Source: Alphaproteobacteria bacterium (lineage in GTDB: Bacteria; Pseudomonadota; Alphaproteobacteria; Micavibrionales; Micavibrionaceae). From it: DNA of 64,000 nucleotides. Of this stretch, positions 1-64,000 are shown in pieces; positions within the stretch are counted from its first letter, which is position 1; each line of letters starts with the position of its first letter. The position numbers were made by a program, and so were the translations under genes. The notes below the pieces were generated by a model. The model worked only from the letters and a program-made list of their open reading frames with translations. It did not search any database and was not told the origin of the DNA. The stretch is taken from contig JASMHE010000008.1 in NCBI GenBank assembly GCA_030750865.1, positions 372,001-436,000 of the forward strand. Reading direction: 5' to 3'.

Positions 1-14
1 ATATCAAAACTCAT
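1..14 (-). CDS. nuoN: NADH-quinone oxidoreductase subunit N, first codons only (partial)
   Basis: Only the first codons are inside the window. On the minus strand an ATG overlaps the nuoM stop codon as ATGA and reads M-S-F-D before the edge. NuoN is the last subunit of the standard nuo order and normally follows nuoM directly. The identity is therefore inferred from position and the stop-start overlap, not from sequence similarity. Confidence 0.6.
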
Positions 15-1690
15 GATTCACCACCTTTTCCGGCAACATCTGATACAACATGCGCATCATCTTTCTTTTCTTGTTTCATCGTGTCATGTTTCATTGAAGC
101 ATTCGCATCTAAGTTAGCCGGTCTGTGTGGTTCCCCTGCCAGCATATCCGCATTGCGGTATCCTGACGCCGGCGCAATATCATTCTGTTCGCCAGCAACC
201 TGGGAGAGCTCAATCGATGTGTTGTACCGCTCCACAAGACGCGTGACCGTTGCTTCCGTTTTATCCAGCACCAAATTCGGCAATATACCCAGCAACAGGA
301 CAAGGACAATCAGCGGTGCAAAACACGCGATTTCTCGGCCATTCAAGTCTTTCATCTTGGCGGCTTCTTTGTTTGTGACTTTCCCGAATACGACATTTCT
401 GTATAACAACAGCATATAAGTCGCACCGAGGATCACGCCACTTGTAGCAAATGTTGCGATCACCGTATTAACCTTGAAGATACCCAGCAAGCTCAGAAAC
501 TCACCGACAAAACCGCTTGTACCCGGCAAACCGACAGATCCCAACATAAACAGCATAAAGACAACGGCATATTTCGGCATGTTTTTGACAATACCGCCAT
601 ATTGCGCAATCTCACGCGTGTGCAAACGGTCATACACGACACCGATAATCAAGAACAGCGCCCCGGAAATAATACCGTGGGAAATCATCTGGAAAATCGC
701 GCCCTGAATACCATAGACATTTGCCGTAAAAATCCCGAGTGTCACAAAGCCCATATGCGCGACAGAGGAATAGGCAATCATCTTCTTCATGTCCGTCTGG
801 ACCAGAGCCACAAGCGATGTATAGACAATCGCGACAATCGACAGCCAGAACACCAGATCAGAGAAATAAGCGGAGGCTTCAGGCAAAAGCGGTAAAGAAA
901 AGCGCAAGAAACCGTAACCGCCCATTTTCAACAACACGCCCGCCAGAATAACAGAGCCCGCTGTCGGGGCTTCAACGTGCGCATCCGGCAGCCATGTGTG
1001 GACAGGCCACATCGGCATTTTGACAGCAAAACTGGCAAAGAATGCCAGCCACAACCAGATTTGCGCAGAAAGCGGCAAATGCAAATTCATCAACTGCGTA
1101 ATATCGGACGACCCGACTGTAAAATACAAACTGAACATCGCAAGCAGCATCAATACAGAGCCCAGCAACGTATAAAGGAAGAACTTAAACGCGGAATACA
1201 CACGGCGCGGTCCGCCCCAGATACCGATAATCAGGAACATCGGGATCAAAACAGCTTCGAAGAAGACATAGAACAAGAAAATATCGAGCGCACAGAACGT
1301 GCCGATCATAAATGTTTCCAGCACCAAAAACGCAGCCAGATATTCTTTCACGCGCGTTTTGATAGATTTCCAACCGGCCAGAATACAAATCGGCATCAGC
1401 AGCGTTGAAAGCATAACAAAGAAAACAGAAATGCCGTCCACGCCCATGCGGTACGCAATATTCAAATCTGAAAACCATTCATATTTTTCAACAAACTGGA
1501 ATGAAGCCAGATCACCGTTGAACTTGCAGAACATGTAAACGGAAAGCCCGAATGTGAACAAAGACGTATAGAGCGCCGTATATTTCGCGTTACGCGCTGC
1601 TGTCTCTTCGTCACCACGAATGAGCAAAATGAAAAACGCCCCAACCAGAGGCAAAAACGTTATCAGTGATAATATAGGTATTTCAGTCAT
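11..1690 (-). CDS. nuoM: NADH-quinone oxidoreductase subunit M (complex I proton-pumping subunit)
   Basis: Antiporter-like membrane subunit of respiratory complex I, one of three Mrp-type proton channels in the inner-membrane arm. The protein has 559 residues, about 14 hydrophobic helices, and the family signature around [15 protein letters not shown], with the conserved lysine and glutamate residues of the pumping path nearby. The last 70 or so residues, after the final membrane helix, form a hydrophilic tail rich in N, D, K and H; most NuoM proteins stop near 500 residues. The gene lies 26 bases downstream of nuoL and overlaps the nuoN start by four bases (ATGA), so it belongs to one long nuo transcript. 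The family assignment is certain; the role of the tail is unknown. Confidence 0.97.
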
Positions 1691-1716
1691 TTACACTATT
1701 CTTTTAATCAAAAGTT

Positions 1717-3873
1717 TCAAAATAATTCAGGTCGAATAAGAACAAACCATGACAGGATCGCCACCGCAGCCACAATCATGATAAAGGCATAATGGAACAA
1801 GAACCCGCTTTGTGCACGGCTTAAAACCGCCGCAACACGCAGAGAGAGTTTGGACAGGCCATCCGGCCCCAGACCATCAACCAGCTTCTTGTCCATAATG
1901 CTGAAGATCTTACCGAATACAAACGCAGAGCGCGTAAAGAGCGCATTGTAAATCTCGTCGAAGTACCACTTGTTAAAGAAGAGCAGATACAACGGACGGA
2001 AAACCGTCGTAAAGAATTTCGCAAGTCCAGAAGACCACATATAAACAATATACGCGAACAGGATACCGACACCACCAACAACAATCGGTAACTTCTTCAC
2101 CCAAAGCGGAACGCTATGTGCCGCTTCGACCGTATCGTTCTCGGGCAGTACAACCAAGCTATCCGCCCAGAATTGCGGTCCGGCATGCGCGTCGCCGTGA
2201 GAAGCGGCATGACCATCGTCTGCGGCCACGTCATCATGGTGGGCATCCTCATCCTGTGTATGCGCATCATCGTGATCCGCATTGTGAGCATCATCATGCG
2301 ATGCGCTTTCCGCGCCGTGAAGTGATTTTTCCATTTCTTTCAATGACACATCCGCATGTGTCTCTGTATCACCTGCATGCGTGGCAACTGCCGAGCCGTG
2401 ATGCGCTGAACCAACAAAACCGTCATACAGCAACTTACCGGAGAAGAGTGCGCCAAAGGCCAGAACAAATAACGGCACAAGCATCACAGCAGGTGATTCA
2501 TGAATATGTGCCATCACTTTTTCTTCCGCACGCGGTTTGCCGTGGAATGTCATGATAATCAAACGCCATGAATAAAACGCTGTCATGAAAGCGGCTGCAA
2601 TACCCAGCCAAAAAGCCATAGACCCGAACCATGACCCATCAGCCCATGCGGATTCCAGAATAATATCTTTGGAATAATATCCGGCAAAGAACGGCACACC
2701 GGCAAGCGCCAATGACCCGATCCACATCAACACATAGGTTGTCGGGATTTTCTTCCAGATACCGCCCATATTGCGCATATCCTGTTCATCGGACATGGCA
2801 TGAATAACAGACCCTGCCCCGAGGAACAAAAGCGCCTTGAAAAAAGCGTGTGTGACAAGGTGGAACATCGCCGCACCGTAAGCCGACACGCCAAGCGCAA
2901 AGAACATATAGCCAAGCTGGCTCATTGTTGAATAGGCAATAACGCGCTTGATATCAAATTGTGTCATGCCGATTGTCGCGGCCACAAAAGCCGTGATACC
3001 GCCGAAGATACAAACCGTTTGCAGTGCAATCGGCGCATATTCATAAAGCGGTGAAAAACGTGCCACAAGAAAGACACCGGCCGTGACCATCGTCGCCGCG
3101 TGGATCAATGCCGAAACAGGTGTCGGCCCTTCCATCGCATCCGGCAACCAGACATGCAGACCAAGCTGCGCTGATTTACCGACAGCGCCCATAAACAATA
3201 AAAGACCGATTACGGTCAGCGCGTGGTATGACCCGCCCCAAAACTCAAATGACACATCCGCCATATCAGCGGCATGAGCAAAAATTGTTTCAAATTCAAT
3301 GGAGCCGAAAACCACAAATGTCGCCATAATGCCAAGCGCCAGACCAAAATCGCCGACACGGTTGACAATAAAGGCTTTCATAGAGGCCGCATTCGCGCTG
3401 TCTTTATGGTTCCAGAACCCGATCAATAAATAAGACGCAAGGCCGACCCCTTCCCAGCCGAAGAAAAGCTGCAACAGATTGTCTGCGGTGACCAGCATCA
3501 ACATCGCAAATGTAAACAGGCTGAGATATGCCATAAAACGTGATTTGCACGCATCATGCGACATATACCCGATTGAATAGACATGCACACAGGACGATAC
3601 AACCGTGATAACGCACATCATAATCACGGAAAGCTGATCAAACCGTAAGGCCCAGTTCACGGTAAACTCACCGACCGTGATCCATGACACCAGATCGACA
3701 ATGCGTGTGTGCCCATCCAGCACAACATCAAAAAACATACTGCATGAAATAACGGCCGCCGCGATCACACAAAGACATGTGATAAACTGGCTACCTTTGT
3801 CTGTCAGGCCTTTTCCGAAAAGACCAGCCAGCAAAAACCCAAACAGAGGTGCGAATATAGCAATAACTTCCAT
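1717..3873 (-). CDS. nuoL: NADH-quinone oxidoreductase subunit L with His/Asp-rich insertion
   Basis: The most distal Mrp-antiporter-like subunit of complex I, which carries the long lateral helix along the membrane arm. At 718 residues it is long for the family (usually 610-660). The core is well conserved, including the helix with H-V-W-L-P-D-A-M-E-G-P-T-P-V-S-A-L-I-H-A-A-T and the K-R-V-I-A-Y-S-T-M-S-Q region. Between about residues 488 and 565, before the C-terminal lateral-helix part, lies a low-complexity insert with about 14 histidines and many Asp, Ala and Glu. It sits between predicted membrane helices. The gene is 14 bases downstream of nuoK. The function of the insert is not known; metal or proton binding is only a suggestion. 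Confidence 0.97.
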   Translation of the reverse strand: MEVIAIFAPLFGFLLAGLFGKGLTDKGSQFITCLCVIAAAVISCSMFFDVVLDGHTRIVDLVSWITVGEFTVNWALRFDQLSVIMMCVITVVSSCVHVYSIGYMSHDACKSRFMAYLSLFTFAMLMLVTADNLLQLFFGWEGVGLASYLLIGFWNHKDSANAASMKAFIVNRVGDFGLALGIMATFVVFGSIEFETIFAHAADMADVSFEFWGGSYHALTVIGLLLFMGAVGKSAQLGLHVWLPDAMEGPTPVSALIHAATMVTAGVFLVARFSPLYEYAPIALQTVCIFGGITAFVAATIGMTQFDIKRVIAYSTMSQLGYMFFALGVSAYGAAMFHLVTHAFFKALLFLGAGSVIHAMSDEQDMRNMGGIWKKIPTTYVLMWIGSLALAGVPFFAGYYSKDIILESAWADGSWFGSMAFWLGIAAAFMTAFYSWRLIIMTFHGKPRAEEKVMAHIHESPAVMLVPLFVLAFGALFSGKLLYDGFVGSAHHGSAVATHAGDTETHADVSLKEMEKSLHGAESASHDDAHNADHDDAHTQDEDAHHDDVAADDGHAASHGDAHAGPQFWADSLVVLPENDTVEAAHSVPLWVKKLPIVVGGVGILFAYIVYMWSSGLAKFFTTVFRPLYLLFFNKWYFDEIYNALFTRSAFVFGKIFSIMDKKLVDGLGPDGLSKLSLRVAAVLSRAQSGFLFHYAFIMIVAAVAILSWFVLIRPELF

Positions 3874-3887
3874 GACAACAACCCAGA

Positions 3888-4199
3888 CTACCCTTTCAGA
3901 TCCGCTATATCTTCAACCGCGATCGTGCCTTTGTTACGGAAGAAAACAACCAAGATCGCAAGACCGATCGCCGCTTCAGCCGCCGCAACGGTCAAAACAA
4001 ACATGGCGAAAACCTGTCCGGTCAAATCCCCCATAAAGGCGGAAAATGCGACAAAATTAATATTCACGGCCAGCAGCATCAATTCGATCGACATCAAAAT
4101 CACAATCATGTTTTTCCGGTTCAAAAAGATACCGAAAATCCCCAATGTGAAAAGGATTGCCGCAAGCGTCAGATAATGTTCAAGACCAATAATCATCAT
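3888..4199 (-). CDS. nuoK: NADH-quinone oxidoreductase subunit K
   Basis: Small three-helix membrane subunit of complex I (ND4L homologue), 103 residues, the normal family length. The second helix carries the conserved glutamate in the stretch [13 protein letters not shown], which forms part of the proton path, and a second acidic residue follows in the [12 protein letters not shown] helix. The gene lies 21 bases downstream of nuoJ and 14 bases upstream of nuoL in the nuo operon. Two adjacent ATG codons open the frame; either could be the start. Confidence 0.97.
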
Positions 4200-4220
4200 A
4201 TCTTCCTATCAATTTTCGCC

Positions 4221-4838
4221 CTATAAAGCCGTGCCCGACGTTACTTTTTTAATTTCCATTGCATCAGACGGCTTTCTTGCAAACTGTTCTGCCACTTTTT
4301 GTGATCGGACACCGGCGCGTTTGCGTAATGTCAGCACAATCGCGCCCATCATTGCCACAAGCAAGATAAGACCCGCCAGCTGGAACGCCACAATATAATC
4401 CGTGTAAATCAAACGGCCCAGAGCCTCGGCATTTGTGACGGAATCGCCGATGGCGATTTCATTCACAATATTATCCTGAATGGTTGGCGCAAACGTCCAT
4501 GCGCCGAAAATCGTAATCAGTTCAAACAGCAGCACGCCGCCAATAACAGCGCCCAGCGGCAAATACTGCATGGCCCCTTTGCGCAGACTGGTAAAATCAA
4601 CATCCAGCATCATCACAACAAACAGGAACAGCACCGCAACCGCGCCGACATAAACAATCACGAGAATAAACGCGATAAATTCAGCCCCCAGCAAGACCAT
4701 CAGGCCCGCGGCATTAAAGAAACCCAAAATCAGGAAAAGAACGGAGTGTACAGGATTGCGCGCCGAAATAACCATGACGGAACTTACGACCAGAACTGCT
4801 GCAAACAGATAAAAAGACAGGGCCAATATCATTATCAC
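4221..4838 (-). CDS. nuoJ: NADH-quinone oxidoreductase subunit J
   Basis: Membrane subunit of complex I (ND6 homologue), 205 residues with five predicted membrane helices. The hallmark stretch V-I-V-Y-V-G-A-V-A-V-L-F-L-F-V-V-M-M-L, containing the pi-bulge helix, is present about one third into the protein. A GGAG ribosome-binding site lies five bases before the ATG. The 135 bases between nuoI and this gene are longer than other gaps in the operon and contain a short hairpin (AGGCT/AGCCT) just before the ribosome-binding site; no open frame is seen there. The assignment is secure from both sequence and position. Confidence 0.97.
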   Translation of the reverse strand: MIMILALSFYLFAAVLVVSSVMVISARNPVHSVLFLILGFFNAAGLMVLLGAEFIAFILVIVYVGAVAVLFLFVVMMLDVDFTSLRKGAMQYLPLGAVIGGVLLFELITIFGAWTFAPTIQDNIVNEIAIGDSVTNAEALGRLIYTDYIVAFQLAGLILLVAMMGAIVLTLRKRAGVRSQKVAEQFARKPSDAMEIKKVTSGTAL

Positions 4839-4973
4839 TCCAATAGGCTAGAAAAGCCTCTCCTTCGATTCGTACTGCATACGCAATAGTTGTTACTTTT
4901 TAGTATGTTAGGGCCCTGACTGCAAGGCCGCATTCTTAAAAAAAATCCTTATCCAGAACCTATCAGGCCATTC

Positions 4974-5459
4974 CTAGCGGTACGGCGCTTCAACAGCCAG
5001 ATTGGCGGCAATTTGCGCCTCCCAGCGATCTCCGTTTTCAAGCAGTTTTTCTTTATTGTAGTAAAGCTCTTCGCGAGTCTCTGCAGCGAATTCAAAATTC
5101 GGTCCTTCAACAATCGCATCAACAGGACAAGCTTCCTGACACAGACCGCAATAAATGCATTTTGTCATATCGATATCATAGCGCGATGTGCGGCGGCTGC
5201 CGTCATCACGCGGCTCGGCTTCGATCGTAATGGCAAGCGCGGGGCAAATCGCTTCGCATAATTTACAGGCGATGCAGCGCTCTTCACCGTTCGGATAACG
5301 GCGCAAAGCGTGTTCGCCGCGAAAACGCGGACTGATCGGACCTTTTTCGTACGGATAGTTGATCGTAACTTTCGGCTTAAACATATATTTAAGCGTCAGC
5401 CCCATCCCTTTTACGATTTCAGCGAGAAGAAAACTTCTGGCAATTTGGTCAAACAACAT
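4974..5459 (-). CDS. nuoI: NADH-quinone oxidoreductase subunit I (two 4Fe-4S clusters)
   Basis: Peripheral-arm complex I subunit that carries clusters N6a and N6b and passes electrons towards NuoB and quinone. The 161-residue protein has two ferredoxin-type motifs: Cys62, Cys65, Cys68 and Cys72 followed by Pro, and Cys101, Cys104, Cys107 and Cys111 followed by Pro. Length and motif spacing match the alphaproteobacterial and mitochondrial (TYKY/NDUFS8) form. It is separated from nuoH, its usual neighbour, by the inserted sulfotransferase gene, whose stop lies 67 bases upstream of this start. It remains in the same orientation and is presumably co-transcribed. Confidence 0.97.
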
Positions 5460-5526
5460 TTTTATATCCTTTTTTTCAAATGCATAACGACTATAACAAA
5501 CCCTGCCTCAAACTCAATCCGCAAAC

Positions 5527-6279
5527 TCAGCCGGATTGCGTAAAATATGCAGGTTCTATAAACTCTTTCACAGCGCTTTCATTATACGTCAGCCCTGCCC
5601 ATTCTATAACATCTTTTAACGTGTCCGTGTCTCCGGCGACGATATCATCACTGCTGATGTTCCGCACACGGTCTGCAGGCAATTGTCTTTCAATCGAATC
5701 CAGACGCATCATATATCCGTCAATCACGCGGGACAAAATATCCGCCGTGAACGGTTCTGCCTTCGGCTTTAACGTCAGCACATTCACGCGCTGCATCGAT
5801 TTCAAGATCGATGCTTTGTCGCGGCGCGCAATAATCCACTTGGCATTCGGATAAATCCGGTCGAAATACCGCCAGAAGAATGGAATTTTCGGATTCTTCA
5901 TCACCCACGGGCCGCCCTGATACCCTTCCGCGAGCATCAATGTTTCCAGAATGTGATGCAACCGATCCGCATCACGCATATCAATCAGGCTTTCCGGCGG
6001 CAAATCGTCACTGTCATTATAGCCGGATATCTGCAGCATCAGGTGCAAAACGCTTTTCAGACCTTCATGTTCGAAATAGCCTTTCGGATTGAAATCATTA
6101 CCGGGCATTGTGCGTCCTGTCCACGCACCGCATGCCGCGCATAAACCGGTCATCATAGATGTCCCGCCGCGATAGGTGCCTGCAATAATAATCGGCGAAT
6201 CCATATGCGGATTTTGCCATGACCGTTCAATCACACGGTCATCCGATAATGCTTTTTCTAAAAGGGCATAATCCGTCAT
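5527..6279 (-). CDS. Sulfotransferase-family protein inserted in the nuo operon
   Basis: The 250-residue protein resembles P-loop sulfotransferases, which move a sulfuryl group from PAPS to a hydroxyl or amino group. The 5'-phosphosulfate-binding loop is seen near residues 29-45 (P-I-I-I-A-G-T-Y-R-G-G-T-S-M-M-T). A second matching part is the W-V-M-K-N-P-K region about 90 residues later, followed by W-I-I-A-R-R-D-K, which resembles the 3'-phosphate-binding part of the family. The ATG was chosen because AGGA lies seven bases upstream; an in-frame GTG six codons earlier has no well-spaced site. The gene sits 30 bases after the nuoH stop and before nuoI. The acceptor is unknown, and no complex I role is known for this family. 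Confidence 0.75.
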   Translation of the reverse strand: MTDYALLEKALSDDRVIERSWQNPHMDSPIIIAGTYRGGTSMMTGLCAACGAWTGRTMPGNDFNPKGYFEHEGLKSVLHLMLQISGYNDSDDLPPESLIDMRDADRLHHILETLMLAEGYQGGPWVMKNPKIPFFWRYFDRIYPNAKWIIARRDKASILKSMQRVNVLTLKPKAEPFTADILSRVIDGYMMRLDSIERQLPADRVRNISSDDIVAGDTDTLKDVIEWAGLTYNESAVKEFIEPAYFTQSG

Positions 6280-6309
6280 ATTATTGTCCTGCGACACCTT
6301 ATCGTTTGT

Positions 6310-7320
6310 TTATTGCGGCAATGTATCTGTGAAAACCAACACACCGGACACAACCAGAACCCACAGCAAACTGAACGGCAAGAAGACTTTCCAGCCAAGA
6401 CGCATCAACTGGTCATAGCGGTAGCGCGGGAATGTCGCACGCGTCCATAAATAAAAGAACAAAACACCCGCCGTTTTCAGGCCGAACCAGATAAACCCCG
6501 GCACGAAGGCTAACGCCTCGATATTAAACGGAGGTAACCAGCCACCGAGGAACAACAACGTTGTCATTGCACTCATCAAAATCATGTTGGCATATTCACC
6601 GAGGAAAAACAGCGCGAACGCCATTGCCGAATATTCCACCATGAAACCGCCAGACAGTTCGGATTCCCCTTCGGGCAAGTCAAACGGTGATCTGTTGGTT
6701 TCCGCCAGAATAGACACAAGGAACACAACCAGCATCGGCAACAGCATAATCTGCATCCACGCAGGACGCTGCGCTTCGACAATTTCGGTCAGGTTCAACG
6801 ATCCAACGCACAGCAGAACGCAGACAATCACAAGCCCCATCGACACTTCGTAAGACACCATCTGTGAAGCAGAACGCAGGCCGCCCAAAAACGCATAGCG
6901 CGAGTTCGATGCCCAGCCGGCCATAATCACACCGTAAACGCCCATCGAAGACACGGCAAACAGATAAAGAATACCGACATTAATATCGGCCAGAACCCAG
7001 CCGGGACTGACGGGAATAACCGCCCATGCAATCAGGGCAAGCATGAATGTCAGCATCGGCGCGAGCAAAAAGACAACGCGGTGTGCCTGCGAGGGAATGA
7101 TCATTTCCTTCGACAGTAATTTTACGCCATCGGCAATCGGCTGCAGCAAGCCCAGCGGGCCAACGGTCATCGGCCCCTGTCGACGCTGCATTGCGCCCAA
7201 AACTTTCCGTTCGGCATAGGTCAAATAGGCCACAAAAAACAGCACCAGTCCCAGAATAACACCAATCTGTGCCAGCATAACTGCCAGGGGCCACCCATAT
7301 GTTGTCCATAATTCCATCAT
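6310..7320 (-). CDS. nuoH: NADH-quinone oxidoreductase subunit H
   Basis: Membrane subunit of complex I (ND1 homologue) at the junction with the peripheral arm, lining the quinone chamber. It has about eight helices with the conserved loops [15 protein letters not shown] and [19 protein letters not shown], including the acidic residues of the E-channel. The open frame extends seven codons further upstream, but AGGAG lies nine bases before this internal ATG and inside the last codons of the upstream glycoside hydrolase gene. I therefore take a 336-residue start five bases after that gene's stop. The arrangement suggests translational coupling to the inserted hydrolase gene. Confidence 0.95.
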
Positions 7321-7324
7321 CTCT

Positions 7325-8659
7325 TTATGCTCCTGCAACATCTAATTCCGAATTGATTTCATCAACAAATCCCAATTCATCCGCCAGTGGCTTCAACCAG
7401 TAAAGCCACATTGCCGCGGTCCATGAAAACGAGTCTCCGCCAAGCCCTTCTCCGGTCTGCGGATTATAATATTCTGCGAACAGACTTTGTTTCACCAGTT
7501 CATACGTATCGGCTGCGACCTCTTTTGCCATCTTGTTCTGTCCGGCTGTCACCAATCCCTCATAAATCAGGAAGTTGACAATCGCCCACACAGGACCACG
7601 CCAGTAACGTCTGGGATCAAAACGCGGACTATACGGATCAAAACTCACAACATGTTTGCCGGTTTCCTCTTTCCAACGCCGCAATTTCTCTAGCAGAATT
7701 TCCGTGCGTTCAGGCGAAACCCACCCTGTTAACAATGCAGTAAATCCACCGGAGCTGTTAGACTTGATCCGTTGGCCGTTCATGACATCAATGCAATGAT
7801 AAAGACCGTCTTCTTCATCCCAGAAACGCTCCATCGCTTCTTTTGACGAGACAAGCCATTCTTTGATCGTCATAATTTCAGATTCATATGTATCCGGCGC
7901 CAATGTTTCCATCAGCCACAACAGATCTTGATCCGCACGGGCCAGAATAAAATTCACAGTCGTATCGCCGACTTTAAACGGCGATGCCAGATAATGCCCG
8001 GGGGCATCATGTTTATGTTCGCGTAAAATCTGCACCAAAGACATATAGCGGTCGTAATCTTCTTTACGTGGACGCTGTTCGGCCGCAACATGTTTTAAAT
8101 CCTTGCGTTCATAGTGCAGCAAGTTCGTAATCGGCACGCGGCCAAGTGCATCATCCCAATCCGCACTATTGTCACGGCCTGATTCCCAGGGATGCAGAAT
8201 GGACACCACGCCCGTATGCATCGGATCACGCACGTCATGATACCATTTATGATACGCAAATAAGCGCGGCAACAATTTCAAGACCTTCTCTTTTGCGGCC
8301 TCTTTGTCCGATGACATTTCATACATGCGGCGTACACAAAAAGACGCGATCGGCGGCTGTGAAAGACCAGATGTCGGAATGCCCGTTGCGGATACAACCT
8401 GATAAACGTCAGGCCCGGGGCTATAATTATCCGACTCGCGGTGAAAGATAATGTGCGGAACCATCCCGTTGGACCACTGCCCCTGAAACAGAAGGTCAAG
8501 TTCTTCCCAAGCACGCTTTTCATCATAGGTCATAAAGCCGAGCGCAACAAAACAGGAATCCCAGTTCCACTGAAACGGATAAAGCTTAGGGCGTGGTATC
8601 GTGTACCCGCCCCGATCGTTCATCTTCAGAACGCGATATGCTTCCTCCGTAATGGACAT
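7325..8659 (-). CDS. GH63-type glycoside hydrolase (mannosyl/glucosylglycerate hydrolase-like)
   Basis: This 444-residue protein is probably a cytoplasmic (alpha/alpha)6-barrel glycosidase; no signal peptide is seen. Recognisable family parts are [11 protein letters not shown] near residues 27-36, the [14 protein letters not shown] segment at 156-169 (general-acid region), Y-W-R-G-P-V-W near 352, and [12 protein letters not shown] with Glu396 in the expected catalytic-base position. These match bacterial GH63 enzymes that hydrolyse mannosylglycerate or glucosylglycerate; the true substrate cannot be told from sequence alone. Its ATG overlaps the nuoG stop by one base (TAATG), and nuoH starts five bases after its stop, so it is tightly embedded in the nuo operon. 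A compatible-solute or storage-sugar role is inferred. Confidence 0.78.
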
Positions 8660-10701
8660 TACTCAGCCGCCTCCGCCATGTCTTCTTGCTTGGACAGGAA
8701 GAATTCCTGCGTGCAGGCTTTCATCGTTTCGGACGCGCGGCAAATTGCATTCGTCATATAAATGTTCTCGTACGCAGGGGCAATCACATCTTTTGAAACC
8801 TTGCCCTTCTTGCCGAAGGCTTCCCATGTTTCCGATGGTACAACATCAAGCGTGCCGAACTGCGCCCATTCCTTCACGATACGATCACGCAGTTGCTGAT
8901 GCGTATTATATGGCAGCGGCGTATTCAGGAACGCTGACAGTGCCCGCAAGATTGTCCAATCTTCACGTGCATCCCCCGGCGGCATGACCGCACGCAATGT
9001 CTGCTGTACGCGCCCTTCGGTATTCACATACAATGCGGTTTTTTCCGTATAGGCCGCACCCGGCAAGATAACATCTGCGCGATGCGCACCAAGATCACCA
9101 TGATGCCCCTGATAAACAACAAAGGCTTTGCTGTTCAAGAACGATGTATCAAAATCCGCGCCCAGCAGATACACAAAGCTGGCGTCACCAATATAAAAAT
9201 CATCCTGCGCAAACCCGACATCAAGCGCGCCAACGCGTGAAGCCGCATTATGCAACATGTTAAAGCCATTCCACTCCGGCTTGACGACTTTATACGTCTT
9301 GGCAATCTCATGCGCCAGAGCATGCACCGCTTGTCCGTCTTCGCCCTGTAATGCGCCCATACCGAGGATAATCATCGGTTTCTTCGCCGCCTTGAACGCT
9401 TTGGCAAATGCCGCCTTGCTTGTTTTAAAGGCTTCAAGGTCTTTGGCTGTCGTGCCGATATGGTCATATGCGTAATTCAAATCACACGCTTTGCCGATCA
9501 CACCGACTTTGGCTTTGTTGTGACGCACCGCTTTCAGGATACGGGCATTGATCATCGCCGCTTCGGTACGTGGGTTCACGCCCACAAGCAAAATGGCGTC
9601 GGCTTCCTCGGTCGCCGCAATAGACGTGTTGAACAGGTAACCACTGCGGGACGACGTATCAAATGTGGCGCCATCAATGCGGCATTCAAGCGCCGCGCCG
9701 CCAATGGCTTCGGCCAGATCTTTGGCTGCCACCATCGCTTCAACATCAATCATGTCACCGGCGATGAAAGCGCGTTTATCCGCTTTGCGGCTTTTCATTT
9801 TTTCGGCAATCAATGTAAAAGCCTCGTTCCAGTCGGCTTCTTCAAGCTTGCCTGTTTTTTCGTTTTTGATCCACGGACGGTCCAGACGACGTTTTTTCAA
9901 ACCATCATAGGCAAAACGCGTTTTATCGCTGATCCATTCTTCGTTGATCTCTTCGTGCAAACGCGGCAGAACACGCATCACTTCACCGCCGCGCGCATCA
10001 ATGCGCACATTGGAACCAACGGCATCATGCACATCAATACTTTCCGTTTTGCTAAGCTCCCACGGACGGGCTTTAAACTCGTATGGTTTTGATGTAAGCG
10101 CCCCGACAGGACACACATCAATCATATTGCCGGACATTTCCGACGACACGGCCTTTTCAACAAAGGTATCAATCTCGACATCCTCGCCGCGGTGCATCAA
10201 GCCAAGCTCTGTCACGCCGGCCACTTCTTCGCCGAGTCTGACACAGCGTGTACATTGGATACAGCGCGTCATGGTTGTTTTGATCAGCGGCCCAAGCTCT
10301 TTGTCGGCCACGGCCCGTTTATTTTCATGATACCGTGAACGGTCATACCCATAGGCAACGGCCTGATCCTGCAGATCACATTCACCGCCCTGATCGCAAA
10401 TCGGGCAATCAAGCGGGTGGTTAATAAGCAGGAATTCCATGACCCCTTTGCGCGCCTTATGCACCATTTCCGTATCGGTTTTTACAACCATGCCTTCGCC
10501 ACATGCCATCGCACAAGACGCCACAGGTTTTGGTGGCCCGCCTTCAACCTCGACCAGACACATACGGCAGTTCGCAGGCACCGATAATTTGTCATGATAG
10601 CAAAAGCGCGGGATTTCAATCCCGATTTGCTCGGCCGCCTGAATGATAGACGTCCCTTGTTCGACTTCAACTTCTATACCATTAATCGTTAACTTTGGCA
10701 T
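8659..10701 (-). CDS. nuoG: NADH-quinone oxidoreductase subunit G
   Basis: Largest peripheral subunit of complex I (75-kDa homologue), 680 residues. The N-terminal ferredoxin domain carries a 2Fe-2S site (Cys34, Cys45, Cys48, Cys63). It is followed by the His95-Cys99-Cys102-Cys108 ligands of a 4Fe-4S cluster, then Cys147, Cys150, Cys153 and Cys197 for a second 4Fe-4S cluster. The rest is a molybdopterin-oxidoreductase-like domain without obvious cofactor ligands. The extra N7 cluster motif of some bacteria is not seen, which fits the alphaproteobacterial and mitochondrial type. It is flanked by the inserted YbjQ gene upstream and the GH63 gene downstream. Confidence 0.97.
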   Translation of the reverse strand: MPKLTINGIEVEVEQGTSIIQAAEQIGIEIPRFCYHDKLSVPANCRMCLVEVEGGPPKPVASCAMACGEGMVVKTDTEMVHKARKGVMEFLLINHPLDCPICDQGGECDLQDQAVAYGYDRSRYHENKRAVADKELGPLIKTTMTRCIQCTRCVRLGEEVAGVTELGLMHRGEDVEIDTFVEKAVSSEMSGNMIDVCPVGALTSKPYEFKARPWELSKTESIDVHDAVGSNVRIDARGGEVMRVLPRLHEEINEEWISDKTRFAYDGLKKRRLDRPWIKNEKTGKLEEADWNEAFTLIAEKMKSRKADKRAFIAGDMIDVEAMVAAKDLAEAIGGAALECRIDGATFDTSSRSGYLFNTSIAATEEADAILLVGVNPRTEAAMINARILKAVRHNKAKVGVIGKACDLNYAYDHIGTTAKDLEAFKTSKAAFAKAFKAAKKPMIILGMGALQGEDGQAVHALAHEIAKTYKVVKPEWNGFNMLHNAASRVGALDVGFAQDDFYIGDASFVYLLGADFDTSFLNSKAFVVYQGHHGDLGAHRADVILPGAAYTEKTALYVNTEGRVQQTLRAVMPPGDAREDWTILRALSAFLNTPLPYNTHQQLRDRIVKEWAQFGTLDVVPSETWEAFGKKGKVSKDVIAPAYENIYMTNAICRASETMKACTQEFFLSKQEDMAEAAE

Positions 10702-10715
10702 ATCAACAAACCTTC

Positions 10716-11036
10716 TTACCTGAATTTCACGGCCGTACCGTTCGCACTGACCATCAACATAGAATTCCCTTTCCCGAGAACCTCATAATCAATATCAATA
10801 CCGACAACAGCATCAGCACGCATTTCTCTTGCTTTTTCTTCCAAATCTTTCAACGCCATTTCGCGGGCATCTGCGATGGTGCGTTCATAAGAACGGGACC
10901 GTCCGCCAAAAAAGTCACGGAACGACGCGAAAATATCCTTGAAAACATTGGCCCCGACAATCGCCTGTCCGGAGACAACACCGAAATATTCGGTAATTTC
11001 TTTATTCTGAATGGCATTCGTTGTTGTAAAAATCAT
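10716..11036 (-). CDS. YbjQ/UPF0145 family protein inserted in the nuo operon
   Basis: A 106-residue protein of the YbjQ (UPF0145, formerly DUF74) family, small proteins thought to form ring-like oligomers and sometimes annotated as heavy-metal-binding. Diagnostic stretches are [12 protein letters not shown], then [13 protein letters not shown], and the end [15 protein letters not shown]. It starts three bases after the nuoF stop and ends 14 bases before the nuoG start, so it is part of the nuo transcript. No biochemical role is established for the family, and none in complex I is known to me. Confidence 0.88.
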
Positions 11037-11039
11037 GAT

Positions 11040-12323
11040 CTAGGCCGCATTCTTTCTATATTCCATGATCCGTCGTTCAATCACAGGACGGAAGTGACGG
11101 ATTAATCCCTGAACCGGCCATGCACTTGCATCGCCGTGCGCACAAATTGTGTGCCCTTCAATCTCTTTGGTAACATCCATCAGCATATCAATTTCTTCGA
11201 CAGTCGCGTCCCCTTTGACCATGCGTGTCATCACGCGCCATATCCACCCCGTTCCTTCACGGCACGGTGTACACTGACCACAGGATTCATGCATGTAAAA
11301 ATGTGATAAACGCGCAATCGCATAGATAATATCCGTTGACTTATCCATCACAATCACAGCGGCCGTTCCCAGCCCGCTTTGCGCGCCGCGCAATGTATCA
11401 AAATCCATTGTGATGTTGTCGCAGATATCTTTGGGCAGCAGCGGTGTGGACGAGCCACCCGGAATGACAGCCAGCAAATTATCCCAGCCACCGCGCACAC
11501 CACCGGCATGCGTTTCAATCAATTCCTTCAGCGGAATGCCCATCTCTTCTTCGACGTTACACGGGTTATTCACGTGTCCCGAAATACAGAACAGCTTCGT
11601 TCCCGTGTTTTTCTCGTCTTTGCCGAGGCCGGCAAACCACGCACCGCCACGGCGCAAAATTGTTGGCGCAACGGCAATCGTTTCAACGTTGTTAACTGTG
11701 GTCGGGCACGAATACAGACCCGCCATCGCAGGGAATGGCGGCTTGTTCCGCGGCTGCCCTTTATTACCTTCAAGGCTTTCAATCAGGGCTGTTTCTTCAC
11801 CACAAATATAAGCCCCTGCCCCACGGTGCAGAACGACATCAAAATCCCAGCCGCTTTTCGCCGCATTTTTACCCAGAAGTCCGGCATCATACGCTTCGGC
11901 AATAGCCTTGTTGATAGACGAGCCTTCATTATAAAACTCACCGCGAATATAGATGTACGCCTTATGCGCGCCCATCGCGAAACCGGCAAGCAGCGCTCCT
12001 TCCAGAAGCTTATGCGGTTCATGACGCAAAATATCACGGTCTTTACATGTGCCCGGTTCGGATTCGTCGGCATTAATCACCAGATAATGCGGCTTACCGC
12101 TTTTTTCCGGATCAGGCATAAAGGACCACTTCATCCCCGTCGGAAAGCCCGCACCGCCACGGCCACGCAGGCCGGACGCCTTCATTTCGTCAATGATCCA
12201 TTCACGGCCTTTTTTGATCAGGCTTGCTGTTTTATCCCAATCACCGCGCTTTTTGGCATCTTTCAATCCGGCAGTTTCCCAGCCATAGATATTTGTAAAA
12301 ATACGATCCTTATCCGCTAACAT
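11040..12323 (-). CDS. nuoF: NADH-quinone oxidoreductase subunit F (NADH- and FMN-binding)
   Basis: Complex I subunit that binds NADH and FMN and carries 4Fe-4S cluster N3 at the tip of the peripheral arm. The 427-residue protein shows the glycine-rich [13 protein letters not shown] nucleotide-binding loop, the [11 protein letters not shown] segment, and the cluster ligands Cys348, Cys351, Cys354 and Cys394. Length and motifs match the 51-kDa/NDUFV1 family. It lies three bases downstream of nuoE and three bases upstream of the inserted ybjQ-like gene. Confidence 0.97.
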
Positions 12324-12326
12324 CTC

Positions 12327-12980
12327 TTAGATAACCCCGCTTTTCTTTGCTTGTTCGGTCAGGGTTGTCGGCCCTGTCACTGCCATTGAATCCCGTCGTC
12401 CGGTTTGTGACCCGATCGGCACGTTTTTGCCATCACGCAGCGCACGCAGAACATCGACGATCAAATCCGGTGTCAGATCCTCGTAATAATCGTCATTGAT
12501 CTGTACCATCGGCGCATTCACGCACGCACCGAGACATTCCACTTCCATCAAGGTGAACAAACCGTCTTTTGTGGTTTCACCCCAGTGAATACCCAACTCG
12601 TCTTCACATGCTTTGGCAACCTCGGACGATCCGCACAACCAGCACGGTGTCGTCGTGCAAACCTGCACCAGATATTTCCCGACCGGTTCCAGATTATACA
12701 TGGAATAAAACGTGGCCACTTCATACACCTTGACCGGCGGCTGTTCGATAATACGGGCAATTTCATCCATCGCCGCACGCGGTATCCACCCGCCATAAAC
12801 GGGATCGGCCTTCGCGCCTTCCTTTGCAACCTGACGCTGCGCCAGATCTAGCAGCGGCATCACCGCACTTTTCTTCGCATAGTCAGGATAACGGCCCAGA
12901 ACGTCCTTCACATCTTTCTTGGATTTGAAGGTAAAGCTTTCCGGCTGATAATCAGCATTTAAATCAAAAGGTTTTCTCAT
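12327..12980 (-). CDS. nuoE: NADH-quinone oxidoreductase subunit E (2Fe-2S)
   Basis: The 24-kDa homologue of complex I, 217 residues, with a thioredoxin-like domain holding 2Fe-2S cluster N1a. Ligands are Cys108, Cys113, Cys149 and Cys153, in the motifs [11 protein letters not shown] and C-L-G-A-C-V-N-A-P. The extra 45-residue C-terminal part after the cluster domain is also seen in other alphaproteobacterial NuoE proteins. The start codon overlaps the nuoD stop as ATGA, which suggests translational coupling. Confidence 0.97.
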
Positions 12981-14197
12981 CGATCAATTTCTCCGAATAC
13001 GATATCCATAGAGCCAATCACACTGACCGCATCCGCAAGCATATGGCCTTTGGACATGAAATCCATGCCCTGAAGATGCGCGAAGCCCGGGGCGCGAATA
13101 CGACAACGGTGCGGCTTATTTGTTCCATCAGACACAAGATAAACGCCGAACTCGCCTTTTGGCGCTTCGACAGCCGCGTATGTTTCACCCGCAGGCACAT
13201 GATAGCCTTCTGTGTAAAGTTTAAAGTGGTGGATCAGCGCCTCCATCGAGCGCTTCATCTCGGCCCGTGGCGGCGGTGCAACCTTGTAATCATCAACCAT
13301 GACCGGACCTTCCGGCATCGCATCAATACATTGCTTCATGATTTTGGCTGACTGGCGCATTTCTTCCATACGGATCAAATAGCGCGCATAACAATCACCT
13401 GTTTTCCCGACAGGAATGTCAAAATCCATTTTATCATAGACTTCATAAGGCTGCGCTTTGCGCAAATCCCACGCGACATCAGACCCGCGCAACATCGGAC
13501 CGGTAAAGCCCCAATCAAGCGCCTGCGCCTTTGACACAACGCCGATATCGACCGTACGCTGTTTGAAAATACGGTTTTCCGTCAACAAAGAATCCAGATC
13601 ATCAACGACCTTCAGAACAGAATTGTCAGCCCAGTCATACATGTCTTCGGCCAATCCGGCAGGCATATCATAGCGCACGCCGCCCGGGCGGAAATAATTC
13701 GAGTGCAAACGCGCACCGCAAACACGGTCATAAAATTCCATGCCTTTTTCACGTTCTTCAAAGCCCCAAAGCGCAGGCGTAATCGCCCCGACATCAAGCG
13801 CAAAAGTCGTGATATTCAGCAAGTGATTCAAAATGCGTGTCATCTCGGAGAACAGCACGCGAATATATTGCGCACGCTCCGGCACTTCAATATCCAGAAG
13901 CTTTTCAACGCCAAGCGCAAAGGCATGCTCCTGATTCATCGGACTAACGTAATCAAGGCGGTCAAAATACGGGATGGCCTGCGTATAGGTCTTATACTCG
14001 ATCAGTTTTTCCGTCCCGCGGTGCAACAAGCCGATATGAGGGTCGGCACGTTCAACAACCTCGCCGTCCATTTCAAGAACCAGACGCAAAACACCGTGCG
14101 CGGCAGGGTGCTGTGGCCCAAAATTCATCGTATAGGGCTTGATTTGCGTTTCTTCTGAAATCTCTGTTTCTTTGTTTACAGCAGTGTTCTTAACCAT
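12977..14197 (-). CDS. nuoD: NADH-quinone oxidoreductase subunit D (quinone site)
   Basis: The 49-kDa homologue of complex I, related to the large subunit of NiFe hydrogenases. With NuoB it forms the quinone-reduction site. The family start [14 protein letters not shown] is about 24 residues from the chosen ATG, and the conserved H-R-G-T-E-K and D-Y-V-S-P-M-N-Q-E segments follow. An upstream in-frame extension of 33 codons exists but would overlap nuoC by about 100 bases. I chose the internal ATG (406 residues) because an AGGGA site lies about seven bases before it and it overlaps the nuoC stop by only eight bases. Confidence 0.96.
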
Positions 14198-14867
14198 CTT
14201 TACGTCCCTTTTCTGCGACCCGGGCAACGGTTTCTTTATAATCATATCCCGGCGCGTGTTCTGCCGGTGCTTTTTCATCGCCGGGCAACATCGCATCTGT
14301 CATGCCATCCCACGGACTGAGAAAATCGAAACGGCGGAAATCCTGCGTCAATTCCACAGGCTCGTACACAACACGTTTCAACTCGTTATCATAACGCAAT
14401 TCAACATACCCCGTCAGCGGAAAGTCTTTGCGCAACGGATGCCCTTCAAAGCCGTAATCTGTCAGAATACGACGCAAATCAGGATTGTTGTTGAAATAGA
14501 TACCGTACATATCCCAGACTTCGCGCTCATACCAACCGGCCGCGCTATAAACATCAATCGCCGAATCAATCGATTCATTCTCGGCAAGCGGCACCTTCAC
14601 CTGTAAACGCTGGTTTTCACTGAGGGACAGCAAATTATAAATCACCTCAAACCGTTCTGGGCGGTCCGGATAATCAACCCCGAACAGGTCAATCATTGTC
14701 TTGAACCCGCACTGGCGTTCATCACGCAAGAAATGCAAAACATCAATGATGCTGTCTTTTTCAGCGGTTAACACAATATCCTGACCAACAAGCTCATAAG
14801 ACGTTACAGCGCCTTTCAGCCCCTCAACGATATATTCGGCCAGATCATGAATGATTTCTGTTGTCAT
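14190..14867 (-). CDS. nuoC: NADH-quinone oxidoreductase subunit C
   Basis: The 30-kDa homologue of complex I, 225 residues, a structural subunit of the peripheral arm that packs against NuoD and NuoB. Recognised by the signature [38 protein letters not shown], reported here only as family hallmark residues. It is a separate gene, not a nuoCD fusion as in enterobacteria, which fits alphaproteobacteria. The stop overlaps the proposed nuoD start by eight bases, and nuoB lies 22 bases upstream. Confidence 0.97.
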
Positions 14868-14889
14868 CGTCTTATCACCCTCTCTGCCG

Positions 14890-15465
14890 TTATCTTACAA
14901 TGCGCGTATCTTCACGCTGCATTTTTTTCTGAAGTTGTAGCAAGCCGTACACAAGCGCCTCGGCTGTTGGCGGGCATCCCGGCACATAAATATCCACCGG
15001 CACAATACGGTCACACCCACGCACCACGGAATAAGAATAATGGTAATATCCGCCGCCATTCGCGCAGGACCCCATTGAAATAACCCAGCGGGGTTCGGGC
15101 ATCTGATCGTAAACACGGCGTAAGGCCGGTGCCATTTTATTACACAATGTCCCAGCCACAATCATGACATCAGACTGACGCGGGCTTGGACGCGGAATAA
15201 CGCCGAAACGGTCAAGGTCATACCGACTCATATAAGAATGGATCATCTCCACCGCGCAACACGCAAGACCGAATGTCATCGGCCACATAGACCCTGTACG
15301 CGCCCAATCGAATAAACTGTCCGCCGTGGTCAGCAAATAGCCTTTTTCCTTCACATGCGCGCCAATGGCAGACGCCATCACGTCCTGACTTTCAGGCGCA
15401 GGCAACGACACGTCGTTCGGCATCTTGGTTTCGGGCGCACTAAATATTTTTCTATCATGACTCAT
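14890..15465 (-). CDS. nuoB: NADH-quinone oxidoreductase subunit B (cluster N2)
   Basis: The PSST homologue of complex I, 191 residues. It binds the terminal 4Fe-4S cluster N2, which reduces quinone. The tandem cysteine pair is seen in G-L-A-C-C-A-V-E-M, with further ligands in G-S-C-A-N-G-G-G-Y and [11 protein letters not shown]. About 25 residues precede the conserved core, as in other alphaproteobacteria. It lies 24 bases downstream of nuoA. Confidence 0.97.
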
Positions 15466-15489
15466 AGTTCAAAAATCTCCGCGGGATTA

Positions 15490-15867
15490 TTATTCCCAAT
15501 CGAGAGCCCCCTTCTTCCATTCGTAAATAAAGCCGATTGTCAGCACGCCGAGGAACGCAACCATCGACCAGAATCCAACCAGCCCGATCGCGCCAAGCGA
15601 CACTGCCCAGGGAAACAGGAACGCAACCTCTAGATCAAAAATGATGAACAAAATCGCAACCAGATAAAACCGGACATCAAACTTGCCGCGTGTATCATCA
15701 AATGCGTCGAACCCGCACTCATACGCTGACAGCTTGTCCTGATCCGGATTTTGTTTCCCGACGATCAAGGACGCCACAATCATCAAGGCGGACATACCAC
15801 CGGCGACAAAGATAAAAATAAGGATTGGTAAATATTCTGACAGAAGCGCTGAAGAAGCCATACTCAC
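15490..15867 (-). CDS. nuoA: NADH-quinone oxidoreductase subunit A
   Basis: First gene of the nuo operon. It encodes a 125-residue, three-helix membrane subunit (ND3 homologue). The conserved loop [20 protein letters not shown], which reaches the quinone-site region, and the second-helix acidic pair in [11 protein letters not shown] are both present. A terminator hairpin and tRNA-Asp lie upstream, so transcription of nuo most likely begins in the roughly 85 bases before this gene. Confidence 0.97.
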
Positions 15868-15909
15868 TCTCTTAAGACATTGTGATTATTAAAGACTCAC
15901 ACGCCCTAC

Positions 15910-15937
15910 TTATTAGCACCGAATAGATACAAGTAAA
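15910..15937 (-). promoter_or_regulatory. Candidate promoter of the nuo operon
   Basis: On the minus strand TTTACT and TAATAA are spaced by 16 bases, 43 bases before the nuoA start and just downstream of a terminator hairpin. The match to the sigma-70 consensus is only partial (4/6 and 3/6). Position is the main argument: the operon must start between the terminator and nuoA. Confidence 0.3.
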
Positions 15938-15950
15938 AGGCTAAAAACAA

Positions 15951-15978
15951 AAAAAAGGCCTGCGATGCAGGCTTTTTC
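15951..15978 (-). terminator. Rho-independent terminator between tRNA-Asp and nuoA
   Basis: A perfect GCCTGC/GCAGGC stem with a three-base loop is flanked by an A-run on one side and a T-run on the other, so it could work in both directions. On the minus strand it ends tRNA-Asp transcription before the nuo promoter region. Confidence 0.8.
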
Positions 15979-16047
15979 CAAAATAACAAATTTTGATTAT
16001 TTTTGCGGGTTTTTTGTGGGCGCTAACGCCATAAACAGCAAAAAAAT

Positions 16048-16157
<110 letters not shown>

Positions 16158-16234
16158 AGGTCGTATGTTTAACCATAAACGAAAAGACTTTCAAGCGCTT
16201 TTTACAAAAAAACGAAAAAATTTCCATTCACTCT

Positions 16235-17344
16235 TTATAACGTGACCTCTTTATACGGCAAATCAAGGGCTTCTGCCACTTCCGCATGGTTTACAGTCCC
16301 AAAAGAAACATTCAGCCCATTCGCCAAGCCCGGATCATTTGCACAGGCTTTCTTCCAGCCATGATTTGCAATATTCACCGCATAGGGCAACACAGCGTGA
16401 TTAAGTGCCAACGCTGATGAAAGCGGCACAGCCCCCGGCATATTCGCCACACAGTAATGTAACTTCCCATCGACATCATATGTCGGGTCTTGGTGCGTTG
16501 TCGGACGACTTGTTTCAAAACATCCGCCCTGATCAATCGCAATATCGACCATAACCGTTCCATTGGCGATTTGCGGCAACATCTCTTTGGTAATTAATTT
16601 CGGCGCCGCCGCCCCCGGAATCAAGACCGCCCCGATCACCACATCGGATTCTGCGGCAAAGCGCTCCATCATATCCAGATTCGAATAAATCACTTTTGCC
16701 TGTCCGTGGAAATAATCATCCAGATAGCGCAAACGATCGGGGTTCTTTTCAAGAATCGTCACATCAGCACCCATACCGACAGCAACACGCGCCGCATTAA
16801 AGCCCGATACACCGCCACCGATCACAAGGAACTTGGCTGGTAAAACACCCGGAACGCCGCAAACAAGACGACCATTGCCGCCATGATGTTTTTGCAGGTA
16901 ATTCGCGCCCATCAAGGCCGATAAACGTCCGGCAACCTCACTCATCGGTGCCAGAAGCGGCAAACCGCGCCCGTCACGATTTGTAACGGTTTCATAAGCA
17001 ATTGCAACACAGCCGGAATCCATCAATCCCTGCGCCTGATCCGGATCGGGTGCCAGATGCAGGTATGTAAATAAAATCTGCCCTTCACGCAGTTTCGTAT
17101 ATTCAGACTTTTGCGGTTCTTTGACCTTCACAACCATATCGCAACGCTCGAAAATTTCATCCGGCGTGTCGCAAATTTCAGCGCCCGCTTTCCTGTAATC
17201 ATCATCAGAGAAGTTGATCGCCGCGCCGGCATTTGTTTCAACGATAACCTCATGACCATTTGCCACCAGCTCAACGACAGAGCTAGGCACAAGGCCGACA
17301 CGATGTTCTTGTGATTTAATTTCTTTGGGGCATCCTACAAGCAT
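16235..17344 (-). CDS. ald: Alanine dehydrogenase
   Basis: Catalyses reversible NAD-dependent oxidative deamination of L-alanine to pyruvate and ammonium in the cytoplasm. The 369-residue length is typical. The N-terminal start M-L-V-G-C-P-K-E-I-K-S-Q-E-H-R-V-G and the V-K-V-K-E-P-Q-K-S-E-Y region form the substrate half. The Rossmann motif G-G-G-V-S-G-F-N-A-A-R-V-A-V-G-M-G-A-D-V is followed by the acidic residue for NAD ribose. An AGGA site lies about seven bases before the ATG. The gene stands alone between tRNA-Asp and an orphan membrane protein, so it interrupts the common order hupB, tRNA-Val, tRNA-Asp, nuoA. The related transhydrogenase alpha subunit is excluded by length and by the intact alanine-dehydrogenase N-terminus. 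Confidence 0.94.
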   Translation of the reverse strand: MLVGCPKEIKSQEHRVGLVPSSVVELVANGHEVIVETNAGAAINFSDDDYRKAGAEICDTPDEIFERCDMVVKVKEPQKSEYTKLREGQILFTYLHLAPDPDQAQGLMDSGCVAIAYETVTNRDGRGLPLLAPMSEVAGRLSALMGANYLQKHHGGNGRLVCGVPGVLPAKFLVIGGGVSGFNAARVAVGMGADVTILEKNPDRLRYLDDYFHGQAKVIYSNLDMMERFAAESDVVIGAVLIPGAAAPKLITKEMLPQIANGTVMVDIAIDQGGCFETSRPTTHQDPTYDVDGKLHYCVANMPGAVPLSSALALNHAVLPYAVNIANHGWKKACANDPGLANGLNVSFGTVNHAEVAEALDLPYKEVTL

Positions 17345-17478
17345 AGAACGGTCCTTTTCGTAAAAATGGATAATCGATATTTATCCGGCGATCATAGACC
17401 TTTCGGTGCAGAAAAAAAAGCCCGATCGCGTCATCATACACGGAATCGTTACGCTGCCCTCATCAGCTTGCAAGCAAA

Positions 17479-17497
17479 ACCGCAGCTATTCTGCGGT
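17479..17497 (-). terminator. Terminator hairpin overlapping the stop of the orphan membrane gene
   Basis: A seven-base-pair perfect stem ACCGCAG/CTGCGGT with a five-base loop spans the stop codon region and is followed on the minus strand by TTTTGCTTG. It probably ends transcription of the gene at 17486-18094 before ald. Confidence 0.55.
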
Positions 17498-18094
17498 GGC
17501 GCGTCGTCTTAAAAGAGGTGGCGCGACGTAGCGGCGCCGAATCAACACAAATACGGCAAATCCCCAATCGGTTGCCATCAGGAAAAACGGATAGAGAAGC
17601 GATTCCCACGTAAAGTTGCTGACTGTAAAGAGTGTAAAGAAATAGCGCGATCCCGCCCAGAAGTAGGAAATTGGCGGTTCAGACCAGGGCTTGTGCCATG
17701 ATTTCCGTATCGTGGGATAATATGTCAACATATCAATCAACACCAACACAAAAATAGCGGCCACCGGATCTTGCGTGACCTGCCACACAGGAATAGCCAC
17801 CAAAGCACCGACAAACGCCATCCAGTCCGTGCGCGTAATGTCTTTTTCACCGACAAAAAGGGAAATGATTGCAATAAAGAAACAGGTAGAGGATACAATC
17901 AACAGTACCCAGGCAGACAAGCCGTCATCAATTGAAAATTGCGCATATGCGCCGATTCCGACAACAACAGCCCAATTAAACCAACTGAAAAAATGTGGTT
18001 CTGTTTCACGCTGATATATCGACCATAAATAAAGGCCGTAGCGAATAACAGAAACAAGAATAGCAAGGCCGGCAAAAACAAATGTTGCGTCCAT
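17486..18094 (-). CDS. Uncharacterised multi-spanning membrane protein
   Basis: A 202-residue integral membrane protein with about seven hydrophobic segments and a basic C-terminus. I do not recognise a named family with certainty. The arrangement, with an early S-W-F-N-W motif near the second helix and a later L-I-D-M-L-T-Y-Y-P-T-I-R-K-S-W segment, resembles uncharacterised bacterial proteins with two three-helix halves reminiscent of PQ-loop proteins. That comparison is from memory and weak. The ATG was preferred to the adjacent GTG because AGAG is slightly better spaced. It sits between tRNA-Val and ald on the same strand; transport or sensing is possible but unsupported. Confidence 0.7.
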   Translation of the reverse strand: MDATFVFAGLAILVSVIRYGLYLWSIYQRETEPHFFSWFNWAVVVGIGAYAQFSIDDGLSAWVLLIVSSTCFFIAIISLFVGEKDITRTDWMAFVGALVAIPVWQVTQDPVAAIFVLVLIDMLTYYPTIRKSWHKPWSEPPISYFWAGSRYFFTLFTVSNFTWESLLYPFFLMATDWGFAVFVLIRRRYVAPPLLRRRATAE

Positions 18095-18133
18095 CACGTC
18101 ACTCTATTTCAGGGGGATATAAGGGGTTTAAAA

Positions 18134-18209
18134 TGGTGGGCGGTGAGAGGCTCGAACTCCCGACCCCCTCGGTGTAAACGAGGTGCTCTCCCAACTGAGC
18201 TAACCGCCC
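18134..18209 (-). tRNA. tRNA-Val (TAC)
   Basis: A 76-base tRNA with encoded CCA. The acceptor stem GGGCGGT pairs with ACCGCCC, the D-arm is TAGCTCAGTTGGGAGAGCA, the anticodon loop TTTACAC gives TAC, and the T-arm is GGGAGTTCGAGCCTCTC. Discriminator A73. It lies downstream of hupB, as in many alphaproteobacteria. Confidence 0.96.
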
Positions 18210-18291
18210 ATCACGACTATTGTCGCGAAAGAAGGCCTATACTTAATGCGAATTTTTCCAAAATGCAAGCCCTCTTCGTCAAAAAAATAAA

Positions 18292-18324
18292 AATTCGGCC
18301 ACACGAGATACGCATGGCCGAATT
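18292..18324 (-). terminator. Terminator after hupB
   Basis: A ten-base-pair perfect stem AATTCGGCCA/TGGCCGAATT with a 13-base loop is followed on the minus strand by a T-rich run (TTTTTATTTTTTT). It lies 30 bases beyond the hupB stop and separates hupB from tRNA-Val. Confidence 0.85.
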
Positions 18325-18354
18325 CAAATAGCATAGAACTATGCAAAACTGTGA

Positions 18355-18627
18355 TTAGTTTACAGCTTCTTTCAGTTCTTTACCTGCTTTAAACTTAGGC
18401 TGTTTAGACGCAGGAATGTTGATCTTTTCACCTGTGCGTGGGTTACGACCTGTTGTCGCTGCACGGTTAGCAACTGTGAAAGTACCAAAGCCTACCAAGC
18501 GAACTTCGCCGCCTTTTTTCAGTGTGCCTTTGATGCTGTCAATAACAGCTTCAACAGCGCTTTGTGCTTTTGTTTTTGGAAGGTCAGCCAATTTAGCTAC
18601 TTCATTTACGAGTTCTTGTTTGTTCAC
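18355..18627 (-). CDS. hupB: DNA-binding protein HU
   Basis: Nucleoid protein that bends DNA as a dimer. With a GTG start it is 90 residues, the standard HU length, beginning V-N-K-Q-E-L-V-N-E-V-A-K. The DNA-binding beta-arm carries T-G-R-N-P-R-T-G-E-K-I-N-I-P-A, with the proline at its tip. The open frame extends 11 codons upstream to a TTG, but GGGG lies just before the GTG and homologues start there. It follows lon by 166 bases, the usual alphaproteobacterial order, and is closed by a strong terminator. It is distinguished from IHF by the arm sequence and by context. Confidence 0.93.
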   Translation of the reverse strand: MNKQELVNEVAKLADLPKTKAQSAVEAVIDSIKGTLKKGGEVRLVGFGTFTVANRAATTGRNPRTGEKINIPASKQPKFKAGKELKEAVN

Positions 18628-18793
18628 GGGAATCCCCTTTTCGTTAGTGTTAAGTAACAAACCAATTTCATTTTCCGGAAATTATATAACCAAGCCGGAA
18701 AAAAATGAAACTCACATCACGCTACCATGCGCCAAAATATGGCGGCCAGCAACGTTTTGCGAGAATCATTTATACGATGTTTAGAGGGGTGAC

Positions 18794-21211
18794 TCAATGG
18801 TGAATCACATCTTTTTCCTGATTTTCTGCAGTTTTCCCGACAATTTCGTCGATTTTCGCTGATTCTTCCTCAGAAATTGGCTCTGGAAGGCGAATCAAGG
18901 CGTAAGAAAGCACCTCTTCGATGGTGTTCACCGGAATAATCTCCAAAGACTTTTTGATATTATCGGGAATATCAGCGAGGTCTTTTTCATTTTCCTTCGG
19001 AATCAGCACTGTTGTGATTCCGCCACGAATGGCACCGAGGAATTTTTCCTTCACACCACCGATGGCCGTCACATATCCGCGCAGATTGACTTCGCCCGTC
19101 ATCGCCAGATCACGACGTACTTCGATACCGGTCAATGTTGACACGATCGCCGTCACCATCGCAGCACCTGCAGACGGTCCGTCTTTCGGCACGGCCCCTT
19201 CGGGTACGTGAACATGCAGATTCTTTTTGTTCAATTCCGCATAGTTAATGCCAAATTGCGGCGCACGCGATTTAATCAGCATCTCGGCAACCTTGATTGA
19301 TTCTTTCATGACATCACGGATATTCCCCGTTGTCGTCACGCGGCCTTCTTTGCCAGGCGTTGTCACAGCCTCGATCGGCAACAAATCACCGCCCGTGCTG
19401 GTATAGGCAAGGCCGTTTACAACACCAATCCGGTCTTGCTCTTCGATTTCGCCAAAACGATATTTTTTCACGCCTGCATATTTATCAAGATTACGTGGCG
19501 TCACACGCACGCGTTTTTTGCCTTCCATCAAAATTTCTTTGATGGCTTTGCGGCACAAATTCGCAAGCTCACGTTCCAGATTACGGACACCGGCTTCTTT
19601 TGTGTAATACCGGATCAAATCACGGATACCGTCATCATTGATTGAAAATTCATCTTTCTTCAGACCGGCTGCCTTCACCTGTTTTTTCAACAAGTGGCGT
19701 TTCACGATCTCGATCTTTTCGTCTTCGGTATAACCGGACAGGCGAATAATCTCCATCCGGTCCAGCAAAGGACGCGGCATTTCAGATACATTATTGGCCG
19801 TGCAGACAAACATGACATCCGACAGATCATAATCCAGTTCCAGATAGTGATCCTGAAATGTGCTGTTCTGTTCAGGGTCCAGCACTTCCAACAAGGCAGA
19901 GCTGGGATCACCGCGCCAATCGGAACCCAATTTATCAATTTCATCCAGCAAGAAGAACGGATTAACCGTTTTGGCTTTTTTCATGCCCTGAATAATCTTG
20001 CCTGGCATTGCACCGATATATGTCCGGCGGTGACCGCGAATTTCACTTTCGTCACGCACGCCACCAAGTGACATACGTACAAAATTACGGTTTGTGGCTT
20101 TTGCGATTGATTGCCCCAGTGATGTTTTACCAACACCCGGCGGACCGACAAGACACAGAATAGGCCCTTTGACCTTCGATGTCCGCTGTTGCACAGCCAA
20201 ATATTCAAGAATGCGTTCTTTGACCTTTTCCAAACCGTAATGGTCTTTATCCAGAACAGATTGCGCCTTTTTAATATCTTTTTTCACGCGGGATTTCTTG
20301 CCCCACGGCACAGACAGAATCCAGTCCAGATAGTTCCGGACAACAGTAGCTTCCGCAGACATCGGAGACATCTGTTTTAATTTCTTCAGCTCGATCTCGG
20401 CGCGTTCTTTGGCTTCCTTGCTCAGCTTCTTTTCTTCGATTTTGTTCTCGAGCTGCTTGATCTCGTCATAGCTATCATCGCCCTCGCCCAGTTCTTTCTG
20501 GATCGCTTTGATTTGCTCGTTCAGATAGTAATCACGCTGCGTTTTTTCCATCTGGCGTTTGACGCGGTTGCGCACACGCTTTTCAATTTGAAGAACACCG
20601 ATCTCGCCTTCCATATAACCATAGATTTTTTCCAGACGGTCTTTCGTATCTCCAAGCTCCAACAGCTCCTGCTTTTCCTCGATCTTCAACGTCAGATGGG
20701 CGGCAATCGTATCGGATAACTTGGCTGGCTCTTCGATCTGGTTGATCGACACAATCACTTCCGGTGTGATCTTCTTATTCAGTTTCACATACTGTTCGAA
20801 ATTTGAAGACACCGCACGGGCAAGTGCTGCCAGTTCTTCATCTTCTTCCGTTTCATCCGCAATATCAGTATATTCGGCTTCCAGAAAATCATCGCGTTCG
20901 CTGTACCCTTCGATCTTTACACGCTTCACGCCATCAACCAGAACCTTCACCGTTCCGTCCGGTAATTTCAGAATATGCGATACACGGCCAATCGTTCCGA
21001 CTGTGTACAAATCATCTTCCGCAGGATCATCTTCAGATGATGATTTCTGTGTCACCAGCAGGATTTCTTTGCGGTCCTGAATTTGCTCAAGCGCATTCAC
21101 CGATTTTTCGCGGCCGATAAAAAGCGGCACAATCATATACGGGAAAACAACCGTATCCCGCAACGGCAAGACAGGAAGTTTGTTATTCTTTGAAGATGAT
21201 AGACCTATCAT
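18794..21211 (-). CDS. lon: ATP-dependent protease Lon
   Basis: Cytoplasmic AAA+ serine protease that degrades damaged and regulatory proteins. The 805-residue protein has an N-terminal substrate-binding domain starting L-P-V-L-P-L-R-D-T-V-V-F-P and an AAA+ module with Walker A G-P-P-G-V-G-K-T and Walker B D-E-I-D-K-L. The C-terminal protease domain has the catalytic serine in K-D-G-P-S-A-G-A-A-M and the catalytic lysine downstream. The end is acidic and glutamate-rich. It lies between clpP and hupB; clpX, often found between clpP and lon, is not there. A vegetative promoter candidate lies about 60 bases upstream. Confidence 0.97.
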   Translation of the reverse strand: MIGLSSSKNNKLPVLPLRDTVVFPYMIVPLFIGREKSVNALEQIQDRKEILLVTQKSSSEDDPAEDDLYTVGTIGRVSHILKLPDGTVKVLVDGVKRVKIEGYSERDDFLEAEYTDIADETEEDEELAALARAVSSNFEQYVKLNKKITPEVIVSINQIEEPAKLSDTIAAHLTLKIEEKQELLELGDTKDRLEKIYGYMEGEIGVLQIEKRVRNRVKRQMEKTQRDYYLNEQIKAIQKELGEGDDSYDEIKQLENKIEEKKLSKEAKERAEIELKKLKQMSPMSAEATVVRNYLDWILSVPWGKKSRVKKDIKKAQSVLDKDHYGLEKVKERILEYLAVQQRTSKVKGPILCLVGPPGVGKTSLGQSIAKATNRNFVRMSLGGVRDESEIRGHRRTYIGAMPGKIIQGMKKAKTVNPFFLLDEIDKLGSDWRGDPSSALLEVLDPEQNSTFQDHYLELDYDLSDVMFVCTANNVSEMPRPLLDRMEIIRLSGYTEDEKIEIVKRHLLKKQVKAAGLKKDEFSINDDGIRDLIRYYTKEAGVRNLERELANLCRKAIKEILMEGKKRVRVTPRNLDKYAGVKKYRFGEIEEQDRIGVVNGLAYTSTGGDLLPIEAVTTPGKEGRVTTTGNIRDVMKESIKVAEMLIKSRAPQFGINYAELNKKNLHVHVPEGAVPKDGPSAGAAMVTAIVSTLTGIEVRRDLAMTGEVNLRGYVTAIGGVKEKFLGAIRGGITTVLIPKENEKDLADIPDNIKKSLEIIPVNTIEEVLSYALIRLPEPISEEESAKIDEIVGKTAENQEKDVIHH

Positions 21212-21272
21212 AAAACCTCTATTTTGTTACTTTTGCAGATGAATCACAGCGTACGCATCATCACATTTATAT

Positions 21273-21300
21273 AATATAGCTATGAATAACATCTTAACAA
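21273..21300 (-). promoter_or_regulatory. Candidate vegetative promoter for lon
   Basis: On the minus strand TTGTTA and TATATT are separated by 16 bases in an AT-rich stretch 62 bases upstream of the lon start. No heat-shock (sigma-32) promoter with acceptable spacing was seen in the 200-base clpP-lon gap. Confidence 0.35.
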
Positions 21301-21411
21301 GGGGCTGTGTTTTCAAGTGTTCGCCGCAAAATAAACATAGCATCATATACCCCGCGATTTCGTACAATCAGGGATATATGTCTTTTCCTTGTCAATGAAA
21401 CGGTTTGCGGA

Positions 21412-22062
21412 TTATTTCTTCTTATCGTCTTTTGCGCCCGGCAGGTCCGATCTTTCCAGCACAACTTCATCAATAAGACCGAATTTTTGCGCTTCTGAAG
21501 CAGACATGAAGTTATCACGCTCCATACCCTGCTCGATCTCGGACAGCTTGCGACCTGTATGCTTCACATACAATTCGTTCAGGATCGAACGCAAACGCAG
21601 AATTTCCTGTGCCTGAATTTCGATATCAGTGGCCTGCCCCTGCGCACCGCCGCTTGGCTGGTGAATCATGATGCGTGAATTCGGCAATGAAAAACGTTTG
21701 CCTGCCGCACCGGCCATCAACAACAATGACCCGGCAGACGCCGCTTGACCAATACACACAGTCGAAACATTCGGCTTGATATATTGCATTGTATCGTACA
21801 TCGCAAGCGCCGCTGTCACGACACCACCCGGAGAGTTGATATAGAATGAAATATCTTTGTCCGGATTTTCTGATTCAAGGAACAGAAGCTGCGCACAGAT
21901 CAGGCTTGCCACGTTGTCATTCACGCCGCCTGTTAAAAAGATGATCCGTTCCTTCAAAAGACGTGAATAAATATCATAAGATCGCTCACCACGGTTTGTT
22001 TGCTCAACAACCATAGGAACAAGTGTATTCATGTAAACATCAATAGGATCGCGCTCTGTCAT
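21412..22062 (-). CDS. clpP: ATP-dependent Clp protease proteolytic subunit
   Basis: Tetradecameric serine peptidase that works with a Clp ATPase. In the 216-residue protein the catalytic triad is Ser109 (in I-G-Q-A-A-S-A-G), His134 (in I-M-I-H-Q-P-S-G-G) and Asp183 (in M-E-R-D-N-F-M-S-A). The oligomerisation stretch Y-I-N-S-P-G-G is also present. A short acidic/basic tail (G-A-K-D-D-K-K-K) ends the protein. It lies 152 bases downstream of tig on the same strand. Its usual partner clpX is not adjacent and must be elsewhere if present. Confidence 0.97.
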
Positions 22063-22153
22063 AATTTCTCTGCTTGTTTGTTTCGATTGGGTTTTAGTGA
22101 TTCTTAAAATATATCTAAAACTTATCGTGCCAATCCGCCGAGTGCAAGAGACA

Positions 22154-22186
22154 ATCGCCTGATATAAATCAATATATACAGGCGAT
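22154..22186 (-). terminator. Hairpin between tig and clpP
   Basis: An eight-base-pair stem ATCGCCTG/CAGGCGAT encloses an AT-rich 17-base loop, 28 bases after the tig stop. The following bases on the minus strand (TGTCTCTTG) are only weakly T-rich, so it may be an attenuator or RNA-stability element rather than a full terminator. Confidence 0.4.
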
Positions 22187-22214
22187 CACATCTCATTCTT
22201 TATTTATGCAAATC

Positions 22215-23723
22215 TTATTTGGAAGATTCTGCCGTTTTCTTCTTCGCCGTGGACGACTTCGCCGCTGAAGAAGAGCCCTTCTTCGCTGTTGATTTCTTCG
22301 TCGTCGTTGACTTCTTAGAAGAAGACTTCTTGGCTGTTGATCCGGAAGAAGATTTCTTGGAAGAGGATTTCTTCTTACTGTCTGATTTTTGTGACAGGTA
22401 AGATTCTTCATCTTCTTTCGTCAGCTCTTCCAAAGATACTTTCTTTTCTTTTACATCAGCAAGGTCTGTGATGAAATCAATAACCTTGTCTTCGAACACT
22501 GGTGCACGCAGTGCATCAAGAGCATTACGGTTGCTCTTGTAATATTCGAAAACCTGCGCTTCTTGCCCAGGATATTTCTGCGCTTCCTGAATAACGGCAC
22601 GCTGGATTTCCTGATCGGAAACCTGAATATTGTTTGTTGATCCGATTTCAGACAACAGGATACCAAGCTTAACGCGGCGTTCCGCGATTGCTTCCAGCTC
22701 TTCAGCTTCTTCGTCAGACAGTTTCAATTCACCATCTTTGACCTGCTCTGGGTTCTCGATAGAGATTTGCTGCTTGATGTTGCCCAGCTCCATCTCTTTC
22801 ATACCAGCAGGCACCTCTGAATCATGTTCTGTGTCCAGAATATCAAGCAGAGCGCGCTTCAGCTTCATTTTACTTAGATTGTCGTATTCTGACTGAATCT
22901 GCGTCTTAATCGCATCTTTCAATGCATCAAGGCTGTCCAGACCGAGTTTCTTGGCAAATTCATCATCAAGCTTGCTATCTGTGTATTCCAGAATTTCATG
23001 GATTTTCACATCGAAAATCGCCTGACGTCCGGCCAGTTCGGATGCGTGATATTCTTTCGGGAAGTCCACAGTGACTTCAACATCGTCACCTGCTTTTTTA
23101 CCGATCAATTGCTCTTCAAAGCCCGGAATAAACTGACCGCTGCCCAGCTCCAGCTGGTGACCGTGTGCGTGCATACCTTCATGCGCGACATTATCATCCG
23201 CCGTGCGGCCGTGGAAATCCATCTTCACAACGTCACCTTCTTTGGTGGCGCGCTTTGTTTCAACAGGCTGTGTTGCACGGTTATGTTGCGCGATATTATC
23301 AAGCGCTTCCTGTACCGCCTCATCTGTCGGTTCGCAAACAGGCTTTTCCAGCTTGATTGTCTTCAGGTCCATGATATCGATCTTTGGAATGACTTCGACA
23401 GCCATTGTGTAAACAAGGTCTTTGCCTTCATCATAGTCTTTGACTTCGATTTTCGGCTGTGTCGCAGGCTTCAGGCCTTTTTCTTCCATTGCTTTCAGCG
23501 ATGTATCATTGACTGTTTTTTCAAGAACTTCGCCCATCACAGAACGGCCATAACGCTGTTTCACAACATTCAAAGGCACTTTCCCTGGACGGAATCCCGG
23601 CACTTTCAATGTTTTCGCATATTCTTTCAAACGATCATCTGTCTGCTTTTCAAGCTCGTCTTTACCAACTTTGACTTCCAGTTCGTAGCTAAGACCTTCG
23701 TTCTTTAATTCTTTAACCTGCAT
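22215..23723 (-). CDS. tig: Trigger factor with Ser/Lys-rich C-terminal tail
   Basis: Ribosome-bound chaperone and peptidyl-prolyl isomerase. The N-terminal ribosome-binding part has the signature V-P-G-F-R-P-G-K-V-P near residue 43. It is followed by the FKBP-like domain (G-D-V-V-K-M-D-F-H-G-R, with an insert containing H-E-G-M-H-A-H-G-H) and the helical C-terminal domain. At 502 residues it is longer than usual (about 430-450) because of a final stretch of roughly 60 residues made almost only of Ser, Lys, Ala and Thr. The tail is strongly basic and resembles histone H1-like tails. Gene order tig-clpP is conserved in bacteria. Confidence 0.95.
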   Translation of the reverse strand: MQVKELKNEGLSYELEVKVGKDELEKQTDDRLKEYAKTLKVPGFRPGKVPLNVVKQRYGRSVMGEVLEKTVNDTSLKAMEEKGLKPATQPKIEVKDYDEGKDLVYTMAVEVIPKIDIMDLKTIKLEKPVCEPTDEAVQEALDNIAQHNRATQPVETKRATKEGDVVKMDFHGRTADDNVAHEGMHAHGHQLELGSGQFIPGFEEQLIGKKAGDDVEVTVDFPKEYHASELAGRQAIFDVKIHEILEYTDSKLDDEFAKKLGLDSLDALKDAIKTQIQSEYDNLSKMKLKRALLDILDTEHDSEVPAGMKEMELGNIKQQISIENPEQVKDGELKLSDEEAEELEAIAERRVKLGILLSEIGSTNNIQVSDQEIQRAVIQEAQKYPGQEAQVFEYYKSNRNALDALRAPVFEDKVIDFITDLADVKEKKVSLEELTKEDEESYLSQKSDSKKKSSSKKSSSGSTAKKSSSKKSTTTKKSTAKKGSSSAAKSSTAKKKTAESSK

Positions 23724-23774
23724 AAATTCTACCTTTAGCCCCTAACGGCTTTTTCTTTTACTTGTGAATTCAAA

Positions 23775-23859
23775 TGGTGCGGATGGAGGGACTTGAACCC
23801 CCACGCCTCGCGGCGCCAGAACCTAAATCTGGTGCGTCTACCAATTTCGCCACATCCGC
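23775..23859 (-). tRNA. tRNA-Leu (TAG)
   Basis: An 85-base class II tRNA with encoded CCA. The acceptor stem GCGGATG pairs with CATCCGC, the anticodon stem-loop CCAGATTTAGGTTCTGG gives anticodon TAG, and a variable arm (GCGCCGCGAGGCGT region) and T-arm GGGGGTTCAAGTCCCTC follow. Discriminator A73, as expected for leucine. It lies just upstream of tig on the same strand. Confidence 0.96.
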
Positions 23860-23970
23860 ATTTAGCACTCAATGCTATATTTAGGTGCTATCTAATAGAC
23901 AAAAATACAGCCATCAATCAAGTGATTTCGTGATTTTTTTGGATTTTTTCGCTTTAAAACGGGCAAAAGA

Positions 23971-25542
23971 CTAATAATAGCGCTTACTCTGGTGCAAATC
24001 GCGCAGAACAGAAGGGATTTGCGCGATAATATCAGGGGCCGTTAATCCGGCACCAAAGCGCAATGACGCTTCACCGTGAATCCAGGCCGCCATACAGGCC
24101 GCAATGCGCGGTGAAAGCCCCTGCCCTAATAGTCCGGCGATCATGCCTGCAAGCACATCACCCGCACCGGCTGTTGCCAGCCATGACGACGCATGCGTGT
24201 GCAGCACGGGTTTTTCATCACCCTGTACGATAATTGTATCCGGCCCCTTATATAGCAGCACGGCTTTGCTCAGTGCGGCCGCAGCAACCGCCTTGTCATA
24301 TTTGGACAGGTCGCCGTCAATCGCGGGGAAGATACGTTTAAACTCCCCTTCATGCGGCGTGATCACGCACAAATCATGTAACGCGGCATGGAGTGTTTCC
24401 GGCGCATCTTCAAAACAGCTCAGCGCATCTGCATCCAGTACGGTCGGTTTATGCAAGGCCAGCACATCAAGCACAATTTTTTGCATTGCCGCATCATCTT
24501 CGCGCCCTAATCCCGGCCCTAACAAAAGAACCGTCTTTTTCTCTGTAGAAACATGTGTGACAAAATCCGCTTCTTGCGGCAATTCTTCAAAAATCAGGTG
24601 CGGAACATCTTCGGTATAGGCTTGTTCAGATTCTTTGCGGGCATGAATCGTGCACATTCCTGCGCCGATCCGCATTGATGACTGTGCCGCCATCCGTATT
24701 GCCCCCGTCATTTGTGTACCGCCAAGCATTGCGATATGGCCGCGCTTATATTTATGCGCCCCTTTATCCGGGTCAGGCAACTGGTCGATCCAGAGCGTCT
24801 GAATATTTTCATGTGCCGCAAAATCCGCATCAGACAATAACGTCGTATCAATGCCGATATCGTGCACATGGATCGCCCCGCAATATGCCATCGCCGGCAT
24901 CAGACAATGCCCGAGCTTTTTGCGGAAAAATGTAACGGTGTGCGCCGCTTCCAGTGTTCCTGCCGCAACAGCGCCGCTTGTGCCGTGAATACCGCTTGGC
25001 ACGTCCACAGCCACAACAGGCACTTTTAATTGTCTGATAATGTCAAACAGCGCAGTGATGTCTTTGTCGAGCTCTCCGCGAAAACCTGTGCCGTACAGCG
25101 CATCAACAACGACATAACCATCAAGCGTTGCTGTCTCGCCGCTTTGCACCGTCTCCTGAAACTCTTTCATGAAATGGGATATTTTATAAATCTTGCCCTT
25201 AAAATGATGTGATGCTTTTTTCGCATCCCCCTTTAACTTCCGTGCCGGTGCGGACGAGAACAGCGCAACATCTTTCCCCGCCTCTTCCAGAAAAGCCCCT
25301 GCAACATAGCCGTCTCCGCCATTATTGCCGGGACCGCACAAAATGATCACTTTATGGTCAGGATAATGTTCACACACACAGTTCGCAACGGCCTGCCCCG
25401 CCGACAACATCAGCGAAAACCCGTCTGTGCCTGCATCAATAGTCCGGCGATCTGCCTGCCCCATCTGTGCGTTCGTCAATAACGCCGAAGGTGCAAAACG
25501 GTTTTCCTGACTGTCTTGTGCTTTTGTGAATCCAAGTAACAT
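23971..25542 (-). CDS. nnr: Bifunctional NAD(P)H-hydrate epimerase / ADP-dependent dehydratase
   Basis: Repairs hydrated NAD(P)H. The N-terminal YjeF_N domain (about residues 1-220) epimerises the hydrate, with its signature C-G-P-G-N-N-G-G-D-G-Y-V. The C-terminal ribokinase-like domain (about 240-510) dehydrates it using ADP, with G-G-T-Q-M-T-G-A-I-R-M-A-A, L-L-G-P-G-L-G-R and A-T-A-G-A-G-D-V-L-A-G-M. The total of 523 residues is normal for the fused enzyme. It is encoded divergently from glnA with tRNA-His between. In several alphaproteobacteria nnr is followed by glnB-glnA; here glnB is not in that place. Confidence 0.95.
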   Translation of the reverse strand: MLLGFTKAQDSQENRFAPSALLTNAQMGQADRRTIDAGTDGFSLMLSAGQAVANCVCEHYPDHKVIILCGPGNNGGDGYVAGAFLEEAGKDVALFSSAPARKLKGDAKKASHHFKGKIYKISHFMKEFQETVQSGETATLDGYVVVDALYGTGFRGELDKDITALFDIIRQLKVPVVAVDVPSGIHGTSGAVAAGTLEAAHTVTFFRKKLGHCLMPAMAYCGAIHVHDIGIDTTLLSDADFAAHENIQTLWIDQLPDPDKGAHKYKRGHIAMLGGTQMTGAIRMAAQSSMRIGAGMCTIHARKESEQAYTEDVPHLIFEELPQEADFVTHVSTEKKTVLLLGPGLGREDDAAMQKIVLDVLALHKPTVLDADALSCFEDAPETLHAALHDLCVITPHEGEFKRIFPAIDGDLSKYDKAVAAAALSKAVLLYKGPDTIIVQGDEKPVLHTHASSWLATAGAGDVLAGMIAGLLGQGLSPRIAACMAAWIHGEASLRFGAGLTAPDIIAQIPSVLRDLHQSKRYY

Positions 25543-25586
25543 ATGGAGAGGTTATGCGATAATGCTCGTATGATAAAGAAGAAAAG

Positions 25587-25662
25587 TGGGGCGGCTGACG
25601 GGGATTGAACCCGCGACAGCTCGGATCACAACCGAGTGCTCTACCACTGAGCTACAGCCGCC
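25587..25662 (-). tRNA. tRNA-His (GTG)
   Basis: A 76-base tRNA with encoded CCA and the extra 5' guanosine (G-1) opposite C73, the hallmark of histidine tRNA. The acceptor stem GCGGCTG pairs with CAGCCGC, the D-arm is TAGCTCAGTGGTAGAGCA, the anticodon loop TTGTGAT gives GTG, and the T-arm is CGCGGGTTCAATCCCCG. Confidence 0.96.
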
Positions 25663-25766
25663 ACATGCAAGAGCGACCTATCTTTTGCCATCACATGGTG
25701 AAACTCGTCAAGTTCTTTTATAAAAAAAATGCCTTATAAATCACGATCATGCCAAATATCGTCTGG

Positions 25767-25847
25767 ACGCATAGGATAAACGATGTTATTGTCCGAAGCA
25801 TAGCTGCCATGCTATTAATGCATAACTCGTATGAGATAACGCATAGG
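25767..25847. repeat. Repeated 9-mer in the glnA upstream region
   Basis: The 9-mer ACGCATAGG occurs at 25767-25775 and again at 25839-25847, each followed by an AT-rich step (ATAA and TAATAA). The copies bracket the candidate glnA promoter, so they could be protein-binding sites. Two copies of a 9-mer in about 230 bases may also be chance. No convincing sigma-54 (TGGC-N8-TTGC type) promoter was seen. Confidence 0.25.
25789..25818 (+). promoter_or_regulatory. Candidate glnA promoter
   Basis: TTGTCC and TATTAA are separated by 18 bases, 76 bases upstream of the glnA start. The match is partial. The rest of the 232 bases between tRNA-His and glnA is AT-rich leader with no open frame; AGAGGA just before the ATG is the ribosome-binding site. 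Confidence 0.35.
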
Positions 25848-25894
25848 TAATAAGAGAAACCATAGAAAAGAAAGCGTAAAGCGAAGAGGATTAA

Positions 25895-27325
25895 ATGTCA
25901 GAGAAAACACTAAAAGTGAAAAATGTTACGGAATTCGTCAAAACTGTTCATGATATGGATGTACAGTATGTTGATTTCAACTTTACCGATCTACGCGGCA
26001 AAATGCACCGCATCACACAACATATCAACACGATCGATAAAGATTTGATGGAAAACGGTATTTATTTTGACGGTTCATCCATTGACGGATGGAAAGCCAT
26101 CAACGAATCTGACATGCAACTTAAACCCAATGTCACAACCGCGACATTCGACCCGTTCGCGACACAGCCGACCGTAAAAGTTTTCTGTGAGGTGCTGGAA
26201 CCGTCAACAGGTAAAAACTATACATCCGACCCACGCTCAATCGCGCTTGCCGCCGAAGAATATATGAAATCGACAGGCGTGGCGGACAGTGTCTATTTCG
26301 GACCGGAAGCTGAATTCTTCGTCTTCGAAGATGTCAAAATCAACGTCGCCCAAAACCATGTCGGTTATGAAATCGACAGTCAGGAAGGCCCGTACAATTC
26401 CGGCACACATTACGAACGCGGCAATATGGGACACCGCCCCGGCCCGAAAGGCGGATACGTGCCCGAAGCCCCTGTTGATGCACTGGGTGAATTGCGCTCC
26501 GAAATGCTGACAGTTCTGAACCAAATGGGCGTTCCGGCCGAAAAGCACCACCACGAAGTTGCGCCGAGCCAGTGCGAGCTTGGCATTCAATTTGCCAGCC
26601 TGACGGAAAGTGCCGACAATCTGCAGATTTACAAACATGTTGTTCATAACGTAGCCGCTGCATTCGGTTACACAGCGACATTCCTGCCAAAACCTGTTTA
26701 TGGCGATAACGGGTCCGGCATGCACTGTCACCAATCCTTGTTCAAAGACGGCAAACCCGTCTTTGCCGGTGATGAATATGCAGGCCTATCAGAAACATGT
26801 CTTTACTACATTGGCGGTATTATTAAACATGCACGCGCCCTGAACGCGTTCACAAACCCGTCAACAAACAGCTATAAGCGTCTCGTCCCGGGATACGAAG
26901 CACCGGTTCTGCTGGCCTACTCACAGCGCAACCGTTCTGCATCATGCCGTATTCCAATGGCAACAACGCCAAAGGCAAAACGGATTGAAATCCGCTTCCC
27001 TGACCCAACAGCCAATCCGTATCTCGCGTTCTCTGCCATGCTGATGGCCGGCCTTGACGGGATCGAGCATAAAATCCACCCGGGTGATGCAATGGATAAG
27101 AACCTTTATGACCTTCCCGAAGAAGAACTGGCAAGCATCCCGACAGTATGTCGCGATCTGAGAGAAGCCCTTGACGCCTTGAAAGGCGATCATGACTTCC
27201 TGTTGAAAGGTGATGTATTCACAAAAGAGATGATCGAAGGTTTCATTGCGCTCAAGATGGAAGAAGTGATCCGTTACGAGACAATGCCGCATCCGGTCGA
27301 ATTCGACATGTATTACTCCGCGTAA
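25895..27325 (+). CDS. glnA: Glutamine synthetase, type I
   Basis: Condenses glutamate and ammonium with ATP to give glutamine in the cytoplasm as a dodecamer. The 476-residue protein has the GS beta-grasp N-domain (F-T-D-L-R-G-K, F-D-G-S-S-I-D-G-W). Its catalytic motifs are P-E-A-E-F-F-V-F, C-E-L-G-I-Q-F, N-G-S-G-M-H-C-H-Q-S-L-F, R-N-R-S-A-S-C-R-I-P and R-I-E-I-R-F-P-D. Tyr405 in K-N-L-Y-D-L-P is the adenylylation site of the GSI-beta group, so control by GlnE and PII is expected. No glnB is adjacent. An AGAGGA site precedes the ATG, and a strong terminator follows. Confidence 0.97.
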   Translation: MSEKTLKVKNVTEFVKTVHDMDVQYVDFNFTDLRGKMHRITQHINTIDKDLMENGIYFDGSSIDGWKAINESDMQLKPNVTTATFDPFATQPTVKVFCEVLEPSTGKNYTSDPRSIALAAEEYMKSTGVADSVYFGPEAEFFVFEDVKINVAQNHVGYEIDSQEGPYNSGTHYERGNMGHRPGPKGGYVPEAPVDALGELRSEMLTVLNQMGVPAEKHHHEVAPSQCELGIQFASLTESADNLQIYKHVVHNVAAAFGYTATFLPKPVYGDNGSGMHCHQSLFKDGKPVFAGDEYAGLSETCLYYIGGIIKHARALNAFTNPSTNSYKRLVPGYEAPVLLAYSQRNRSASCRIPMATTPKAKRIEIRFPDPTANPYLAFSAMLMAGLDGIEHKIHPGDAMDKNLYDLPEEELASIPTVCRDLREALDALKGDHDFLLKGDVFTKEMIEGFIALKMEEVIRYETMPHPVEFDMYYSA

Positions 27326-27356
27326 TCACCGATCGGGAGACACACAGATACAAAAA

Positions 27357-27386
27357 CACCCGCATCCAACGATGCGGGTGTTTTTT
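27357..27386. terminator. Bidirectional terminator between glnA and the convergent 27417 gene
   Basis: A ten-base-pair GC-rich stem CACCCGCATC/GATGCGGGTG with a CAAC loop has a run of T on the plus side and A on the other. It ends glnA transcription and probably that of the convergent gene as well. Confidence 0.9.
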
Positions 27387-27416
27387 ATTGTCTCTATTCT
27401 GATGGGATATTGATTA

Positions 27417-28586
27417 TTAAGGGCGGATCGTTTCCACGATTGTTTTAAACACCTCTTTATTGCGGGCCCAATCAAGGAAGCTGACCTCACGCCGCGGTGC
27501 AATCATTTTTACAAAATACAGAAAATCACGGTCAGCCAAGACAGCGAACCAGATTTCATTCGCCTTTGATCCGCCATATGCGCTCTGATTTTCCGCTTCA
27601 TAGATATCAACACGATGAAATTCGATAGTGTCATGCACATTATAATCATCAGTGACATCGCTCAGAAGCCGTTTGATACGCCACCCGCTATCAATCATGT
27701 CTTTTTGCACGGCCGCGACTTCCTTTTCCAGCGAACGGGAAATCTCGGTCGAAAGGATTTGCACTTCAATCAGCCCTTGTGACAAATCCCGTTTATTCTT
27801 TGCTGTCGGCGGCATGAAGCGCAGATATGCGCTATCGGCACTGGCCGTTTGTGTCGTGACCTGACGCCACGATGCCGGATATTCAAAACGCACCATATCA
27901 AGGAAATTATAGGTAATTTTCTTTTCGCCTTGCGGTGCTAACGGGTCATAAAACTCAAAGAACTCAATGGCTTTATCCTGGAATGTTCTTTCATCGTTCC
28001 AGCGTGTGTCAGGCACCCCGTAAGAGGCCATCGTCATACGGGACCCGTTAATCTGCACCTTACACCGCACAACGTAAGACCGGTCATCAATGACGCGGAC
28101 ATACAGCCCTTCGACCGATCCATCCTCATTGAGCTTCATGCCTTGTAGATTGAACGCATTTTCAAGAATATAATTCAAAAACCAGATGTTGGCCGTGATA
28201 TCATATTCCATATCCAGCAACTCAAGCGAGAAAAAGCTTGGCGGATATGGTGTTGCAGGCCCGGAATAACGCGCAACTTCGCGCAGGATAGACACTTTTG
28301 TCTCTCCCGGGACCGCGCCCTTGCCGACTCCTTCAATTTTGCTCCAGCCCTCTGGCAGGCGCACCGAAAAAGCAAGCGAGGAATCGCTATATGGCTCATC
28401 TTCGATCAACTCTGTTTTCGCCTTGAATTCTTCCGTTGAAAAGTCTGTAAAATGCGGCACAGCCTTCAACTTTTCTTCTTCAAAGAATTGTGCACTTGCA
28501 TTCAGCGGCACGCACAAGACACCAAACAGCATCAACGCCACAAAGTAAGAGAGATATTTCACATCCATCATCATACCAACAATCAT
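27417..28586 (-). CDS. Uncharacterised exported protein
   Basis: A 389-residue protein with an N-terminal signal peptide: about 18 hydrophobic residues ending in N-A-S-A, with cleavage likely before Q33. The mature protein is soluble, mixed alpha/beta and acidic. There seem to be two related halves: each contains an aromatic-P-x-x-W motif (R-L-P-E-G-W-S-K near residue 75 and F-E-Y-P-A-S-W-R-Q near residue 235) of the kind seen in proteins that assess damaged lipoproteins or bind surfaces. I do not recognise a named family. AGGA lies five bases before the first ATG. It is convergent with glnA and just downstream of the thioesterase gene on the same strand. Confidence 0.75.
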   Translation of the reverse strand: MIVGMMMDVKYLSYFVALMLFGVLCVPLNASAQFFEEEKLKAVPHFTDFSTEEFKAKTELIEDEPYSDSSLAFSVRLPEGWSKIEGVGKGAVPGETKVSILREVARYSGPATPYPPSFFSLELLDMEYDITANIWFLNYILENAFNLQGMKLNEDGSVEGLYVRVIDDRSYVVRCKVQINGSRMTMASYGVPDTRWNDERTFQDKAIEFFEFYDPLAPQGEKKITYNFLDMVRFEYPASWRQVTTQTASADSAYLRFMPPTAKNKRDLSQGLIEVQILSTEISRSLEKEVAAVQKDMIDSGWRIKRLLSDVTDDYNVHDTIEFHRVDIYEAENQSAYGGSKANEIWFAVLADRDFLYFVKMIAPRREVSFLDWARNKEVFKTIVETIRP

Positions 28587-28597
28587 CCTTGTCCTAT

Positions 28598-29491
28598 CTA
28601 TTTTTCAATGGCCACAGGGTTTCTATTTTCGTCAACGGCGACATAACTAAAATACCCTTCCGTCATCTTATAATAAAGTTCTTCCTGACGTCTTAAAATG
28701 CGGCTTTCTATCTTCAGGGTCACCGACGTCTTCCCGGTTTTCACAACTTTTGTATAAAAGCTGACTTCATCACCGATGAAAAGCGGTTGATGAAACGACA
28801 TCGCTTCAATACCGACGCTGACAACGCGTTGACCGGCAAAACGCTCTGCTTCTTTCAATCCGGCCAAATCCATTTGCGCTAATATCCAGCCGCCGAAAAT
28901 ATCACCCAGATAATTTGTGTCACGCGGCATCGGCACAGACCGTAACGACAATTTATACCCTTTTTCTTTCAAAAACGCATGAAGCGCAGGCTCGGTCAGG
29001 CCGTTATCATGTTCTTCAGCACGACGCGACGGTTTACCAAGTCCGTCAACCTTATGCTCTTCTATTTGGGCCAGCTTGTCTTCACGCCCGGGAATCGGAC
29101 ACGGTTTACGGTTTGCATCCGTATTCACGAATTTAAACAGCCCCTCGGTCACTTTCACAATTTCAGATTTCAGACTGCGCCGCGAGGCATATGCAACAAT
29201 CTTCAACGTCAAAGACGATGTCCCGATCGAACAGGGATACACATAAATGCTCACCTCATCACCGACAAAGACTGGCTCATGAAACGACATCGCATCAACC
29301 GAAACCGTCACGGCGCGCCCTTCGATAAAGGTAAAAGCAAACTTCCCGCCTGCCAAATCCATCTGTGACAAGATCCACCCCGCACTGACATAATTGTCCG
29401 CAATTGTATCAGACGGCATCGGAAAACTGCGCAACATCGGGTCTTCTCCCGAGAGCACTTCCAAAAAGTCTGTTGTCAAATTGCCATTCAT
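28598..29491 (-). CDS. Tandem double-hotdog acyl-CoA thioesterase
   Basis: A 297-residue protein made of two YciA/ACOT-like hotdog domains, which hydrolyse acyl-CoA to acid plus CoA. The C-terminal domain (about residues 165-297) keeps the full signature P-M-P-R-D-T-N-Y-L-G-D-I-F-G-G-W-I-L-A-Q-M-D, containing the catalytic Asp. The N-terminal domain (about 1-130) has the same framework (P-M-P-S-D-T then A-G-W-I-L-S-Q-M-D), but N-Y-V-S-A-G-W replaces G-D-I-F-G-G-W, so the aspartate is lost. The two halves also share M-S-F-H-x-P and G-D-E-V-S. One half is therefore probably structural or only substrate-binding. It is divergent from parE. Confidence 0.85.
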   Translation of the reverse strand: MNGNLTTDFLEVLSGEDPMLRSFPMPSDTIADNYVSAGWILSQMDLAGGKFAFTFIEGRAVTVSVDAMSFHEPVFVGDEVSIYVYPCSIGTSSLTLKIVAYASRRSLKSEIVKVTEGLFKFVNTDANRKPCPIPGREDKLAQIEEHKVDGLGKPSRRAEEHDNGLTEPALHAFLKEKGYKLSLRSVPMPRDTNYLGDIFGGWILAQMDLAGLKEAERFAGQRVVSVGIEAMSFHQPLFIGDEVSFYTKVVKTGKTSVTLKIESRILRRQEELYYKMTEGYFSYVAVDENRNPVAIEK

Positions 29492-29599
29492 GGGGGTTTT
29501 GCCCTTTAAAAGCGATGAACTGTCCTTTATGAATAAAGAAGCAGCAACAAAAATACGCTTTAAGTTAACAGATATTCCAAGAGATAGAAACGCTTAAAT

Positions 29600-31633
29600 A
29601 TGGCAGATTTATTTTCAGAAAACGCAAAAGACGACACTTCTTATGACGCATCGGACATCGAGGTTCTCGAGGGTCTCGAGCCTGTGCGCCAACGCCCCGG
29701 CATGTATATTGGCGGCACGGATGAAAAGGCCCTGCACCATCTGGTCGGTGAAGTGCTTGATAACTCGATGGACGAAGCCGTTGCCGGATACGCAGACCGC
29801 ATCGAAATCGAACTGCATACAGACAATTCAATCACGATCAAAGATAATGGCCGCGGTATTCCCGTCAGCGAACATCCCAAATTCCCCGGAAAGTCGGCAC
29901 TTGAGGTCATTCTGACGACATTACACTCCGGCGGTAAATTCAGCAGCAAAGCCTATCAGACATCCGGCGGCCTTCACGGTGTCGGTATTTCCGTGGTCAA
30001 TGCCCTGTCAGACGATATGTGGGTCGAAGTAGCCCGCGATAAGAAACTATTCAAACAAAGCTTCTCGCGCGGGCACGTACAAGGCAAGCTGGAAGACTTG
30101 GGCACGGTCAGCAACCGACGCGGCACAACCGTGCATTTCCATCCCGATTCTGAAATCTTCGGCACAACGGCAAAGTTCAAACCGGCATGGCTTTACCAGA
30201 TGGTACGCTCGAAAGCCTATCTCTTTCGCGGCGTTGAAATTCGCTGGAAATGCGACGAATCCCTAATCAAAGCTGATAGCAAAGTTGTTCCGGAAAAAAC
30301 ATTTCACTTCCCGAACGGCTTACTCGACTTTCTGCAAACTTCTTTGCAAGACAAGCAAACCGTTACCCCAAGCCCGTTCCACGGCCATATCAACCTGCCC
30401 GACGATAACGGCAAGGTCGAATTTGCGATTCAATGGCCCGAATTTGGCGACGGATTTTCACACTCTTACTGTAACACCATCCCGACACCACAGGGCGGCA
30501 CACATGAACAAGGCCTGCGTACGGCGCTGCTCCGCGGCCTGAAAGCCTATGGTGAAATGATCGGCAACAAAAAAGCGTCCTCCATCATTGCAGACGACAT
30601 CATGAATAATGCGGCTATCTTGCTGTCTGTTTTTATCAAAGAACCGCAATTTCAGGGGCAAACCAAAGAAAAACTCGTTAACACCTCGGTGTCACGTTGG
30701 GTGGATCAGGCCATCAAGGACCATTTCGATCACTGGCTTACAAGTGATCCGAATGCGGCAAAACGATTGCTGGAACATATTATTCTGATTTCCGAAGAAC
30801 GTTTGCGCCGCCGCGCAAAGAAAACAATGGACCGGAAATCGGCAACAAAACGTGTACGCCTGCCGGGAAAACTGGCTGACTGTTCCCGTTCGAACGCAGA
30901 GGGTACGGAAATCTTCCTGGTTGAGGGGGACAGTGCGGGCGGATCAGCCAAGCAAGCCCGCGACCGTGAAACACAGGCCATTTTGCCCTTGCGCGGTAAA
31001 ATTCTGAACGTTGTCAGCGCAACCGCCGATAAAATCCGTGCCAATCAGGAAATTCAGGATATGACGCAGGCACTCGGCTGCGGATACGGCAAGGATTTCA
31101 AATTCGATGATCTGCGTTATGAACGTATTATCATCATGACAGATGCGGATGTGGACGGTGCGCATATTGCGGCTCTGCTTGTCACCTTCTTCTATACGAA
31201 AATGCGTCCGCTGATCGAAAAAGGTCACCTTTATCTGGCGCAGCCACCTTTGTACCGCCTGAGTAGCGGCAATTTGAGCGCATATGCAATGGATGATGCG
31301 CACAGGCTGGAACTCATGGAAACGACGTTCAAAAATAAGAATAAAGTCGAAGTCGCGCGCTTTAAGGGGCTTGGTGAAATGCCCGCAAAACAGTTGCGCG
31401 AAACAACGATGAACAAAGACTCACGTACACTGATCCGTGTCACATTGCCCGATGCAATGGCGGCGCTCGGACTAGCTGCCGATATTGTCGAAGATGACGA
31501 AGACATCAAGGATTTACAAAACGGCACCGAAGACGTTCGTGATCTGGTTGAGCGACTCATGGGGAAAAATGCCGACGCACGATTCCAATTCATTCAGGAA
31601 AATGCTGCTTTCGTCGATGATCTGGATGTCTGA
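29600..31633 (+). CDS. parE: DNA topoisomerase IV subunit B
   Basis: ATPase subunit of topoisomerase IV, which decatenates daughter chromosomes. The 677-residue protein starts with a GHKL ATPase domain (E-V-L-D-N-S-M-D-E-A, D-N-G-R-G-I-P, G-G-L-H-G-V-G), then a transducer domain. The C-terminal TOPRIM domain has the E-G-D-S-A-G-G-S-A and D-A-D-V-D-G-A-H-I motifs. The length is that of ParE; GyrB in proteobacteria is usually near 800 residues because of an insert not seen here. The start has only a weak purine-rich upstream site. The next gene overlaps its end by eight bases (ATGTCTGA). Confidence 0.93.
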   Translation: MADLFSENAKDDTSYDASDIEVLEGLEPVRQRPGMYIGGTDEKALHHLVGEVLDNSMDEAVAGYADRIEIELHTDNSITIKDNGRGIPVSEHPKFPGKSALEVILTTLHSGGKFSSKAYQTSGGLHGVGISVVNALSDDMWVEVARDKKLFKQSFSRGHVQGKLEDLGTVSNRRGTTVHFHPDSEIFGTTAKFKPAWLYQMVRSKAYLFRGVEIRWKCDESLIKADSKVVPEKTFHFPNGLLDFLQTSLQDKQTVTPSPFHGHINLPDDNGKVEFAIQWPEFGDGFSHSYCNTIPTPQGGTHEQGLRTALLRGLKAYGEMIGNKKASSIIADDIMNNAAILLSVFIKEPQFQGQTKEKLVNTSVSRWVDQAIKDHFDHWLTSDPNAAKRLLEHIILISEERLRRRAKKTMDRKSATKRVRLPGKLADCSRSNAEGTEIFLVEGDSAGGSAKQARDRETQAILPLRGKILNVVSATADKIRANQEIQDMTQALGCGYGKDFKFDDLRYERIIIMTDADVDGAHIAALLVTFFYTKMRPLIEKGHLYLAQPPLYRLSSGNLSAYAMDDAHRLELMETTFKNKNKVEVARFKGLGEMPAKQLRETTMNKDSRTLIRVTLPDAMAALGLAADIVEDDEDIKDLQNGTEDVRDLVERLMGKNADARFQFIQENAAFVDDLDV

Positions 31634-32777
31634 TCGTATTCGGGCACTTTCGAAGGTACAGATTACAGCACTTCTTATCAGCGGCTTGCTCCTGATATGT
31701 TATTTCACAGCCCCCTATTTCTATGCACGGTCGGTCTTGCAAGACCTGCCTGATATTCTCTCTTATCAGGACATCCAGTATAATCAGGGGCTGTTGAAAA
31801 TATACGGCCTCCAATCAAAAACAGTCTCACATACCGAAAACAATGCCGACACAGATATCTCTATTCCGGCCATATACGCTGAAGACACCATACAGCGCAT
31901 GCTGATCGGTGTAACGCGCCCATTCATGATCATTGACAGCGCCCATATGAATATTGATCTGCGCGACCAGCCGTTTCAAACAGCGTCCGGCTTCATCACG
32001 CGGAAAAACAGCGAATATCTTGCAAATTTTCTGGGCAATAAGTGGCTTGCCGAAGAGGCTTTGATCGATGTTTATACCCCGCTCGGCAATATACAGATTG
32101 AAGCCAGCCTTCAGACTGGCGGCGACCAACGTTATGTGCTGCAACTCTATTCAGATCAATATCCCGGCAGCATCGCCATGACGGCGCAAGGACATTTCAA
32201 CACTGCCAAAGACTGGCAGATAGAAAGCGCGATATCCCGCATGCGTGTCAACACAGATGGCCTGGAAATACAGCGCGCTAACGGTATGCTGACCGCATGG
32301 CGCAAACAAAAACAGCACCACTATGAAACACTGCTAAATTGCGGCTTGCTGAAGCTATCAGACATTGCACTCTATAACGCAAATATCAACGTCAAAGTCG
32401 ACCATGCCCGCAACCGAACCGCCGGAAGCCTTGATATATATGGCTCTTTGCATGCCGGACGATACAGCCCGGTCCATTACAGCGTTACACTTGGCAAAAC
32501 GCAGGCCGAAGCAGAGCACTTCTTTATTGAAGCCCCGAACAGGCAAGCCGTTCATGACATGTTTGTCAGCATGATTCCGGCGTTACTGTCGATTGCAAAA
32601 CAGCAAGGTCTGTATCAGGACGGGCTGGAAAATGATTACAATATTCTGGCAAAACACATCATCCGCACAGACAGACGCTATCGTGCGAAGCGCGAAAAAC
32701 AAATATATCTGCGTTATGAAATCAAATCTCTGTTCAACAATCCATCTGCCGTGTTGAAAGAGATACAGGACATGTAA
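31626..32777 (+). CDS. Membrane-anchored periplasmic protein of unknown function
   Basis: A 383-residue protein with one N-terminal membrane segment (about residues 15-35, I-T-A-L-L-I-S-G-L-L-L-I-C-Y-F), so the bulk should lie in the periplasm. The rest is rich in beta-strand character and resembles alphaproteobacterial DUF2125-like or AsmA-like proteins in layout, but I cannot confirm either family. The start was placed at the ATG that overlaps the parE stop by eight bases; the open frame runs 47 codons further upstream inside parE, which is unlikely to be translated. Co-transcription with parE is implied by the overlap; a functional link is not known. Confidence 0.7.
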   Translation: MSDRIRALSKVQITALLISGLLLICYFTAPYFYARSVLQDLPDILSYQDIQYNQGLLKIYGLQSKTVSHTENNADTDISIPAIYAEDTIQRMLIGVTRPFMIIDSAHMNIDLRDQPFQTASGFITRKNSEYLANFLGNKWLAEEALIDVYTPLGNIQIEASLQTGGDQRYVLQLYSDQYPGSIAMTAQGHFNTAKDWQIESAISRMRVNTDGLEIQRANGMLTAWRKQKQHHYETLLNCGLLKLSDIALYNANINVKVDHARNRTAGSLDIYGSLHAGRYSPVHYSVTLGKTQAEAEHFFIEAPNRQAVHDMFVSMIPALLSIAKQQGLYQDGLENDYNILAKHIIRTDRRYRAKREKQIYLRYEIKSLFNNPSAVLKEIQDM

Positions 32778-32855
32778 AGCGGCCTTACGTTGGCGAGATA
32801 GCATCATCCCCTCTATGAGATGCGGACCACGCTATACGCCCATAAAGCAGAAAAG

Positions 32856-34778
32856 CTATACCGCGAAATAGAACTTCAGCAGCCCCATAAAGACAAACCA
32901 CAAGATAAAGATCAGCGGCACACCACCCTTGATAAAGTCACGGAAACGATAGTTCCCCGGCCCCATCACAAGCAGATTGGTTTTATATCCAATCGGTGAT
33001 GCGAAAGAGCAGTTCGAAGCGAACAAGACCGTCAATGCAAAGATGAACGGATCAACCCCCATATTCACCGCGATACCGGCCGCAATAGGCGTAAACAAGA
33101 TCGCACAGGCGTTGTTACTCAGGATGTTCGTGCAGATCGCAACAACAATAAACAGCAGCGACAACATCAGGAACGGCGTATCGACAAAGGAAATGCTGAG
33201 CAATGAATCCGCGATAAACTCGTCCCCCCGCGTGACCTGTAACGCCTGTCCCAATGCAAGCATTGCCCCGACAAGCAGGAATATCTTGCGGTCGATGGCA
33301 CGCGTTGCCTGTCGCACATTCAGACAGTCTGTCGCAATCATCAGCACAGACCCTGTAATTGCCGCCACAGGAATAGACAAAATGCCGAATGCGGCAAGGC
33401 CGATTGTCGCCATCATAATAAATCCGGCAATCGGCGCTTTCTTCGGCACAGGAAGCTCTTTCTTTGACCCCGACAGCACAATCAAATCCTGACTATAGCG
33501 CATATCTTCGATATCCGCTTTGCTTCCCGCGACCAACAGTACATCGCCAGCCTCGAGGCGAATACGCCCAAGACGCCTGCGCACAACGCGCGCACGACGC
33601 TGAATCCCCAAGACAACTGCCCCGAACTGACGGTGAAATCCGGCATGATCGATGCTCATATCAATCAAGCGTGACGCCGGTGTAATCATAATTTCCGCAA
33701 GCATCCGCGTATCGGCAACTTTTTCTTCCAGATCAGCGGTCGGTGAAGCGCCCAGATCCGCATCTTCTTCGTCTTCTTCGGCGAACAATTCTTCTTGCTT
33801 ATCTTTGCGGCGCAAAATGACCTTTTCTTCTTCTTCGGACAGCAAGAAGCCCGGATGTTGTGTCAGCAAAGCACCCAATGAATCACGTGTCGTCGCAACG
33901 ATCAGAATATCGCCTTCCTGAATGACGTACCCCTCAAACGGCGGCAACACCAGATGCCCTGACCGCTGGATCAGGCGTATTTTCATCGTTTCCAGTGATG
34001 GGAACGTACCGTTCACACATTCCTGTCCGATCAACTTGCTGCCTTTAGAGACATCAAGCTCTGCGATGAATTCCTTTTCTTCGCCGACCAACTCGTCACG
34101 GAAAGACCGACGGTCCGGCATCATGCGCGGTAGAACAAACAGCACATATAAAAAGCCGATACTCGCCATAACAGACCCCGGCACAACAAAGTCAAAAAAG
34201 CCAAAGCCGTTATACCCAAGATCAACCATCGCCCCGGATACCAGCATGTTTGTCGATGAACCGACCAGCGTCGTCATCCCGCCAAGAATGGCCGCAAAGC
34301 TAAGCGGAATCATAATACGGCTTTCCGAAACGGACACAGCGTTGGTCAAAGCCTGCAAAATCGGAATCGCCAGAATAACAAGCGGCGTATTATTCATAAA
34401 CGCACTGAGCGCCATCACCATAAACAGAATCCCGAACATAGACACCCATGCCCATTTCGGATCAGCCCGCAAGAATATCTGCGTGATCGGCCGCAGCGCA
34501 TCCGTTTGCACGATCGCCTGCCCCATAACCAGCAAGCCAAGCACAGCCACAAGCGCAGGGTTCGCAAACCCGGCCAGAAGCGTCATAGAGTTCAGCAAAT
34601 TATTGCCATTTGCGTCCAGAACCGGAAAAACCTGCCCGAACAACAGCAACATCGTCAGCAAGATAACACTCGTCACCTCAATCGGTAGTTTCTCCCGAAT
34701 GAAAGAATAAGATGCCCAGCCTGTCATGATAAAGACAAACCACATCTGGAAATTAATACTGATAAGCCAATCCATCAT
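32856..34778 (-). CDS. SLC13/CitT-type permease with two TrkA-C domains
   Basis: Inner-membrane transporter of 640 residues. The N- and C-terminal parts hold about 12 membrane helices of the DASS (SLC13/ArsB) type, including repeated motifs such as F-M-N-N-T-P-L-V and L-S-N-N-A-C-A-I-L-F-T-P, which form the re-entrant substrate loops, and G-S-S-T-N-M-L-V-S-G. Between about residues 235 and 440 lie two cytosolic RCK/TrkA-C domains separated by an acidic linker (E-E-D-E-E-D-A-D). Members are often annotated for sodium/sulfate or dicarboxylate transport; the substrate is undetermined. The ATG overlaps the lptD stop by one base (TAATG), so it is coupled to lptD. Confidence 0.88.
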   Translation of the reverse strand: MMDWLISINFQMWFVFIMTGWASYSFIREKLPIEVTSVILLTMLLLFGQVFPVLDANGNNLLNSMTLLAGFANPALVAVLGLLVMGQAIVQTDALRPITQIFLRADPKWAWVSMFGILFMVMALSAFMNNTPLVILAIPILQALTNAVSVSESRIMIPLSFAAILGGMTTLVGSSTNMLVSGAMVDLGYNGFGFFDFVVPGSVMASIGFLYVLFVLPRMMPDRRSFRDELVGEEKEFIAELDVSKGSKLIGQECVNGTFPSLETMKIRLIQRSGHLVLPPFEGYVIQEGDILIVATTRDSLGALLTQHPGFLLSEEEEKVILRRKDKQEELFAEEDEEDADLGASPTADLEEKVADTRMLAEIMITPASRLIDMSIDHAGFHRQFGAVVLGIQRRARVVRRRLGRIRLEAGDVLLVAGSKADIEDMRYSQDLIVLSGSKKELPVPKKAPIAGFIMMATIGLAAFGILSIPVAAITGSVLMIATDCLNVRQATRAIDRKIFLLVGAMLALGQALQVTRGDEFIADSLLSISFVDTPFLMLSLLFIVVAICTNILSNNACAILFTPIAAGIAVNMGVDPFIFALTVLFASNCSFASPIGYKTNLLVMGPGNYRFRDFIKGGVPLIFILWFVFMGLLKFYFAV

Positions 34779-37015
34779 TATCTGTTCCCTGCCCTCCAGA
34801 GGTCGCCCCCATCATGGCCGTATTCGCCAATGCCTTTCAAGCCGAAGCGGAACATAATCTCCGTTCCACTTTCACCAGAGGATTCAAATGTAATATTCCG
34901 GCGCATTGTGGCAGAAAACGACATACAACATCCAGTATAATCAAAACCGAACGCCGCTTCGCGCAGTCCTTGATTTTCCCCCAGATCATACAGCACATCC
35001 GTGCGCGCCCGCCATTCATTGGTCATATCATAGGCTGCAGCCGTTCTGATTTGCTCGCGGCTTTCATCAAGGTCAGTGCCTTCAAGCGCCGTTGCATACA
35101 AATAGCGCGTATCGAACTGCCATTCATCCAGATCGAGATAGCCGTCAAATTCGTGACGCTGCGAAGACAACGTATCACTGGCAAGCTGGAATTTATAATC
35201 AACGCCGAAACGATCATCATACATCGCCGTCACTTGCCCGACATAATCGGATTCCTGTTCGGACAATCCCGACCCCTGCGGGAACGGATTGCCTTCTTCA
35301 TCAAAACGATAACTTTGCCCCATAAAGAACCTGACAAAGCTGCCGTCATAGTCAAACAGCCCCGTTCGCAAACCGTATGTCACACGGGAACGGTCTTCGA
35401 TACTATCCAGTCCGGGAAAACGGTTCGCTTCAAACAGGTTTGACGCATCAAGCTGGACGTCCTGACTGTCTTCATTGGGAATGTCGCTATTGTCATCCTC
35501 CAGATTGGGCGCAACCGTAAGCGCTACAATCGGTTCGACAACAGCCTGTACTTTTTCGTAATGGTTCACAAGCGGATAAGATGTCGTCAGATGTGCTTGT
35601 GGGAAAAAGCGCGATTCCGTGCCATCACCACTGCGCCCTGATCCGCCCGTCGCAATATCGCGATCACTGGTGTAATACATATCACCCCGCACATTGGTCT
35701 CAACTTCTGTGACCAACCCAAACCCTGTAACCATGCGCCGTTCCCAGCCTGCTGCGCCGACAAGACGGCTGACATCCTGCCCGTCGCTGCGCTGAATACC
35801 CAAAACAGAGGCATCTACCGTCCAATGCCCACCAAGTGTCGCATTCGGATCACCCTGAAAGCTGGCCTCGATTTCCGGTAAAACATTCGGCTGATCTGTT
35901 TGTCGTTCACGGATACGTACATCCTGAAACGCCAGCAAGCGCCCTGCGGCATAGTTGCGCTCTGAAAAACGCTCAACATACAGCTCGTTCTCAAGAACAT
36001 CGGACCGTTTGAAATCATATTGACGCAAATACTGATCATCCGAAGCATATTGAATATCCAGACCCGAACGCCATTTCTCGTTGATATCCCAACGGCCTTC
36101 GGCAAACAAATGCCCCCGCCATTCATTATCGACGAAAACCTGTTGTCCGTTAATATCATCGGTGCGCGATGAATGGGTCAAACTGGTGTTTAACTGCAAA
36201 GAAGCCTTTTCAAAGCGCTGCCTGTATTCGGCGAGCGCGACAGGCTCATCATTCGACGAGGCAAGCACACCAACCGTTAAATCTTTGTCCGGCGCGATCG
36301 CCCAGTAATAGGATTGCTGGATATGCGCGCCCAAATCACTGTTATAACCAAAAGATGGCGTCAGCAAACCGCTCTTCTGTTTTAGCTTGTTATCCGGATG
36401 CGACATAATAGGCGTATAAAATACAGGCACGCCGAACAACTCAAACTTTGCATCTTTATAAGATACACGGTGTTCATCCTCATTATAGGTGACTTCATTG
36501 GCCTTGATCTGCCAAACAGGGTTTCCGGCAGAATCAATATCGCAATCACACGGCGTATAGCTGGCATCATAAAGTTTGATGATCTTGTCTGTCAGGCGTT
36601 CCCCTCTGTCCGCGTTCAAAACACCACCGCCGGACAGATAGCTTTGCAGTCCCTTGACCAGCCCGGCGGTCATATTTGTATCCAGAACAACTTCGTCGGC
36701 AAAATGCACGTCGCCGTTCGGGTCGGTCAAAATAACCTGCCCGCGGGCCGTCACTTCATTTTCCGATAAATCATAAACGACCGAATCCGCACGCAGAACA
36801 CGAAGTCCCTGCACAAACTCGACATTGCCTTCGGCACGGATGATCTGGTTTTCATCATCATGGATAAGACTGTCCGCCTGAAAATCCACTGGCAACGGTT
36901 GCCCACCCTGCACTGTATCCTGTTGCGCGTAAGCGCGCGAAGAAGAAATCAACACTCCTTCTGCGACCAATAAAACAGTGATAAAAACGGCGAAAAACCG
37001 CAGGTTCAAGAACAT
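34778..37015 (-). CDS. lptD: LPS-assembly protein LptD
   Basis: Outer-membrane beta-barrel that inserts lipopolysaccharide at the cell surface with LptE. The 745-residue protein has a signal peptide ending A-Y-A before Q31. An N-terminal OstA/LptA-like beta-jellyroll follows (D-S-L-I-H-D-D-E-N-Q-I-I-R-A-E-G-N-V-E), then a long barrel. A cysteine pair near the domain junction (P-C-D-C-D) and a second pair near the C-terminus (T-G-C-C-M) provide the conserved inter-domain disulfides. It lies downstream of the DEAD-box gene with its own promoter candidate. The frequent downstream partner surA is not present; an SLC13 permease follows instead. Confidence 0.94.
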   Translation of the reverse strand: MFLNLRFFAVFITVLLVAEGVLISSSRAYAQQDTVQGGQPLPVDFQADSLIHDDENQIIRAEGNVEFVQGLRVLRADSVVYDLSENEVTARGQVILTDPNGDVHFADEVVLDTNMTAGLVKGLQSYLSGGGVLNADRGERLTDKIIKLYDASYTPCDCDIDSAGNPVWQIKANEVTYNEDEHRVSYKDAKFELFGVPVFYTPIMSHPDNKLKQKSGLLTPSFGYNSDLGAHIQQSYYWAIAPDKDLTVGVLASSNDEPVALAEYRQRFEKASLQLNTSLTHSSRTDDINGQQVFVDNEWRGHLFAEGRWDINEKWRSGLDIQYASDDQYLRQYDFKRSDVLENELYVERFSERNYAAGRLLAFQDVRIRERQTDQPNVLPEIEASFQGDPNATLGGHWTVDASVLGIQRSDGQDVSRLVGAAGWERRMVTGFGLVTEVETNVRGDMYYTSDRDIATGGSGRSGDGTESRFFPQAHLTTSYPLVNHYEKVQAVVEPIVALTVAPNLEDDNSDIPNEDSQDVQLDASNLFEANRFPGLDSIEDRSRVTYGLRTGLFDYDGSFVRFFMGQSYRFDEEGNPFPQGSGLSEQESDYVGQVTAMYDDRFGVDYKFQLASDTLSSQRHEFDGYLDLDEWQFDTRYLYATALEGTDLDESREQIRTAAAYDMTNEWRARTDVLYDLGENQGLREAAFGFDYTGCCMSFSATMRRNITFESSGESGTEIMFRFGLKGIGEYGHDGGDLWRAGNR

Positions 37016-37081
37016 AAATAAGACGTCTTTTGTAGATAAACCCTTATGGCACTAATGTGGCACGAATGCCGGACAGGCGTA

Positions 37082-37110
37082 ATTTTCGGTGAAAATCCCC
37101 CGCACGTCAA
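37082..37110 (-). promoter_or_regulatory. Candidate promoter for lptD
   Basis: TTGACG and GAAAAT are separated by 17 bases on the minus strand in the gap between the helicase and lptD, with the -10 about 67 bases before the lptD start. The -10 overlaps a small palindrome ATTTTC-GGT-GAAAAT, a possible operator. Confidence 0.35.
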
Positions 37111-37149
37111 GGCTTGAAGGCTTTGAAAAACATGAATTTCTGTATAAAA

Positions 37150-38469
37150 TCAGCGCAGAAAAGACGGAATATCATCACCGAAGCCAACAACGTCCTTGCC
37201 GCTATTCTCCTGTCGGCTCTGCTGTGGCTTGCCACGCTTGTTCTGATTGCGCGGCTTGGGCGCGCTCCCTGATGAAGAATTTCTGGAATTAGAATCGTTA
37301 TTCTTCTTTTTACTTGAAGACGATGAACTGCTTTTTTGATCTTTTGCCTGAGACGAAAACGGATCAACTGTTTCAAGTGCTTTTCCGATTAATTTTTCGA
37401 CAGCGTCCAGATGTTTTTGATCATCCCCCGCGACCAATGTAAAGGCACGCCCCTTCATGCCGGCACGCCCGGTACGTCCGATACGGTGAACATAGTCATC
37501 CGCGTTGAACGGCACATCATAATTGAATACATGTGAAAGCCCCTGCACATCCAGACCGCGCGCAGCGACGTCGCTACACACAAGCAAGCGGACCTTGTCA
37601 TCCTTGAACGCATCCAGCTTTTCATACCGCACCGTCTGATGCATATCACCATGCAGCGCTTCGGCGCTTAATCCCTGACGCGACAACCATTTTGCAACAT
37701 CATCCACATCACGCTTACGGTTACAAAAGATAAACGCGTTTTTGACATTTTCATCTTCAATCAGTTTTTTCAAAAGACGCTTTTTGTCCTGCGGTTTACA
37801 ATGAGACACAAATTGCTCGACCGTCTTTGCCGGTGACGCAGGCGGCGCGACCGACACATGTTTCGGGTTTTGCAAGAAGCGGTCTGCCAGTTTACGGATC
37901 GCATCCGGCATTGTGGCTGAAAATAAGAGAGTCTGACGCATGGGCGGCAATACAGAGAATATTTTCTCGATATCGGGAATAAAGCCCATATCAAGCATCC
38001 GGTCGGCTTCGTCAATCACAACAATCTTGATATCATTCAAAAGAATGGCTCCGCGATCAAACAGATCAAGCAGACGCCCCGGCGTTGCAATCAGAACATC
38101 AACACCTTTTTCCAGTTGCTTTTGCTGTTCGGCGACCGATTCACCGCCAACCAGCAAAGCCTGTGTCAGGTTCAGATATTTGCCATACATGTCGAAATTC
38201 TCGGCAACCTGTGCAGCAAGCTCCCGCGTAGGCGCAAGCACCAGTGAACGCGGCATACGCGCCCGCGCGCGCCCCGTGGACAATATCTCGATCATCGGCA
38301 ACGTAAAACCGGCTGTTTTACCCGTACCAGTCTGCGCCACCCCAATCAGGTCGCGCGTCATCAACACCGGCGGTATCGCCTGTGCCTGAATCGGTGTCGG
38401 GCTTTCATACCCGCAATCCATAACTGCTTTTAATAATTTGTCCCCTAGACCAAGATCTTCGAATTTCAT
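37150..38469 (-). CDS. DEAD-box RNA helicase (RhlE-like)
   Basis: ATP-dependent RNA helicase of 439 residues. The order of motifs is complete: Q motif (T-P-I-Q-A-Q-A-I), A-Q-T-G-T-G-K-T, P-T-R-E-L-A-A-Q, T-P-G-R-L, D-E-A-D, S-A-T, then the second RecA domain with D-V-A-A-R-G-L-D and H-R-I-G-R-T-G-R-A-G. After about residue 370 comes a low-complexity tail of Ser, Lys, Asn and Arg, typical of RhlE/SrmB-type proteins and likely to bind RNA. RhlE, RhlB and DbpA types cannot be separated with certainty by eye. Confidence 0.92.
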   Translation of the reverse strand: MKFEDLGLGDKLLKAVMDCGYESPTPIQAQAIPPVLMTRDLIGVAQTGTGKTAGFTLPMIEILSTGRARARMPRSLVLAPTRELAAQVAENFDMYGKYLNLTQALLVGGESVAEQQKQLEKGVDVLIATPGRLLDLFDRGAILLNDIKIVVIDEADRMLDMGFIPDIEKIFSVLPPMRQTLLFSATMPDAIRKLADRFLQNPKHVSVAPPASPAKTVEQFVSHCKPQDKKRLLKKLIEDENVKNAFIFCNRKRDVDDVAKWLSRQGLSAEALHGDMHQTVRYEKLDAFKDDKVRLLVCSDVAARGLDVQGLSHVFNYDVPFNADDYVHRIGRTGRAGMKGRAFTLVAGDDQKHLDAVEKLIGKALETVDPFSSQAKDQKSSSSSSSKKKNNDSNSRNSSSGSAPKPRNQNKRGKPQQSRQENSGKDVVGFGDDIPSFLR

Positions 38470-38775
38470 GAAATATATTCTGCTATTTTCTTTATGTTTT
38501 TAAATTCTTGTCGTTCGTTACTATCATTGATCGCCGTGAATGCAAAGAAATATAAACATACAACCCCAGAAAAAACGATAAAAGAAAAAACGACAAATTT
38601 CAGCCTTTAAGCCATCCATCCTCCACCATGATCTCCAATGCCGCAGGCATATTTTGCGCCGCTTATGCCGTAACCGCCATAGACGGCAGAGTCCGTAATA
38701 TGCTATGATGCGCTTCCGATATACCCTGCGGCCACAAGCCGCAACATCTAAACCAACAATAGCAGGACACCCGCA
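38470..38775. other. Divergent intergenic region with a kbl promoter candidate
   Basis: This 306-base gap between two divergent genes holds no convincing open frame. TAGACG and TATGAT, 18 bases apart at 38680-38709 on the plus strand, make a fair sigma-70 promoter for kbl-tdh. A short hairpin TGCGGC-CACAA-GCCGCA at 38727-38743 lies in the resulting leader. AGGACA just before the kbl ATG is the ribosome-binding site. The half next to the helicase gene is AT-rich and probably holds its promoter, but no clear boxes stand out. Confidence 0.5.
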
Positions 38776-39969
38776 ATGGACAACGCGTTTACACAGCACC
38801 TCGCACAAGAAATAGAGCAAATCAAGCAAGACGGTTTTTACAAGGCCGAGCGCATCATCACAACACCGCAAAGCGCTGAAATCGCTGTCGCAGATCAGGA
38901 CCATATTCTAAACTTCTGCGCGAACAATTATCTTGGCCTTGCCGATAACGAGATGCTGACACAGGCCGCAATAGACGCGCTGAAAACATACAAAGTCGGC
39001 ATGGCCTCCGTGCGTTTTATTTGCGGCACGCTTGATCTGCACAAAACACTGGAAGCGAAAGTCGCCTCTTTCACCGGCAAAGAAGACTGCATTCTCTACT
39101 CATCCTGTTTTGATGCAAATACGGGCTTGTTTGAAACGATTTTAGGGCCCGAAGATGCTATCATCAGTGATGCGCTTAATCATGCCAGTATCATTGATGG
39201 TGTACGTCTGTGCAAAGCACAGCGATATCGCTATAAAAACAATGATATGAAGGATCTAGAAGAACAACTTCAGAAAACGGACGAAGCCAGATTTCGTATG
39301 ATTATCACCGATGGCGTCTTCTCAATGGACGGGTATCTGGCTGACCTGCCTGCCATATGTGAGCTGGCCGAAAAATATGACGCGCTCGTCATGGTGGATG
39401 ACAGTCATGCTGTTGGCTTTATGGGGCCGCACGGCGCAGGCACAGCCGATTATTATGGCCTGACAGACAAAGTTGGTATCATAACCGGCACATTCGGCAA
39501 GGCACTTGGCGGGGCCTCCGGCGGTTATACCGTCGCAAACAAGGTGATTATCGACATGCTGCGCCAACGATCACGCCCCTACCTGTTCTCGAACACGCTT
39601 GCCCCTGTCATCGCCGCAACAACGCTTGCCGCGATTGATCTGATTGAAAAAGACGGCGAAGCAATGCGCGCAACATTACAGCGCAATCGCGACCAGTTCC
39701 GCACCGCTATGACAAAAGCCGGCTTTGACCTTCTGCCCGGGGAACATCCCATTATCCCCATCATGATTTATGACGGCGCACTGGCCGGACGCTTTGCAGA
39801 CGCCATGCTGGAAAAAGGCATTTATGTTGTCGGGTTCTCATACCCTGTCGTGCCCAAAGGACGCGCCCGCATCCGCACCCAGATTTCAGCCGCACATACA
39901 CCGGAACAAATTGACCGTGCCGTTCAGGCATTTACAGAGGTCGGCAAAGAGCTCGGCGTGATCGCATAA
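38776..39969 (+). CDS. kbl: Glycine C-acetyltransferase (2-amino-3-ketobutyrate CoA ligase)
   Basis: PLP enzyme that splits 2-amino-3-ketobutyrate with CoA into glycine and acetyl-CoA, the second step of threonine degradation. The 397-residue length matches the family. Seen motifs are the [11 protein letters not shown] start of the fold, [10 protein letters not shown] (PLP aspartate and histidine), and the Schiff-base lysine in [13 protein letters not shown]. It is encoded 26 bases upstream of tdh, which supplies its substrate. The paralogous 5-aminolevulinate synthase is excluded by context and by the N-terminal start. Confidence 0.96.
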
Positions 39970-39995
39970 GCTTCGTAAACAGGAGACATCAGCGT

Positions 39996-41048
39996 ATGAC
40001 AAAACATATCAAAGCATTGGAAAAATCAAAGGCAGATAAAGGCCTTTGGATGATTGACGATTACACCATCCCCGAGATCGGACCGGATGATGTTCTCGTC
40101 AAGGTGCAAAAAAGCGCCATTTGCGGCACGGATTTGCATATTTACAACTGGGATAAGTGGGCACAAAAAACCATTCCCGTTCCAATGGTGGTCGGGCATG
40201 AATATGTCGGCACTATCGCGCAAGTCGGCGACAATGTGTCCTACCTGAAGGAAGGTGACCGCGTCACATCCGAAGGGCACATCGTGTGCGGTTTTTGCAG
40301 AAATTGCCGCGCAGGACGCCGTCATATGTGCCGCAACACCAAAGGTGTGGGCGTGAACCGCCCCGGCAGCTTTGCCGAGTATGTTGCCGTTCCGGCCGAG
40401 AATATCATCACCCTTCCGGCCAGCATTCCTGACGATATCGCCGCCATTCTGGACCCGCTTGGCAACGCCGTACATACCGCGCTTGCCTTTGACCTTGTGG
40501 GCGAAGATGTCCTGATCACAGGCGCAGGTCCGATCGGTTTGATGGCCGTTAAAATTTGCCAACATATCGGCGCGCGGCACGTTGTTATCACGGATGTGAA
40601 CCCTTACCGCCTTGCACTGGCCGAGAAAATGGGCGCGACATGCGCCGTCAACGTGGCGGAAAGCGCGTTACCCCAAGTGATGGAAGACCTCGACATGAGC
40701 GAAGGATTTGACGTTGCCCTTGAAATGTCGGGGCATGGCAGCGCAATCGAACAAATGCTGGCCGCCATGAATACAGGCGGGCGCATTGCCATGCTTGGCA
40801 TCCCGCCGCACGAAATCGCCATTGACTGGAATGAGGTCATTTTCAAAGGCCTGACTATTCAGGGCATTTACGGACGTAAAATGTACGAAACATGGTACAA
40901 AATGATCGCTATGCTGGAAAGCGGTCTGGATATTTCCGATGTTGTCACACACCACTTTGACATCGATGATTACAATCAAGGATTCGACGCAATGAATAGC
41001 GGACAATGCGGCAAAGTGATCCTCGACTGGAACGTCAACGCGAAATAA
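39996..41048 (+). CDS. tdh: L-threonine 3-dehydrogenase
   Basis: Zinc medium-chain dehydrogenase that oxidises L-threonine to 2-amino-3-ketobutyrate with NAD. The 350-residue protein has the catalytic zinc ligands in C-G-T-D-L-H and G-H-E-Y-V-G, the structural zinc cysteines in [16 protein letters not shown], and the Rossmann motif G-A-G-P-I-G-L-M-A. It follows kbl with an AGGAGA site eight bases before the ATG, forming the kbl-tdh operon. The product of Tdh is unstable and passes directly to Kbl. Confidence 0.96.
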
Positions 41049-41097
41049 AACAGATGATTTTTCAGGTTAAATATAACGAATAACAACCTGTTATAAA

Positions 41098-42957
41098 TTA
41101 TTTTTTCATATCCTCAAGCTCGACCCACCGCGCACCCAATTGGTCCAACTCTGCTTCTGCATCGGGCAAGCGTTCAGACAGCACGTGAAAACGATCAACA
41201 TCTTTTTGATACAGATCCGGATCGGACATTTCCGCCTTCATTTTTTCGATTTCCGTTTCTAATGCCTCGATTTTGGCAGGTAGATGATCCAGTTCATATT
41301 GCAGCTTATAGGTCAGCTTTTTACCCTGTCGGGATGTCGTCCGCGCGTCTTGGTTTTCATCATTTTCTTCACCACCAGTCTCACGCGCTTTGGTCACATC
41401 ACGGTTTTGCGTCTGATCACCCCGTTTTTTCATGCGGTGATCGCGCTCGGCCAAATAATCGCTATACCCGCCAATATATCCTTCGACAACAGCGTCTCCT
41501 TCGAACGCCAGAATTTTACTGACCGTTTGATCCAGAAAGTCGCGGTCATGACTGACGATAATTAGCGTACCGTTATAACGCGACAAAATATCCTCCAGCA
41601 TATCAAGCGTATCCATATCAAGGTCATTTGTCGGTTCATCCAAAATCAGGAACGGTGTTGGGGAAGCCAGTATTTTAGCCAATATCAGACGGTTTTTCTG
41701 TCCACCAGACAATGTTGACACTTTATCGCGCGCCCGTTTCGGGTCAAAAAGGAAGTCTTTTAAATAACCGCATACATGCCTGCTTTTCCCTTGTACGTTC
41801 ACATAATCGCCGCCACCGGGACAAAGCGTTTGCCATAGCGTTTTATCCAGATCAAGGTCTGAACGCTTCTGATCAAAGTAAGAGAACTCAAGGTCTTTGG
41901 CCAACTTGACTTTCCCCTGATCCGGTTCCAACTCTCCGATCAGCAGCTTCAGAAAAGTCGATTTACCCGATCCGTTTTTCCCAAGAATACCAATACGGTC
42001 ACCGCGCATAATACGCATACTGAATTTATCCAGAATTGTCGTTGTACGGCGATCATCATGAAAAGCTTTACATACACCAAAAAACTCCGCCACAATCTTG
42101 GATGATACATCAACATCCTGCGGCTCAATCTGGACAGTGGACATCATACGGCGGAACGCGCTTTTATCCGCTTTGAGTGTATCCCGCATCTCTTTCATAT
42201 TTTCAAGACGCTGTACATTCCGCTTTCGGCGGGCCTTTACACCGCGACTCGCCCATGCGACCTCTTGTTCAACAAGCTTTTCGCGGTTTTTAAGCTCCCG
42301 CTCTTCCTGCTCGATCAACATTGTTGACCATTCATCAAAATGACCGAACCCCTTCGGACAAACGCGAATATTGCCACGATCAAGCCAGAAAATGCGGTTT
42401 GTAATATTGGCCAAGAACCGTTTATCGTGGCTGATACACACAACGCTGCCCCGATAGCCGTGCAGATAATTTTCAAGCCACTCGATAATATGAAGGTCTA
42501 AATGGTTGGTCGGCTCGTCCAGCAGCAAAATGTCAGGGTCTTCGACAAGCGCCCGTGCAAGCGCCGCGCGGCGCAGTTGACCGCCTGACAGTTTATCCAT
42601 CTTGTCATGAATACTCAGTTCAAGCGGTTCAACCACCATCTCGACCTTATATTCATGCAAATAGGCTTCTTCTTTCGGTAATTGTTCAAACACAAAATCA
42701 AACACCGTCTGCCCGGGCTTTGGCGTGACATCCTGCTGCAGATAACCGATTGTAATACCCTGAAGAACCCAGCGTTCGCCGTCATCAGGCTCCCGCGCAC
42801 CGGTGATCAGGTTCATTAACGTCGTCTTGCCGGCTCCGTTACGACCGACAAGCGCGATTTTGACGTTTTCATGGATATGAAAAGTCAGGTCTTCGAACAG
42901 CTTTACGCCGTTAAAAGCAACGGTTGCCTCTTGTACGCTCAACATTAATGATGACAT
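41098..42957 (-). CDS. uup: ABC-F family ATPase (Uup-like)
   Basis: Soluble protein of 619 residues with two ABC ATPase cassettes and no membrane part, as in translation- or replication-linked ABC-F proteins. Walker A motifs are G-R-N-G-A-G-K-T-T and G-K-N-G-S-G-K-S-T, and signature motifs are L-S-G-G-Q-L-R-R and L-S-G-G-Q-K-N-R, each followed by a D-E-P-T-N Walker B. A charged linker lies between the cassettes. The last 90 residues are a coiled coil (L-P-A-K-I-E-A-L-E-T-E-I-E-K-M), the feature of Uup. The open frame extends 12 codons upstream; no start has a good ribosome-binding site, so I chose the ATG closest to where homologues begin. Confidence 0.88.
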   Translation of the reverse strand: MSSLMLSVQEATVAFNGVKLFEDLTFHIHENVKIALVGRNGAGKTTLMNLITGAREPDDGERWVLQGITIGYLQQDVTPKPGQTVFDFVFEQLPKEEAYLHEYKVEMVVEPLELSIHDKMDKLSGGQLRRAALARALVEDPDILLLDEPTNHLDLHIIEWLENYLHGYRGSVVCISHDKRFLANITNRIFWLDRGNIRVCPKGFGHFDEWSTMLIEQEERELKNREKLVEQEVAWASRGVKARRKRNVQRLENMKEMRDTLKADKSAFRRMMSTVQIEPQDVDVSSKIVAEFFGVCKAFHDDRRTTTILDKFSMRIMRGDRIGILGKNGSGKSTFLKLLIGELEPDQGKVKLAKDLEFSYFDQKRSDLDLDKTLWQTLCPGGGDYVNVQGKSRHVCGYLKDFLFDPKRARDKVSTLSGGQKNRLILAKILASPTPFLILDEPTNDLDMDTLDMLEDILSRYNGTLIIVSHDRDFLDQTVSKILAFEGDAVVEGYIGGYSDYLAERDHRMKKRGDQTQNRDVTKARETGGEENDENQDARTTSRQGKKLTYKLQYELDHLPAKIEALETEIEKMKAEMSDPDLYQKDVDRFHVLSERLPDAEAELDQLGARWVELEDMKK

Positions 42958-43079
42958 TTTTAAGGGGTATGCCTTTGTGTTTGTGTGATTCATAGACGCT
43001 TATTCACGCTGCTGCTGTTTATAACAGCACAGACATCATAGAAAAAGCATGAATTCAGTATATTCCGTATAAAGCGGTT

Positions 43080-43463
43080 CTAGAGCATATCTTTATATTG
43101 CGGCGGCATCCAGCCTTCGGGCTTTTGCACCTTGCCGTTCACATATTTAATCGTGCCGTCACTTTGCTTTTTGCCCAGATTAGCATTGCAAATACGTGTC
43201 ATGACTTCCGTGACCTTTTCCGTCGCCGTGTCATGGTCATCGCCCATACTACGAAACTCTTTATAGATACCGTTCAGCGCCAAAAATGCAACATCCCCGA
43301 AACCGTCTATGATTTCTTCGCGATCATTGGCCGCAATAGCGTCTTTTGTTTCCTGCACCTCTTCATCAATAAAGATCAGTGCCTTTTCCAGCAATGTATC
43401 CCGATCTATTTCCGGTTTAACTTCAAAATCGCGACTGAACTCATTTGCACGAATAATAACCAT
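43080..43463 (-). CDS. MazG-like nucleotide pyrophosphohydrolase
   Basis: A 127-residue all-alpha NTP-pyrophosphatase of the MazG/HisE superfamily. The metal-binding helices show E-E-V-Q-E-T-K-D-A-I (residues 34-43, E-x2-E type) and D-G-F-G-D-V-A-F-L-A-L-N-G about 15 residues later (E/D-x2-D type). The C-terminal strand pattern N-A-N-L-G-K, then G-K-V-Q-K-P-E-G-W-M-P-P, is typical of single-domain MazG-like proteins also found in phages. Substrate unknown; house-cleaning of non-canonical nucleotides is the family role. AGGA lies six bases before the ATG. Confidence 0.82.
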   Translation of the reverse strand: MVIIRANEFSRDFEVKPEIDRDTLLEKALIFIDEEVQETKDAIAANDREEIIDGFGDVAFLALNGIYKEFRSMGDDHDTATEKVTEVMTRICNANLGKKQSDGTIKYVNGKVQKPEGWMPPQYKDML

Positions 43464-43498
43464 CTTTCCTACTCCTACTCCTTCTTCTATATTATGTT

Positions 43499-45343
43499 TT
43501 AAATAGCGCCTTGCATCTGTTTCTTTTGACTATCGCGCGCCAAAATCGCATCAATAATCTGTATTTCAGCGTTTTCGCGGCCGTTCCAGCTATTAATCTT
43601 CACCTTTCCGACAACATCGAAAATTTTATTATAGCCCTGATCCAGCATTTCATCGCCCATTGCCGTGCCTTTTGCGCCAAATGCAATCGTCTTGATGCCG
43701 CTGCCGCCTTCCCAGTCTGTCATGATGGCCTTGATGTGGTTCTCACCAACAACATCAACCATCGAGAACTTTACATTTCTGAATAAGAATTGCGGCTGCG
43801 GATGGTCTTGCCCGAACGGGCCAAATTGCTGCTCGATCATTTGGACAAGCGGCACAGTCACACCACTAACAGACAAAACGCTATCCAGCACAAACTCCGG
43901 CGTTAGATCTTCATCGGCTGCACTGTTACGAATATGCTGCTGCAGGAATGCAATCAGGTCATCAACTTTTTCAGGCATCACTGAAAAACCGGCTGCCATC
44001 GCGTGCCCGCCGCCTTTAATCAAGAGGCCCTCTTTCTCCGCAGCCATAAACGCGCCGCCAAGATTAATTCCCGGCACAGAGCGCCCGGAACCGCGGCCTT
44101 CGCGCTGCCCCTTCTCGTTTGTTGTATATGTAATAGCAACAGCCGGTTTGCCGTATTTTTCTTTCAACTTTCCTGCCACCAGTCCGGATAACCCCGGATG
44201 CCAATCTTCATGCCCCACAATCAGGATATCCTGACCGGACATATCTTCGCGTTCCACCAGCGAAATGGCGTGGTCAAGCATTTCGGCCTGAATGTCTTTG
44301 CGTTTGTCATTGCAGTCATTCAAGGTCCAGGCGATATTGCGCGCCTCTTCGGCATCTTCGGTTGATAAAAGCGTTGCGCCCAGCTCCCCTTTATAGATGC
44401 GTGAACCGGCGTTGATCCGCGGCCCCAATACAAACCCAGCATCATACACATTCACAGGGCGGTCATGAATGCCACTGACCGCCATCAGGGCGCGCAGGCC
44501 GACATTATCCGTATGTTGCATCATTTCAAAACCGCGCTTCACGAACAGGCGGTTACATCCCTGCAACGGAACCATATCGCAAACCGTCCCCAGTGCGACA
44601 ATATCAAGCCAGTTTTTCAATGGTGGCGGAGAAATCTTTTTATCAGCGTAATAACTGCCATCGCGTAACGCCGCATTCACCGCGACACAGAACAGATAAA
44701 CAACACCGCACGCCGCCAACATATCAAGCTCTGATTCATCATCTTTGCGCTTTGGATTGATAACAAAATTCGCATCCGGCAGGTGTTCTTCTGCCTCATG
44801 ATGGTCCAGAATAAGAATGTCCAGCCCCAATGCCCGTCCGGCTGCAATCACTTGATGCGCTGTTGTGCCGCAATCACAGATAATGACAATCTCCGCACCT
44901 TGCGCTTGAAGCGCCCGCAAAGCATCGACATTCGGTCCATACCCCTCCTTCATCCGGTCCGGAATATGAAACGGCACATCAGTCTGCCCAATATGTTTGA
45001 GAAAATGTACCAGCAAAGATGTGGAGGTCGCGCCATCAACATCAAAATCGCCAAAGACCCCGATTTTCTTGCCTTGCTGCACGGCATCTGCCACAAATGC
45101 CGCCGCTTCTTTCATATCCGTCATCGCGTGCGGGTCAGGAAAATCTTTACCCAGTACAGGGCTCATGAAAGATTCAATTGTATCTTCGGCAATGCCGCGC
45201 ACCAATAACAGGCGTGCAATAATTTCGGGAATATTATGGCGGGTCACCAAGCGGGCAACCGCATCGTGACTGACGTCGGACAGAACCCAACGCGCATCAA
45301 GCAAAGAGTGATCGGTATAACGCGCCTGCGAGACCTCAGACAT
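43499..45343 (-). CDS. recJ: Single-stranded-DNA-specific exonuclease RecJ
   Basis: 5'-3' exonuclease of recombination and mismatch repair. The 614-residue protein has a DHH domain with the metal motifs V-F-G-D-F-D-V-D-G-A (motif I) and D-H-H-E (motif III) and an E-I-V-I-I-C-D-C-G-T-T motif. It then has a DHHA1 domain with G-G-H-A-M-A-A-G-F and a C-terminal OB-like part. The start overlaps the hom stop by eight bases (ATGTCTGA). In a number of alphaproteobacteria glpX lies between hom and recJ; it is absent here. Confidence 0.95.
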   Translation of the reverse strand: MSEVSQARYTDHSLLDARWVLSDVSHDAVARLVTRHNIPEIIARLLLVRGIAEDTIESFMSPVLGKDFPDPHAMTDMKEAAAFVADAVQQGKKIGVFGDFDVDGATSTSLLVHFLKHIGQTDVPFHIPDRMKEGYGPNVDALRALQAQGAEIVIICDCGTTAHQVIAAGRALGLDILILDHHEAEEHLPDANFVINPKRKDDESELDMLAACGVVYLFCVAVNAALRDGSYYADKKISPPPLKNWLDIVALGTVCDMVPLQGCNRLFVKRGFEMMQHTDNVGLRALMAVSGIHDRPVNVYDAGFVLGPRINAGSRIYKGELGATLLSTEDAEEARNIAWTLNDCNDKRKDIQAEMLDHAISLVEREDMSGQDILIVGHEDWHPGLSGLVAGKLKEKYGKPAVAITYTTNEKGQREGRGSGRSVPGINLGGAFMAAEKEGLLIKGGGHAMAAGFSVMPEKVDDLIAFLQQHIRNSAADEDLTPEFVLDSVLSVSGVTVPLVQMIEQQFGPFGQDHPQPQFLFRNVKFSMVDVVGENHIKAIMTDWEGGSGIKTIAFGAKGTAMGDEMLDQGYNKIFDVVGKVKINSWNGRENAEIQIIDAILARDSQKKQMQGAI

Positions 45344-46631
45344 CTTCTATTCTGAACAAAACAGGCTCAGCCTCAAGCTCCAGCTTATCGGCGACAAGCT
45401 GTATCGCATGCTTCATCTTGTATTGCTGTACGTGATGTGTGGTCATGACAATCGGCACAGGTCCGCTTGTGTCATCATTGCGCTGAATAATGGCTTCCAT
45501 CGAGACATCATGATCGCGCATAATCGTTGCAATATCGGCAAAAACACCGGGCTTATCCGCCACCAGAAGACGCAAATAGAATTTATAGGCAATCTCATCG
45601 CGACTGCCTTCAACAATTGTCTTGAGCTGCTTTGCCGGACGGCCAAATGCCGGTGTCCGTGAACCGCGTGCAATATCAACCAAATCGGCAACAACCGCGG
45701 AAGCCGTTGCTTCCTTCCCCGCGCCCGGACCGACGCTCAGCGTATTGCCGATATAGTCACCGTTAATTGATACAGCGTTTAACACACCATTGACCACGGC
45801 AATCGTATTGCCTTCGGGTACAAGGCACGGTTCCACCATCTGGATGATTGTGCCGTCTTCTTCCATACGTGTTCTGCCCAGTAGCTTAATGACATAGCCG
45901 AGCTCGGACGCATAAAGGAAATCAAGCGCGGTAATCTGACGGATACCGCGTATCATGATGTGCGACATATCCGGCCGGATACCAAACGCAATCGCGCCCA
46001 GCAGAACCGTTTTGTGGGCAGCATCAATCCCGTCCACATCAAAATGCGGATCAGCCTCGGCATAACCGAGATTCTGCGCTTCCATCAACACATCATCAAA
46101 ATCACGTCCGGTTTCCTGCATTTCGGTCAGGATATAATTGCACGTTCCGTTCAAAATACCGTAAACCGAAGAGATATTGTTCGCCGCAAGACCTTCGCGC
46201 AATGTTTTAATCACCGGAATACCCCCGGCAACAGCCCCTTCGAAAAACAGCGCGACATTTTGTTCATCCGCGCGCTCGGCCAGTTCATAGCCACGCTCGG
46301 CCATCAACGCCTTATTTGATGTCACAACGTGTTTGCCGCGCTTCAGCCCCTCGGCAACCACATCATAGGCGAAGCCGTCACTACCGCCGATCATCTCGAC
46401 AACAATATCGACATCGTCTTCTTCGTAAAATTCATCAACCGAAGATGCCCAGCGATATGCCGTCAGATCAACACCGCGATCCTTGCCGGAATCACGTGCT
46501 GCAATGACGGTAATATCAAGATATTTACCACATCTTTGTTTAATTTCTTCGCGGTTCTTTTGCAGGATATCGATGACGCCGACGCCAACAACACCGAGGC
46601 CTGCCAATCCAACCCGTAACGTTTCAGTCAT
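45336..46631 (-). CDS. hom: Homoserine dehydrogenase
   Basis: NAD(P)-dependent enzyme that reduces aspartate semialdehyde to homoserine on the way to threonine and methionine. The 431 residues comprise an N-terminal Rossmann domain (G-L-A-G-L-G-V-V-G-V-G-V), a catalytic domain with the homoserine-dehydrogenase signature around G-I-L-N-G-T-C-N-Y-I-L-T-E-M and A-E-A-D-P-H-F-D-V-D-G-I-D-A-A-H-K, and a C-terminal ACT domain (from about residue 350), the usual site of threonine feedback. It lies 20 bases downstream of the OmpA-like lipoprotein gene and overlaps recJ. Confidence 0.96.
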   Translation of the reverse strand: MTETLRVGLAGLGVVGVGVIDILQKNREEIKQRCGKYLDITVIAARDSGKDRGVDLTAYRWASSVDEFYEEDDVDIVVEMIGGSDGFAYDVVAEGLKRGKHVVTSNKALMAERGYELAERADEQNVALFFEGAVAGGIPVIKTLREGLAANNISSVYGILNGTCNYILTEMQETGRDFDDVLMEAQNLGYAEADPHFDVDGIDAAHKTVLLGAIAFGIRPDMSHIMIRGIRQITALDFLYASELGYVIKLLGRTRMEEDGTIIQMVEPCLVPEGNTIAVVNGVLNAVSINGDYIGNTLSVGPGAGKEATASAVVADLVDIARGSRTPAFGRPAKQLKTIVEGSRDEIAYKFYLRLLVADKPGVFADIATIMRDHDVSMEAIIQRNDDTSGPVPIVMTTHHVQQYKMKHAIQLVADKLELEAEPVLFRIEDV

Positions 46632-46651
46632 ATTTTATACCTCATACCCCT

Positions 46652-47656
46652 TTATTGATTATAAAGCGGGATCGGACGTGGTTCCGCGTGCAATAACATC
46701 GGTTGACGTGCAGAGGGTGCATAAGACGGGCTCTGCCTTACTTGCGGTGCGGCAGACGGCATTTGCGCCTGCGGTGCCCAGAATCCATCTTGTGGAATCG
46801 ATGATGGCGGCAAATTATATGTTTGCTGGTTACCATAGGCTTGTTGTGACATCGTCGCTGATTGCGTTGGTGTCGTTACCATACGACGCCCACCCGATGC
46901 GTTGGAAAAACGCACGTCAACACGGCGGCTGGCCGCTTCAGGGTCCATAGACGGATGGTAAGCCGCCTGATGCGTATCGCCGTATCCTGTTGTTGTAATT
47001 GCACTGGCCGGAATGCCACTGCGGATCAGCGCACTGGAAACATGAAATGCGCGGTCCAGCGATGTTTTCAAATTTGAAATGCTTCTTTCAATCGGATCAC
47101 GAACATGATTGCGCTGACTGGCATGCCCCTGCACATCCAATGCGCTGCCGGGGTTTAGCTTGTACGTTGAATGCACGTCTTCCAGCACGCCGCGATCGGA
47201 TGAATCCAATCCGGCTTGTCCGTGTTTGAAATAAACCTGATTGACGATACCACGTCTGGATTCAGCAACCTCCGGTCCTCTTTTGGTGAAAAGCTGCTGC
47301 CCGCGTGCATTATAAGCTTGCGCGCCGGTCGCGGATTGTTGCTCGGCATAAGATGACGAAGCTGTCGGATGTGCCCAATCCGTTGTGGCCGGATTACTGC
47401 CGTCAAGGCCATATACGGCAATGTCAGGCGAATAATAGGAAACAGGCGCGTTCGTATTGCTATAGCGCGGATTTGAAGGTCCGCGGAATGGCTTCTGACC
47501 GGTTGTCGGATCATAGAGATCAATATTCGGGTCTGAATTATTATTCACATAGTTGTTATAATTATCCGGCGTATAATACATTCCGTGCTGCATTGGCGCA
47601 CATGCCGAAACAAAAACCGGCAACGCCAAAACGAGAAAATATTTCCTGAACCCCAT
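46652..47656 (-). CDS. OmpA-like lipoprotein
   Basis: A 334-residue predicted outer-membrane lipoprotein. The signal peptide ends in the lipobox V-S-A-C with acylated Cys19. A long, low-complexity N/Y/T/P-rich stretch follows (about 25-130). An OmpA-C-type peptidoglycan-binding domain then comes at about 135-250, recognised by V-Y-F-K-H-G-Q-A-G-L near its start and G-Y-G-D-T-H followed by A-A-S-R-R-V-D-V-R-F near its end. The C-terminus is again Q/S/P-rich. It differs from canonical Pal in having both linkers and in lying outside a tol-pal locus. AAGG before the ATG is the ribosome-binding site. Confidence 0.83.
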   Translation of the reverse strand: MGFRKYFLVLALPVFVSACAPMQHGMYYTPDNYNNYVNNNSDPNIDLYDPTTGQKPFRGPSNPRYSNTNAPVSYYSPDIAVYGLDGSNPATTDWAHPTASSSYAEQQSATGAQAYNARGQQLFTKRGPEVAESRRGIVNQVYFKHGQAGLDSSDRGVLEDVHSTYKLNPGSALDVQGHASQRNHVRDPIERSISNLKTSLDRAFHVSSALIRSGIPASAITTTGYGDTHQAAYHPSMDPEAASRRVDVRFSNASGGRRMVTTPTQSATMSQQAYGNQQTYNLPPSSIPQDGFWAPQAQMPSAAPQVRQSPSYAPSARQPMLLHAEPRPIPLYNQ

Positions 47657-47911
47657 AACCTTATCCTTCTAAATCAAATCAGCTTTTCTATTCCAAACCT
47701 TGAACCGCTATTGTTGCGTCCGGCTCCTATCGTGGCGGAACTGCCGCAAAGTTTCAAGTCAGGAATGCGATTTAACGCAAATAATATGCATATTTCCATT
47801 GAACACCCGAACCATCGTAAAAACACGCGACAAACATCGCCCAAAAGAACATCACACCTTGTCATTTCATCAAAAGAAACTATACTCGTTGCAGAGATAT
47901 AGAGGGCAGAA

Positions 47912-49747
47912 ATGCAGGCAAATCAGGAAAAAAATGACCAAAGCGCACATGACTACACAGCGCTGTTGAATGCGTTGGTCAACGCATCGCTTAAAATTCA
48001 ACCTCTTATGCTGGAAGCTATCAGCAAATTTGACTTTAACCGCCTTCAAAAAGAAACACCGATCCAGTTCCATTCCATGCGGGATGCCTACGAAGACTAT
48101 ATCAGAACATTCACGGACAACCCGCAGAAATTCGCCGAAATGCATATGGACTTCACGCGCAAATGGATGGAGCTATGGCAGAAATCGGTCACAGAGTTCG
48201 TCAGCGGCACACATGAACGGGCCAAAGACGCCACACAGCAATCCGGTATTCCACACCGCAAAGACCGCCGTTTTTCCTCCGAACTGTGGGAAAAAAGTGC
48301 TTTCTTTTCCTTTATCAAACAATATTACCTGATGACCGCCGACATCTTCGAAGAGGCCATCAACGATGCCGAACATATTGATGAAGATACAAAAAAGCGC
48401 GTCAGCTTCTATCTGAAGCAATATATTGATGCAATGGCGCCAACGAATTTCCTGTTCACGAACCCCGATGTCATTCAGGAAACCATCGACAGCAAAGGTG
48501 AAAACCTCGTACGCGGTTTTGAGAACCTGATTAACGACATGGAACGCGGGCAAGGTCTTCTGAAGATCAGCACAACAGACTACAAAGCCTTTGAAATCGG
48601 CAAGAATATTGCCAGAACAAAGGGCAAGGTTGTCTTCCGCAATCATTTAATGGAATTGATCCAATATGAAGCGACAACAGAAAAGGTGCATAAAAAACCC
48701 GTTTTCATTTCACCGCCCTGGATCAATAAATATTACATTCTCGACCTACAGGAAAAGAATTCCTTTGTGAAATGGCTGACCGACAAAGGCCACACCGTTT
48801 TTATTATTTCATGGGTGAACCCCGGCAAAGAGCATGCCGCATGTAATTTTGCCACATATGTTCATGACGGTGTCTTAAAAGCACTTGATGTCGTGCAAGA
48901 CATTACAAAAGAAAAAAGCTGTAATGCCATCGGCTATTGCGTCGGCGGCACGGCCCTGACGATGGCGCTGTCTTATCTGCATACCAAAGGACAAGAAGAC
49001 CGGATCGCCTCGGCAACCTTTTTCACTACACTGGTTGATTTCAGTCATGCGGGCGACCTGAAACTATTTATGGACGAAACGCATCTTGATATCATCGATA
49101 GTGAAATGGAAATCAAAGGCTATCTTCCGGCCGAAATTTTCCGCAATACATTTTCGATGCTGCGCGCCAATGACATGATCTGGTCCTTTGTCGTGAACAA
49201 CTATCTGATGGGGCAAACGCCCTTTCCGTTTGATATTTTGTTCTGGAATGACGACACAACCAATATGCCGGCCGCCCTGCACCATTCCTATCTGAAGGAT
49301 TTATACCTTCAAAACAAACTGGCTATCCCCAACGGGTTTGAAATTGACGACGTCCCGATCAACGTGACGAAAATCAAGACACCGACCTATTGCCTGGCCA
49401 CAATTGATGACCACATTGTGCCGTGGATCAGCGCCTACAAAACAACCCAGCTTTTTTCCGGACCGATTGAGTTTACCCTGTCAGCCTCGGGCCATGTTGC
49501 CGGCGTCATCAATCACCCTGACAAAAACAAATATTGTTATTGGAAAAACAAAAAATCCGAAACCACGGCCGAAAAATGGTACGATGGGGCAAAAATGCAC
49601 AAAGGATCATGGTGGCCGGATTTTGAAAAATGGCTGGTAAAGTTCTCTGATGGCGAACAGGTTCCCGCGCGCAAATGCGGCAACACAACCTACAAACCAC
49701 TGGATGATGCGCCAGGCCGTTACGTCAGTATGAAAGCACCGGAATAA
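47912..49747 (+). CDS. phaC: Class I poly(3-hydroxyalkanoate) synthase
   Basis: Polymerises (R)-3-hydroxyacyl-CoA into PHA granules. The 611-residue protein has the N-terminal PhaC domain and an alpha/beta-hydrolase core with the lipase-like box G-Y-C-V-G-G-T, whose Cys343 is the acyl-carrying nucleophile. It also has the downstream catalytic Asp (T-I-D-D-H-I-V-P-W) and His (S-A-S-G-H-V-A-G-V-I-N-H-P). The length and the absence of phaE or phaR next to it indicate class I. A GAGGGC site precedes the ATG. No phaA, phaB or phasin gene is nearby; the next gene on the same strand is an orphan. Confidence 0.95.
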   Translation: MQANQEKNDQSAHDYTALLNALVNASLKIQPLMLEAISKFDFNRLQKETPIQFHSMRDAYEDYIRTFTDNPQKFAEMHMDFTRKWMELWQKSVTEFVSGTHERAKDATQQSGIPHRKDRRFSSELWEKSAFFSFIKQYYLMTADIFEEAINDAEHIDEDTKKRVSFYLKQYIDAMAPTNFLFTNPDVIQETIDSKGENLVRGFENLINDMERGQGLLKISTTDYKAFEIGKNIARTKGKVVFRNHLMELIQYEATTEKVHKKPVFISPPWINKYYILDLQEKNSFVKWLTDKGHTVFIISWVNPGKEHAACNFATYVHDGVLKALDVVQDITKEKSCNAIGYCVGGTALTMALSYLHTKGQEDRIASATFFTTLVDFSHAGDLKLFMDETHLDIIDSEMEIKGYLPAEIFRNTFSMLRANDMIWSFVVNNYLMGQTPFPFDILFWNDDTTNMPAALHHSYLKDLYLQNKLAIPNGFEIDDVPINVTKIKTPTYCLATIDDHIVPWISAYKTTQLFSGPIEFTLSASGHVAGVINHPDKNKYCYWKNKKSETTAEKWYDGAKMHKGSWWPDFEKWLVKFSDGEQVPARKCGNTTYKPLDDAPGRYVSMKAPE

Positions 49748-49828
49748 ACGCCGGCACGCCTTTTTTCTTCCCCTCTTGTCCTGCTTTATTTTATTTGCAT
49801 AATACCGTAATTTTTGCTATGGAATATT

Positions 49829-52339
49829 ATGCAAAAAGATCGGGATTATATCAGGGCATATCCCCTGTCGGCGAAACCGGACACATGGGCGCTAAACGCC
49901 CCTTATCTTGAAATTATTCAAGATAAACAAGCATTGTGGGCACAACACGGTTACCATTGGAAATTCGGTCAGGAAATCGAATTTATCCCTCACGCATTCA
50001 CCGGCCCCGGTTCGCATAGCGACCGTGTTTTACGCGATCTTGATTACTTCAGACACGACATCACCCCCGCGCTCAATCCGGTGAACAAAGAAACAATGCG
50101 GGTCATTCGAAATCTACGAAAAAATTATGACAAAAAAGAACTGAACCGCTTTCTACGCAAAAGCCTGACCGAAACCGTCGCCTATATTCGGAACATGCCC
50201 GATATCGATATATATGAAACGCAAACAGGCCGTTCACGTCAGTCGATGATCGCCGAACTGGAGTCCTACAAACCACAGCTGAACGATGCGGATGAAGAAA
50301 CACGCCGCCTGGCCCAAACCAATATTTTCTGTGCCTTCCTCTATACCCGCACCGCAGCAGAAGGCGGCATTCGTGATTTGGCACAACCGCGCTTTGGAAA
50401 TGTGTTCATGAGCAATGGCTGGTGGGACAATGAAGGGGTTTTCGAATACCGGACCGAAACACTGGATAACCCGCTCGATGTCATCAACAACGTACATCGC
50501 GCACAGGAAAACATCTTTAAGGCAGCTGAACAATTCGCCATCATGCCGTTTTTTGACAATTCAGGCTCACATTTAAATTACAGCCTTTGGAAACAAAATG
50601 ATGATGGCACGAACCGTAACATCATGGACCACCCTGATAATGATGATCTTGATATCCTGAAAGCCATAACCAGCGGCATTTTCTCTTTGTTCATTGAAGC
50701 ACCGCATTTAATTCACGACAATGACACGCTGAACCATAGCTGTGATGTCAGCATGACGACGGCGTGGTCACGCGGCAACACCATCCGCCAATGCCTGAAC
50801 CGCCACGAATTCCGGCGCGCGCAAAAATCAAGCCATGTACACATTGCCCGCGATATTGCCCTGATTATGGGTGGTGCGGCCTATGGTCTGTTCGGTATGG
50901 ACGATCCGGAAGGCAATAATCGTGACAAATCGATTGATCTGACAACATGTGAATATTACGCCACAGCTTATCCAAAGACAGCGCCAACATATCTTTCGTC
51001 CGGCCTTTGCCGCGCCATGCTGACGGACGAACGTACATTGCATATATCCGATCATTACCTGACGGAAATGCATTCCAACCTGATGGATGAAATCGGCAAA
51101 AAAGGTGCAGGTTATTTCCGGCACATCGACGAAAAAACAGGCGAGACACTCGACCTCTCATCTCCACGCGGCTGGCAAAAGATGTTTGCCAGCATCAAAG
51201 TAAGTGCGGATGGACAATTACAGACAGACCATCTGCATCCCGAATTGCAGGATTTGCTGGAGCCATACAAAAGCGGCGAAATCCTGCGTGGATTTTATAA
51301 CGCAGCCGACACAGCCATTGAGGCAGACCGCTCGCATACATTCGCACAACTCCAAACCTACCAGAACACACCGGGTTTCCGGTTTCTGCTGGGGGATCAA
51401 AATGCTTCCACTTTCTCGGCGTTTTATGAGAGCTACCTGCAATCATCTCACAAAGAAAATGTCCGCAGCCTGTCTGCCTATTTCAAACTGATTGCAACCG
51501 AGCTTGCCACGCATGATCGGCTGGAAAAAATCGCCAAAGCCGCCGATACAAACCACAGACCACAGCATATTGACTGGAACGCGCAGAAAGACGAAGCCGA
51601 AGCTTTCGCCGCTGCAGCCGTCAGGGACAGAATAACTCTACCCTATCTACACAACATAATTCTGAATTACAGACAGAAAGGCACGCGCTATCTGGAAGAG
51701 CGGTGCCATAGAATGAACGCGCAGCCACCACACACATCATTTCAATATGCCGTCAAAAACAGTAAACGCGCCCTGAAAAGTGCCTTCACAAAGAGCGCCA
51801 GACACAGCCGATCCCCCCGCGAAAAACTGGACCAGAGGATCAAAGAATTGTCGCTAGATATGTACGGGGAAATGGAACACAACGCCCTTTCCGTTGGTAA
51901 CGCACAAAACATCGCACTTGGCCATTTGATGCTGACAATCGAAGAATACGCACGGGAATATGCCGATTTCCGCAACGACCCCAGACATCAAGACCTCCGC
52001 ACATGGTTTGAAGAGGCCCTATTTTGCATGCATTTCAGCGCATTTTATAACGACATCACAGAACAGGCCGTAACCCTTGATCACTTTAATACCCGTCATC
52101 AGGATGCGAAAGACGAGCTTTTGGAAACAATCAAAATATTCAGTCAATTTTTGGTGGAAAACAGAGATGATATAACACCGGACATCGCAGCCTATATCGA
52201 ACGAATCGCAACACAAGCTGCCATCACGACAATGGATAAAATCACAGCGACGATAACGCCATATTTGTCTGGTGAAGCTACTCCTGCCCCGTATGCATCA
52301 GCACACACACAAACAGCCCCTATCCGGCAACCGTCATAA
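49829..52339 (+). CDS. Orphan protein with glutamine-synthetase-fold motifs
   Basis: An 836-residue protein of no named family known to me. Its N-terminal half resembles the glutamine synthetase / glutamate-cysteine ligase fold. It has G-Q-E-I-E-F at residues 47-52 (the E-x-E metal strand), V-F-E-Y-R-T-E-T-L near 204-212 (a second acidic metal strand) and D-N-S-G-S-H-L-N-Y-S-L-W at 243-254, which strongly recalls the G-S-G-x-H-x-x-x-S-L ammonia/ATP-site motif of GS (compare glnA in this window). A basic R-R-A-Q-K-S-S-H-V-H-I-A-R-D stretch follows at about 329-342. The C-terminal half is helical and unassigned. The ATG has GGAA five bases upstream; a TTG five codons earlier is less likely. It lies 81 bases after phaC. 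Confidence 0.72.
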   Translation: MQKDRDYIRAYPLSAKPDTWALNAPYLEIIQDKQALWAQHGYHWKFGQEIEFIPHAFTGPGSHSDRVLRDLDYFRHDITPALNPVNKETMRVIRNLRKNYDKKELNRFLRKSLTETVAYIRNMPDIDIYETQTGRSRQSMIAELESYKPQLNDADEETRRLAQTNIFCAFLYTRTAAEGGIRDLAQPRFGNVFMSNGWWDNEGVFEYRTETLDNPLDVINNVHRAQENIFKAAEQFAIMPFFDNSGSHLNYSLWKQNDDGTNRNIMDHPDNDDLDILKAITSGIFSLFIEAPHLIHDNDTLNHSCDVSMTTAWSRGNTIRQCLNRHEFRRAQKSSHVHIARDIALIMGGAAYGLFGMDDPEGNNRDKSIDLTTCEYYATAYPKTAPTYLSSGLCRAMLTDERTLHISDHYLTEMHSNLMDEIGKKGAGYFRHIDEKTGETLDLSSPRGWQKMFASIKVSADGQLQTDHLHPELQDLLEPYKSGEILRGFYNAADTAIEADRSHTFAQLQTYQNTPGFRFLLGDQNASTFSAFYESYLQSSHKENVRSLSAYFKLIATELATHDRLEKIAKAADTNHRPQHIDWNAQKDEAEAFAAAAVRDRITLPYLHNIILNYRQKGTRYLEERCHRMNAQPPHTSFQYAVKNSKRALKSAFTKSARHSRSPREKLDQRIKELSLDMYGEMEHNALSVGNAQNIALGHLMLTIEEYAREYADFRNDPRHQDLRTWFEEALFCMHFSAFYNDITEQAVTLDHFNTRHQDAKDELLETIKIFSQFLVENRDDITPDIAAYIERIATQAAITTMDKITATITPYLSGEATPAPYASAHTQTAPIRQPS

Positions 52340-52351
52340 AAAAGAAAAGGA

Positions 52352-52368
52352 CCGCTTCAGAAAAGCGG
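52352..52368 (-). terminator. Terminator after the 163-residue orphan gene
   Basis: A six-base-pair stem CCGCTT/AAGCGG with a five-base loop is followed on the minus strand by a T-rich run (CCTTTTCTTTTTT), 56 bases beyond the stop of the minus-strand orphan. It may also slow transcription from the convergent GS-like gene. Confidence 0.6.
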
Positions 52369-52424
52369 CCCCGTTCACCATAAATGTACGCATATATAAA
52401 ACGCGATCTTTTTAAGCGTCCTCT

Positions 52425-52916
52425 TTAGCGCGGCTCGGCCTGTGGCGAAGACGCAGCCTGTACCGGCGTTCTTGTCCGCTCTTCAACCAGCATTCTCAGA
52501 TCATCAATACCATATTGATCCTGAAGACCATCAATAAAATCTTCTAGTATCTTGCGGGCACGGCCTGCACCGGCAGTTTCCGGGTGTTCCGTAACAATTT
52601 CACCATTCTGATATTCTGTCATGCGAAACGTATAATCCCCCGCATCGTCAACACCGAAAACCACCTGAAGCGCCGCACTTGCATTGTCTGCCGAATCCAG
52701 CGGCGCGATATCGAAGTTCAGTGTGAACTGGTACGCAGGGCCCTCTTCCAGCCATGCCGTATCTGTCAAAGACGATTCAAAACGGCGTCCTTTCAGATCA
52801 ATCACGCATTCCAGCAAACATCTGAGTGTTTTATGTTCGGCAAAAGCCTTCACAATATCCTGACGTACTTTTTTGCCTTTCACAGCTTTAAAAATATTCT
52901 TTAATTCACCGTCCAT
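52425..52916 (-). CDS. Hypothetical protein
   Basis: A 163-residue protein without signal peptide or membrane segment. I do not recognise a family. The N-terminus is basic and helical (K-A-V-K-G-K-K-V-R-Q-D-I-V-K-A-F). The middle has strand-like segments that end in acidic patches (residues 45-110), then a helix near L-E-D-F-I-D-G-L-Q-D-Q-Y-G-I, and a disordered T/P/Q/A tail. A GAGG-type ribosome-binding site precedes the ATG, and a terminator follows. It stands alone between the convergent GS-like orphan and the gamma carbonic anhydrase. Confidence 0.65.
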   Translation of the reverse strand: MDGELKNIFKAVKGKKVRQDIVKAFAEHKTLRCLLECVIDLKGRRFESSLTDTAWLEEGPAYQFTLNFDIAPLDSADNASAALQVVFGVDDAGDYTFRMTEYQNGEIVTEHPETAGAGRARKILEDFIDGLQDQYGIDDLRMLVEERTRTPVQAASSPQAEPR

Positions 52917-52994
52917 AAGGACCTCCCTCTTTTTATAAAACAGGAGATAGCTTTACGCCGCAACAGAAATTATGTCAAGGAAAATGCGTGTGTT

Positions 52995-53504
52995 TTACAC
53001 GTAGGCCTTTGACAGCTTCACGTAGTGCGCTGCCGACCATGCCATGTGCTTATAATCATCTTCCGTCAGATCACGCATAAATTTCGCGGGACGTCCGGCC
53101 CACAGAGCCCCTTTGGGCACAACTTTACCCGGCGGGACAAGCGCCCCTGCAGCCACCATTGCGCCATCCTCGATCACTGCGCCGTCCATGACACAAGCCT
53201 GCATGCCAACGAACGCGCCATCACCGATTTTACAGGCATGAATCACGGCACTATGACCGATTGTGACATCATCACCGATCTCGGTATTATGCCCGAACGA
53301 AGACACGTGCACCATTGTCAGATCCTGAATATTGGTGCGCTGGCCAATCACGATATTATTGACATCGCCCCGCATCACAACACCGTACCAGACATTGCTA
53401 TCCTGCCCGATCACGACATCACCTGTGACGACTGCCGTTTCGGCAATAAAACAGCTTTCATCGATTTGCGGCGTATTTTGTTTATAGGGTCGTATAATGG
53501 CCAT
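52995..53504 (-). CDS. Gamma carbonic anhydrase family protein
   Basis: Left-handed beta-helix protein of 169 residues. The hexapeptide repeats are plain from residue 25 to 140 (V-V-T-G-D-V, V-I-G-Q-D-S, I-G-D-D-V-T, I-G-D-G-A-F), and a short C-terminal helix packs against them. The three zinc histidines are expected in M-V-H-V-S-S-F and T-I-G-H-S-A-V-I-H. Related names are YrdA, CaiE and PaaY; activity varies in the family. The ATG was chosen because AGGAT lies about six bases upstream and homologues start M-A-I-I-R-P-Y; the frame is open 19 codons further upstream but would run into the rpsI terminator hairpin. Confidence 0.88.
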   Translation of the reverse strand: MAIIRPYKQNTPQIDESCFIAETAVVTGDVVIGQDSNVWYGVVMRGDVNNIVIGQRTNIQDLTMVHVSSFGHNTEIGDDVTIGHSAVIHACKIGDGAFVGMQACVMDGAVIEDGAMVAAGALVPPGKVVPKGALWAGRPAKFMRDLTEDDYKHMAWSAAHYVKLSKAYV

Positions 53505-53538
53505 CACTATCCTGCCTTCCGTAAGTATAACAAAAGAA

Positions 53539-53567
53539 AAAAGGGTGCATGAACCATACACCCTTTT
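53539..53567 (-). terminator. Terminator of the rplM-rpsI operon
   Basis: A nine-base-pair stem AAAAGGGTG/CACCCTTTT with an 11-base loop lies 33 bases after the rpsI stop. On the minus strand it is followed by TTTTCTTTTG. It separates ribosomal protein transcription from the carbonic-anhydrase gene. Confidence 0.8.
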
Positions 53568-53599
53568 CCAAAAATAATATAGTCGTCGCAGTCTGCGTC

Positions 53600-54151
53600 T
53601 TAACGCTTTGAGAACTGCTTCGAACGTCTCGCTTTACGGCGGCCGACCTTCTTACGTTCAACGGCACGTGCATCACGTGTCAACATGCCCGCTTTCTTCA
53701 GCGGTGAACGCAGATCAGGCTCGAAGTTTTCAAGCGCACGTGAAATACCGTGACGCAGTGCGCCGGCTTGACCGGATAATCCGCCACCTGCGACCGTGCA
53801 AACAACGTCGAACTGGCCAACGCGATCTGCAATCAAGAACGGCTGGTTCAGGACCAGACGCTGTGTCTGACGCGGGAAATATGATGTCTGGTCTTTACCG
53901 TTTACAACAACGGCACCTTTACCAGGCTTCAGCCAAACACGGGCCACAGCATTTTTACGGCGACCTGTCGCATAAGAACGGCCATATTTGTCCAGCTTCG
54001 GCTCTTTTGGTTTGCTTTCTTCTGTTGACGCGTCTGTCGCACCTTCGGCAGATGTCTCTTCTTTCGGTGCTGAATCTTTCGCGTTATCGACCGCAGAACC
54101 AAGTTCTTTCAGATCGCTAATTGTTTCTTTTTCTGTTTTCTTATCAGCCAT
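53600..54151 (-). CDS. rpsI: Ribosomal protein S9 with acidic N-terminal extension
   Basis: Small-subunit protein whose basic C-terminal tail reaches the P-site tRNA. Residues 55-183 are normal S9: [33 protein letters not shown] and the terminal [11 protein letters not shown]. The first 54 residues are an extra Ser/Glu/Asp/Lys-rich segment. Some alphaproteobacteria have a shorter N-terminal extension. AGAGGT precedes the ATG. It follows rplM by five bases, the usual L13-S9 operon. Confidence 0.96.
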
Positions 54152-54156
54152 TTTGA

Positions 54157-54615
54157 TTACCTCTTATTCTTTGCGTTCATAGAAGCAACGTCCAGAACTT
54201 CAGGTTTCTGTGCTTCGTGTCCATGTTCTGTGCCGGCATATACGCGCAAGTTTTTGAACATTGTGCGTCCAAGCGGACCTTTTGGCAGCATGCGCTCGAC
54301 AGCTTTTTCAACAACGCGCTCAGGGAACTGACCGCTCAGGATCTGACCTTTTGAACGTTGCTTGATGCCACCCGGGTAACCTGTGTGCCAATAGAAAATA
54401 TCGTTATCCAGTTTACGGCCGGTCAACTTCACCTTATCCGCATTGATAACAATAATGTTGTCACCGCAATCCATGTGCGGTGTAAATGTTGGTTTATGCT
54501 TGCCGCGCAAACGTGTTGCAACAACGCTGGCAAGACGACCCAAAATAAGACCTTCAGCGTCAATGATGAACCACTTCTTCTCAATGTCGCTCGGCTTTGC
54601 TGAGTATGTTTTCAT
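54157..54615 (-). CDS. rplM: Ribosomal protein L13
   Basis: Early-assembling large-subunit protein of 152 residues, the normal length. Recognised by [34 protein letters not shown] and [24 protein letters not shown] lies about ten bases before the ATG. It heads the rplM-rpsI operon; the AT-rich 110 bases upstream probably hold its promoter. Confidence 0.97.
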
Positions 54616-54731
54616 GTCTAAATACCTTTAATATTTGCGATTACGGAATGCTTTATCGCCAACAACGCAAACAAAGTCAACAAAAAAGATTAAAAATATT
54701 ATTTTTTGTTTAAAAACAATAGGATAGAAAG

Positions 54732-54777
54732 GAGGTAATATAACACCTCAGCCGGAATGAAGCGATCGGATTTCCGG
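54732..54777 (-). terminator. Double hairpin after the calcium-loop protein gene
   Basis: Two adjacent dyads follow the stop codon on the minus strand: CCGGAA/TTCCGG (54752-54777) and GAGGT/ACCTC (54732-54749). Then come CCTTTCTATCC and a T-rich region. Together they may end the upstream transcript before rplM; the T-tract is imperfect. Confidence 0.4.
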
Positions 54778-54781
54778 TGGT

Positions 54782-56308
54782 TCATCGTGTCTTTTTCGCT
54801 GATTTACGCCCAAGCCTGCGCACAATAAGCAGCAGAATCAACGCAATCCCCAATCCGGCAAGGGCGTTGTCGAGATAGGCCGCGATGTAGTCACGTAGCT
54901 CTTTAGATTCAAATGGCAGTCGCTCCGTCGGTAAATCGTGCGCTATCGAAACGCTCTGATCTGAGACAATCGTCAGAACATCATCAAACGTCTTATCCGG
55001 CATGGTCGCGACAATCGCATCAGATATCTTTTGTATCTCTTCATCGTGCATACGGGAGATATTGCCGTGCCAATTCAGAATTCTGACATATCTTGTCCAA
55101 AGCATTAACGCATGCGCCGGAGGCAAAGCTTTGGCTTTGCGCGTAACAATATCCAGCGTATCATCGTTTAATTGCGCCGTCCCTACGATGTCACCTAATC
55201 GGGGATTATATGAAATCTTGTTGGTAAACAAGATACGTCCGGATGCCTGCACCATGAACTGCGAGAACAGGTTCTGAAACGTATCCCGATACGCCGACCG
55301 TAATTGACTTGCCGCAACCGGCAACGGATTTGGCGTGCCACCGGCCCCCACCTGTATAAAAGGCCGGCCGGTCACAGCCTCTACGACAGCCAGACGTCTT
55401 GCGCTGATATTCGGGCCACGACTATCTATGGGGATGTCATTCGCCTTTGCCCAACGAAACAAAAGGCTCTCAAATTGCGCTTCCAGCGACACAGCAGGAG
55501 ACATCATCGTCTCGAAATCCAGCAACGCCATATCACGCGCCATCATCAGCAACATTTGATCATTCGACATCGCAATATGCAGATCAGGTAGCGTGCCGTA
55601 TCCACGCAATGTCGGCATAAACAAAGTGCGCACATCCAGCGTATAGTCTTTATTGAACACCGTATTCATGATGTCAAAGAGGGGCAAAACGTTATAAATA
55701 CGAAATGTCTGTTCTCCCGCATTTTCAAGCTCAACGACGAATTCAGACGACGCGCTCACACGCTGTTCCAGCGTAACAGGCTCCGGATAGGATTCCGCAT
55801 CCAGACTGATTGATTTGATGTGATAATCATCCAGATGAACCAACTCGCCTTTCTGGCTGTAGCCATCCGGCCGCTTATCAAACCACAGATATAACTGCGC
55901 CCAGACTCCATCTTCGGGTGTAATTTGACGGTCCTGATTGTTGTCATAAGCCGCAAGCACCTCAAACCCGCTCTTGTTCTTGCGCCCGAAAAGCTCGGAT
56001 TGATTGACGATATTGCCATCGCCATTCTTATCAATCACCAAAATGGCATCATGCGGATTAACCCAGCCGACAGCTTCGGCCATACCATCAAGATCAATAT
56101 CCCAATATACAGCCCCTTTTCCATCTGTTGGAGAGAGCGCAACACCACCGTCATTTTCAATATCCAGCACAAGCATTGATATAACGGACACATCCTCTGC
56201 GACATCCTGCCTGTCCGACGTTCCCGCACAAACAGATGCTCCCGATATCCATGTCACAAAAGACACGATCAGAAACCGTGCAAGAAATCCGCTGCTACGA
56301 TATGTCAT
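54782..56308 (-). CDS. Membrane-anchored exported protein with RTX-associated calcium-loop domain
   Basis: A 508-residue protein with a signal peptide (about 28 residues, ending near V-C-A) and a C-terminal membrane helix followed by a basic tail (I-A-L-I-L-L-L-I-V-R-R), so it spans the periplasm with a C-terminal anchor. Residues 45-160 carry four Asp-rich loops of EF-hand type: W-D-I-D-L-D-G at 69-75, D-K-N-G-D-G-N at 93-99 followed by E-L-F-G, D-N-N-Q-D-R at 122-127 and D-K-R-P-D-G-Y at 144-150 followed by G-E-L. This block is typical of large RTX or haemolysin-type calcium-binding proteins, but no glycine-rich nonapeptide repeats follow. The remaining 300 residues are unassigned. Confidence 0.75.
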   Translation of the reverse strand: MTYRSSGFLARFLIVSFVTWISGASVCAGTSDRQDVAEDVSVISMLVLDIENDGGVALSPTDGKGAVYWDIDLDGMAEAVGWVNPHDAILVIDKNGDGNIVNQSELFGRKNKSGFEVLAAYDNNQDRQITPEDGVWAQLYLWFDKRPDGYSQKGELVHLDDYHIKSISLDAESYPEPVTLEQRVSASSEFVVELENAGEQTFRIYNVLPLFDIMNTVFNKDYTLDVRTLFMPTLRGYGTLPDLHIAMSNDQMLLMMARDMALLDFETMMSPAVSLEAQFESLLFRWAKANDIPIDSRGPNISARRLAVVEAVTGRPFIQVGAGGTPNPLPVAASQLRSAYRDTFQNLFSQFMVQASGRILFTNKISYNPRLGDIVGTAQLNDDTLDIVTRKAKALPPAHALMLWTRYVRILNWHGNISRMHDEEIQKISDAIVATMPDKTFDDVLTIVSDQSVSIAHDLPTERLPFESKELRDYIAAYLDNALAGLGIALILLLIVRRLGRKSAKKTR

Positions 56309-56376
56309 GAAAAATTGGTCCCCCACCCAAAACCAAACCGGGTAAAATCTCTACAATTCTTATCAGGCCGGAAAAA

Positions 56377-56453
56377 TGGTCGGAACGAGAGGATTCGAAC
56401 CTCCGACCCCTTGCACCCCATGCAAGTGCGCTACCAGGCTGCGCTACGTTCCG
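56377..56453 (-). tRNA. tRNA-Pro (GGG)
   Basis: A 77-base tRNA with encoded CCA. The acceptor stem CGGAACG pairs with CGTTCCG, the D-arm is TAGCGCAGCCTGGTAGCGCA, the anticodon stem-loop CTTGCATGGGGTGCAAG gives anticodon GGG, and the T-arm is CGGAGGTTCGAATCCTCT. Discriminator A73, as expected for proline. Confidence 0.95.
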
Positions 56454-56617
56454 ATTATCTTTCAAAGATACGCTCTATCACTAGGCTATAACCGCTATAA
56501 TTTCAAGATCAAAAGCTGGAAAATTATTCTGTTGAACAACTGCGAGTCCATTATGTTAAATTTCTTGTAACATGCCGCCATTTCATCTAGTATGTCTTTC
56601 GAACAGGGACAAAATAT

Positions 56618-57619
56618 ATGAGAATCAAAAGAAAATTAAAATCGCCGCTCAAGCCGATCCGACTCTTCGAGCTCTTTTCCTTTCGCTTGAACAATGACGA
56701 ACACAAACAGCTTGATCAGGATCTGCAAGACCATTTGCACAAACATACATTTCATGACCTTTCGGTTCTGGTACGCGCACTGAAGAAAAAGAATGTGCGC
56801 CCGTCCGATGAAACACTGGAAATGATCGAAAAACGCGCAATGGCAACATTCGATCGCAAAGACACCGCATCGCAATGCGACATACTCTATGCGTTTGCCG
56901 TACTTGCAAAACGCCCTTCGGACGATTTTATCCGCAAATTTGCGTCAAACTATAAGGCGAGCAGACAAGACTTCACCAACACCGATAAAGCACACACATT
57001 GCTATCACTCGCCATTTTCGATGCGCTTCCGGGAACGCCGATAGAGCGCCTGACACGACTGAACATGAAGCACGAAGTCAGCACGCATCAATATGAGAAA
57101 GAGTGCGAATACAAGATTATCAATGATGTCTGCCTTTGGTTTGATATTGACTGCAACGTTGCGCAGCCACCTGAACACGATAATCATTCGGTCTATGAAA
57201 CAATGTTGTCTGATGCGTTTAACCGCGCCGGACACAACACAGCCCATCAACAGCCCGCCAACGACATTGATGAAATGGAGCACGCCGTTGATCTGATGCT
57301 GGCTTTCCATGATGCCGCTATCATCGTTGAATTTGACGGCCCCCATCATTACAACACATTGCTGGATGGGCATCACAAAGAAGCGTTGAACGGGAAAACA
57401 CTGTTCCAAAGCGCATTGATCAAGAAAATGCGTCCGGAGCAATGTCTGCTGCGTGTCGGTTATGCCGATATCGGCAAGCACCCAACAACTGATGAGCTTG
57501 ATGACTATGTTGCAAAATTGCTTGATACGCTTGAATATAAAGCCAGCAATGACCGCGCCTACACCACAAGAAAAGCGGGCAACCGCGTAAAGCTCAGCCC
57601 GCTTTCATTAAACCTTTAA
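56618..57619 (+). CDS. OPR/RAP-like protein (predicted RNA-binding)
   Basis: A 333-residue soluble protein. Residues 40-145 look like helical repeats of the OPR/heptatricopeptide kind: D-L-S-V-L-V-R-A-L-K-K-K, then T-A-S-Q-C-D-I-L-Y-A-F-A-V-L-A-K-R-P, then K-A-H-T-L-L-S-L-A-I-F. Residues 222-290 resemble a RAP domain (restriction-endonuclease-like fold): A-V-D-L-M-L-A-F, then I-I-V-E-F-D-G-P-H-H-Y, then L-N-G-K-T-L-F-Q-S-A-L-I-K-K, then L-L-R-V-G-Y-A-D-I-G. This combination is known mainly from chloroplast and mitochondrial RNA-processing factors and a few bacteria. AGGGA lies nine bases before the ATG. The gene stands alone between tRNA-Pro and the convergent merR gene. Target RNA unknown. 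Confidence 0.68.
   Translation: MRIKRKLKSPLKPIRLFELFSFRLNNDEHKQLDQDLQDHLHKHTFHDLSVLVRALKKKNVRPSDETLEMIEKRAMATFDRKDTASQCDILYAFAVLAKRPSDDFIRKFASNYKASRQDFTNTDKAHTLLSLAIFDALPGTPIERLTRLNMKHEVSTHQYEKECEYKIINDVCLWFDIDCNVAQPPEHDNHSVYETMLSDAFNRAGHNTAHQQPANDIDEMEHAVDLMLAFHDAAIIVEFDGPHHYNTLLDGHHKEALNGKTLFQSALIKKMRPEQCLLRVGYADIGKHPTTDELDDYVAKLLDTLEYKASNDRAYTTRKAGNRVKLSPLSLNL
57572..57605. terminator. Terminator inside the 3' end of the OPR/RAP gene
   Basis: A nine-base-pair stem AAAGCGGGC/GCCCGCTTT with a 16-base loop lies within the last codons of the plus-strand gene. On the minus strand it is followed by TTTTCTTG, so it can end the ihfA-merR transcript. On the plus strand the following bases are less T-rich. 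Confidence 0.55.
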
Positions 57620-57644
57620 AAGATAGAAATATCAGATTGGTTGA

Positions 57645-58214
57645 TTATGACTTGATTGCGTCACGCAATTCTTTCAAATCACCGAGCATCGCGTTCAAGA
57701 TTGCCTTTTGACGGCCGCTCAGCTTGCCGTCTTCGCGATCAGCATCTGCAACGGCGGCCTCTTGCTGTTGCTCAGTTCTTTGCGGAGCCGCAGCACCGGC
57801 TTGAGATTGGTTCGCCGGTGTATTATCCGATGTCACGTGCGATGTATTATATTCACCTGCAATGATCTGGTTCTTGCCCTGCCCTTTCAACAGTTTTTGT
57901 ACACCTTTGATCGTGTAGCCTTCTGTGTAGAGCAAATTATGAATTGTTTTCAGAAGCTCGACATCTTCCGGACGGTAATAACGACGCCCGCCACCGCGCT
58001 TTAACGGTTTCACTTGCGTGAATTTTGTTTCCCAGAAACGCAAGACATGTTGCTGGACATCCAGTTCATCGGCAACTTCACTAATCGTACGAAAAGCACT
58101 TGCTGACTTGCCCGAGCGTCTTGACATTCTCACTCTCCTTGATACGCGCGCCGATGCGTCTGTCGTATCCTGTGTTTTATTTTCTGTTTCTTGTGTTTGT
58201 GAATTATTACTCAT
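57645..58214 (-). CDS. MerR-family transcriptional regulator
   Basis: A 189-residue regulator. Residues 38-108 form the winged-helix MerR domain: [23 protein letters not shown], then [16 protein letters not shown], then [11 protein letters not shown]. The F-W-E-T-K-F variant is characteristic of the alphaproteobacterial homologue encoded next to ihfA. The N-terminal 35 residues are basic and disordered; the C-terminal part is Q/A-rich with a final helix, and no metal-binding cysteines are seen. It lies 56 bases downstream of ihfA. Confidence 0.92.
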
Positions 58215-58270
58215 TTTCTAACTCTTCCACCCATTTCGGGTGCATCGCGTCCATTGATAAAGGACTGCGC

Positions 58271-58567
58271 TTACACCTGTTCGTTAATCGCATCTTTCAA
58301 AACATGAGACGCGCGGAAAACAAGAACACGACGTGGTAAAATCGGCACCTCAACACCTGTCTTCGGGTTGCGGCCAACACGCGCGCTCTTTTCACGTACG
58401 GAAAAACTTCCGAATGATGAAATCTTTACGTTGTCTCCACCGATCAATGCCTGTGAAATCTCTTCCAGTACAGCTTCGACCAAATCAGACGACTCGTTCC
58501 GTGACAAGCCAACTTCTTCATAAACAGCTTCCGCCAAATCAGCGCGCGTTACAGTTTGTCCAGTCAT
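58271..58567 (-). CDS. ihfA: Integration host factor subunit alpha
   Basis: Nucleoid DNA-bending protein of 98 residues that works as a heterodimer with IHF-beta. It has the HU/IHF fold with [14 protein letters not shown] in the core and the arm [20 protein letters not shown]. The start [16 protein letters not shown] and the [13 protein letters not shown] end are those of the alpha subunit. Position between fabH and merR is the standard alphaproteobacterial one. A promoter candidate lies just upstream. Confidence 0.95.
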
Positions 58568-58597
58568 GACAACCTCTCTTTTCCGTGAATGAGTTTA

Positions 58598-58626
58598 CTG
58601 TTACACATTTTGCCCCCGCCCGTCAA
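58598..58626 (-). promoter_or_regulatory. Candidate ihfA promoter
   Basis: On the minus strand TTGACG and TAACAG are separated by exactly 17 bases, 30 bases before the ihfA start. The -35 box is good; the -10 is poor. The 200-base fabH-ihfA gap otherwise shows nothing. Confidence 0.35.
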
Positions 58627-58767
58627 CTTTTGGATGCAAAAAAGTGATTCATTTCAAATAGTAACAGAAATTTCTTAATTTGAGGTTGCGATGGAAAAGA
58701 AAGCATCGAAAAGGATGCAGAAACAGCTTATTTCGTACAGCCCCCACGCAATATCCATACATACAGA

Positions 58768-59745
58768 TTACATACGAACCAATGCGGCGCCCCATGTCAA
58801 TCCGCCGCCTAAGGCTTCCATCATAATCAAATCACCGGGCTTGATTTTACCGCCGCGCACCGCTTCATCCAATGCCAGCGGAATAGATGCGGCGGATGTA
58901 TTGCCGTGTTTTTCCAGCGTCAAAACAACGCGTTCTTCGGGCATATCCAGTTTTTTAGCCGCCGCCATGATAATGCGGATATTGGCTTGATGCGGCACAA
59001 GCCAGTCAATTTGATCGGATTTGATATTATGTGCTTTCAAAACATCAACAACAACATCAGACAGAAACTGCACGGCATAACGAAATACTTCTTTGCCTTC
59101 CATCTCGATAAAGCCGGTACTTTTCGTCGAAGACGGCCCACCGGATGTTTTCAGAATATCTTTATAATGTCCGTTTGCGTAAAGATGCGTCGATAAGACG
59201 CCCGTATCGTCGATGGTGCCTTGCTGCGTGTCATCGGCTTCAAGAATAACCGCCCCTGCACCATCACCAAACAAAACACACGTCGTGCGGTCCGTCCAGT
59301 CAAGGATCGAAGACATTTTCTCGGCTCCGATAACCAATGCACGCTTTGCCTGCCCTGCCTTGATTGCGTTATCCGCAACAGAGAGCGCATAGACAAATCC
59401 CGAACAAACAGCCTGCACATCAAATGCGGGACATGTCGGCACGCCGAGCGTCGCCTGCACCGTTACCGCCACAGATGGAAAGGTTAAATCGGGCGTCGTC
59501 GTTGCAACAACGATCATATCAATATCGCCGACTTTGATATCACTGGCTTCGATGGCTTTTTTGGCGGCTTCTACAGCCATATCAGATGTTGTTTGACCCT
59601 CGGCCGCGATGCGCCGTTCTTTAATGCCGGAACGCTGCTGAATCCATTCATCCGAGGTCTCTACGATTTTTTCCAGATCCGTGTTCGTCATAACACGGTC
59701 AGGCAAATAAGATCCCGTTGCGATAATTCTGGAACGTCTTGTCAT
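58768..59745 (-). CDS. fabH: 3-oxoacyl-ACP synthase III
   Basis: Starts fatty-acid synthesis by condensing acetyl-CoA with malonyl-ACP. The 325-residue thiolase-fold protein has the catalytic triad Cys114 (V-Q-A-V-C-S-G-F), His (W-L-V-P-H-Q-A-N-I-R-I) and Asn (K-H-G-N-T-S-A-A-S). It also has the N-terminal start I-I-A-T-G-S-Y-L-P and the C-terminal G-G-G-L-T-W-G-A. Its ATG overlaps the plsX stop by four bases, so the two are coupled, as in most proteobacteria. Confidence 0.97.
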   Translation of the reverse strand: MTRRSRIIATGSYLPDRVMTNTDLEKIVETSDEWIQQRSGIKERRIAAEGQTTSDMAVEAAKKAIEASDIKVGDIDMIVVATTTPDLTFPSVAVTVQATLGVPTCPAFDVQAVCSGFVYALSVADNAIKAGQAKRALVIGAEKMSSILDWTDRTTCVLFGDGAGAVILEADDTQQGTIDDTGVLSTHLYANGHYKDILKTSGGPSSTKSTGFIEMEGKEVFRYAVQFLSDVVVDVLKAHNIKSDQIDWLVPHQANIRIIMAAAKKLDMPEERVVLTLEKHGNTSAASIPLALDEAVRGGKIKPGDLIMMEALGGGLTWGAALVRM

Positions 59746-60806
59746 TGGCCATCCATAGAGAGTGAGGACACACTTGTAATAAAGCTTTCCTGACTCATCA
59801 CCTGTTCGATTTCGTTTGCCACTTTTTTGTTATAATCATTTTCGATCAGATTGGCCGCAACCAGAATAGCCTGACTAAACCCAAAAGCATCCATGCCGCC
59901 GTGGCTTTTCACACAAATACCATTCAGCCCCAGAAACATACCGCCATTATAAACACGGGCATCTACACGGGATTTCAAGCGCTTCAGCGCTTTCATCGAT
60001 AAAAGCGCGCCAATCTTTGACAAGAAGGATGATGTCAGCGCTTCTTTTAGGAAATGACTGCTCATCGACCCGACACCTTCAGCCACTTTCAAGGCGACAT
60101 TGCCCGTAAAACCATCTGTCACAACAACATCAACACCACCTTCAGTGATATCATTGCCTTCGACAAAGCCGAAATAACGCCCGGGGAATGTAACACTGCT
60201 CAGGATCGAAGCGGCAAGACGCAGACCCTCCGGCCCTTTCATGTCTTCCGAACCGACATTCAACAGTCCGACTGTTGGCGTACGCATACCCTTCACCGCA
60301 CGCGCATACACCGCACCCAACACAGCAAACTGTGTCAGGACTTCGGCATCGCATGTCAGATTCGCACCCAGATCAAGCATGACAATCTCATCCCGCTTGG
60401 TCGGGAAAATACTGGCAATCGCAGGACGGTGAATACCGGGCAAACATTTCAATACCATTTTGGATGTCGCCATCAGCGCGCCCGTATTACCGGCCGACAC
60501 AACGCCGCCGGCCTCGCCACTTTTCACAGCATCAATGGCAAGACGCATGCTGGACCCTTTGCCGGACCGCAGCGCAACAGACGGTTTTTCATCATTGGAA
60601 ATGACTTTGTCTGTGTGGTGGATATCAGACACAACCCGCAATTCTGGATGCTTATCCATATAATGCTGGATTTGCTTTTGGTCACCGTAAAACAGGAAAT
60701 GAATTTTGGGGTTTTTCTTATAGGCCAGGGCCGCTGCAGGAACAACAACCGACGGGCCATAATCCCCACCCATTGCATCCAGTGCAATTGTTATAGTGCC
60801 TGCCAT
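59742..60806 (-). CDS. plsX: Phosphate acyltransferase PlsX
   Basis: Converts acyl-ACP and phosphate to acyl-phosphate for phospholipid synthesis. The 354-residue protein begins I-T-I-A-L-D-A-M-G-G-D-Y-G-P, the family signature. Other conserved parts are V-S-A-G-N-T-G-A-L-M, L-D-L-G-A-N and V-V-T-D-G-F-T-G-N-V-A-L-K. It lies between rpmF and fabH in the classic order, with a strong hairpin in the rpmF-plsX gap that may set its expression relative to L32. Confidence 0.97.
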   Translation of the reverse strand: MAGTITIALDAMGGDYGPSVVVPAAALAYKKNPKIHFLFYGDQKQIQHYMDKHPELRVVSDIHHTDKVISNDEKPSVALRSGKGSSMRLAIDAVKSGEAGGVVSAGNTGALMATSKMVLKCLPGIHRPAIASIFPTKRDEIVMLDLGANLTCDAEVLTQFAVLGAVYARAVKGMRTPTVGLLNVGSEDMKGPEGLRLAASILSSVTFPGRYFGFVEGNDITEGGVDVVVTDGFTGNVALKVAEGVGSMSSHFLKEALTSSFLSKIGALLSMKALKRLKSRVDARVYNGGMFLGLNGICVKSHGGMDAFGFSQAILVAANLIENDYNKKVANEIEQVMSQESFITSVSSLSMDGQ

Positions 60807-60838
60807 GATAAAATGCGCCTTTAGTGAACAAAGGAAAG

Positions 60839-60866
60839 AATTTTCGGGACGAAAGCCCCGAAAATT
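60839..60866 (-). promoter_or_regulatory. Perfect ten-base-pair hairpin between rpmF and plsX
   Basis: AATTTTCGGG and CCCGAAAATT pair fully around an eight-base loop, 13 bases after the rpmF stop and 32 bases before the plsX start. There is no long T-run beyond the stem's own AAAATT, so partial termination, an RNase site or mRNA protection are all possible. It may let the ribosomal protein be made in excess over PlsX and FabH. Confidence 0.55.
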
Positions 60867-60879
60867 GAATTATAGAAGA

Positions 60880-61059
60880 TTAGTCGCGTGGTTCAACGAC
60901 CTGACGGCCTTTGTACATGCCTGTCTTCAGATCGACATGGTGGCGACGTACTGGTTCACCTGTTTCAGCATCTTCTGTCCAGTTATATGTGCCCAAAGCG
61001 TGGTGAGAACGTCTCATGTTGCGCTTTGACTTTGTTGTTTTTCTCTTTGGTACAGCCAT
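60880..61059 (-). CDS. rpmF: Ribosomal protein L32
   Basis: A 59-residue large-subunit protein read on the minus strand: it starts [20 protein letters not shown] and ends R-Q-V-V-E-P-R-D. The basic start, the N-M-R-R-S-H-H-A-L motif and the [11 protein letters not shown] segment are those of alphaproteobacterial L32, which lacks the zinc cysteines. It lies between DUF177 and plsX, the standard order. Confidence 0.97.
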
Positions 61060-61186
61060 AATACTTATCCTTTAATTTCAGATTGGCAGCCATGAAATCC
61101 GCATTCTGCCTTATCTTTATTTATTCGAGATGTGTTGATAACGGATATTCGGGCGTTTCGCAAGAAAAAATCTCAGAATTTTCGGT

Positions 61187-61780
61187 TTATTTTTTGTCTC
61201 TGAGTTCTTTCAGTTTCTCAAAAGGATTATTCTTCAGATCACTCCCCGCCTCTTTTGTATCATCAACTTTGGGACCATCATAGGCAACGCCCTCTTTCTG
61301 CGGATACGGGTCAATCGCAAGAGAAAGATACTGCACAACCAATTCACCCAAATCAACGCACCCGTCAACCAGCGGTTCCGGATCGTCCTTTTCATCCAGT
61401 AATTCCAGCTCTGCACCGGAGACTTGCGCCTTCTTATCATGCTGCGCTTTGGCAAAAGACGCCACATCATTCGCATCCGCGTACCAAGCCTCGAATGTTT
61501 CTTCAACATTCTGCACCAGCGGCTCGAGTGTCACAGCACAATTCGTCACGACATCGGCACGCAGGTGTCCTTCAACCTGTACGGCCCGATCGCCCGGCGG
61601 ACGATGCAGCTTCACGTCAGCCGTGAGCGCATCTACGGATTCGACCTTCAAGCGGCGTGCGATATTCTTGCGCTCTTCGTCGTCCGGACGGATATCGACC
61701 GTCGTTACTTTTTCATCAACATCTTCGACATCGAACAAATAGGTCCATTCCGATGATAGATTTGTCTTTTTATCTGTCAT
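61187..61780 (-). CDS. DUF177 (YceD-type) protein
   Basis: A 197-residue protein of the DUF177/YceD family, linked in other organisms to 23S rRNA accumulation and almost always encoded next to rpmF. The family hallmark is the short core with a single cysteine in V-T-N-C-A-V-T-L-E-P-L and the late D-G-C-V-D-L-G-E-L-V-V-Q-Y-L-S-L-A-I-D-P-Y-P, followed by N-P-F-E-K-L-K-E-L. It lies 127 bases upstream of rpmF and 25 bases downstream of the UQCC gene. Exact molecular role unknown. Confidence 0.9.
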   Translation of the reverse strand: MTDKKTNLSSEWTYLFDVEDVDEKVTTVDIRPDDEERKNIARRLKVESVDALTADVKLHRPPGDRAVQVEGHLRADVVTNCAVTLEPLVQNVEETFEAWYADANDVASFAKAQHDKKAQVSGAELELLDEKDDPEPLVDGCVDLGELVVQYLSLAIDPYPQKEGVAYDGPKVDDTKEAGSDLKNNPFEKLKELRDKK

Positions 61781-61805
61781 ATCTCGCTCTTGTCCTCTTT
61801 ATACT

Positions 61806-62351
61806 TCACGGTTTTACCGCACCGACCTTGCCTGCGGCAACCTCTGTGCACGACAATGCCTCGTGCGCTGTGTAAAGACGTATAATATAACGCGCCATCT
61901 TTGCAACCACCTCATCACTCACAGCATCGCTTTCTGCGTAAATATTACGGAACACAGCCTGTTTCATCGCGTCTTCGTCACCACGCTTCACAATATCGCC
62001 ATATGTTGTAATGCGGCCGTTAAAAGACTGCATAAATTTTTTCATCTTTTTCGGTACACTGAGATCGCCGATGCCCAATTCACGCAGCGCGCGATCCAGA
62101 TCCTTGAACACAACATCAAAAATCTTTTGCGGCAATTTCCGAATCCACTTTTCATCACAATCCGTTTTCTCGGACACCGCGACCATAAACAAAGATGTGT
62201 GCAGTGCAATCATCTCGAAACGGCCAGTGACATCGTCACTGACGGCATAATCAGTATAAAGCGCTTCGTGCCGTGCCTGATCCAGCAAGGCTTTATATTG
62301 CGCGTCCGCCGCTTTGCGAAGTGAGGCTCTGTTCTTGAAAAAACTGAACAT
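61806..62351 (-). CDS. Ubiquinol-cytochrome c chaperone family protein (CBP3/UQCC1-like)
   Basis: A 181-residue helical protein of the UQCC family, relatives of mitochondrial Cbp3/UQCC1 that help assemble cytochrome b of the bc1 complex. The typical features are the early helix R-K-A-A-D-A-Q-Y-K-A-L-L-D-Q-A-R, the segment M-I-A-L-H-T-S-L-F-M-V-A-V, and D-L-D-R-A-L-R-E-L-G-I-G-D-L-S-V-P-K-K-M-K-K-F, then a helix with F-N-G-R-I. The neighbour DUF177 and the divergent bamE are the usual alphaproteobacterial context. It links this cluster to respiratory-chain assembly. Confidence 0.88.
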   Translation of the reverse strand: MFSFFKNRASLRKAADAQYKALLDQARHEALYTDYAVSDDVTGRFEMIALHTSLFMVAVSEKTDCDEKWIRKLPQKIFDVVFKDLDRALRELGIGDLSVPKKMKKFMQSFNGRITTYGDIVKRGDEDAMKQAVFRNIYAESDAVSDEVVAKMARYIIRLYTAHEALSCTEVAAGKVGAVKP

Positions 62352-62434
62352 GAATTGCTTTCTTTCCTAAAGGATGATTGATTTCTCATTCTACATACAA
62401 TAAACATGATTCAAAGTAGAAACGGAATAATTTT

Positions 62435-62890
62435 ATGCTTATGCAACGTAACAAATCACTTCTTCTTTACAGCGCGATGGTCGTGACACTCGGCATGAGT
62501 GCCTGCACCCCGACGCATCACGTGCGTGGGAACTTCGTGAAAGAAGAAAAGATCGAGGCCGTTACAGTCGGTCAGGATTCACAATATGATGTTATTCAGA
62601 AACTCGGCTCTCCGACAACGAAAGCCACATTCGATCCATTGATCTGGTATTATATTGGCCAAACAACGGAAAAACGCGGCATTCTGGATCACGAGATCAC
62701 AGACGAGCAGATTGTGCGCGTTACCTTCGCCGAGAACGGCCTTGTCGAAAATGTCGAGATTGTTGATACAGAACGCCTTGACCTGCCCTATGAACGCGAA
62801 AAAACGCACACATCCGGCAATGAAATGACTTTCATGAAGCAGTTCCTCGGCAATCTCGGCCGCTTCAATACAGAAAACATGCAGGAATAG
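62435..62890 (+). CDS. bamE: Outer-membrane assembly lipoprotein BamE
   Basis: A 151-residue lipoprotein of the SmpA/OmlA (BamE) family, an accessory part of the BAM complex. The signal peptide ends G-M-S-A-C with acylated Cys24. The folded part has the typical V-T-V-G-Q-D-S-Q-Y-D-V-I-Q-K-L-G-S-P-T and the W-Y-Y-I-G-Q strand. The last 30 residues are polar. It is divergent from the UQCC gene, an arrangement seen in many alphaproteobacteria. Two start ATGs two codons apart are possible. Confidence 0.92.
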   Translation: MLMQRNKSLLLYSAMVVTLGMSACTPTHHVRGNFVKEEKIEAVTVGQDSQYDVIQKLGSPTTKATFDPLIWYYIGQTTEKRGILDHEITDEQIVRVTFAENGLVENVEIVDTERLDLPYEREKTHTSGNEMTFMKQFLGNLGRFNTENMQE

Positions 62891-63015
62891 CGCTCCGCTC
62901 CGTATGCACGGGCAGAATATGCGCTAACGGGAAAACGAAGACACGTCCCCGTCCTCCCCCGCTTCCGGCACGCGACGACCATCCTTTCCGACAAACACAA
63001 CACACCAGATACAAA

Positions 63016-63039
63016 AAAGCCCCGCAAATGCGGGGCTTT
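63016..63039 (-). terminator. Terminator after hppA
   Basis: A ten-base-pair stem AAAGCCCCGC/GCGGGGCTTT with a four-base loop (AAAT), preceded by an A-run and followed by TTTC on the plus side. It lies 24 bases after the hppA stop on the minus strand, and could also end bamE transcription from the other side. The 120 bases between bamE and this hairpin show nothing. Confidence 0.85.
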
Positions 63040-63062
63040 CTTATTCTTATCAAGTGACTTGA

Positions 63063-64000
63063 TTAGCCAGCGACAAAGTTTGCCACAACAGCAACCAGCA
63101 AAATGGCCACGATGTTGACAATCTTGATCAGCGGGTTCACCGCAGGACCGGCTGTATCCTTATAGGGGTCGCCGACTGTATCGCCCGTTACGGCTGCTTT
63201 ATGGGATTCAGACCCTTTACCGCCGAAGTTGCCTTCTTCGATATATTTCTTGGCGTTATCCCATGCACCGCCACCGGATGTCATTGAAATCGCAACGAAG
63301 ATACCTGTTACGATTGTGCCCATCAGCATCGCACCAAGCGCTTGGAACGCCGCTACGACAGAGCCTGACACAACGGCAATCACACCAAACAGGATGACCG
63401 GCGCAAAGACAGGCAGAAGTGATGGAACGATCATCTCGCGGATGGCCGATTTCGTCAGCAGGTCAACAGCACGACTATAATCAGGCTTTCCTTTGCCTGT
63501 CATAATGCCCTTGATCTCCTTGAACTGACGACGCACCTCGATCACGACACTACCGGCCGCACGGCCAACAGCAGTCATAGACAGAGCACTGAACAGATAC
63601 GGCAACATACCGCCGATAAACAGGCCAATCACAACATACGGGTCCTGAAGCGGGAATGTAATTCCTTGCAACTCAGGCAGGTAATGCGCGATTTCTTCTG
63701 TGTAGGCCGCAAACAACACAAGTGCTGCAAGACCGGCAGAACCGATTGCATAGCCCTTTGTGACGGCTTTGGTTGTGTTACCAACCGCATCAAGCGCATC
63801 TGTCGTGTCACGTACTGATTTCTTCAGTTTTGCCATCTCAGCAATACCGCCTGCGTTATCTGTCACAGGACCATATGCATCAAGCGCAACCACCATACCT
63901 GCCAGAGACAGCATCGATGTCGCCGCAATCGCGATACCGAACAGGCCGGCTTGCGAGAATGCAATGAAGATACCGATACAGATAACGATCACCGGCAAGG
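63063..64000 (-). CDS. hppA: Membrane-bound proton-translocating pyrophosphatase, C-terminal part (partial)
   Basis: C-terminal 312 or so residues of a V-type H+-pyrophosphatase (full length usually near 700 residues); the 5' part lies beyond the window. It hydrolyses pyrophosphate and pumps protons across the inner membrane. The signature [16 protein letters not shown] and the later [20 protein letters not shown] segment are present with several membrane helices. In [17 protein letters not shown] the position that is Ala in K+-dependent enzymes is Lys, so the K+-independent, Rhodospirillum-like subtype is predicted. A terminator follows the stop. Confidence 0.95.

What the first reader, a model, noticed from the sequence alone, without database searches (positions are those of the whole stretch)
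49829..52339. Large orphan with glutamine-synthetase-like catalytic motifs next to phaC
Seen: G-Q-E-I-E-F, an acidic strand V-F-E-Y-R-T-E-T-L, and D-N-S-G-S-H-L-N-Y-S-L-W occur in the order of the GS metal and ammonia sites. The last matches the N-G-S-G-M-H-C-H-Q-S-L-F of the glnA in this window. Known: this motif set defines the GS / glutamate-cysteine ligase fold, which makes amide, gamma-glutamyl and related bonds. Inference: the 836-residue protein is a divergent ATP-dependent ligase with a roughly 450-residue helical C-terminal domain of unknown role. It could be a new family acting on a small molecule or a protein.
Basis: partly seen in the sequence, partly recalled or inferred. Interest (0 to 1): 0.78.

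Follow-up and report, generated by a model that had tools for sequence, protein, structure and literature searches.

The report
Rare divergent glutamine-synthetase-fold ligase family
A large bacterial protein of unknown role carries the catalytic core of glutamine synthetase in strongly altered form, without the usual front domain and with a long added tail, so it is probably an enzyme that uses ATP to join an acid to an amine other than ammonia.

Summary
The ORF (49829-52339, + strand, 836 aa) and its three motifs are real. The protein alone matches nothing in Pfam, NCBIfam or PDB sequences, and against a glutamine-synthetase (GS) profile it scores no better than shuffles. Homologues carry the link: P0002 (26% identity over 564 columns, E 2e-43) hits Pfam Gln-synt_C above its curated cut-off (33 bits against 24). 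Profile-profile comparison of five members with GS gives 97.8%, E 1e-12, with the motifs in register. A weak model of the P0002 core (pLDDT 50) has only GS-family entries among the 50 listed PDB matches (Z 7.2-9.3).
Published signatures of carboxylate-amine ligases are mostly kept (GxExE, acidic strands, HxN, two arginines, ExR; one Asp missing). The GS beta-grasp domain was not found, so it is not filed as a GS. [quoted passage not shown]
The phaC neighbourhood is not conserved: none of 29 fetched phaC loci from relatives carries the gene. Five copies were found, in 4 of 142 genomes of the order. Substrate unknown. New variant of a known kind.

The parts
49829..52339 (+). ORF of 836 aa (P0001), GS-fold ligase-like protein
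   Evidence: homologues
49886..50896 (+). GS-like catalytic core up to the last motif region, residues 20-356
49967..49984 (+). strand-1 motif GQEIEF (residues 47-52), GhExE signature, Glu49 and Glu51
   Evidence: signature from PMC2588565
49985..50383 (+). stretch of about 130 residues (53-185) between core strand 1 and the acidic strands; shorter in P0003 and P0004
   Evidence: alignment
50384..50452 (+). QPRFG-x6-GWWD...FEYR (residues 186-208): invariant Asp200 and Glu206, probable metal ligands on strands 2/3
   Evidence: assignment of Asp200 to strand 2 is inference
50570..50590 (+). strand-4 motif HLNYSLW (residues 248-254), HxN
50771..50788 (+). Arg315 and Arg320, aligned with the two GS active-site arginines (339 and 344, numbering recalled)
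50801..50815 (+). strand-6 motif RHEFR (residues 325-329), ExR
50897..52336 (+). C-terminal region, residues 357-836, no family match; residues 436-553 alone still match P0002 (E 8e-5)
49776..49803 (+). promoter-like site between phaC and the ORF (chance not excluded: 5 sites found in the region, 4.9 expected)
52425..52916 (-). small orphan ORF (163 aa) facing the ligase gene; no proof of a functional tie

Best explanation
[quoted passage not shown] Shown: homology to the GS catalytic domain through family members, and conservation of most residues that in this superfamily bind metal, phosphate and the activated carboxylate. Inferred: Glu49, Glu51, Asp200, Glu206, His248 and Glu327 hold the metal ions; ATP phosphorylates a carboxylate held by Arg329; Arg315 and Arg320 steady the transferred phosphate; an amine then attacks the acyl phosphate to give an amide. 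Since the beta-grasp domain that completes the ammonia site of true GS (recalled) was not found, the amine is probably not ammonia but a larger molecule (polyamine, amino acid, peptide or protein), held by the long stretch after strand 1 and the roughly 400-residue C-terminal addition. It is an accessory function carried by few strains.
For: P0001-P0002 BLASTP E 2e-43, P0001-L004 copy E 1e-35, P0001-P0003 E 7e-10, P0001-P0004 E 2e-4. P0002 hits Gln-synt_C at 33 bits against a cut-off of 24, E 4.5e-8; P0003 and P0004 hit it below the cut-off. hhalign of five members with ten GS: 97.8%, E 1e-12, motifs in register; with the three long members only: 91.3%, E 9.5e-7. Family profiles hit GS genes across class and phylum in that register. 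Model of the P0002 core: the 50 listed PDB entries are all of the GS family, Z 7.2-9.3 over 203-244 residues. Active-site columns kept. No Gln-synt_N match in P0001, P0002, P0003, P0004 or the L004 copy.
Against: P0001 alone is indistinguishable from shuffles against a GS profile, and the window's own GlnA scores only 1.6 bits against the family profile. A profile of P0001 and the L004 copy alone finds one GS at E 0.001 and the rest at 0.012 or worse, best shuffle 0.5. The Asp that closes the published strand-6 motif Ex[RK]x2D is absent in 5 of 5. P0002 has Gln for the strand-4 His and Asp for Glu51, the L004 copy Asn for Glu51, P0003 Ser for the last strand-4 residue, P0004 does not align the two arginines, and P0001 has Gln186 where the other four have Glu; so some copies may be impaired. 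The models are poor (pLDDT 39 and 50; Foldseek best E 0.036, none at 0.001, TM about 0.3).
Confidence: 0.62

Rival explanations
1. A GS-fold pseudoenzyme: the fold binds ATP or a small ligand and the C-terminal part does the work, for example as a sensor or scaffold.
For: Each of the four other copies departs at one or more signature positions (P0002 Gln for His and Asp for Glu51, L004 copy Asn for Glu51, P0003 Ser in strand 4, P0004 arginines not aligned). Strand-6 Asp missing in 5 of 5. Overall identity to P0001 only 19-26% in the core.
Against: P0001 itself keeps the strand-1, strand-4, two-arginine and ExR signatures, and Glu49, Asp200, Glu206, Glu327 and Arg329 are kept in 5 of 5 while the cores have drifted to 19-26% identity. 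Gln in place of the His is also allowed in Pup ligases.
Confidence: 0.2
2. A protein- or peptide-modifying amidoligase, working like Pup ligase, with the C-terminal part as the target reader and perhaps a small neighbour as substrate.
For: Large size, no ammonia-site domain found, HxN / QxH strand-4 variants as in PafA; a small ORF without Pfam match lies convergently downstream in 3 of the 4 copies where that side can be read (window 163 aa, P0002 148 aa, P0004 117 aa; not beside P0003; the fifth copy is cut by a contig end).
Against: The window's small ORF does not match the two beside P0002 (E 0.033 and 1.4; the 117-aa one was not compared), the pair beside P0002 has a third relative elsewhere, and unrelated small ORFs also fill the phaC junction in genomes where the ligase is absent there. 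No Pup_ligase family was listed for any of the five proteins.
Confidence: 0.13
3. A PHA-granule or phaC-linked enzyme in an operon with phaC.
For: Same strand, 81 bases after phaC.
Against: 0 of 29 fetched phaC loci from relatives carries the gene within the stretch held. Other copies sit at unrelated places.
Confidence: 0.03
4. Chance resemblance of short motifs.
For: P0001 alone scores like shuffles.
Against: Homologues hit GS significantly and the same columns are the conserved ones.
Confidence: 0.02

Closest known systems
Glutamine synthetase / gamma-glutamylputrescine synthetase group (Pfam Gln-synt_C, PF00120)
   Same: Catalytic-domain motifs in order: ExE, acidic strand, HxN/H, two arginines, ExR; best Pfam, profile and structure matches. 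The full-length GS genes hit by the family profile and checked (L010, L033, L034, L036) score about equally with type I GS, type III GS and gamma-glutamylputrescine synthetase models, below all curated cut-offs.
   Different: No beta-grasp domain (Gln-synt_N) match, long stretch after strand 1, roughly 400 extra C-terminal residues, no detectable similarity of P0001 alone to a GS profile.
PafA Pup ligase and GCS2 (carboxylate-amine ligases of the GS fold; PMC2588565, passages seen)
   Same: Superfamily signatures GhExE, [HQ]x[NH], two arginines; amine substrate other than ammonia (proposed here, not shown).
   Different: None of their models listed for P0001 (E up to 1) or the other four (E up to 10); strand 6 is ExR here, [QH]x4D in PafA; no Pup-like gene shown.
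Amidoligase_2 and other GS-like amidoligases of phages and gene clusters (Iyer et al. 2009, recalled; paper not held)
   Same: Same fold class (recalled); some phage amidoligases appear weakly in the viral fold search of the P0002 model.
   Different: No profile match listed; fold-search E 0.033 and worse with TM at most 0.33 mean little.

Membership tests
Carboxylate-amine/ammonia ligase superfamily (features from PMC2588565) | Strand-1 GhExE / Ex[EH] | tested here: met
   P0001 G47-Q-E49-I-E51; first Glu 5 of 5, second Glu 3 of 5 (Asp in P0002, Asn in the L004 copy)
[quoted passage not shown]
   Asp200 and Glu206 in 5 of 5; which strand Asp200 lies on is inferred
Carboxylate-amine/ammonia ligase superfamily (features from PMC2588565) | Strand-4 [HDQ]x[NH] | tested here: met
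   P0001 H248-L-N250; 4 of 5 in the family fit, P0003 has HxS
Carboxylate-amine/ammonia ligase superfamily (features from PMC2588565) | Two active-site arginines (strand 5 and the loop before it) | tested here: met
   Arg315, Arg320; 4 of 5, not aligned in P0004
Carboxylate-amine/ammonia ligase superfamily (features from PMC2588565) | Strand-6 Ex[RK] part of Ex[RK]x2D | tested here: met
   Glu327-Phe-Arg329; ExR in 5 of 5
Carboxylate-amine/ammonia ligase superfamily (features from PMC2588565) | Closing Asp of Ex[RK]x2D | tested here: not met
   Gln332 in P0001; no Asp at that place in 5 of 5 (sequences). The motif is described as varying in PafA ([QH]x4D)
Carboxylate-amine/ammonia ligase superfamily (features from PMC2588565) | GS fold (six-strand saddle) | tested here: inconclusive
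   P0001 model pLDDT 39; P0002 core model pLDDT 50 has only GS-family entries among the 50 listed, Z 7.2-9.3, but Foldseek best E 0.036
Glutamine synthetase proper | N-terminal beta-grasp domain (Gln-synt_N) | tested here: not met
   No match in P0001 (E up to 1) or in P0002, P0003, P0004, L004 copy (E up to 10); only 46 residues precede G47 in P0001. The window's GlnA has it
Glutamine synthetase proper | Gln-synt_C above the curated cut-off | tested here: not met
   P0001 no match. Its homologue P0002 is above (33 against 24), P0003 and P0004 below, L004 copy none
Glutamine synthetase proper | Dodecameric assembly and glutamine formation | not testable with these tools
   needs protein
Pup ligase (PafA) | Profile match and a Pup gene next door | tested here: not met
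   No Pup_ligase family listed; the small neighbour does not end in G[EQ]
phaC operon / PHA metabolism | Conserved neighbourhood with phaC | tested here: not met
   0 of 29 fetched phaC loci of relatives carry it in the stretch held; 20 further genomes with phaC were not fetched

The most novel reading that the evidence does not exclude
A new family of GS-fold ligases that tags a peptide or protein (or a bulky metabolite) through an amide bond, with the long stretch after strand 1 and the roughly 400-residue C-terminal addition as a substrate-reading module that replaces the beta-grasp domain, carried as accessory cargo by a few alphaproteobacteria.
Probability: 0.2. Interest if true: 0.65.

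Novelty: new variant of a known kind. Interest (0 to 1): 0.42.

Why it matters
GS-fold ligases make amide bonds on small molecules and, in Pup ligase, on proteins. A branch without the ammonia-site domain and with a large new part would show another route by which this fold takes new substrates. If the substrate is a peptide or protein it would be a new protein-tagging enzyme. In the libraries searched only one of the five members passes a curated cut-off, that of the GS catalytic domain, so routine annotation would mostly miss the family or misname it glutamine synthetase.

Tried and rejected
Pfam, NCBIfam, PHROGs, PADLOC and PDB sequence searches with P0001 gave nothing usable (TTRAP at 13.5 bits is half its cut-off). 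P0002 did hit one PHROG of unknown function (phrog_21628, 480 positions, E 1.1e-6; P0003 at 0.073); what that phage family is was not followed up. Scans or searches that found no relative: P0001 and P0002 patterns, the PRFG-x6-GWWD pattern, P0003 and P0004 patterns in viral contigs, P0002 in plasmids, P0001 in phages, P0001 patterns in genome contigs. The C-terminal part gave only NusB at E 1.1, taken as chance. The small downstream neighbours were tested as a shared partner: window against the two beside P0002 gave E 0.033 and 1.4; those two are related to each other, E 5e-9, and have a third, stop-bearing relative elsewhere in that genome, with none in the 4 other genomes searched; no partner is claimed. 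Base composition gave no sign of recent import: GC 0.485 against 0.487 for the window, GC3 0.517 within the 0.442-0.606 of 19 other window genes. Further profile hits in the order were read by eye: G092 is a GyrB-like frame, G096 a PAS/chemotaxis-like frame, G020 and G009 coiled-coil frames. The fold of P0001 was too poor to search with. The viral fold search of the P0002 model had nothing below E 0.018.

Papers: in the listings shown (15 of 44, 12 of 1268, 2 of 2, 6 of 6, 10 of 37 and 9 of 9 papers; and, for Micavibrio, 95, in the order 47, 94, 95, 98, 104, 105) no title described this family. Only PMC2588565 was opened, and only passages of it were seen. Most subscription papers are not held, so absence from print is not established.

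The GS set A5 used was picked, the window's GlnA apart, from genes that the family profile itself had hit, which flatters; the less biased links are Pfam and the structure search. The structure model was built from only three sequences.

Full report
What is there. The ORF at 49829-52339 on the + strand codes for 836 aa (P0001). P0001 by itself has no significant match in Pfam, NCBIfam, PHROGs, PADLOC or PDB sequences.

Relatives. A search of 142 genomes of the order with P0001 found 3 genomes with matches at E up to 0.001: its own, G056 (two copies: P0002 of 815 aa, and a copy cut by a contig end after 440 aa, here 'L004 copy') and G080 (P0003, 630 aa). A profile of these four added a fifth in G010 (P0004; 7 of 142 genomes at E up to 0.1, of which G138 reads as an ordinary GS and G020 and G009 as coiled-coil frames). 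So five copies in 4 of 142 genomes. A five-row profile over the same 142 genomes gave 22 genomes at E up to 0.1: these four; 15 whose hits lie in frames of 454-523 aa at the GS part of the profile (only G138 was read); two false ones, G092 and G096; and one unclear 179-aa frame in G095. In 385 genomes of the class, 9 matched at E up to 0.01: its own and 8 others, of which seven read as GS by their motifs; the eighth, G199, a 126-aa frame, was not identified. In 398 genomes of the phylum, 65 matched including its own; the other matches all fall between profile positions 174 and 361; four of those loci were run against NCBIfam and are GS-like (L033, L034, L036, L042). A DNA pattern for PRFG-x6-GWWD, which fits all three long copies, hit only two contigs of genome contigs, both from 'Alphaproteobacteria bacterium isolate RI_185'; their lengths, 30257 and 462316, equal those of the two G056 contigs. 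That pattern is strict and would miss P0003 and P0004, and the tool warns that the window's own record may be left out.

Homology to GS. P0001 and P0002 align over 564 columns with 26% identity, E 2e-43. P0002 hits Pfam Gln-synt_C at 33 bits, above its cut-off of 24 (E 4.5e-8); P0003 (E 0.0082) and P0004 (E 0.0027) hit the same model below the cut-off; the L004 copy hits nothing. In NCBIfam P0002 has GlnA at E 0.0022 and P0004 gamma-glutamylputrescine synthetase at E 0.0066, far below cut-offs, P0003 nothing. hhalign of the five-member core with ten GS proteins gives 97.8% and E 1e-12, aligning Glu206, His248, Arg315, Arg320, Glu327 and Arg329 with the GS sites; it does not cover the ExE strand. 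With the three long copies alone it gives 91.3% and E 9.5e-7. Controls: a GS profile scores P0003, P0004 and P0002 far above the best of 1000 shuffles, the L004 copy just above (3.9 against 2.4 bits), and P0001 among them (2.1 bits). The family profile scores 9 of 10 GS above all 1000 shuffled GS, while the tenth, the window's own GlnA, falls among them (1.6 bits). Profiles of parts of the family are weaker: three long copies find 7 GS at E 6.6e-6 to 0.0014, the two short ones 4 at E 0.0004 to 0.0032, P0001 with the L004 copy one at E 0.001. Nine of the ten GS had been picked because the profile hit them, so searches are flattered. PDB sequences by profile: best is a GS at E 0.013, and 5 of the 6 listed at E up to 10 are GS. 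The link for P0001 is therefore transitive, but I take it as firm.

Structure. AF2 of P0001 with three sequences failed (pLDDT 39). The core of P0002 with three sequences reached pLDDT 50. Foldseek: all 50 listed PDB chains (of 163 at E up to 10) are of the GS family, but the best E is 0.036 and TM about 0.3. VIA-align 2: all 50 listed entries are of the GS family, Z 9.3 down to 7.2, rmsd 4.9-6.6 over 203-244 residues. By the tool's own note a Z around 8 alone is weak; that no other family appears in the list is the stronger point, and rows below the list were not seen.

Active site. From (GS numbers in brackets are recalled): Glu49 (129) 5 of 5; Glu51 (131) Glu in 3, Asp in P0002, Asn in the L004 copy; Asp200 5 of 5; Glu206 (220) 5 of 5; His248 (269) in 4, Gln in P0002; the third strand-4 residue Asn, His, His, Ser, Asn; Ser252, Trp254 and Asn264 5 of 5; Arg315 (339) and Arg320 (344) 4 of 5, not aligned in P0004; Arg325 (355) 3 of 5; Glu327 (357) and Arg329 (359) 5 of 5. 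The Glu of EPRFG in the other four is Gln186 in P0001. These agree with the superfamily signature in PMC2588565 (passages seen): GhExE, acidic strands 2 and 3, [HDQ]x[NH], two arginines, Ex[RK]. The Asp that ends the strand-6 motif there is missing in all five.

How it most likely works. Metal-bound ATP phosphorylates a carboxylate and an amine displaces the phosphate, as in the carboxylate-amine ligases of this fold. The beta-grasp domain that helps to form the ammonia site of GS (recalled) was not found, so an amine other than ammonia is more likely. The 130-residue stretch after strand 1 and the roughly 400-residue C-terminal addition would read the substrate. Of the C-terminal part, residues 436-553 alone match P0002 (E 8e-5); the comparisons with P0003 and P0004 show no significant match there, and the L004 copy is cut off at its contig end. 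The substrate is unknown.

Neighbourhood. phaC was found in 50 of 61 genomes of the family. Loci were fetched for 30, its own and 29 of the other 49; none of the 29 carries the ligase gene in the stretch held, at most 1.5 kb beyond phaC. After phaC comes the gene that reads as a gamma-carbonic-anhydrase-like hexapeptide protein (name by eye; hexapeptide repeats) in 19, rpsI in 6 and neither within the stretch in 4; six of the 29 have phaC and the first-named gene 9-63 bases apart, the others carry assorted unrelated ORFs or sequence without a clear gene. So the ligase gene and the 163-aa ORF sit in a variable slot of a conserved block. P0003 lies between a gene that reads as lptB and one that reads as rpoN (by eye), P0004 after an ftsK-like gene (by eye), P0002 between two related small ORFs, the L004 copy after an rlmE-like gene at a contig end (by eye). 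No shared neighbour was found. The 163-aa ORF was found in 1 of 61 genomes, its own.

Verdict. A real, very rare, divergent branch of the GS-fold carboxylate-amine ligases with a new architecture; not filed as a glutamine synthetase; function inferred, substrate open.

Noticed in passing
49748-52994 (slot between phaC and the gamma-carbonic-anhydrase-like gene): In the family the convergent junction after phaC is a variable slot: 9 bp in one genome, up to more than 1 kb of assorted ORFs in others, inside a conserved hom-ompA-phaC-CA-rpsI-rplM block.
   Followed up: partly
L012 and L042: GS-like frames of 267 and 343 aa in other alphaproteobacteria that keep the GS catalytic motifs; L012 shows no beta-grasp domain match, L042 was not tested for it; possibly another trimmed GS group.
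   Followed up: partly
L110:909-1445: A 179-aa frame in G095 with NQLHSSFWTQGQNI, like the strand-4 motif of the family (E 0.06); could be a fragment or chance.
   Followed up: partly
56618-57619: ORF of 333 aa with sub-threshold RAP-domain (15 bits, cut-off 24.2) and FAST-kinase-like (12.5 bits, cut-off 27.4) matches, a pair known from organelle RNA-binding proteins (recalled).
   Followed up: no
54782-56326: 514-aa protein with EF-hand-like DxDxDG-type stretches near the N-terminus and no family match above cut-off.
   Followed up: no
L006:16265-16762 and 19462-19908: Two small ORFs on either side of P0002 are related to each other (E 5e-9) and have a third, stop-bearing relative on another contig of that genome.
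   Followed up: partly
P0002 (L002:1402-3849): Matches a phage protein family of unknown function, phrog_21628 (E 1.1e-6), which may itself be GS-like.
   Followed up: no
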